IMG/VR virus record: IMGVR_UViG_3300025168_000671
Coordinates: 1 to 23,865 of that record
Length of the DNA: 23,865 nt
Source of the DNA: a virus
Direction: 5' to 3' (one strand)
Shown: piece by piece, positions 1 to 23,865 of the stretch
Layout: every line of letters begins with the position of its first letter
Numbering within the stretch: the stretch's first letter is position 1
The notes under the pieces: model-generated
Seen by the model: the letters and a program-made list of their open reading frames with translations, nothing else
The model's database searches: none
What the model was told of the DNA's origin: nothing
Translations under genes and position numbers: made by a program

Positions 1-30
1 TTGGATAAATTCTGTGTCAAATTTAGTCAT
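1..30 (-). CDS. Start of an unknown CDS running off the left edge
   Basis: The first ten codons of a minus-strand gene are visible: ATG at 30-28, reading MTKFDTEFIQ, after which the window ends. The start overlaps the stop of the zinc-ribbon gene by eight bases (ATGACTAA), which fits the tight packing of this arm. A GAGGA ribosome-binding site lies about nine bases upstream. Nothing can be said about function. Confidence 0.45.
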   Translation of the reverse strand, partial: MTKFDTEFIQ

Positions 31-208
31 AAGACAAATCCTCGTCTGTGGGGTCATAATCATCGCTATATATGCATTCAGGATCATTATTACAGTCTAC
101 ACATATGTTTACTTTTCCATAATAAAAATCTTCTTCATGGCTAATTTGATCAGGCTTTAAATTTTTAGCACCACATTCATAACATTCAAAACCACCTTTT
201 TTATCCAT
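23..208 (-). CDS. Small zinc-ribbon protein, 61 aa, function unknown
   Basis: The protein has two CxxC pairs (C9/C12 and C36/C39), the usual arrangement of a zinc ribbon, so one bound zinc ion is likely. A fifth cysteine (C45) follows, and the last 15 residues are strongly acidic. The ATG shares one base with the stop of the upstream hydrolase gene (TAATG), so translation is probably coupled. Phage zinc ribbons of this size often bind nucleic acid or host proteins, but no partner is indicated here. Seen: the cysteine pattern and the coupling. Inferred: zinc binding. Confidence 0.7.
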   Translation of the reverse strand: MDKKGGFECYECGAKNLKPDQISHEEDFYYGKVNICVDCNNDPECIYSDDYDPTDEDLSYD

Positions 209-630
209 TATTCATTCTCCCATCGATAAAATATATGATCATTAATTCTTACTGTTTGCGTGAACTTTTTGCTCCATGAAGGTTGAACGTAGTAGGCATG
301 GTAATGTGTTGCTCCCTGAGTTGTGTCGTATAAAACTCCATTCATAGTTGCAACTGCAATCTCTGTTGCCCAAAAATATGCTTTCTCATCTTTAATTGTT
401 TCTGGTTTTCCATCACACCAAAAACTAAATTGGCATTTGTCAGGTATTGGTATTTCAGTGTTCCAAGAATAATAATATCCTTGTTTAACAACATCGCAAA
501 TTGTATTCGGATATCTTTCATCATTTACTCTTGCCATTATTACTTGTGCAACTGCAACTTGACCAACCATTGGTTCTCCTCTTGCTTCAAAATATATTGC
601 TGTTGCTAGGCAAACGAGTTCTGTTAACAT
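208..630 (-). CDS. Cell-wall hydrolase of the SleB (Hydrolase_2) family, probable endolysin
   Basis: The 140-aa protein is a nearly bare SleB-type catalytic domain. It opens with LATAIYFEARGEP, where E15 matches the family's catalytic glutamate, followed by GQVAVAQVIMARV, a YPNTICDVV segment, CQFSFWCDG and a C-terminal GATHYHA. The family cleaves peptidoglycan as a lytic transglycosylase or amidase. In a phage the likely role is release of progeny by wall degradation. There is no obvious signal peptide, so it would need a holin, which is not identified in the window. It sits at the downstream end of the replication arm rather than beside the virion genes. The family call is secure; the lysis role is inferred. 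Confidence 0.85.
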   Translation of the reverse strand: MLTELVCLATAIYFEARGEPMVGQVAVAQVIMARVNDERYPNTICDVVKQGYYYSWNTEIPIPDKCQFSFWCDGKPETIKDEKAYFWATEIAVATMNGVLYDTTQGATHYHAYYVQPSWSKKFTQTVRINDHIFYRWENE

Positions 631-658
631 TTGAATTGCTCCTTAAACTAATTTACTA

Positions 659-1081
659 CTATTTATAAAATATATGTTCATTGATTATGCTTAACCAACT
701 TTTTGGAATATCTCTGGTGCTAATTTTTTCTAAAGAACCAGTATAACTTTTCCAGCCATCATCCAATTTTTGTCGATAGGTAAACCCATACTTTTTAGTA
801 TTATTTACATTTGCTACTGCTGTTAAATAAGTTTCTTGTTCCTTGTGATAATCATTAAGGTTCAGCAGATGGACAAAAGTATCTTCAACCTTTATCCACT
901 CATCTAATGCATTCCAAACTTTTAAAATATTAGTTATAAAAACTCCTTTTTCTGGTCTATCCCAGAAAAATATATACTCATTATTTTTACTAACTAAATA
1001 ACAAACCAGATTTTTTTCAAGTTTATTAAAGTCACCATCAGAATGAATAACTCCTTTTTTAATTTCAATAATCTCTTTCAT
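659..1081 (-). CDS. Hypothetical protein, 140 aa
   Basis: I do not recognise this protein. It starts with a charged segment (MKEIIEIKKGVIHS), is rich in aromatic residues (YIFFWD, KVWNALDEWI, SWLSIINEHIFYK), and has no signal peptide, membrane segment or catalytic motif that I can see. The ATG is preceded by TTAGAAAGGA, a member of the leader family found before many early genes of this phage. The gene lies 14 bases downstream of the metalloprotease gene and 28 bases upstream of the hydrolase, in the same orientation. That makes it a probable operon member of unknown role. Confidence 0.65.
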   Translation of the reverse strand: MKEIIEIKKGVIHSDGDFNKLEKNLVCYLVSKNNEYIFFWDRPEKGVFITNILKVWNALDEWIKVEDTFVHLLNLNDYHKEQETYLTAVANVNNTKKYGFTYRQKLDDGWKSYTGSLEKISTRDIPKSWLSIINEHIFYK

Positions 1082-1095
1082 TGTTTTTTTCCTTT

Positions 1096-1875
1096 CTAAG
1101 CGATTAATAACTGTTTTCTTATTTTTCTTCCAAAAAGATATCTTTGTTTATTAACATATCGGTGTTTTTTATAATGTGTCATTTGATAGTAATAAAAATT
1201 AACTTCTTTGAGAGCATAAGCAATAGCCATCTTTAAGTCATGAGTTATTAAAGTGCCTTTTGCTAAAGTTGTTAAAGACAAAAACTCTTTTTGAACTTCA
1301 CCAGAGAATGTGCCCTTCCAGAAAGATGTTCGCATAATATTTTGCAATCTTTCATAAACTTTTGACTTAGCATGAATAGTAACAGGCATTTTAAAATAAG
1401 TTTTTCTTTGAAGTTCTTTTGCTTCTTCAAGATTTCTATCTAATATTGGATTTATAAAATCTCTTCTCAGGTATCTATAAACACTTTGAAAGCATTTACC
1501 ATGTGACTTTCTATGTGTTTCTTTATATCTAGGAATTGATCTGCATACTGTTCGCTGAACATGATGACTTACTTCATGAGCAACAACTATGAAAACATGA
1601 TCTTGCCAACAACTAACATTTCTTTCGCCAATTATTGGATCTTTCCTGTACGCATCATATTCAATTGCTTTATGAAAACCTTTAGAATATTTATAACCAC
1701 CAATATTAATTGAAATTCGGTTTTCCCCTGCTCTAGATCTCCAACAATTATTTGAAAAGTTTGTTACCTTTACAGCATTGTCAACATGATTCTTATTGAT
1801 AAATAGCTCGTATTCTTTTTTCTTTAAATGGTTCATACAAGCTCTAACCATTTGTTTTATTTGTTTTTGATTCAT
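1096..1875 (-). CDS. SprT-like zinc metallopeptidase
   Basis: The 259-aa protein carries HEVSH (H100, E101, H104), the zincin zinc-binding and catalytic motif, then a third possible ligand in SHGKCF (H125) about 20 residues later. HExxH followed by HGxxF is the arrangement of SprT-like proteases, whose cellular members degrade proteins crosslinked to DNA. The preceding segment VFIVVA is the hydrophobic stretch usual before HExxH. The remaining ~120 residues are basic and tyrosine-rich, without recognised motifs. The ribosome-binding site (GGGAG) overlaps the end of the upstream 63-aa gene. Being in the replication arm fits DNA repair or protein removal, but the substrate is unknown and another zincin role is possible. 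Confidence 0.65.
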   Translation of the reverse strand: MNQKQIKQMVRACMNHLKKKEYELFINKNHVDNAVKVTNFSNNCWRSRAGENRISINIGGYKYSKGFHKAIEYDAYRKDPIIGERNVSCWQDHVFIVVAHEVSHHVQRTVCRSIPRYKETHRKSHGKCFQSVYRYLRRDFINPILDRNLEEAKELQRKTYFKMPVTIHAKSKVYERLQNIMRTSFWKGTFSGEVQKEFLSLTTLAKGTLITHDLKMAIAYALKEVNFYYYQMTHYKKHRYVNKQRYLFGRKIRKQLLIA

Positions 1876-1877
1876 AA

Positions 1878-2069
1878 TTACTCTCCCTTCTTTCTAATTC
1901 TTTCATTAAATGCTATCTCTAATTTTTCATACTCTTTTAATCTCAACTCTTCATAAGTTGGGAAACCTTGTCCATTATTAATCATTTCGAGAGCTATTTT
2001 CATAAATGGAGCTACCTCCATATCGCTACATTTATATCTTAATTGATTTAATTTTTCTTGAATTGTCAT
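1878..2069 (-). CDS. Hypothetical protein, 63 aa
   Basis: I do not recognise this small, helix-rich charged protein. It has no membrane segment and a very basic C-terminus (ERIRKKGE). A good ribosome-binding site (AGAGGAGAG) overlaps the end of the gene before it, and its own last codons provide the ribosome-binding site for the metallopeptidase. Such close packing on both sides supports a real, co-translated gene. Confidence 0.6.
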   Translation of the reverse strand: MTIQEKLNQLRYKCSDMEVAPFMKIALEMINNGQGFPTYEELRLKEYEKLEIAFNERIRKKGE

Positions 2070-2072
2070 TGG

Positions 2073-2474
2073 TTACTCTCCTCTCTTTGTAAGATATTTG
2101 CCTACAGCATTTTCAAATGCTTCAAAAGGATGCGAACCAGAAGATGTATACTCTACAAAATCTTTATCTTCGCCATAAGGATCAAATTCATTTGGTAAAT
2201 GAAAAGTACATCTAATTTCATCATTATCAAAAGCTGTTACACAACCAACAACTTTATAATCATAACCATTAAGAGAATGTCTCACGTTCCAAATTGGTCT
2301 ATCTGTAGCATAATCACCAGACTTAGAATCACAATCTCTTTCAAAATGAAAATAAGGTGAATTTTCTGAACCTCTAGCATTTACATAATCACCCCAAGCA
2401 GCAGTTGATAAAGGATATAATTGGCTCTTGAACTCTTCTGGGAATCTTACTGTTTTATTAAAATTTATTGTCAT
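2073..2474 (-). CDS. Hypothetical protein, 133 aa
   Basis: This is an acidic, aromatic-rich soluble protein with no recognised domain. It has two cysteines, a central segment that looks like beta strands (YDYKVVGCVTAFDNDEIRC) and a basic end. It is the first gene after the polymerase on this strand and has its own promoter (2495-2532). Its leader, CTGAGAAAGGAAACAAAA directly before the ATG, is almost identical to that of the right-arm genes at 12793 and 13962. It therefore starts a sub-operon that probably includes the four or five genes downstream. Confidence 0.65.
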   Translation of the reverse strand: MTINFNKTVRFPEEFKSQLYPLSTAAWGDYVNARGSENSPYFHFERDCDSKSGDYATDRPIWNVRHSLNGYDYKVVGCVTAFDNDEIRCTFHLPNEFDPYGEDKDFVEYTSSGSHPFEAFENAVGKYLTKRGE

Positions 2475-2480
2475 TTTTGT

Positions 2481-2532
2481 TTCCTTTCTCAGTTAATATA
2501 TATATTCTATTTTATTTTATCAGAAAAGTAAA
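2481..2532 (-). promoter_or_regulatory. Promoter and leader for the distal left-arm genes
   Basis: Read on the minus strand, TTTACT (2532-2527) is followed after 17 bases by TAGAAT (2509-2504), a good -10 hexamer. TATATTAACTGAGAAAGGA then leads into the 133-aa gene. The stretch aligns without gaps with 12521-12571 on the plus strand, sharing TTTACTT, GATAA nearby and TATATTAACTGAGAAAGGA. Independent occurrence on both arms is the main support. Confidence 0.6.
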
Positions 2533-2592
2533 GGGATAAAGTGAAAAAAGATCCTAATAAAAACAATGACTTAGAGAATAATACGAATTATT

Positions 2593-5406
2593 TTATGATA
2601 GCTTACGAATTTTTTCTATGTAAACTTTTCTAAATCCTTTTTTTATATTACCTTTTACAAGATACCAATCACTGATTTTTCCATCATCGACAATGGGCTT
2701 TCCAACTGTCGGAAATTTAAATCTGTCAATCTCTGAAATAATCAAACCTGTATCATCTTCAAAAGATAAATTTAACGTCAGGTTTAATTTATCAATTCTT
2801 CGACCATTCCTTTTTTGTAAGTTAGCAGTTCCATTCATATCTCTTAAATTCTTTTCTTTTAATTTCCCAAAAAAAACATACGTTCCTGAATAATCGGATT
2901 CAAGTTTGCCTATATCTGTTATTGGTGTTTTTATATTATGAGATTCTGGATCTTTCTTAATATGCCCAAATCTTCTTTCACATTCAAATATATCATCGTA
3001 TGGTGTTTCCCCAGAATTTAAAAGTTTTTCCTGATGAGGTGTTAATGGCTGATTTAATTTTCTCCTGTTAATTACATCTTCAGCCATTTTTGGACCAACA
3101 CCTTTTATTCCTATTAATCCACCTATCAATTCACCATCCTGAACAGACCAATTTTCTGAAGATTTGAATTTGTCAAATGGTTTGTATACAAGTCCTTCTC
3201 TTACAACTTCTCTCAAAAGTTTAACTCCTTGTTCATCGTCTTTAACATTTCTTAAACATGCAGCTGCAAATTCTAATGGGAATTTACTTTTTAAAACACA
3301 ACACCAATAACTTATCAGAGCATATGAAACTGCATGACTGCGATTGAATGCCCAAGATCCCATTGTGTTAATATTTTTCCATATTTTAAATGCTTGATCT
3401 TCATCAATGCCATTCTCTTCAGCACCCATTTTAAACTTCTTCCAATATCTATCAAAAAATTCTTCACCCAAAGATTTACTCATTGCCTTGCGTAATTGAG
3501 AAACATCTTCCCAACTTAACTTGCCAATATCACGAGCTATGGTCATGACTTGTTCTTGATAAACCACGACACCATAGGTTACTTTTGTTGATTCTTTTGT
3601 CATTGGATGCAAATACTCAACAGGTAATTCACCAGTTCTTCTTTTTATATAGAGTGTTGTTCCTCCAGAGCTTAATGGTCCAGGACGAGCTAGTGCAGTA
3701 ATCGAAGCAATGTCTTCAAAATTTTGTATTTTCATTTGTCTTGTCACTGCTTGTAAAGCATAACCTTCAAATTGAAATATTCCTGCATATTTCTCTTCAT
3801 TTAAAACTTTAAAAGCACCCTTATCGTCGAATTGTAAATTAATCAGATCCCTTCTTTTCCAATTAACTTGATCAAGTATGTCCTGAATAACAGCCAATGT
3901 TCTTAAACCGAGTGCATCTATCTTCAATAAATTTAACTTCTCTGCATCTTTTTTATCAATCTGAGCAGAGCCTGTTTGCTGGTTTACTGAACAATATTTA
4001 AAAACAGGCTCTTCAGTTACAATTATTCCAGCAGCATGAACACCAGTGTGCCTTGCATGGTTCTCTATATTTTCAGCAACTCTCATTTGAGGATATTTTT
4101 CTAAAACTTTTTTACCAACATCAAGATCATTGAATGTGTCCATAATGCAAAACTCAGAACGATCATCACCATCTCTTCTTTCAATAATTGTATTTTTTAA
4201 ATCATTAACTTCCCATGATGGAATTCCTAATTCTTTTGCAACTTCTGTTATTGTGCTTTTAGCTTTGTATCTGCTGACAGTTCCTAGATGAGCAACTTTT
4301 TCTGAACCATATTTATCTCTCAAATAATTTATGACCATCTCTCTTCTATCATCCTGAAAGTCAATATCAATATCTGGTAAATCTTCACGAGAAATATCAA
4401 TGAACCTTTCAAACAATAAATTAAATTTTATAGGATCAATATCTGTTATTCCTAATAAATAACAAATTAATGAACCAGCTGAAGATCCTCTGGCTGGACC
4501 AACTAACATATGTTGCTTGGCAAAATTAATCATATCAGCTATTACAAAAAAATAATCTTCGAACTTTTTACTTGCTATCATTTCAAGTTCTCGATTCATT
4601 CTGTCTTTATATATTCCATTTTTCAAACTTATGTTTCTTTTAATTGCTCCTTCTTCGCACATTTGCCTTAATGTTTTTTCTGCTTTGAAAGTTATCATCT
4701 TACCAATCGGCAATTCAGCATTGCACATTTTTGCTATTTCATAAGTATTGCTTATTGCTTCTTCTGGAATCCATGGAACTAAATCTTTTAATTCCCATTC
4801 ATTAAGTATATGCATTGGTGCTGTTCTATCTGTTCTATTTTTACCAACAAGAACTTCATAGACTTTCCTATCATTTACTTTTGGGTAGTAATTATCAGAG
4901 GTTGCCACTGGTTCAAAACCTTTTGATTCGCAAAAGTCTAATGCCTTCCGAGAACTCATAGGATTCATCTCGATATATAAATCGCTTTTTCTGGCCAAAG
5001 GAAGTAATCCCCACTCTGGATGCGTTCCACTAATTATAATTAAGTTTTCCGAAACATCAAATAAATCAGAATATGAAAGTCTGGGGAAATAATAAAAATT
5101 TTCTTTCTCTGTGCTTTTTGTTACAAGTTCATAAAGCTCTTTTAATCCTTTATTATTCTTGGCGATAAAAGCCATATAATTTGTTGGCTGCTTTTCTCTT
5201 TTAGTTGAGTCTTCAACAAATGCTATCTCAGTACCAAACAATGGTTTTTTATTTAACTCTTTACATGCTTTACTAAAAGAAACATGTCCCCAAGTTCCAG
5301 AGTCGCAAATACCAACTGCATCACCTTTGGTAGATTCAACAACTTTTTTAGTATGACCAAATGCTTTGCGAAATGAGTATTCAGTTCTTAATCTAATATT
5401 TAACAT
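2593..5406 (-). CDS. dnaE: DNA polymerase III alpha subunit (C-family, DnaE-like)
   Basis: This 937-aa protein is the phage replicative polymerase. After a PHP-type N-terminal domain (about 1-230) comes the C-family catalytic core. It contains GPARGSSAGS (303-312), PDIDIDF (344-350, catalytic D345 and D347) and LLKIDALGLRT with the third aspartate D497. The fingers include LARPGPL (572-578), and a helix-hairpin-helix (IGIKGVGPKMAEDV) lies near 765-778. A C-terminal OB-like region follows; cellular proteins are about 1100-1160 aa. The PHP domain has lost the usual histidines: the start reads NIRLRTEYS instead of HLHxHSxYS, and CDSGTWG replaces the TDHGN block. It is therefore probably not a nuclease, and proofreading falls to the exonuclease encoded just upstream. 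I see no clear clamp-binding motif. The ATG follows AGGA at good spacing. Confidence 0.95.
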   Translation of the reverse strand: MLNIRLRTEYSFRKAFGHTKKVVESTKGDAVGICDSGTWGHVSFSKACKELNKKPLFGTEIAFVEDSTKREKQPTNYMAFIAKNNKGLKELYELVTKSTEKENFYYFPRLSYSDLFDVSENLIIISGTHPEWGLLPLARKSDLYIEMNPMSSRKALDFCESKGFEPVATSDNYYPKVNDRKVYEVLVGKNRTDRTAPMHILNEWELKDLVPWIPEEAISNTYEIAKMCNAELPIGKMITFKAEKTLRQMCEEGAIKRNISLKNGIYKDRMNRELEMIASKKFEDYFFVIADMINFAKQHMLVGPARGSSAGSLICYLLGITDIDPIKFNLLFERFIDISREDLPDIDIDFQDDRREMVINYLRDKYGSEKVAHLGTVSRYKAKSTITEVAKELGIPSWEVNDLKNTIIERRDGDDRSEFCIMDTFNDLDVGKKVLEKYPQMRVAENIENHARHTGVHAAGIIVTEEPVFKYCSVNQQTGSAQIDKKDAEKLNLLKIDALGLRTLAVIQDILDQVNWKRRDLINLQFDDKGAFKVLNEEKYAGIFQFEGYALQAVTRQMKIQNFEDIASITALARPGPLSSGGTTLYIKRRTGELPVEYLHPMTKESTKVTYGVVVYQEQVMTIARDIGKLSWEDVSQLRKAMSKSLGEEFFDRYWKKFKMGAEENGIDEDQAFKIWKNINTMGSWAFNRSHAVSYALISYWCCVLKSKFPLEFAAACLRNVKDDEQGVKLLREVVREGLVYKPFDKFKSSENWSVQDGELIGGLIGIKGVGPKMAEDVINRRKLNQPLTPHQEKLLNSGETPYDDIFECERRFGHIKKDPESHNIKTPITDIGKLESDYSGTYVFFGKLKEKNLRDMNGTANLQKRNGRRIDKLNLTLNLSFEDDTGLIISEIDRFKFPTVGKPIVDDGKISDWYLVKGNIKKGFRKVYIEKIRKLS

Positions 5407-5488
5407 TTATATTCCTATATTTCTGGGTTAGTTTAGTATAAGACAAGGTTGTTTTGACCCTCTGGTGGCTTTTATATGGCTTCGTTTT

Positions 5489-6022
5489 TTACAGATGATC
5501 CTCTTTTTTATACCATTTTAATATTTCTATTGTTGCTTCAACATCAACTAAAGATCTGTGAGCACCTTCAATCTTTTTGCCAAATAGCTCTTCATAGATG
5601 TCTCCGAGCTTTCTCATCTTTCCCCAGACTGACTGACCAATCTCAACTGTACAGATATGATTATATGCCCATGGGAACTTTGTAAGTTTGTCTATTCTTT
5701 CTAATTCGAATTTTAATATTTGCCTATCGAAAGAAAGATTGTGTGCTGCCATTGAACTCTCCCCACAAAACCATTCAGCAAGTTTTTTATAATGAGCAAT
5801 AAAAGGTTTTTGATCTTTTAGCATTTGGTCTGTTATTTTTGTTATCTTTATTATTTTAGGATCTAATGGGTGTCCAGGATTGCACATAAACTCAAGACGA
5901 TTCAATTCATTGAAATCATCATCAACTTTAATGCCACCAAATTCTATTATTCTTGGCTGCATATCAAGATCACTGCCTTCAGCTTTTGGCAATCCTGTTG
6001 TTTCAAGATCGAATACTATCAT
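5489..6022 (-). CDS. DnaQ-like 3'-5' exonuclease (DEDDh), proofreading
   Basis: The 177-aa protein contains all three exonuclease blocks: Exo I FDLETTG (D5, E7), Exo II AAHNLSFDRQIL (D99), and Exo III HRSLVDVEAT (H155, D160). The histidine places it in the DEDDh subclass with the polymerase III epsilon subunit. Being next to a DnaE-like polymerase whose PHP domain looks inactive makes proofreading the natural role, acting in trans as epsilon does. The gene starts 20 bases inside the end of the DUF1599-like gene, using GAGGGA as ribosome-binding site, and ends 82 bases before the polymerase start. RNase T-like RNA or primer trimming cannot be excluded. Confidence 0.9.
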   Translation of the reverse strand: MIVFDLETTGLPKAEGSDLDMQPRIIEFGGIKVDDDFNELNRLEFMCNPGHPLDPKIIKITKITDQMLKDQKPFIAHYKKLAEWFCGESSMAAHNLSFDRQILKFELERIDKLTKFPWAYNHICTVEIGQSVWGKMRKLGDIYEELFGKKIEGAHRSLVDVEATIEILKWYKKEDHL

Positions 6023-6302
6023 CGATTCCCTCTAGCATAAAAGCATAAACACCAAGATCATGGATTGAATCTTTATGTGGTTTATCCCACATATTTGAAT
6101 AACGAATTAATTTATTTACAACCATATTTAAAAGACTCATTCTATTTAAATCATCTGCTGTATCTAATTTAATGCCATTCGGAAATAAAATTTGCATCAC
6201 TTCACCACATTGTACATATGATTGTCCATATTGTTTTCCTCGATCTTTAAAAGTTTTATGAGCTTGTTCCATATTTTTTATAATCAATTCTTTTTTATTC
6301 AT
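6003..6302 (-). CDS. DUF1599/DUF6378-like alpha-helical protein, possible nucleotide-processing role
   Basis: The 99-aa protein shows a pattern common in phage genomes: an RGKQYGQSY segment, LFPNGI, then a helix with NKLIRYSN and a closing DSIHDLGVYAFML. This matches what I recall of the DUF1599 ('nucleotide modification associated domain 1') and DUF6378 groups, which resemble all-alpha MazG-type nucleotide pyrophosphatases. A role in nucleotide pool or DNA modification is plausible in the replication arm, but I do not see a complete MazG metal-binding set. It overlaps its upstream neighbour by eight bases and has a strong AAAGGAG ribosome-binding site. Confidence 0.6.
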   Translation of the reverse strand: MNKKELIIKNMEQAHKTFKDRGKQYGQSYVQCGEVMQILFPNGIKLDTADDLNRMSLLNMVVNKLIRYSNMWDKPHKDSIHDLGVYAFMLEGIDDSIRS

Positions 6303-6663
6303 GGTTCACTCCTTTCTTTGTGACCTCACCATTTGCTCTGCTTATCATTTCTTGAAAATTATCAAGAACAGTTCCAGTGATATCAAAAAATCTTGCAATT
6401 TTAACTCCATTAAGTTCGATGTCATTCCCTTTTAGTTTTAGTTTTAGTTTAGTCTTAACATCTTCATAATTTGGTAATATTTTTTTTTTAAGGTCATTCA
6501 ATTCACCAAGATTTTTTTCTAAAATATGTGTATTGTTATGAATATTAAGTTGATAGTTATTCTTTATACCTTCTTCAGTTTTATTTAGGCTTAGTGCCAA
6601 TGCATTAAAAATATGTTTCAATTCCTTTGTTGAGAATTCTATTGTTGCTTCAACATCATTCAT
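6295..6663 (-). CDS. Hypothetical protein, 122 aa
   Basis: I do not recognise this protein. It is largely helical and charged, with a lysine/leucine stretch (KTKLKLKLKG) encoded by a tandem six-base repeat (6430-6452). A beta-like segment (NDIELNGVKIARFF) and a final helix follow. There is no membrane segment. The ATG is preceded by AAGGAG at good spacing, and the end overlaps the next gene by eight bases. Operon position between the lipoprotein pair and the DUF1599-like gene says nothing specific about its role. Confidence 0.6.
   Translation of the reverse strand: MNDVEATIEFSTKELKHIFNALALSLNKTEEGIKNNYQLNIHNNTHILEKNLGELNDLKKKILPNYEDVKTKLKLKLKGNDIELNGVKIARFFDITGTVLDNFQEMISRANGEVTKKGVNHE
6430..6452. 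repeat. Tandem TTTTAG hexanucleotide repeat
   Basis: TTTTAG occurs three times in a row, followed by a partial TTTAG copy. On the coding strand this gives alternating Lys-Leu codons in the 122-aa protein. As the unit is six bases, slippage would add or remove Lys-Leu pairs without breaking the frame. Confidence 0.8.
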
Positions 6664-6664
6664 T

Positions 6665-6892
6665 TTATTTCTCCTTATTATTTCTGGGCTTATGCCAAGT
6701 ATTTTCTTTATTAGTGTCGCTACGATATACTTTTTGGGCTTGCTCTAATGTCATTGGCTCCCCAATGCAGACATATTTTGCATTATGCCATTGCGTAAAC
6801 ACGTTTGATCTACCATTAATATCGTAATTAATCGCCTCTGGACAATCTTTAAAGAGTGTTTTCAGTTTATCCTTTGGGTGCACAACTAACAT
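6665..6892 (-). CDS. Hypothetical protein, about 75 aa
   Basis: This small soluble protein is not recognised. It has a QWHNAKYVCIGEPMTLEQAQKVY segment split by one cysteine and a very polar, lysine/asparagine-rich tail. The open frame continues three codons further up to a TTG at 6901, but the ATG at 6892 is the more usual start. Neither has a convincing ribosome-binding site, so translation is probably coupled to the lipoprotein gene, which it overlaps by 26 bases. The stop lies one base before the start of the 122-aa gene. Confidence 0.55.
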   Translation of the reverse strand: MLVVHPKDKLKTLFKDCPEAINYDINGRSNVFTQWHNAKYVCIGEPMTLEQAQKVYRSDTNKENTWHKPRNNKEK

Positions 6893-7151
6893 CAATGACA
6901 ACTGGAACTGGTCTGTTATTTATTTTTCTTCGAGTATGAATTAGCACTGGTCTCAGATTAACAGCTTTGCAGTCTTCAATCCCATTTATAACTTCGTTGC
7001 GAGTCATTGAATAAATTTTCTTTTCAACGATGACTTCAGTATTTTTCATCCCACCACTACAAGCAGATAAAAGTGTAACTGCCATGGGCATGACAATTTT
7101 ACTGGCTTCATGAAATCTTGCGATAATTTTATTTCTCTTAATTTTATTCAT
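6867..7151 (-). CDS. Predicted lipoprotein, 94 aa, function unknown
   Basis: The N-terminus has a type II signal peptide: a basic n-region (K3, R6, K8, R12, K18), a short hydrophobic core (IVMPMAVTLL), and a lipobox LSAC with the lipidated cysteine at C31 followed by SGG. The mature part is about 64 residues and basic, with no recognised domain. Serine after the cysteine would favour outer-membrane sorting in a Gram-negative cell. The leader AGAAAGGAAACAAA stands directly before the ATG, and a 16-base palindrome lies just upstream. Phage lipoproteins often serve in superinfection exclusion or as outer spanins. This one is not proline-rich like Rz1, and no inner spanin is next to it. Confidence 0.6.
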   Translation of the reverse strand: MNKIKRNKIIARFHEASKIVMPMAVTLLSACSGGMKNTEVIVEKKIYSMTRNEVINGIEDCKAVNLRPVLIHTRRKINNRPVPVVIDVSCAPKG

Positions 7152-7168
7152 TTTGTTTCCTTTCTAAA

Positions 7169-7184
7169 AATGTAATTTTACATT
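7169..7184. promoter_or_regulatory. Palindrome AATGTAA-TT-TTACATT upstream of the lipoprotein gene
   Basis: Two perfect 7-base arms are separated by two bases, ending about 18 bases before the ATG and just before the AGAAAGGA leader. A weak promoter (TTGAAT, 17 bases, TAATGT, minus strand) would place the -10 hexamer over one arm. The layout matches the 7+2+7 palindrome at 12263-12278. It could be an operator or a hairpin at the mRNA 5' end. Confidence 0.45.
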
Positions 7185-7253
7185 ATTTTAAATTTATACT
7201 TAATTCAACTAAAAAATAATTATTTTCAAATCTCCTATTTTTTCAATGGTTTA

Positions 7254-8714
7254 CTATATGTTAAAACTCTTCAAAGTTCTTGGTCTTACGATAAAAAGGT
7301 TTTCTTTAGCTCTTGTCAGTGCGACATACCATACTCTATTCTCCTCATCATTACCTAAATTATCCCAACTTTTAGAATTCATATCTGTTAACAAAACTAA
7401 ATTATCTGCTTCACCACCTTTGCTCTGGTGTATTGTTGAAATATTTATTCTTGGTTTCTTTGTGAACTTTTCACCATTGTGCAAACAAGATCTTAAATAT
7501 TCTCTTTCATCTGGTGCTATGCCTTTTAACATTTTCATCCAATCAAATTGTTTTGATGCTTCTGGAAGACCTAGTGATTCAATTGTATAGGTTTCAAGTT
7601 CTCTAAGATTAACACTTATTCCTAAAAACTGAATTATGTTTTTTGCATCATGAAGATTTATGGCAACTCCTTTTCTTAATCTTTCCCAAGATGTTATTGC
7701 TCTTGTTTCATCTGATTCTAAAGAACTTTTATTATTAATTGAATATGCTAACCCTTGCTGGCGAACTGCTCTTATCAATCTATTTGTTAAATATTTGCTT
7801 CTTGCCAAAAGCATCCATGTTCCTTTTTTTCTGAAATCTATCTCTTGTTCATTAACGACATAATCGACAAACCCATTTTCTGATCTTGGCTGCCATGGCT
7901 TTGGAATTCGATTTTTAATTCTTTGAACAACATCAGCTGCGAGCTTGTGAACTGATCTAGGAATTCTAAAAGATTGTGGCAAAATCATTCTGTCACCTTT
8001 TAAATTTAAAAATTTACTAACATCAGCCCCTGCCCATCCAAATATTGCTTGGTCATCATCCCCAGCTATATAAATTTCTTGAGCAAGGCTCGCAACCTTT
8101 ATTGCCATTTTATATTGTATTGAAGATAAATCCTGTGCTTCATCAATTATACATATATCAATGTCGAGTTCACTGTCATATTTTTGAAGCATGTCAGTGA
8201 AGTCTAAAACACCATTGTCCTTTTTATATTTTAATAATGAATTGTGATATTGTTTTACAGCATGAAGATTTAAATCTGAAATATTTTCCAAGTCATATTG
8301 TTGCTCCATTGTTCTAAGTCCCATTCTAGCCAGAGACTCTATTCTTGAACATTTGTCTCCAACTCCATCACCAAGACTAAAACCTAAAACTTCATCATAA
8401 ATACCTTTAAAATTAATTCCCATTTCTTTACCAAATTTACGATAGTGATTGCTTGTCATCACTTCATCTCTTTGCAAACTTAATTGCTTAAAAGCCAAAG
8501 AGTGAAGTGTTCTAAAATATGGAAATCTTTTTTCATCAAGATTAAATTGAGCCATTGCTCTTTCTTGTGCTTCTGATGCAGCTTTCCGAGTAAATGCCAA
8601 ATAAGCAATTCTTTCTGGCTTTATGCCACGAGATATTGCATCCTCAACAATATTTAATAAAGTTGTTGTCTTGCCAGTTCCTGGTGGACCAAGAATTATC
8701 TGAACTCTTCTCAT
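7254..8714 (-). CDS. UvrD/Rep-type superfamily 1A DNA helicase
   Basis: All main SF1A helicase motifs are present. From the ATG chosen here: GPPGTGKTT (9-17, Walker A), AYLAFTRKAA (motif Ia), DEAQD (191-195, motif II), GDDDQAIFGW (218-227, motif III), QSFR (247-250, motif IV), TIHQSKGGEAD (427-437, motif V) and VALTRAKENL (464-473, motif VI). The enzyme should unwind DNA 3'-5' using ATP, in replication restart, repair or recombination. At 486 aa it is shorter than UvrD (about 720). The open frame extends to a TTG at 8777. However, the ATG at 8714 has a GGTGGAG ribosome-binding site, begins just before Walker A as in the family, and overlaps the upstream 58-aa gene by ATGA. No nuclease domain is attached. 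Confidence 0.93.
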   Translation of the reverse strand: MRRVQIILGPPGTGKTTTLLNIVEDAISRGIKPERIAYLAFTRKAASEAQERAMAQFNLDEKRFPYFRTLHSLAFKQLSLQRDEVMTSNHYRKFGKEMGINFKGIYDEVLGFSLGDGVGDKCSRIESLARMGLRTMEQQYDLENISDLNLHAVKQYHNSLLKYKKDNGVLDFTDMLQKYDSELDIDICIIDEAQDLSSIQYKMAIKVASLAQEIYIAGDDDQAIFGWAGADVSKFLNLKGDRMILPQSFRIPRSVHKLAADVVQRIKNRIPKPWQPRSENGFVDYVVNEQEIDFRKKGTWMLLARSKYLTNRLIRAVRQQGLAYSINNKSSLESDETRAITSWERLRKGVAINLHDAKNIIQFLGISVNLRELETYTIESLGLPEASKQFDWMKMLKGIAPDEREYLRSCLHNGEKFTKKPRINISTIHQSKGGEADNLVLLTDMNSKSWDNLGNDEENRVWYVALTRAKENLFIVRPRTLKSFNI

Positions 8715-8887
8715 TTGCTCCACCAAGAAAATGGTTTTTTTGGATCTTCTTCCAAATGAATTTTCAAATTTTTCCAAGCAATATTTATTCTGTTTGCCAT
8801 TTCTGGATTTTCTTTATTCTTTTCGAAAACAAGCTGAGTCATTTCAGCATCTATTAAAAGTATTGCATCTCTCATTTCAACTCTCAT
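8711..8887 (-). CDS. Small hypothetical protein (58 aa) between primase and helicase
   Basis: This gene fills the gap between primase and helicase exactly. Its ATG (8887) directly follows the primase stop (TAAATG), a near-perfect ribosome-binding site (GAGGAGG) lies in the last primase codons, and its TGA overlaps the helicase ATG. The product is helical and charged: it begins MRVEMRDAILLID, continues with VFEKNKENPEMANRINIAWKN, and ends in a tryptophan-bearing tail (PFSWWSK). I do not recognise it. Its position suggests a partner or loader for primase or helicase, but this is inference from context only. Confidence 0.75.
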   Translation of the reverse strand: MRVEMRDAILLIDAEMTQLVFEKNKENPEMANRINIAWKNLKIHLEEDPKKPFSWWSK

Positions 8888-10414
8888 TTAAAAATCCTCC
8901 TCTACATTTGATGGGACACCTATATCCTCATCTTCATAAAATTCAGGGGCAGGAACAGACCAGACTTTTACAACTTTACCTTTAATTCTAAATGTTTTTC
9001 TATCACCACCTATACTTCTCAACCATGACCATATTTGGTGCTGGGTTGAGTATCTATATCTTCTTGCTTCTAAGTATATAAATAAATCCTCTGATCTAAA
9101 ATAAACTTTGTGTTCATCAACATTGTGCCATGGTTTGCCATTCATTATTTCATCTTTCTGGCGAGCTTGAACTTTTCCAGTTAAAAATGCATCTAATGCT
9201 TTTTCAAATTGACCTTGTGGTGATGCATCATCAGGATCAATTATAACTTCAACACTTTGCAATAGTTCATTTATTCTTTTTTCCCATTTTAAAGCTGGCA
9301 TTACATTTGGACATTTATTAAGTTTCTCAACACAAAGTTTTTGCAGTTGCCTTTGATCTAATAATTGTTGAGTTGTGACTTCTATCCTTTCACCTTGCAT
9401 CTCGATGTACCATCTCACAGAAGATTTATTTTCAGTTTCATATTTTGTTATGGCATCAACCTCAATTGCCAGACCACCAACACCAAAACCACCCACTCCA
9501 TATTCTCTTCGCATGCATTTTGGTTTTTCACAGTAATTGCATATGGGAGATTGCTTACATGTATATGCATAATCTTTTCTTGAAACTGATTTAACAATGC
9601 CATTAACTTCACCAGCAGGAAGTGGTGTTGACAAATGCTCATAATTAAATTTCATTAAATCTTCTTGCCAATCATCTGGATTCTTTTTACGATAATAAAC
9701 ACCAACATTAAATAATGAATTATTGCGACCACCCTCTGGGAATCCCATTGTCATGATATGTTGTAAGCAAGGTGGACCATCACTAAATACATTTGTCAGT
9801 TTGGGTTTAAAATTTTCTAGTTTTTCATGGCTGGTTGTTTTCTTTTCAGCCAGCTCCACAAATTCTTTTAAATTTAATTTTTTGCCATTGTGAATTGCAT
9901 ATCGTTCACTTTTGTCACCATCCCAATAACAAAGGTTTATCCAGTTTCCTCTATCTCTTTCATTGGCTCTGCTTATTTGCTTGGGGAATATTTCTGCTCC
10001 ACCATAACCTAATTGAGCTGCAAACTCATTTAATTTTGAAACCATGTCAATTGCAGCAATTGCAGGTTCACAGAATAAATATAAATGAGCACCACCAGAT
10101 TTACTCCTGCAAAGTATTAATGGTGTTTTTCTAATTTTCTTTTCTAAACTTTCAAGTGATTCATTTAATTTTAACTCACCACGAATGTCAATATCAATTA
10201 CACCAAAATTGCAGGAATTATCCAACTTCAGCATTATTATTCCTAATATATAATCACCACCATTTAAGTGATGCTTAAAATTTTCTTCAGTTACAGGTTC
10301 ACTAACTGTAACAGCACGACCAGACATTTTGCCATCTGCCTCTTGCTTTACGACTCTGTACTGACCATGAGCAAGTTCATATCCATGGAACAACTTCATA
10401 AATCTTTTTAACAT
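8888..10414 (-). CDS. DNA primase/primase-polymerase of the archaeo-eukaryotic (AEP) type
   Basis: The 508-aa protein has the AEP primase core: FGVIDIDIRG, where D74 and D76 form the DxD metal site, then CRSKSGGAHLYLF with the S/GxH nucleotide-binding motif (H110), and QISRANERDRGNWINL further on. A cysteine cluster (C286, C292, C295, C300) in YTCKQSPICNYCEKPKC is a probable zinc or iron-sulfur site, as seen in phage primases before an RxYGVGG segment. The C-terminal ~90 residues look like a winged helix. No helicase domain is fused. It should make primers for the phage polymerase. The frame extends to a TTG at 10444, but the ATG at 10414 has AAAGGAAT at the right distance. Two hairpins lie directly upstream. 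Confidence 0.85.
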   Translation of the reverse strand: MLKRFMKLFHGYELAHGQYRVVKQEADGKMSGRAVTVSEPVTEENFKHHLNGGDYILGIIMLKLDNSCNFGVIDIDIRGELKLNESLESLEKKIRKTPLILCRSKSGGAHLYLFCEPAIAAIDMVSKLNEFAAQLGYGGAEIFPKQISRANERDRGNWINLCYWDGDKSERYAIHNGKKLNLKEFVELAEKKTTSHEKLENFKPKLTNVFSDGPPCLQHIMTMGFPEGGRNNSLFNVGVYYRKKNPDDWQEDLMKFNYEHLSTPLPAGEVNGIVKSVSRKDYAYTCKQSPICNYCEKPKCMRREYGVGGFGVGGLAIEVDAITKYETENKSSVRWYIEMQGERIEVTTQQLLDQRQLQKLCVEKLNKCPNVMPALKWEKRINELLQSVEVIIDPDDASPQGQFEKALDAFLTGKVQARQKDEIMNGKPWHNVDEHKVYFRSEDLFIYLEARRYRYSTQHQIWSWLRSIGGDRKTFRIKGKVVKVWSVPAPEFYEDEDIGVPSNVEEDF

Positions 10415-10432
10415 TTTTATTCCTTTATTAGT

Positions 10433-10467
10433 GATGCAGTCCAAGGAGGAACAACTCAGACTGCATC
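10433..10467 (-). promoter_or_regulatory. Hairpin with anti-Shine-Dalgarno-like loop upstream of primase
   Basis: GATGCAGTC and GACTGCATC form a perfect 9-bp stem with a 17-base loop. In the mRNA (minus-strand) sense the loop contains UUCCUCCUUG, which resembles the 16S rRNA 3' end. The stem ends 18 bases before the primase ATG. The loop could pair with the primase ribosome-binding site (AAAGGAAU), giving translational control, but the effect is inferred. Confidence 0.6.
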
Positions 10468-10468
10468 T

Positions 10469-10490
10469 TTTCCTTATTTTACTAAGGAAA
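10469..10490 (-). promoter_or_regulatory. Second hairpin between the SSB-like gene and primase
   Basis: TTTCCTTA and TAAGGAAA form a perfect 8-bp stem with a six-base loop, one base from the neighbouring hairpin and just after the stop of the SSB-like gene. No T-run follows on the minus strand, so a standard intrinsic terminator is unlikely. It may be an mRNA-stabilising or processing element. Confidence 0.55.
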
Positions 10491-10492
10491 CC

Positions 10493-11290
10493 TTAAAATG
10501 GTATTTTGTCATCATCCAAATCATCAGCTTTTACTTTTACTTCTCCAGCTGCAACTTTTGATTTAAAATCTCTCGCAGCTAAATAAATATCAGAGCCATT
10601 CTTTAGATTTTCTATAATACCACCAGACTTCGCATCGTATAGTATTTCAACATTCCAACCAAACCAAGTTCCTTCATCATTTTTTTCAGGAATAGTTGTC
10701 ATTTGGTAAGCAGTGTAAAACATTGCTGGGTTCATCACACCTTTGCCATCTGGACTTGGAACTTGAAGTCTGTTCATCATCGAGTTCCATCGTCTAGACT
10801 TTTTAAGTTGAGATGAAGACATGGAAATCAATGCTGGGGAAAAAGACTCACCATCAATAACATAAACCATATATTCCCCAGTTGGAACAATCTGATTGCC
10901 TTCCTCGGTAAAATACTTGCCCTTTTTATCTTGAGTACAAGTTGTTAAAATAAATGGATCATTGCCATGATCTTTTACCAAGCCACCTCTGTCTGGTTTC
11001 CATTCTAGATGGGTTCTGCGATAACTTATTGGCACAACTGTTATGCCCTTCTCGCCATCTATAATTTCATTGGAAACAGTATCAACAATAAATCCAGCTT
11101 CAGCACCTTTGACGTAAGCTGGATCTGCTTTCATTGCAATTGGTGATTGTGCCTGTAAAATATTCAGGCGAGGAATCATCATATCGTCTTGTGACATATT
11201 TTCAGATGCTGAACCTGCATCCTGTAGTAATAAATTTTTATCGAACGCAACTACATTACTTTGTTCTTTTTGTTTTACTTCGTTTGCCAT
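10493..11290 (-). CDS. SSB-like single-stranded DNA-binding protein with an acidic DDDKIPF tail
   Basis: The 265-aa protein ends in DDLDDDKIPF, almost the tail of bacterial SSB (DFDDDIPF), the short peptide through which SSB recruits replication and repair proteins. The body is beta-rich (AGFIVDTVSNEIIDG, GITVVPISYRRTHLEW, YMVYVIDG, MFYTAYQMTTIPE), in keeping with an OB-type fold, although it is longer than classical SSB and I see no direct SSB sequence match. It lies immediately upstream of primase, which suits a role in coating the unwound strand and handing it over. Ribosome-binding site AGGAG; two bases separate it from the upstream gene. The tail is observed; DNA binding is inferred. Confidence 0.7.
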   Translation of the reverse strand: MANEVKQKEQSNVVAFDKNLLLQDAGSASENMSQDDMMIPRLNILQAQSPIAMKADPAYVKGAEAGFIVDTVSNEIIDGEKGITVVPISYRRTHLEWKPDRGGLVKDHGNDPFILTTCTQDKKGKYFTEEGNQIVPTGEYMVYVIDGESFSPALISMSSSQLKKSRRWNSMMNRLQVPSPDGKGVMNPAMFYTAYQMTTIPEKNDEGTWFGWNVEILYDAKSGGIIENLKNGSDIYLAARDFKSKVAAGEVKVKADDLDDDKIPF

Positions 11291-11292
11291 GT

Positions 11293-11880
11293 TTATCTCC
11301 TGTTTATTTTGGCTCTGCGACCTGTATAAATTTTAAACAGATCATGTGGGATTGATTTCCCTTCTGAAAGCATTTCTTTAATGAATGCTGTCAATTGTGC
11401 AGGATGGACTCCTATTGCTCGTTTGTAAAAAAGTTTGCGATCTCTTAACTCTTTTGCAAAGACATCGCATTCTTTATCTTCAGTACGACCAAATTGAACC
11501 TCAACATTATTTTTAATTAAGTCACCTGCATTATTCTCACGCAACCAATCAAAACAATGTTGTTGACGGATTTCCATCTCCATACGATCATCACCTGATG
11601 CTTTTGCTATAGCACTCGTTGATGGTATGGAAGCAGAGATAATATCATCAACTTTAACTTTTGCTCCATTGTTCAAAGTAAAGTCTTTAATATTCAGTTC
11701 TTGCATTAAATCAGGCAAGGACTGTTCAGCCAACTTCGTAAGATCCTGCTTTTTTATCTTCAATGACTCTTCGTCTTGTATAATTTCAGTTTGTAAATCA
11801 TACATCTGTTGAGCCATATCCGTTATTGCACCTAATTCATTTGACGCAGGTGCCACGTCATCAAGCAGATTTATACTCAT
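11293..11880 (-). CDS. Hypothetical protein with N-terminal coiled coil, 195 aa
   Basis: Residues about 20-60 form a heptad-like helix (QMYDLQTEIIQDEESLKIKK), followed by a beta segment (DFTLNNGAKVKVDD) and a helical second half. The C-terminus is basic (TGRRAKINRR). There are no catalytic motifs. Proteins of this layout often sit next to phage ssDNA-binding proteins, and the two genes here are two bases apart, so joint action on single-stranded DNA is possible. The start overlaps the upstream gene by 20 bases and uses AGAAAGG. I cannot name a family. Confidence 0.65.
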   Translation of the reverse strand: MSINLLDDVAPASNELGAITDMAQQMYDLQTEIIQDEESLKIKKQDLTKLAEQSLPDLMQELNIKDFTLNNGAKVKVDDIISASIPSTSAIAKASGDDRMEMEIRQQHCFDWLRENNAGDLIKNNVEVQFGRTEDKECDVFAKELRDRKLFYKRAIGVHPAQLTAFIKEMLSEGKSIPHDLFKIYTGRRAKINRR

Positions 11881-12247
11881 CTTGTTTTACCTTTCTAAGT
11901 TCTAAAGCGACAGGCATATACCAACCTTTACGTCTATCCCTTTCGCCTTCTTCCATGTTTCGTTCCCATCGTAAAATGCGAACAGTTGGAGAAATTTCAC
12001 CAGCAATCATGCAAACAATCATGACAGCTATTGGATCTCCTCCACCTGGCCAGAGTAAATAATCATCTGAACCAAAGTCCTTTAATATTTTTCTCGCTTT
12101 TTGAATAGATGGTCCAGGTAAGAACTGTGGCTTCTCATGTGGTTCAAATATTATTTCAAGCGAACCATAACGAGCAGCATCAGTTAAATCTGGAGTCCAG
12201 CCAAATTTATTCTTGACTGGTCTATTCACGATATATACTTTTGACAT
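11861..12247 (-). CDS. Hypothetical protein, first gene of the left arm, 128 aa
   Basis: This is the promoter-proximal gene of the whole replication arm. It begins MSKVYIVNRPVKNKFGW and has a conserved-looking segment on PDLTDAARYG, then LLWPGGGDPIAVMIVCMIAGE, which resembles a short hydrophobic core rather than a membrane segment, and a basic end. I do not recognise the family. The TTG at 12253 is in frame, but the ATG at 12247 has AAAGGA at proper spacing and is preferred. Its place next to the promoter suggests an early regulatory or take-over function, inferred from position only. Confidence 0.65.
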   Translation of the reverse strand: MSKVYIVNRPVKNKFGWTPDLTDAARYGSLEIIFEPHEKPQFLPGPSIQKARKILKDFGSDDYLLWPGGGDPIAVMIVCMIAGEISPTVRILRWERNMEEGERDRRKGWYMPVALELRKVKQDEYKSA

Positions 12248-12254
12248 TCTCAAT

Positions 12255-12303
12255 CCTTTCTCAAGTAGTTCACTACTTTAACTTGGAAAATAAAATAAGT
12301 AAA
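12255..12303 (-). promoter_or_regulatory. Left-arm promoter with palindromic operator candidate
   Basis: On the minus strand TTTACT (12303-12298) is followed after 17 bases by TAAAGT (12280-12275). The palindrome AAGTAGT-TC-ACTACTT (12263-12278) overlaps the -10 hexamer and the start point. GAGAAAGGA, the shared leader, follows directly. A protein bound to the palindrome would block transcription; alternatively it forms a hairpin at the mRNA 5' end. Confidence 0.55.
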
Positions 12304-12520
12304 GCACTTTTATATATAGAGAAAAAAATGAGGGCATAAAAAATATGTAAATAAAATTAAAGGTTTTAGGGTTACATCGGTTACAACTTGCTTTTTATTA
12401 TTTTAAATCAAAGGTTTATTTTATGTTCCATTTGTAAAAAATTAGAAGGAACACAACCCAGTGTTCGGTAACTATTTTATAAGTCATTGTTTTTAAACGA
12501 ATCTTTCTTCACTTTAGCTA

Positions 12521-12571
12521 TTTACTTATTGATAAGAACAATATAGTCTCTCTATATTAACTGAGAAAGGA
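12521..12571 (+). promoter_or_regulatory. Right-arm early promoter
   Basis: This stretch aligns gap-free with the minus-strand promoter at 2481-2532: TTTACTT at 12521, a GATAA nearby, and TATATTAACTGAGAAAGGA at 12553. The exact -10 is uncertain: TAGTCT at 17 bases from TTTACT, or TTGATA (12529) with TATATT (12553) at 18 bases. It drives the accessory genes starting at 12578. Confidence 0.55.
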
Positions 12572-12577
12572 ACTAAA

Positions 12578-12796
12578 ATGAAACAAGATTTTAAACAAAC
12601 ACTCGATAATATCATCAAGGGATACAATAACGATAAGAATTTTCCTTGGAGAAATTCACCAGTAATGAGTGGAACAAAAAAATTTGATGAACTTTTAAAA
12701 ATGATTCGTTTGGATTTATCCGAACTTAGTGAAAAAGTTCCTACTATCGCCTTTGAGCCAATCACATATAAAATACTGAGAAAGGAAACAAAATGA
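12578..12796 (+). CDS. Hypothetical protein, first gene of the right arm, 72 aa
   Basis: This is a small, lysine-rich, helical protein with no recognised motif (for example KFDELLKMIRLDLSEL). It follows the right-arm promoter and the leader CTGAGAAAGGAACTAAA. Its TGA overlaps the ATG of the next gene, and its own last codons form the leader AGAAAGGAAACAAA of that gene. The reverse strand also has a long open frame here (12526-12852), rejected because this gene has promoter, ribosome-binding site and coupling. Confidence 0.65.
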   Translation: MKQDFKQTLDNIIKGYNNDKNFPWRNSPVMSGTKKFDELLKMIRLDLSELSEKVPTIAFEPITYKILRKETK

Positions 12797-13353
12797 TTAC
12801 AAAATTCGCTATAAAAGTCCAAGAAATTATCACTGATACAAAGACTGGACATTCAAATGAATACCAACCTAAATATTTTTCAGAGGTTGTTAATGTAACT
12901 TCTGAGAGAGTTTCAACAACTCAAAGTCCAAAAGTTCTTTTTGGAACAAGAAAAGAAGCATGGGAAGTTGTATCTGGTTTACCAGACACTGGCACTTTAG
13001 GTCAGTTCTCATATAAATATACTTACAGCATTGAGCCATTCACATATAAATATGCCAATCACATTGGTTGGACAGATGTTAATCCATATGAGATTGTAAA
13101 AGTTATATCTGATAAAACTATTGAGATCAGAATAATGGATGCAACAAGAGATAAAAGTTGGAAGCCAGAAGTTATCTCTGGTGGCTTTGCTGGTCGCTGT
13201 GTTAATCAGCACAGTCAAAGATGGGATATTGTTTCAAACGATGATGTTCCTACAGTTAGAGCAAGATTAAGGAAAGATGGTTATTACCATTCTTCTCATG
13301 GCAAGCATCTTTTAGGAGAAGAGCCAAGAAAATTTTACGATTATAATTTTTAA
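12793..13353 (+). CDS. Conserved phage hypothetical protein ending in KFYDYNF, 186 aa
   Basis: The second half has a pattern I recall from many phage and plasmid proteins of unknown function: VISDKTIEIRIMDA, WKPEVISGGFAGRCVNQ, a run of short beta segments, and EEPRKFYDYNF at the very end. The first half is less conserved-looking (KVLFGTRKEAWEVVSG). It is a soluble beta-rich protein with no visible catalytic residues. It overlaps the upstream gene by ATGA. The last codons and the following G-rich hairpin recur at 13894-13955, so the end of this gene has been copied. Confidence 0.7.
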   Translation: MITKFAIKVQEIITDTKTGHSNEYQPKYFSEVVNVTSERVSTTQSPKVLFGTRKEAWEVVSGLPDTGTLGQFSYKYTYSIEPFTYKYANHIGWTDVNPYEIVKVISDKTIEIRIMDATRDKSWKPEVISGGFAGRCVNQHSQRWDIVSNDDVPTVRARLRKDGYYHSSHGKHLLGEEPRKFYDYNF

Positions 13354-13396
13354 TTTAATTGGGGGGATTTATTTCCCCCCAACATTTGAGAAAGGA
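13333..13396 (+). repeat. Cassette repeat copy A: gene tail, G-rich hairpin and leader
   Basis: The segment runs from the last codons of the 186-aa gene (ACGATTATAATTTTTAA) through the hairpin GGGGGG-ATTTATTT-CCCCCC (13361-13380, extended by TT/AA) to TTTGAGAAAGGA. It is nearly the same as 13894-13955, with differences mostly in homopolymer lengths. No T-run follows, so the hairpin is not a typical terminator on either strand. Confidence 0.8.
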
Positions 13397-13403
13397 GATA
13401 TTT

Positions 13404-13604
13404 ATGTCAGGTGCGACAGCAAAGCAGTTCCAAGAGTGGGAACAAAGAGCAAAGAAATGCTCGATCGATGAGTTGGTCTTTATTTGTAAAGACTGTGCAG
13501 AAGCAGAGCTCGCAATGAGAGGATGGAATCCTGAGAAGGAGAATTACTATGCTGACCAGAGAATGACTTACTCTGCTGAGCTTACCAGAAGGAGGAAGAA
13601 ATGA
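13404..13604 (+). CDS. Small hypothetical protein, cargo of cassette 1, 66 aa
   Basis: The protein has the look of a common phage family of unknown function: a helix-rich DELVFICKDCAEAELAM followed by NPEKENYYADQRMTYSAEL and a basic RRRKK end. Two cysteines in CKDC are close together, but there is no second pair for a zinc site. The start is the ATG at 13404 with AAAGGAG. The longer open frame from a TTG at 13359 would run through the hairpin and is rejected. It overlaps the next gene by ATGA. Confidence 0.65.
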   Translation: MSGATAKQFQEWEQRAKKCSIDELVFICKDCAEAELAMRGWNPEKENYYADQRMTYSAELTRRRKK

Positions 13605-13834
13605 AGATAGATTTTACATCCTCAGAACTTTTAGCTATGACTTGTATATTAGAATGCCATCATGAGAGGATTATGGTTGAATATCAAGACTGCTTTGATT
13701 CCAAAGATCATGAAGAGTTTAAAGGATTGATTTTAAAATGCGATAAAACTTTAAAAGACAATGGCATCAAAAGAGACTGGAAACCAAATGAAAGGTTGAT
13801 AAAAGAAATTAAAAAAATATGGGATGTAGAATGA
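13601..13834 (+). CDS. Small hypothetical protein, cargo of cassette 1, 77 aa
   Basis: This is a soluble helical protein with three cysteines and a histidine pair (ILECHHERIMVEYQDC) and a charged C-terminus. No family is recognised. It is coupled to its neighbours on both sides by ATGA overlaps, and AGGAGGAAG directly before the start is a strong ribosome-binding site. The start MKID resembles that of the cassette 2 gene at 13962 (MKID), but the rest is unrelated. Confidence 0.6.
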   Translation: MKIDFTSSELLAMTCILECHHERIMVEYQDCFDSKDHEEFKGLILKCDKTLKDNGIKRDWKPNERLIKEIKKIWDVE

Positions 13835-13914
13835 TGTTAAAAACACTCGGACTGATGTTAATTTGTTGCTTGAGTTTTCTCTTTACAGTTAAATTTCACG
13901 ATTATAATTTTTAA
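13831..13914 (+). CDS. 27-residue membrane peptide (possible truncated gene)
   Basis: ATGA coupling to the upstream gene opens a frame for MMLKTLGLMLICCLSFLFTV followed by KFHDYNF and a stop. The first 20 residues are hydrophobic and similar to the start of the 57-aa membrane protein at 14407 (MIKTLGGILIICSIFIFVV). The end is a copy of the tail of the 186-aa protein (KFYDYNF). It therefore looks like a membrane-peptide gene cut short where a copy of the upstream gene's tail was joined to it. Whether the peptide is still made or useful is unknown. Confidence 0.5.
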   Translation: MMLKTLGLMLICCLSFLFTVKFHDYNF

Positions 13915-13955
13915 TTAATTGGGGGATTTATTCCCCCAGCATTTTTGAGAAAGGA
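13894..13955 (+). repeat. Cassette repeat copy B: gene tail, G-rich hairpin and leader
   Basis: This matches copy A (13333-13396): ACGATTATAATTTTTAA, then GGGGG-ATTTATT-CCCCC (13921-13937), then CATTTTTGAGAAAGGA. The shared tail sequence now ends the 27-residue membrane peptide. It differs from copy A by one base in the tail and by one-base length changes in several runs. Confidence 0.8.
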
Positions 13956-13961
13956 AACAAA

Positions 13962-14201
13962 ATGAAAATAGATAAAGGAATTCCAGTAGCAAGTGCAAGA
14001 TCAACTTTAAGTGAAAAACGGAAAGCATTGAAAAAAATTAAATTTCTTTTTGTTTATGATATGGAAATTGGTGATAGTTTTGAAGTTGAAACAAGGAAGG
14101 AAGCTACCTTAGTTCAGTCTTATATTAATCAAATGACAACTATGGATTTAGTGCAGAGATCTATGCCAAATGGTAAAATAAGAGTGTGGAGGATAAAATA
14201 A
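13962..14201 (+). CDS. Small hypothetical protein with KGIP and EIGDSF motifs, cargo of cassette 2, 79 aa
   Basis: The order KGIPVASARS, DMEIGDSFEV and a final GKIRVWRIK is a pattern I recall from small proteins in uncultured marine phages (similar to DUF7303). The C-terminal half may form a small DNA-binding-like fold (LVQSYINQM, LVQRSMPNGKIRVWR), but this is not demonstrated. The ATG follows the leader TGAGAAAGGAAACAAA exactly. One base separates its stop from the next start. Confidence 0.6.
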   Translation: MKIDKGIPVASARSTLSEKRKALKKIKFLFVYDMEIGDSFEVETRKEATLVQSYINQMTTMDLVQRSMPNGKIRVWRIK

Positions 14202-14202
14202 T

Positions 14203-14406
14203 ATGTTCACAGTTTATAAAGTTAATCTTGATGATTCATTAAGCCATAAAGAACATCTTGACAGTGTTGATGAGCTTAATCTTTGGATTGGTGAAAAGCA
14301 TGGACAATTTGCAACTATTAAAATTGTCAGGGAAAAAACAAAATATTATGTTATTATGACTGACAATGGTACATGGTTTGAAAAAATTAAAAGTAAGGAG
14401 ATGTGA
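14203..14406 (+). CDS. Small hypothetical protein, cargo of cassette 2, 67 aa
   Basis: This is a short alpha/beta protein (MFTVYKVNLDDSLSHKE, ATIKIVREKTKYYVIMTDNGTWF) without known motifs. GTGGAGGAT before the start is a good ribosome-binding site. Its TGA is directly followed by the ATG of the membrane protein, so the two are co-translated. Confidence 0.6.
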   Translation: MFTVYKVNLDDSLSHKEHLDSVDELNLWIGEKHGQFATIKIVREKTKYYVIMTDNGTWFEKIKSKEM

Positions 14407-14580
14407 ATGATTAAAACACTTGGAGGAATTTTAATAATTTGTTCGATTTTTATTTTCGTAGTCATTCTATTTGAATTTATGGTTGGCTGTGGAGAGAGAA
14501 CTTATTATGAAGAAGGTCACTGGTTAACAAATGAATGTATTTTTATTCCTCATGAACAGGTCAGTGGGAGGTGGAAATGA
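14407..14580 (+). CDS. Small single-pass membrane protein, 57 aa
   Basis: Residues about 4-24 form one transmembrane helix (TLGGILIICSIFIFVVILF), with two N-terminal residues before a lysine. A polar tail of about 30 residues follows, with cysteines in VGCGER and NECIF. It starts directly after the stop of the upstream gene with AAGGAG as ribosome-binding site, and its TGA overlaps the next ATG. It is related at its N-terminus to the 27-residue peptide at 13831. Holin, antiholin or host-membrane effector roles are possible, but none is shown. Confidence 0.65.
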   Translation: MIKTLGGILIICSIFIFVVILFEFMVGCGERTYYEEGHWLTNECIFIPHEQVSGRWK

Positions 14581-15098
14581 ACAGATTTTTAATTGAAAGA
14601 GATCCTCATGGTATTGCAGTTTCTCTTTGTGACCAGCACATTGTTAAAATGCCATTAGAAGAAACACAGATGCTTTGTACTGCGATGTGGCATTACTCTC
14701 CTAAATATGCATATCTAAATGATCTTTACAAACCTGTCCACCAGAAACATCCCTGTACTCTATGGGCAATGGAAAACAAAAGTAATTATTATTTTGCTTG
14801 GCAATTGCTCGATGAGATGTTTGCAGAATACACTCGGAGATATGGCAAAGTTCATGGTGCAAGTAAACACAAAGATGCATTATTTTATGGTGCTAAATTT
14901 ATTCCTGAAGGCAAAAACACAAAGCATCCACAATGTTTTAGTGGGCATGATGATTGCAGGACAGATGAGTTCTATCCAATAAAAGCATACAGAAAATTCT
15001 ATGCCAAAACAAAAATGACAATGGCAAGATACAATAAAACAGATAATATTCCTGAGTGGCTTAATTATAGTCCTTTACTTTCTAACCAGAGAAGCTAA
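14577..15098 (+). CDS. Conserved phage protein of unknown function, 173 aa
   Basis: The sequence shows an organised set of motifs that I recall from a widespread phage gene of unknown function: DQHIVKMPLEETQMLCTAMW, KHPCTLWAMENKSNYYFAW, EYTRRYGKVHGASKH, then HPQCFSGHDDC and a final YPIKAYRKFY. Several histidines and cysteines are in conserved-looking places, so a metal site or enzymatic role is possible. The ATG at 14577 has GGGAGG before it; a GTG two codons upstream is in frame but less likely. It is the last gene before the terminator. Confidence 0.7.
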   Translation: MNRFLIERDPHGIAVSLCDQHIVKMPLEETQMLCTAMWHYSPKYAYLNDLYKPVHQKHPCTLWAMENKSNYYFAWQLLDEMFAEYTRRYGKVHGASKHKDALFYGAKFIPEGKNTKHPQCFSGHDDCRTDEFYPIKAYRKFYAKTKMTMARYNKTDNIPEWLNYSPLLSNQRS

Positions 15099-15131
15099 TA
15101 GTTAATTATTCATTATTTCCCCCAGAAACTG

Positions 15132-15160
15132 ACCCACCTTAATTTGTGGGTTTCTTTTTT
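15132..15160 (+). terminator. Rho-independent terminator after the accessory genes
   Basis: ACCCAC and GTGGGT form a 6-bp stem with an eight-base loop (CTTAATTT), directly followed by TTCTTTTTT. The position, 34 bases after the last accessory gene and before the terminase promoter region, separates early right-arm transcription from the late module. Confidence 0.85.
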
Positions 15161-15226
15161 CATTAAAATACGTTAAACAGTTAAATAACAGTTCACCACT
15201 GAAAATAAGGTTTTGAGGATAAAAAC
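15161..15226 (+). promoter_or_regulatory. Leader of the late (packaging and virion) operon
   Basis: This 66-base gap follows the terminator and ends at the small terminase start with a GAGGAT ribosome-binding site. It contains GTTAAACAGTTAAATAACAG and AGTTCACCACT. The latter resembles the arm of the left promoter palindrome (AGTTCACTACT). I see no good -35/-10 pair, so late transcription may need a phage factor or read-through. Confidence 0.4.
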
Positions 15227-15769
15227 ATGGCTTCAGATAAAAACAAAAAAATTCAAGTCCAGAGACCTGTTAAAAATGGTCCTAAAGTTAAGCCAGAAAA
15301 ATGGGATGGAAAGTTCAAATCAGTTGAACCATTGAAGCACCAGAAGCAAAGTGTTTCAACAAGAAAAGAAAAACGATATAAATGGAATCATCGAGCAACC
15401 ATTAATTGGATAATGGGACAGGCAGATCCTGTTGGCTTTCTGTCTGATGTCATGACAGGAAAAGAAATCTTTCCAGTTTATTCAGAGTCAGATGGTGAAG
15501 TGCAAAACATTGGTAAAATAGGTGCAGATCCAGAACTCAGAGTTATGGCTGCGAAAACACTACTTGGGAAATGCGTTCCTGATTTAAAGGCAGTTGAAAT
15601 TAAAACTCAAATAGAAGAGAGAAGGGTGCTAGACATTAGCAGATTAACAGATAATGACCTCAACACAATTGAAAGAGTTCTTGAACACTCTGTCATTGAC
15701 GGAGATAAAAGCAGAGAAGATGAAGAGATCTTTGAAAACATTCATCAAGGAGAGTTGGCCAACAGTTGA
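15227..15769 (+). CDS. terS: Probable terminase small subunit
   Basis: The 180-aa protein precedes the large terminase and overlaps it, the usual place of TerS. It begins with a basic, disordered stretch of about 55 residues. A helical region follows, with WNHRATINWIMGQADPVGFLSDVM and then DPELRVMAAKTLLGKCVPDLKAVE, a pattern frequent in phage terminase small subunits. A coiled, acidic end includes LDISRLTDNDLNTIERVLEH, also typical. TerS binds the packaging site on phage DNA and regulates the TerL motor. There is no clear helix-turn-helix motif, so the call rests on position and the helical pattern. Confidence 0.7.
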   Translation: MASDKNKKIQVQRPVKNGPKVKPEKWDGKFKSVEPLKHQKQSVSTRKEKRYKWNHRATINWIMGQADPVGFLSDVMTGKEIFPVYSESDGEVQNIGKIGADPELRVMAAKTLLGKCVPDLKAVEIKTQIEERRVLDISRLTDNDLNTIERVLEHSVIDGDKSREDEEIFENIHQGELANS

Positions 15770-17156
15770 AGCTGGTCGAGACTTTTATGACAACTGGCAC
15801 ATTGATGCAATAGCTGAACATCTTCAGGCTGTTGTTGAAGGAAAAATTCGTCGATTGATTATTAACATTCCTCCTCGACACATGAAATCAATTGCTGTAG
15901 CTGTTGCTCTTCCTGCATGGACATGGACAATACAGCCAGATAAAAGATTTTTATTTGCATCATATGCAGGTTCACTTTCAATCAGAGACTCAGTTAAATG
16001 TAGAAGATTGCTTGACAGTGCATGGTATCAAAGACATTTTGGTGAGACATTTAATCTCACAGGTGATCAAAATCAAAAACAAAGGTTTGAGAATGATAAA
16101 TCTGGATATAGAATAGCAACATCAGTTGATGGAGCTTTAACAGGTGAAGGTGGTGATATTATAATAATTGATGATCCACATAATGTTAGAGAAGCAGAAT
16201 CAAGCACAGTAAGAGAAGGAGTTTTGGAATGGTGGGATCAGGCAATGCAAACTCGGCTAAACGATCCAAAGACAGGATCATTTATTTTAATAATGCAAAG
16301 AGTCCACGAGAAAGATCTCACAGGACATATATTGGCGAACAGTAATGCTTGGGATCATCTTTGCATACCTGCAAGATATGAAATCGGACACCCAACACCA
16401 TCAACAACATCCATCGGTTTTACAGATCCTAGAACCAAAGAGGGTGATTTGTTGTGGCCAGAGAGGATTGATGAGGACACGATGGTCACTTTGGAGAAGA
16501 GTCTTGGCACATATGCTTCGGCAGGGCAGTTGCAACAAAGACCAATGCCCAAAGGTGGTGGAATATTAAGAGCAGAATGGTGGATGCCATGGGATAAAAA
16601 AGATTTACCTGATTTAGAATATGTTATTCAATCTTGGGATACTGCATTCAGTATCAAAGAAAAAAGTTCTTATTCAGCTAGAACTACATGGGGAGTTTTC
16701 CGACTTAATGGTCAAATAAATGTTATCGTTGTAGACATGTGGTATGACAGAGTTACATATCCAGAGTTAAGAAAAATTGCTCAAGAGTCTTATAATGACT
16801 ATGAACCTGATGCAGTTCTTATAGAAAAGAAGGCATCTGGACAGAGTTTATTGCAAGATTTACGAATGGCAGGAGTACCAGTTCTTGAGTATATGCCTGA
16901 CAGAGACAAAGAAGCCAGAGCACATGCTAGTAGTGCATTGTTGGAAGATGGAAGAATTTGGTTTCCTTCTGATAGAAAATGGGCTAAAAACTTAATAGAC
17001 ATTTGTGCAGCATTTCCTGCAGGTGATAATGATGATATTGTTGACACTTGTACACAGGCTTGGTTAAGACTTCGCAAAGGATGGTTTGTTACTCATTCTT
17101 CTGATTATGATGAGGATGAAAAAGAAACAAGAGAGAGGATAACTTTATATGGCTAG
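15654..17156 (+). CDS. terL: Terminase large subunit (DNA packaging ATPase and nuclease)
   Basis: The 500-aa protein has an ATPase half with NIPPRHMKS (71-79, Walker A-like) and GDIIIIDDPH (167-176, Walker B). It also has a nuclease half with SWDTAF (D329), VLIEKKASGQSLLQDL (E391) and DNDDIVDT (460s), the acidic residues of the RNase H-like nuclease. It pumps DNA into the prohead and cuts the concatemer. The first ATG gives a 116-base overlap with TerS and no clear ribosome-binding site. An ATG at 15720 shortens the overlap to 50 bases, but residues before it (EIKAEKMKRSLKTFIKESW) resemble the family's N-terminal helix, so the longer form is kept. The end overlaps the portal start by eight bases. 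Confidence 0.95.
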   Translation: MTSTQLKEFLNTLSLTEIKAEKMKRSLKTFIKESWPTVEAGRDFYDNWHIDAIAEHLQAVVEGKIRRLIINIPPRHMKSIAVAVALPAWTWTIQPDKRFLFASYAGSLSIRDSVKCRRLLDSAWYQRHFGETFNLTGDQNQKQRFENDKSGYRIATSVDGALTGEGGDIIIIDDPHNVREAESSTVREGVLEWWDQAMQTRLNDPKTGSFILIMQRVHEKDLTGHILANSNAWDHLCIPARYEIGHPTPSTTSIGFTDPRTKEGDLLWPERIDEDTMVTLEKSLGTYASAGQLQQRPMPKGGGILRAEWWMPWDKKDLPDLEYVIQSWDTAFSIKEKSSYSARTTWGVFRLNGQINVIVVDMWYDRVTYPELRKIAQESYNDYEPDAVLIEKKASGQSLLQDLRMAGVPVLEYMPDRDKEARAHASSALLEDGRIWFPSDRKWAKNLIDICAAFPAGDNDDIVDTCTQAWLRLRKGWFVTHSSDYDEDEKETRERITLYG

Positions 17157-19602
17157 ACAACCAATTAACATCCAAGAAGAGAATCAATTATTTACAGATG
17201 GTGCTCCTGAAGATGGATTACAGGTTGAAACTATTGGTGATGATGTTCTTATCGGAGATCCTGATAAAGATATTATCGGAGAAACTGATACACAGTTTGA
17301 TGAGAATTTAGCTGAAACAATAGATGAAAAAGAATTAACAAGAAAAGCAGATGACCTTATACAGTATTATGAGAATGATAAGTCAGCCAGATCAGAATGG
17401 GAAGATCGTTATAAAGAAGGATTGCAGACACTTGATCCAGATGGTGGAATGCAAGAATCAGAAGATCAAAGAGCTTCAAGAGGATTAAGTACAGTTGTCC
17501 ATCCATTAATTTCTGAAGCAGCAACGCAATTCAATGCAAGAGCAATCGCAGAACTTTATCCATCTGGTGGTCCAGTTAAAACAGTTATTATTGGTGATCC
17601 AGATGAAGAACTGGAAGAGCAAGGTCGCAGAGTTCGAGATTATATGAATTACCAGATAACACAAGAGATGCCAGAGTATTTTCCTGATCTCGATCAGATG
17701 TTATTTCACTTGCCACTTATTGGTCAGACATTTAAAAAGGTTTGGTGGAATCCAGATCTAGATCGACAGATGTCATTATTTGTTAAAGCTGAAGATTTTA
17801 TTGTCGCACCAGAATCAAATGATTTGAAAACAGCACCAAGATACACACATCTTATTCGTATGCCACAAAATGATTATAATCGTTATGTCGAAGCTGGTTA
17901 TTATCTTGAATCTGAATATTCAGGTGATGATATCGATCCATCAGGAGATACCATTGGTGACATAGAAGGTGTCGATCAATATGGCAGTTCAAGTGAAGAT
18001 GGAACAATGACTCTTCTTGAAATGCATGTTTACGAAAATTTTGAAGGCATTGATGATGATAATGATGAAGAAAATAAAGTCCAGTTGCCATACATTGTAA
18101 CTATTGATTATGATTCCCAGAAAGTTGTGAGTGTTCGCAGAAACTGGAAAGAAGATGATGAAGCCAGACGAAGACGAGATTGGTTTGTAAGTTATAAGTT
18201 CCTTCCTGGTCTTGGCTTTTATGGTTTCGGTCTTTATCATTTAATCGGTGGATTAGGAAAAGCTGCAACAGGATCTTTAAGAGCTTTATTGGATTCAGCT
18301 GCATTTTCAAATATGCAAGGTGGCTTTAAGTTAAAAGGCAGAGTTACAGGTGGTGAACTTCAGATAAGTCCTGGAGAGTTTGCAGATCTCGATGCGACTG
18401 TTGATGATGTAAACAAGGCGATTATGCCACTGCCATTTAAAGAACCAAGTTCTGCACTATTCCAGTTATTAGGTTTTATTGTTGACTCAGGTCAAAGGTT
18501 TGCAAGCACAGCCGATTTAAATGTTGGTGATGTTAATCCGAATGCACCTGTTGGTTCGACAGTTGCTTTAATTGAACAGGGAAGCAAAGCATTTTCAGCA
18601 ATTCATAAAAGACTTCATTATGCACAAGGACAAGAGTTCAAATTATTATCTAAGCTCAATGCTGAAAATTTACCAGAATCATTTAAGTTTTCTTTAACAG
18701 GTTCATCTCAGGAGATATTCGCTGCAGACTTTAATGATCGAATTGATATAATTCCTGTCAGTGATCCAAACATATTTAGCACTGCCCAGAGAATAGCACA
18801 GGCACAGGCAATTCTTGAAATGTCAAGGTCAGCTCCTGATTTGCACGACACTTATGAAGCCTATAAAAGAATGTACGAAGCTATAAGAATTCCTAACATA
18901 GATGAGATATTGAAAAAACCTGCCGAATCGGTAAGGTTAGATCCAATTGATGAAAATGTTGCAGTTTTGTATGGCAAAGGAATTCGTGCTTTCCCAGAGC
19001 AAGATCATGATTCCCATATTCAAGTTCATATACAGTTTCTTCAAGATCCTTCATTAGCAGGAAATCCTGGAGCTAAAGCCATGCAACCAATATTAGTTGC
19101 CCATGTTGCCGAGCATGTCGCATTGCTTTATAGAACTCGAATGGAAGCAAGTATTGGAATGCCATTACCAGTGATGCCAGATATTCGTGATAAGAAATTC
19201 GAATTTCAAGATATTGATCCACAAACAGATATGATGATAAGTCAGAGAGCTGCACAAGTTGTTCAGGCAGCACCACAAATGCAAGCAATAAAAGGATTAT
19301 CAAACATTGGTCAACAACAAGGTCAACAAAACCCACTTCAATATGCTCAACAGCTTGCCCAACTTGAAGCTCAAGCATTACAAGCTCGGACTCAAGCACA
19401 AATACAATCAGACCAAGCCAAAGCTCAGTCGGACATTGCGATCAAGCAAGCAGATGCTAAACAAGATATAGAAATAGCAAAAGCCAAAACGCAAGTTGAT
19501 CTTGAAGCAAAAATTAAAAAACTTGAAGCAGACTTACAATTAGAGCGAGAAAAGAATGATGCTAAAATCCAAATGGAGATGATTAAAAATGCAAGAGAAT
19601 AA
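17149..19602 (+). CDS. Portal protein (P22 gp1-like)
   Basis: This 817-aa protein directly follows TerL with an eight-base overlap, the usual portal position. Recognisable parts include STVVHPLISEAATQFNARAIAELYPSGGPV near the N-terminus, FPDLDQMLFHLPLIGQTFKKVWW, and a central region with RRDWFVSYKFLPGLGFYGFGLYHL, all typical of long P22-type portals. The protein forms the dodecameric ring through which DNA enters and leaves. The last ~115 residues are alanine/glutamine-rich and then a long charged coiled coil (about 735-817), which could form a helical barrel like that of P22. This architecture is commonest in podovirus-like phages. An acidic insertion is present around residues 260-310. Confidence 0.88.
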   Translation: MARQPINIQEENQLFTDGAPEDGLQVETIGDDVLIGDPDKDIIGETDTQFDENLAETIDEKELTRKADDLIQYYENDKSARSEWEDRYKEGLQTLDPDGGMQESEDQRASRGLSTVVHPLISEAATQFNARAIAELYPSGGPVKTVIIGDPDEELEEQGRRVRDYMNYQITQEMPEYFPDLDQMLFHLPLIGQTFKKVWWNPDLDRQMSLFVKAEDFIVAPESNDLKTAPRYTHLIRMPQNDYNRYVEAGYYLESEYSGDDIDPSGDTIGDIEGVDQYGSSSEDGTMTLLEMHVYENFEGIDDDNDEENKVQLPYIVTIDYDSQKVVSVRRNWKEDDEARRRRDWFVSYKFLPGLGFYGFGLYHLIGGLGKAATGSLRALLDSAAFSNMQGGFKLKGRVTGGELQISPGEFADLDATVDDVNKAIMPLPFKEPSSALFQLLGFIVDSGQRFASTADLNVGDVNPNAPVGSTVALIEQGSKAFSAIHKRLHYAQGQEFKLLSKLNAENLPESFKFSLTGSSQEIFAADFNDRIDIIPVSDPNIFSTAQRIAQAQAILEMSRSAPDLHDTYEAYKRMYEAIRIPNIDEILKKPAESVRLDPIDENVAVLYGKGIRAFPEQDHDSHIQVHIQFLQDPSLAGNPGAKAMQPILVAHVAEHVALLYRTRMEASIGMPLPVMPDIRDKKFEFQDIDPQTDMMISQRAAQVVQAAPQMQAIKGLSNIGQQQGQQNPLQYAQQLAQLEAQALQARTQAQIQSDQAKAQSDIAIKQADAKQDIEIAKAKTQVDLEAKIKKLEADLQLEREKNDAKIQMEMIKNARE

Positions 19603-19801
19603 TAATATACTGCCAATGCAAGGTATCAATCCAGAAGCATTCTCTGGGAAACAACCACAGCAACCATCTATGCCAGCGAATATGGACATGAATCAGTATT
19701 TACTTCAAAAGATTTCCGAGATAAAAAGAAGAATGTTTGGTGAAGAATCTGGAGCTTTGACAAGTCTTATGATGCAACAACAACCCAATAGGAGGATGTA
19801 A
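19589..19801 (+). CDS. Hypothetical protein, 70 aa, downstream of portal
   Basis: This is a short, methionine/glutamine/proline-rich protein with one helix (MNQYLLQKISEIKRRMFG) and a disordered start. It begins 14 bases before the portal stop, with GGAG about ten bases upstream of its ATG. Its stop overlaps the next start (TAATG). Low-complexity small proteins after the portal are common in marine phages; a minor virion or scaffold-associated role is a guess. Confidence 0.6.
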   Translation: MQENNNILPMQGINPEAFSGKQPQQPSMPANMDMNQYLLQKISEIKRRMFGEESGALTSLMMQQQPNRRM

Positions 19802-20643
19802 TGCCAGTGTTAACATTAGGAGTTCTCGATAAAATTCTAGGATCTGCTGGTTTCAAAGCACCAGTAGAAGAGAAACGACCAGGATTTACTATATCTTCTG
19901 GTGCAGCTCCAGTTCCTGATCCAAATCAAATGAAAGATTTAATTCCAGGATTCCCAGATGTTCCTATTAATCCAGAAGATATGCCAAAACAAGGTTTTGG
20001 AGCGACAATAAAAGGTGGGAATATTTATGGAATGAGAGACAACTCAGATCCAAATCCAAATGTACCATCTAATGTAACAGGAACTTTGTCAGCTCTTGAA
20101 ACTTTACGAGATATGAAGAATGTACAAGACTCGGCTGTTTTCGGTAAACCAGCAGGAACAATTACAGATGAAATGCCAACTTTATTAGATTCGCTTTCTG
20201 GTGATATATTGGGTCAGCAAATGCCAAACATGCCATTAGGAACAGTTGCAGATCCAAGTCAAATTATGCAAGAGTTTCAGCCACCAACAGAAAAGTTTTT
20301 AGGTTTGTTTGATAATGTTTATGCAAGTCCTCAGAAATCATTTGATGCCCAGATGGAAATGGCAGATGACAGAGGATTAAAATCAGGAGCAACATCAGGA
20401 ACAGGAATGATGTCTCAAAAATCAGAGCCAATATACAGTTATTTCCAAAGAGCTTTCAAAGGTGGAATTCCAGATAGATTTTTAAGTGGGTTTTTAACAA
20501 GGTTCGGATACAGCCCAACATTTATAGATCAGCAAATGCAAGTTAATGAAGATGGTGAGATTGTAGATGCTCAAGGCAATCTTATAGAAGGTCTGCCAAA
20601 TGTTGCATTAATCGGTGAACAAATTAAACAACAAGTCGCATAG
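19801..20643 (+). CDS. Hypothetical virion-region protein, 280 aa
   Basis: The protein is proline/glycine/methionine-rich and probably mostly disordered in the first 170 residues. The C-terminal part is more structured (SYFQRAFKGGIPDRFLSGFLTRFGYSP and GEIVDAQGNLIEG). It begins MPVLTLGVLDKILGSAG, a short amphipathic segment reminiscent of the starts of the 194-aa and 469-aa proteins downstream. No catalytic motifs are seen. Its place between portal and the expected capsid gene suggests a head or ejection protein, without proof. Confidence 0.65.
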   Translation: MPVLTLGVLDKILGSAGFKAPVEEKRPGFTISSGAAPVPDPNQMKDLIPGFPDVPINPEDMPKQGFGATIKGGNIYGMRDNSDPNPNVPSNVTGTLSALETLRDMKNVQDSAVFGKPAGTITDEMPTLLDSLSGDILGQQMPNMPLGTVADPSQIMQEFQPPTEKFLGLFDNVYASPQKSFDAQMEMADDRGLKSGATSGTGMMSQKSEPIYSYFQRAFKGGIPDRFLSGFLTRFGYSPTFIDQQMQVNEDGEIVDAQGNLIEGLPNVALIGEQIKQQVA

Positions 20644-20652
20644 GAGAATAAA

Positions 20653-20946
20653 ATGGCTGGTAATGAAATGCTTGATCAAATGAATCAGTTGCTTAAAAGA
20701 TCAGAACCAAATGCCCCAATGGCTGATGCCGATAAAGAAATTTATAATTCTATATATGATTCAATTATACAATCTTTAAGAATGGAGCCAGGAGCTGCTG
20801 TCAGTGAAAGCGATATAATTGATTCTTTAAAATCATTAGATCAAGGATCTTCTGTTGGTGAAAATGAGATGCAAGGTTATAATATGATTGAAGAAATATT
20901 AAGAAATATTTATAAAGAAAGATCAGGAATAGATTTAAAAACATAA
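20653..20946 (+). CDS. Small acidic helical protein, 97 aa
   Basis: This is a helical, acidic protein with SIYDSIIQSLRMEPG and YNMIEEILRNIYKERSG as its clearest helices. It is not recognised. AGGAGAATAAAATGGCTG at the start is the same as before the next gene, showing a repeated late-gene ribosome-binding leader. Confidence 0.6.
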   Translation: MAGNEMLDQMNQLLKRSEPNAPMADADKEIYNSIYDSIIQSLRMEPGAAVSESDIIDSLKSLDQGSSVGENEMQGYNMIEEILRNIYKERSGIDLKT

Positions 20947-20957
20947 AGGAGAATAAA

Positions 20958-21221
20958 ATGGCTGAAGTAAATGTAGAAAATATCGAAGAAGCGAAACAGC
21001 TCTTTGAAGAGAAGATGGGTTTTGCTCATGATTCATCAGGTCTTGATATGAGTGATGATCAACTTGTTAATTTTCTAATGCTTTGTCACCAGATGGAATA
21101 TGGTGTTGGGCAGGAAGAAGAGGAAGATGTCAAAGTTAAAGTCATGAAAGTTGACAGTGGTGATATGCGAGGAATGATGGATGAACTTCTTGGTCATGGT
21201 GGACCAAAAGGAAATTACTGA
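20958..21221 (+). CDS. Small acidic protein, 87 aa
   Basis: This is a very acidic protein with a helical first half (EEAKQLFEEKMGFAHDSSG), GQEEEEDVKVKVMKV in the middle and a glycine-rich end. It is not recognised. The leader AGGAGAATAAAATGGCTG repeats that of the preceding gene. Its stop overlaps a short open frame that ends in a chimeric junction (21221-21286). Confidence 0.6.
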   Translation: MAEVNVENIEEAKQLFEEKMGFAHDSSGLDMSDDQLVNFLMLCHQMEYGVGQEEEEDVKVKVMKVDSGDMRGMMDELLGHGGPKGNY

Positions 21222-21286
21222 TGCCATTCAGTAAATATTCATCATTCGAGATTCAAAAGGTTCATAATGGCAGCAATACTAAATAA
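21221..21286 (+). pseudogene. 21-residue chimeric open frame at a recombination junction
   Basis: The frame starts in the stop of the previous gene and reads MPFSKYSSFEIQKVH before running into the next gene out of frame. MPFSKYS resembles the start of a known type of small phage protein. SFEIQKVH is the end of the 48-aa protein at 23414 (SFEIQKVHKK). The nucleotides TTCGAGATTCAAAAGG (part of 21245-21266) differ from the other copy only at synonymous positions. The start of one gene has therefore been joined to the tail of another, whose last codons now provide the AAAAGG ribosome-binding site for the gene at 21267. Probably not a functional product. Confidence 0.55.
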
Positions 21287-21851
21287 AGCATTACAAGCAT
21301 TATTAAAATCTTTAGGTAAGATTCCTGAAGATGTTGGTGCGTTAAAAAACATTCCTGATAATGTGGCTAGTTTTGCTGATGCACAAAGTGATCAAATGGT
21401 ATCTAAGATCAAAGGTGTACTTGAAGATATGCCTTATACGATGAATTTGCCTTATGAGATTGGTCAGAAATTAAATTCTGAAGGTAGGCTACCTCTTCCT
21501 ATAGGGACAAATATGATGCCTCCTAGTGGTAAAGGAAGGCCAGAAGACGTTCACAAAATCTCAGGATATAAAGCAGACCCAAATAATCCAGACATTTATG
21601 GATACGAAATTACAAGTCGTGAAAATGATGTTTCATACATTGGTGTAAGCGATCCAAAAATGGGCATCAAAGAAAAAAGACCTGATATGGTTGCAGGATG
21701 GAAAGCAACTCTTGGCCCACAAGGTTCTGAGCGTTTGGATTACACCCCACCAGATTGGCAACGCACAGAAACGCCTAGAATTGTAAGGACACCAGAAGAT
21801 CAAAACGCTATTGATCAAGAATACAATGATTTGTTTGGGGATTTTGAATAA
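21267..21851 (+). CDS. Hypothetical protein, 194 aa, in inserted block
   Basis: The protein begins with MAAILNKALQALLKSLGK, an amphipathic helix similar to the start of the next gene's product (MAGILSKIAVKG). The rest is polar, with ISGYKADPNNPDIYGYEI and a tyrosine/proline-rich acidic end. No known domain is seen. Its ribosome-binding site comes from a copied gene tail just upstream, and its stop overlaps the next ATG (TAATG), so the two genes form a unit. Shared N-terminal helices may direct both products to the same place, such as the virion interior or a membrane; this is inference. Confidence 0.6.
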   Translation: MAAILNKALQALLKSLGKIPEDVGALKNIPDNVASFADAQSDQMVSKIKGVLEDMPYTMNLPYEIGQKLNSEGRLPLPIGTNMMPPSGKGRPEDVHKISGYKADPNNPDIYGYEITSRENDVSYIGVSDPKMGIKEKRPDMVAGWKATLGPQGSERLDYTPPDWQRTETPRIVRTPEDQNAIDQEYNDLFGDFE

Positions 21852-23260
21852 TGGCAGGAATACTTTCAAAAATTGCTGTAAAAGGAATTGAGAATGTTGC
21901 TGGCAAATCTACAGATGCCATTAGAAGATTATTGGAAGGAGCAGTTGATTACGCAGGTAAAAAATTTGGAGCTTTACCAGATATTAATACACCACCACCT
22001 CCAGCACCATTAAGTATGTATGATCCTATTGGGAGTGCTATAGAAAAAGAATCAGGGTTTCGTGGTATTGCTCCAGATAGGTCTGACCTTACTTATTTAC
22101 GTTATAAACCCAAAACAGGTTACAGTGAACGTGTTAATGCTTCTTTAGAAGCATTAAGAGAACCAGGAAATCCTATTAGAGAAGAATTATTAAAAGACAT
22201 TCGTCGTGGAGAAGAAATAGGAGGCAATGATTGGTATAATACTGAAGAATTGCGAAGTTGGTTTGTTAAAGAACTTGGCGAAAAACAAGGTGATGCAGAA
22301 TGGCGAGAGTTTTTGTATCTTATGGGTACGACTAGTCCAGGTTCAAACGTACCTATGAATATTGCTAGTGCATCTGCAACAAGAGGTCGTTTCTTCACTG
22401 ACCCAGAATATGTTGATGCATTGTTAAATGTAGAAAATTTAAAAGATGCACAAAAAATAGCAAAGTTACGACCAACAGGTTACGGACATAAAACTGCTGG
22501 GTTGCAAGAACTGAACACAGCAAGACTTTTAAAAGGTGAGTGGAAGTATGGTGGTCTTCCAGAACCTGACATTCCACCAGCAAAAGCATCTTGGACACAG
22601 CAGCCAAAGCCAAAAGGTTTTACAAACAGTTTGCTTGGTAATCGTCGTAATATTGCAGCAGACCTTCATTTTACACGTTACATGGCAATGGCATCTAAGC
22701 ACCCAGATTGGTTAAATACAGGAACAGACGTTGGTTATGACTTTATGAAAAATGTCATAAATACTTTCCCAGAAGCAGAAAAATATTTTTCAATTCGTAA
22801 ATTTAAATCAGGGAAAGTTGATAAGGAAGTACCATCATTTAACTTTAAAAAAGCAGCAAAAGAAAACGCAATTGATCTCAATATACCAATAGATGACACT
22901 GGAAAAACAATTGCTGATTCACCACAGGCATGGGCACAAATGCCAAATGCAAATGAATATGGTGCATTTGAAGATTTTATAAACGAATTAGCAGACGAAA
23001 TAGGACAAACTCCAGCTCAAGTACAAGCAAATATGTGGATGGGTGGTGCAGACAGGACAGGTGTTGCTAGGGAAAGCCAAGGCACATTTATGGAATTAAT
23101 TCGTGAAAGAGCAAAGAAAAAAGCTATAAAAGATAACACAACTCCAAATCAAGTTTTGCAAAATTTTATTAGAAATGGTGGTTTTTTATCGTTAATTGGT
23201 GGAACAGGGTTAGGGGCACTTAATAATATTACAAAAGAAACAAATAGTGAGGTGCTATAA
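21851..23260 (+). CDS. 469-aa protein with a DUF7178-like helical domain, possibly virion-carried
   Basis: The N-terminal 50 residues comprise an amphipathic helix (MAGILSKIAVKGIENVAGK), further helices and a proline stretch (NTPPPPAPLS). The rest shows ordered motifs: FLYLMGTTSPGSNVPMNIAS, YGHKTAG, SLLGNRRNIAADLHFTRYMAM, and near the end YGAFEDFINELADEIGQTPAQVQANMW. This order (TSP, GNxxNxxxDxHxxR, helix with G-x-TPAQxQAxxW) recalls phage proteins of the DUF7178 kind, whose helical layout resembles DNA glycosylases; I cannot verify this here. Arginine codon use is unusual: 11 of 25 are CGT, against about 1 in 33 in the terminase, a sign of separate origin. The C-terminus has a glycine-rich hydrophobic segment (FLSLIGGTGLGAL). 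Confidence 0.65.
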   Translation: MAGILSKIAVKGIENVAGKSTDAIRRLLEGAVDYAGKKFGALPDINTPPPPAPLSMYDPIGSAIEKESGFRGIAPDRSDLTYLRYKPKTGYSERVNASLEALREPGNPIREELLKDIRRGEEIGGNDWYNTEELRSWFVKELGEKQGDAEWREFLYLMGTTSPGSNVPMNIASASATRGRFFTDPEYVDALLNVENLKDAQKIAKLRPTGYGHKTAGLQELNTARLLKGEWKYGGLPEPDIPPAKASWTQQPKPKGFTNSLLGNRRNIAADLHFTRYMAMASKHPDWLNTGTDVGYDFMKNVINTFPEAEKYFSIRKFKSGKVDKEVPSFNFKKAAKENAIDLNIPIDDTGKTIADSPQAWAQMPNANEYGAFEDFINELADEIGQTPAQVQANMWMGGADRTGVARESQGTFMELIRERAKKKAIKDNTTPNQVLQNFIRNGGFLSLIGGTGLGALNNITKETNSEVL

Positions 23261-23424
23261 TGAGTTTATACGAAAACATTCGCAAGAAAAAAGCCAGAAT
23301 AAAAGCAGGTTCTAAAGAAAAGATGCGTAAAAAAGGTGACAAAGGTGCACCAAAAAAAGGCATTTTTAAAAAGATCGCAACAGCAGAAAAGAAAAAGAAA
23401 GGTAAAAAGAAAAGTGGCAAATAA
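23260..23424 (+). CDS. Small highly basic protein, 54 aa
   Basis: The start codon overlaps the preceding stop (TAATG) and is preceded by GAGG. The product begins MSLYENIRKKKARIKAG, continues with KEKMRKKGDKGAPKKG, and ends in a lysine-rich tail. This pattern is familiar from small proteins next to virion genes in marine phages, function unknown. The charge suggests nucleic-acid binding or internal head protein. An overlapping GTG frame at 23336 in another register is rejected as a start in favour of this gene. Confidence 0.65.
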   Translation: MSLYENIRKKKARIKAGSKEKMRKKGDKGAPKKGIFKKIATAEKKKKGKKKSGK

Positions 23425-23560
23425 AGCAGTTGAAGCACCAAAAGGTTTTCATTGGATGAAATCTGGCAAAGGTTTTAAACTTATGAAAGGTGAATATAAA
23501 CCACATGCAAATGCAGTTAAGAAAGCATCTTTTGAAATACAAAAGGTTCATAAGAAATAA
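23414..23560 (+). CDS. Small basic protein ending SFEIQKVHKK, 48 aa
   Basis: From the GTG at 23414 the protein reads ANKAVEAPKGFHWMKSGKGFKLMKG and ends KKASFEIQKVHKK. PKGFHWMKSGKGFKLMK is a pattern I know from small phage proteins of unknown function. An upstream GTG (23336) gives 26 more residues, but these lie fully inside the 54-aa gene and are only a lysine-rich shadow. The start overlaps the 54-aa gene by 11 bases. The tail is duplicated before the gene at 21267. Its TAA overlaps the next ATG. Confidence 0.6.
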   Translation: MANKAVEAPKGFHWMKSGKGFKLMKGEYKPHANAVKKASFEIQKVHKK

Positions 23561-23817
23561 TGGCAACATTCAAAGGCAAAAAGGTTACATTAAATAAACC
23601 CAGAAGAATAGGCAAAGGTGAAACTTCCTATGGTAGAAAAAAGTCTGTTGTTTATGTAAGTGATGGTGATAAAGTTAAACGAGTGACTTTTGGAGATCCG
23701 AATATGCGTATAAAGAAAAATCAAAAAGGTCGCAGAAGAAATTTCAGGTCAAGGCATAACTGCGATAATCCTGGACCAAAAACAAAGGCAAGATATTGGT
23801 CTTGCAGGGCATGGTAA
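23560..23817 (+). CDS. Conserved basic phage protein with RHNCDNPG...ARYWSC motif, 85 aa
   Basis: The protein carries KRVTFGDPNMRIKK followed by the arginine-rich NFRSRHNCDNPGP, and ends KTKARYWSCRAW. I recall this ending from many marine phages, where it sits in the head gene region with no assigned role. The conserved cysteines (in NCD and WSC) and histidine could bind a metal ion. The protein is very basic (about a quarter Lys/Arg), so contact with packaged DNA is likely but not proven. The start is coupled to the previous stop (TAATG). Confidence 0.75.
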   Translation: MATFKGKKVTLNKPRRIGKGETSYGRKKSVVYVSDGDKVKRVTFGDPNMRIKKNQKGRRRNFRSRHNCDNPGPKTKARYWSCRAW

Positions 23818-23818
23818 T

Positions 23819-23865
23819 ATGGCAAAAGCAGCGATTAAAAAAGTAGCACAAGCTGAAATAAGAGC
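23819..23865 (+). CDS. Start of a CDS running off the right edge
   Basis: ATG at 23819 opens MAKAAIKKVAQAEIR and continues to the end of the window. It begins one base after the previous stop, as usual in this operon. The ribosome-binding site is weak (AGGG about 12 bases upstream). The first 15 residues form a basic amphipathic helix; nothing more can be said. Confidence 0.45.
   Translation, partial: MAKAAIKKVAQAEIR

Follow-up and report, generated by a model that had tools for sequence, protein, structure and literature searches.

Two back-to-back RNA hairpins in a virus replication gene cluster, standing between the gene for an SSB-like protein and the gene for primase, are real and kept by natural selection. 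The element is most likely part of the upstream gene, at its end, and not of primase; the upstream product resembles Pam3 gp34. The function put forward in the original prediction, a ribosome-mimicking switch for primase, is not supported, and the double hairpin does not establish a new kind of switch. Its likeliest job is that of a terminator-type or 3′-end-stabilizing boundary by which the amounts of SSB-like protein and primase are set relative to each other. We thus describe a strongly selected RNA boundary past the SSB-like gene that is kept in the replication gene clusters of very different phages.

The window (the whole stretch of DNA that we analyzed) comprises 23,865 nt of virus record IMGVR_UViG_3300025168_000671, positions 1 to 23,865. 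The features at issue are as follows:

10493..11290, minus strand: upstream gene, Pam3 gp34-like ("SSB-like") protein of 265 aa (PF23977, E 1.6e-57; phrog_2402, unknown function)
10493-10495, minus strand: stop codon TAA of the SSB-like gene
10469..10490, minus strand: HP1, the first hairpin in mRNA order, 8 bp (UUUCCUUA/UAAGGAAA) with a loop of 6, 2 nt past the SSB-like stop codon
10433..10467, minus strand: HP2, the second hairpin, 13 pairs including two G-U, loop UUGUUCCUC at 10446-10454
10420..10426, minus strand: primase ribosome-binding site (RBS) AAAGGAA, read from the sequence, outside both hairpins
8888..10414, minus strand: downstream gene, archaeo-eukaryotic-type primase (AEP-TOTE and PriCT-1 domains) of 508 aa (PF22548, E 1.4e-9; PF08708, E 3.5e-5; phrog_21866 primase, E 8.8e-96)

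Structure and conservation of the hairpin pair

Both pairs of arms are 100% complementary (10433-10441 with 10459-10467, 9 bp with 17 bases between; 10469-10476 with 10483-10490, 8 bp with a loop of 6), and a single base separates the hairpins. Arm complementarity and coordinates therefore confirm the two perfect stems, their spacing, and the gap of 78 bases from the SSB-like stop (10493) to the primase ATG (10414), which lies 18 nt past the 3′ foot of HP2. The 17-base loop with an anti-Shine-Dalgarno (anti-SD) string, also part of the original prediction, stands only in part: 17 bases do lie between the 9-bp arms, but as minus-strand RNA HP2 gains four more pairs (UGAG/CUUG, with two G-U), so that its loop measures 9 nt, not 17, and the CUUG of the "anti-SD" string is part of the stem. 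Read on the plus strand, the HP2 loop (10442-10450) is CAAGGAGGAAC, a near-perfect Shine-Dalgarno (SD) sequence; the list of open reading frames has no plus-strand ORF of at least 60 aa starting just after it.

The 68-nt double hairpin folds at −25.7 kcal/mol versus −11.4 in shuffles (z −6.0; matched by 0 of 200 shuffles), and its site is the best-folded 80-base segment for its composition in the whole 23.9-kb contig, both strands considered (rank 1 of 4758). The same scan of five related contigs ranked the site first in two and fourth and tenth in two more; in G006 it fell outside the top 14. By itself, the HP1 region of the window folds at z −2.1. The minimum free energy structure, which makes up only 3% of the ensemble, includes a weak form of long-range pairing (CAUUUU/AAAAUG) between the end of the SSB-like gene and the primase RBS. 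The primase RBS has a mean unpaired probability of ∼0.5 in the window, and the SD of relatives is likewise about half free on average. Rfam release 15 gave only two matches to the window region, both far below gathering scores, and none to 20 related loci.

A primase-based scan yielded 80 viral contigs, nearly all with a gp34-like gene directly upstream, and 55 distinct related gaps were folded against shuffles. Almost all (52 of 55) fold at z < −2, with a median of −3.95; every gap, of 40 to 140 nt, has one strong hairpin or more, and 42 of them can be divided into at least two back-to-back domains. In 29 of the 55 relatives, HP1 takes its 5′ arm from the final codons and the stop codon of the upstream gene, and HP1 starts 0 to 5 nt past the upstream stop in 12 gaps, the window included. 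In the relatives, the distance from the end of HP2 is mostly 20 to 22 nt to the start codon and ∼8 nt to the SD. The element is not indispensable, because two relatives (L042 and L072) have essentially no gap between the two genes.

Compensatory change is evident in HP2. Compared with the closest relative (L002, primase 91% identical), five of the 13 pairs are changed on both sides, three are changed on one side but still compatible, five are unchanged, and none is broken. In 17 relatives, conserved flanks alone sufficed to place the HP2 arms; there, 92% of cells pair, versus 67% (standard deviation, 3%) with partners dealt anew (0 of 1000 shuffles). An exact-flank pattern search for close relatives found one true relative, L088, on the contig of L002; the other four matches were due to chance. 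Wholesale replacement of the stem between close relatives was ruled out, since the HP2 stem is homologous, with compensatory changes along its length. The original prediction had named the absence of compensatory changes, or loss of the stems, in close relatives with the same gene order as what would refute it; what we found there instead, in L002, in the flank-anchored set and in the folded gaps, was covarying, well-folded stems.

For HP1, support comes from fold z-scores rather than from covariation: its region folds at z < −2 in 34 of 42 relatives and folds less strongly (z −1.5 to −2.1) in the small clade to which the window belongs. Where the 5′ arm is coding, the paired fraction is 0.82 versus 0.80 in row shuffles, 9 of 1000 of which reach that value; column covariation is slight because the coding arm hardly varies.

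Association with the gp34-like gene and not with primase

We compared named phages that encode distantly related gp34-like proteins. The gap past the gp34-like gene was structured (z < −2) in 15 of 17 of these phages, as opposed to 6 of 31 other gaps at the same loci (Mann-Whitney p 3.5e-5). The gene next to the hairpin is primase in DSL-LC04, 023Pt_psg01, Pan1, R5C, and HTVC027P, a Dda-like helicase in YuA, MW2, and PaMx11, a ligase in Gekk3-15, and an i-spanin in Mansfield; in 14-1, MTx, and Kyle it is an unnamed gene preceding MazG or NTP pyrophosphohydrolase. The records of YuA and Mansfield annotate a terminator exactly after the gp34-like gene (terminators of the named phages are annotations or predictions). 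No such hairpin was found at related primases that lack a gp34-like gene directly upstream, nor in HTVC023P, whose primase lies 5 nt from the gp34-like gene. Because the hairpin is kept whatever gene comes next and is missing before primases without the gp34-like gene, we consider the end of the upstream gene its most likely place.

It is plausible that the upstream protein is SSB-like. Its C-terminal tip, DDDKIPF (DEIPF, NEVPF, or DDVM in relatives), resembles the acidic tip of bacterial SSB. Its predicted model (pLDDT 81) gave weak matches, none significant, that include RPA, gp32, SsbA, and Enc34 SSB. In Vibrio phage H2 and Burkholderia phage Bm1, the gene that follows the gp34-like gene, next to the hairpin, is a separate annotated SSB gene. 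Elsewhere in the window, the replicase (2593-5406, minus strand) is of the bacterial DNA polymerase III alpha type (PHP, NTPase, and finger domains) and a DnaQ-like exonuclease gene lies at 5489-6022; a bacterial-type replicase is thus combined with a primase of archaeo-eukaryotic type.

Pairing with the primase RBS

The proposed mimicry of 16S rRNA by the HP2 loop finds no counterpart in the family: a 6-mer of the 16S anti-SD is present in the loop of the window only and absent from the loops of relatives, which rules out an anti-SD loop as a conserved feature. The window loop can pair with the primase SD (8 bp, −8.4 kcal/mol). Over the family, pairing of loops with their own SD averages −4.76 kcal/mol, close to the values with other SDs (−4.46) and for reversed loops (−4.40). 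Between the end of the SSB-like gene and the primase RBS, native pairing (−5.13) is no better than mismatched pairing (−5.73); it is strong in four relatives (L012, L018, L026, and L027), and as a general feature such long-range pairing was ruled out. An SD-sequestering RNA switch should keep an SD-hiding alternative pairing across relatives, whereas the pairings we found equal their controls.

In a few relatives (L018, 2 to 97 bases upstream of the primase start; L026; L027), the upstream gene ends in a sequence (e.g., TTCCTTTCTAA) that complements the primase SD, TTAGAAAGGAA, a pairing that would close a junction around both hairpins. The HP2 loops of several relatives (L026, L027, L031, and L014) have a string like GCCTGTTT in common.

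Candidate functions and known systems

We favor, at roughly even confidence, a 3′-end element of the gp34-like gene that forms a terminator-type boundary and limits transcription into primase, leaving SSB-like protein in excess. The double hairpin would act at the RNA level, past the SSB-like stop codon, as a gene boundary or attenuator that only part of transcription passes into primase; the SSB-like protein, needed in bulk, would thereby be made in excess over the catalytic primase, a stoichiometric purpose that we infer. In the window's clade, the best reading is that this 3′-end or attenuator element usually takes the form of two back-to-back hairpins without a U-run and would separate the output of SSB-like protein from that of primase. 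The two-hairpin form may still end or attenuate transcription, by analogy with the tandem "V-shaped" hairpins held to do so in bacteria. One published class of intrinsic termination sites consists of back-to-back hairpins past stop codons and, according to that paper, can do without a U-run (PMC8355165); intrinsic terminators are known to change their stems through compensatory pairs (PMC5381666).

The site has the stable stem-loop shortly past a stop codon of a canonical intrinsic terminator and the geometry of a V-shaped site (hairpins one base apart, the first 2 nt past the stop codon). Counting against the terminator reading, the tail past HP2 in the window is ACUAAUAAA, with no U-run directly past the stem, most near relatives (41 of 55) likewise have none, and a terminator scan does not flag the site. 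The earlier view that ordinary termination is unlikely for want of a T-run holds for the window alone; UUUU follows HP2 in 14 of 55 related gaps, and 9 of the 17 gaps past the gp34-like gene in named phages hold a U-run of at least 4. Gaps with a U-run tend to lack HP1, and vice versa (6/8/35/6; Fisher p 0.0035, a test that ignores kinship among related rows); HP1 was strictly defined here as an unbroken stem of 6 pairs, by which a few bulged HP1 stems were counted as lacking HP1, and a tree-aware comparison, with four independent pairs only, has no power, making the exclusion a lead only. A literature search on phage transcript ends at the gp34-like gene found no direct match.

A stop in transcription may not be needed at all. 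The stacked hairpins could instead be an mRNA processing and stability element that, once the transcript is cut within or close to the gap, protects the SSB-like message from 3′-5′ decay, so that the mRNAs of the two genes would differ in lifetime; we regard this as possible, if doubtful. The many sites without a U-run fit it, as does the near absence of single strand between the adjacent hairpins, but it leaves unexplained why a stem plus U-run occupies the same place in distant relatives and in 14 of 55 near ones, and HP2 stems of 8 to 14 pairs are short for RNase III. T4 gene 32 offers a precedent, with an unusually stable mRNA that is cut by RNase E near the stop codon (PMC3014915). Control of primase translation, of which the ribosome-mimicking switch is one version, is unlikely. 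The hairpins might act through loop-SD pairing, by bringing the start site near the stop codon, or through coupling to ribosomes finishing the upstream gene; the nearly constant distance from HP2 to the SD and start codon speaks for this, as do the pairing available to the window loop, the strong gene-end pairing in four relatives, and the HP1 stems that span the upstream stop codon, which terminating ribosomes must open. Against it stand the control-level pairing over the family, an anti-SD motif unique to the window, and a hairpin that persists before nonprimase genes and is absent where primase lacks the upstream gene.

A more novel proposal, which we consider quite improbable, concerns HP1, which overlaps or adjoins the SSB-like stop codon: HP1 may sense ribosomes finishing the SSB-like gene, with a terminating ribosome holding it open, and HP1 and HP2 together would be a U-run-free attenuator or processing signal tying primase output to SSB-like translation. 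If true, a large group of phages would have a kind of regulation, through a ribosome-sensing attenuator, that is so far unreported. Least probable by far is a function at the level of DNA, as a protein-binding inverted repeat, a site for loading primase, or a hairpin origin. The repeats can fold on both strands (z −4.2 for the plus-strand RNA) and the neighbors are replication genes, but folding is stronger on the mRNA strand (−27.4 kcal/mol, versus −23.7 for the plus strand), where G-U pairs lengthen the stem and where distant phages carry their U-run. In addition, the position is fixed relative to the stop codon and SD, and the stem sequences are free to change, which ill suits a sequence-specific binding site.

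Among known systems, T4 gene 32 shares with the window RNA elements around a phage gene for a single-stranded DNA-binding protein, including a processing site near the stop codon. For autoregulation by the SSB-like protein, which the original prediction put forward as a possibility, gp32 is a precedent of another layout: its control acts through a pseudoknot operator in the 5′ leader upstream of its own gene (PMC3014915), whereas the window has two simple hairpins 3′ of the SSB-like gene. The predicted Rho-independent terminators of YuA and Mansfield and the terminator-shaped hairpins of 14-1, JSF39, MTx, Kyle, MW2, and H2 follow the same upstream gene family, just past its stop, and consist of one strong hairpin abutting the RBS of the next gene; they differ in having a G+C-rich stem and a U-run, whereas the window lacks a U-run and has a second hairpin. 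V-shaped, or clustered-hairpin, sites resemble the window in their two unseparated hairpins near a stop codon (PMC8355165), but they lie at the ends of bacterial transcription units, whereas the window pair stands within an operon of a phage, with the next start codon 18 nt farther on, and its role in termination is putative. With the stem-plus-U-run form and the U-run-free double hairpin at the same site, the window's lineage offers a natural series of sites in which to ask whether a U-run can be replaced by tandem hairpins.
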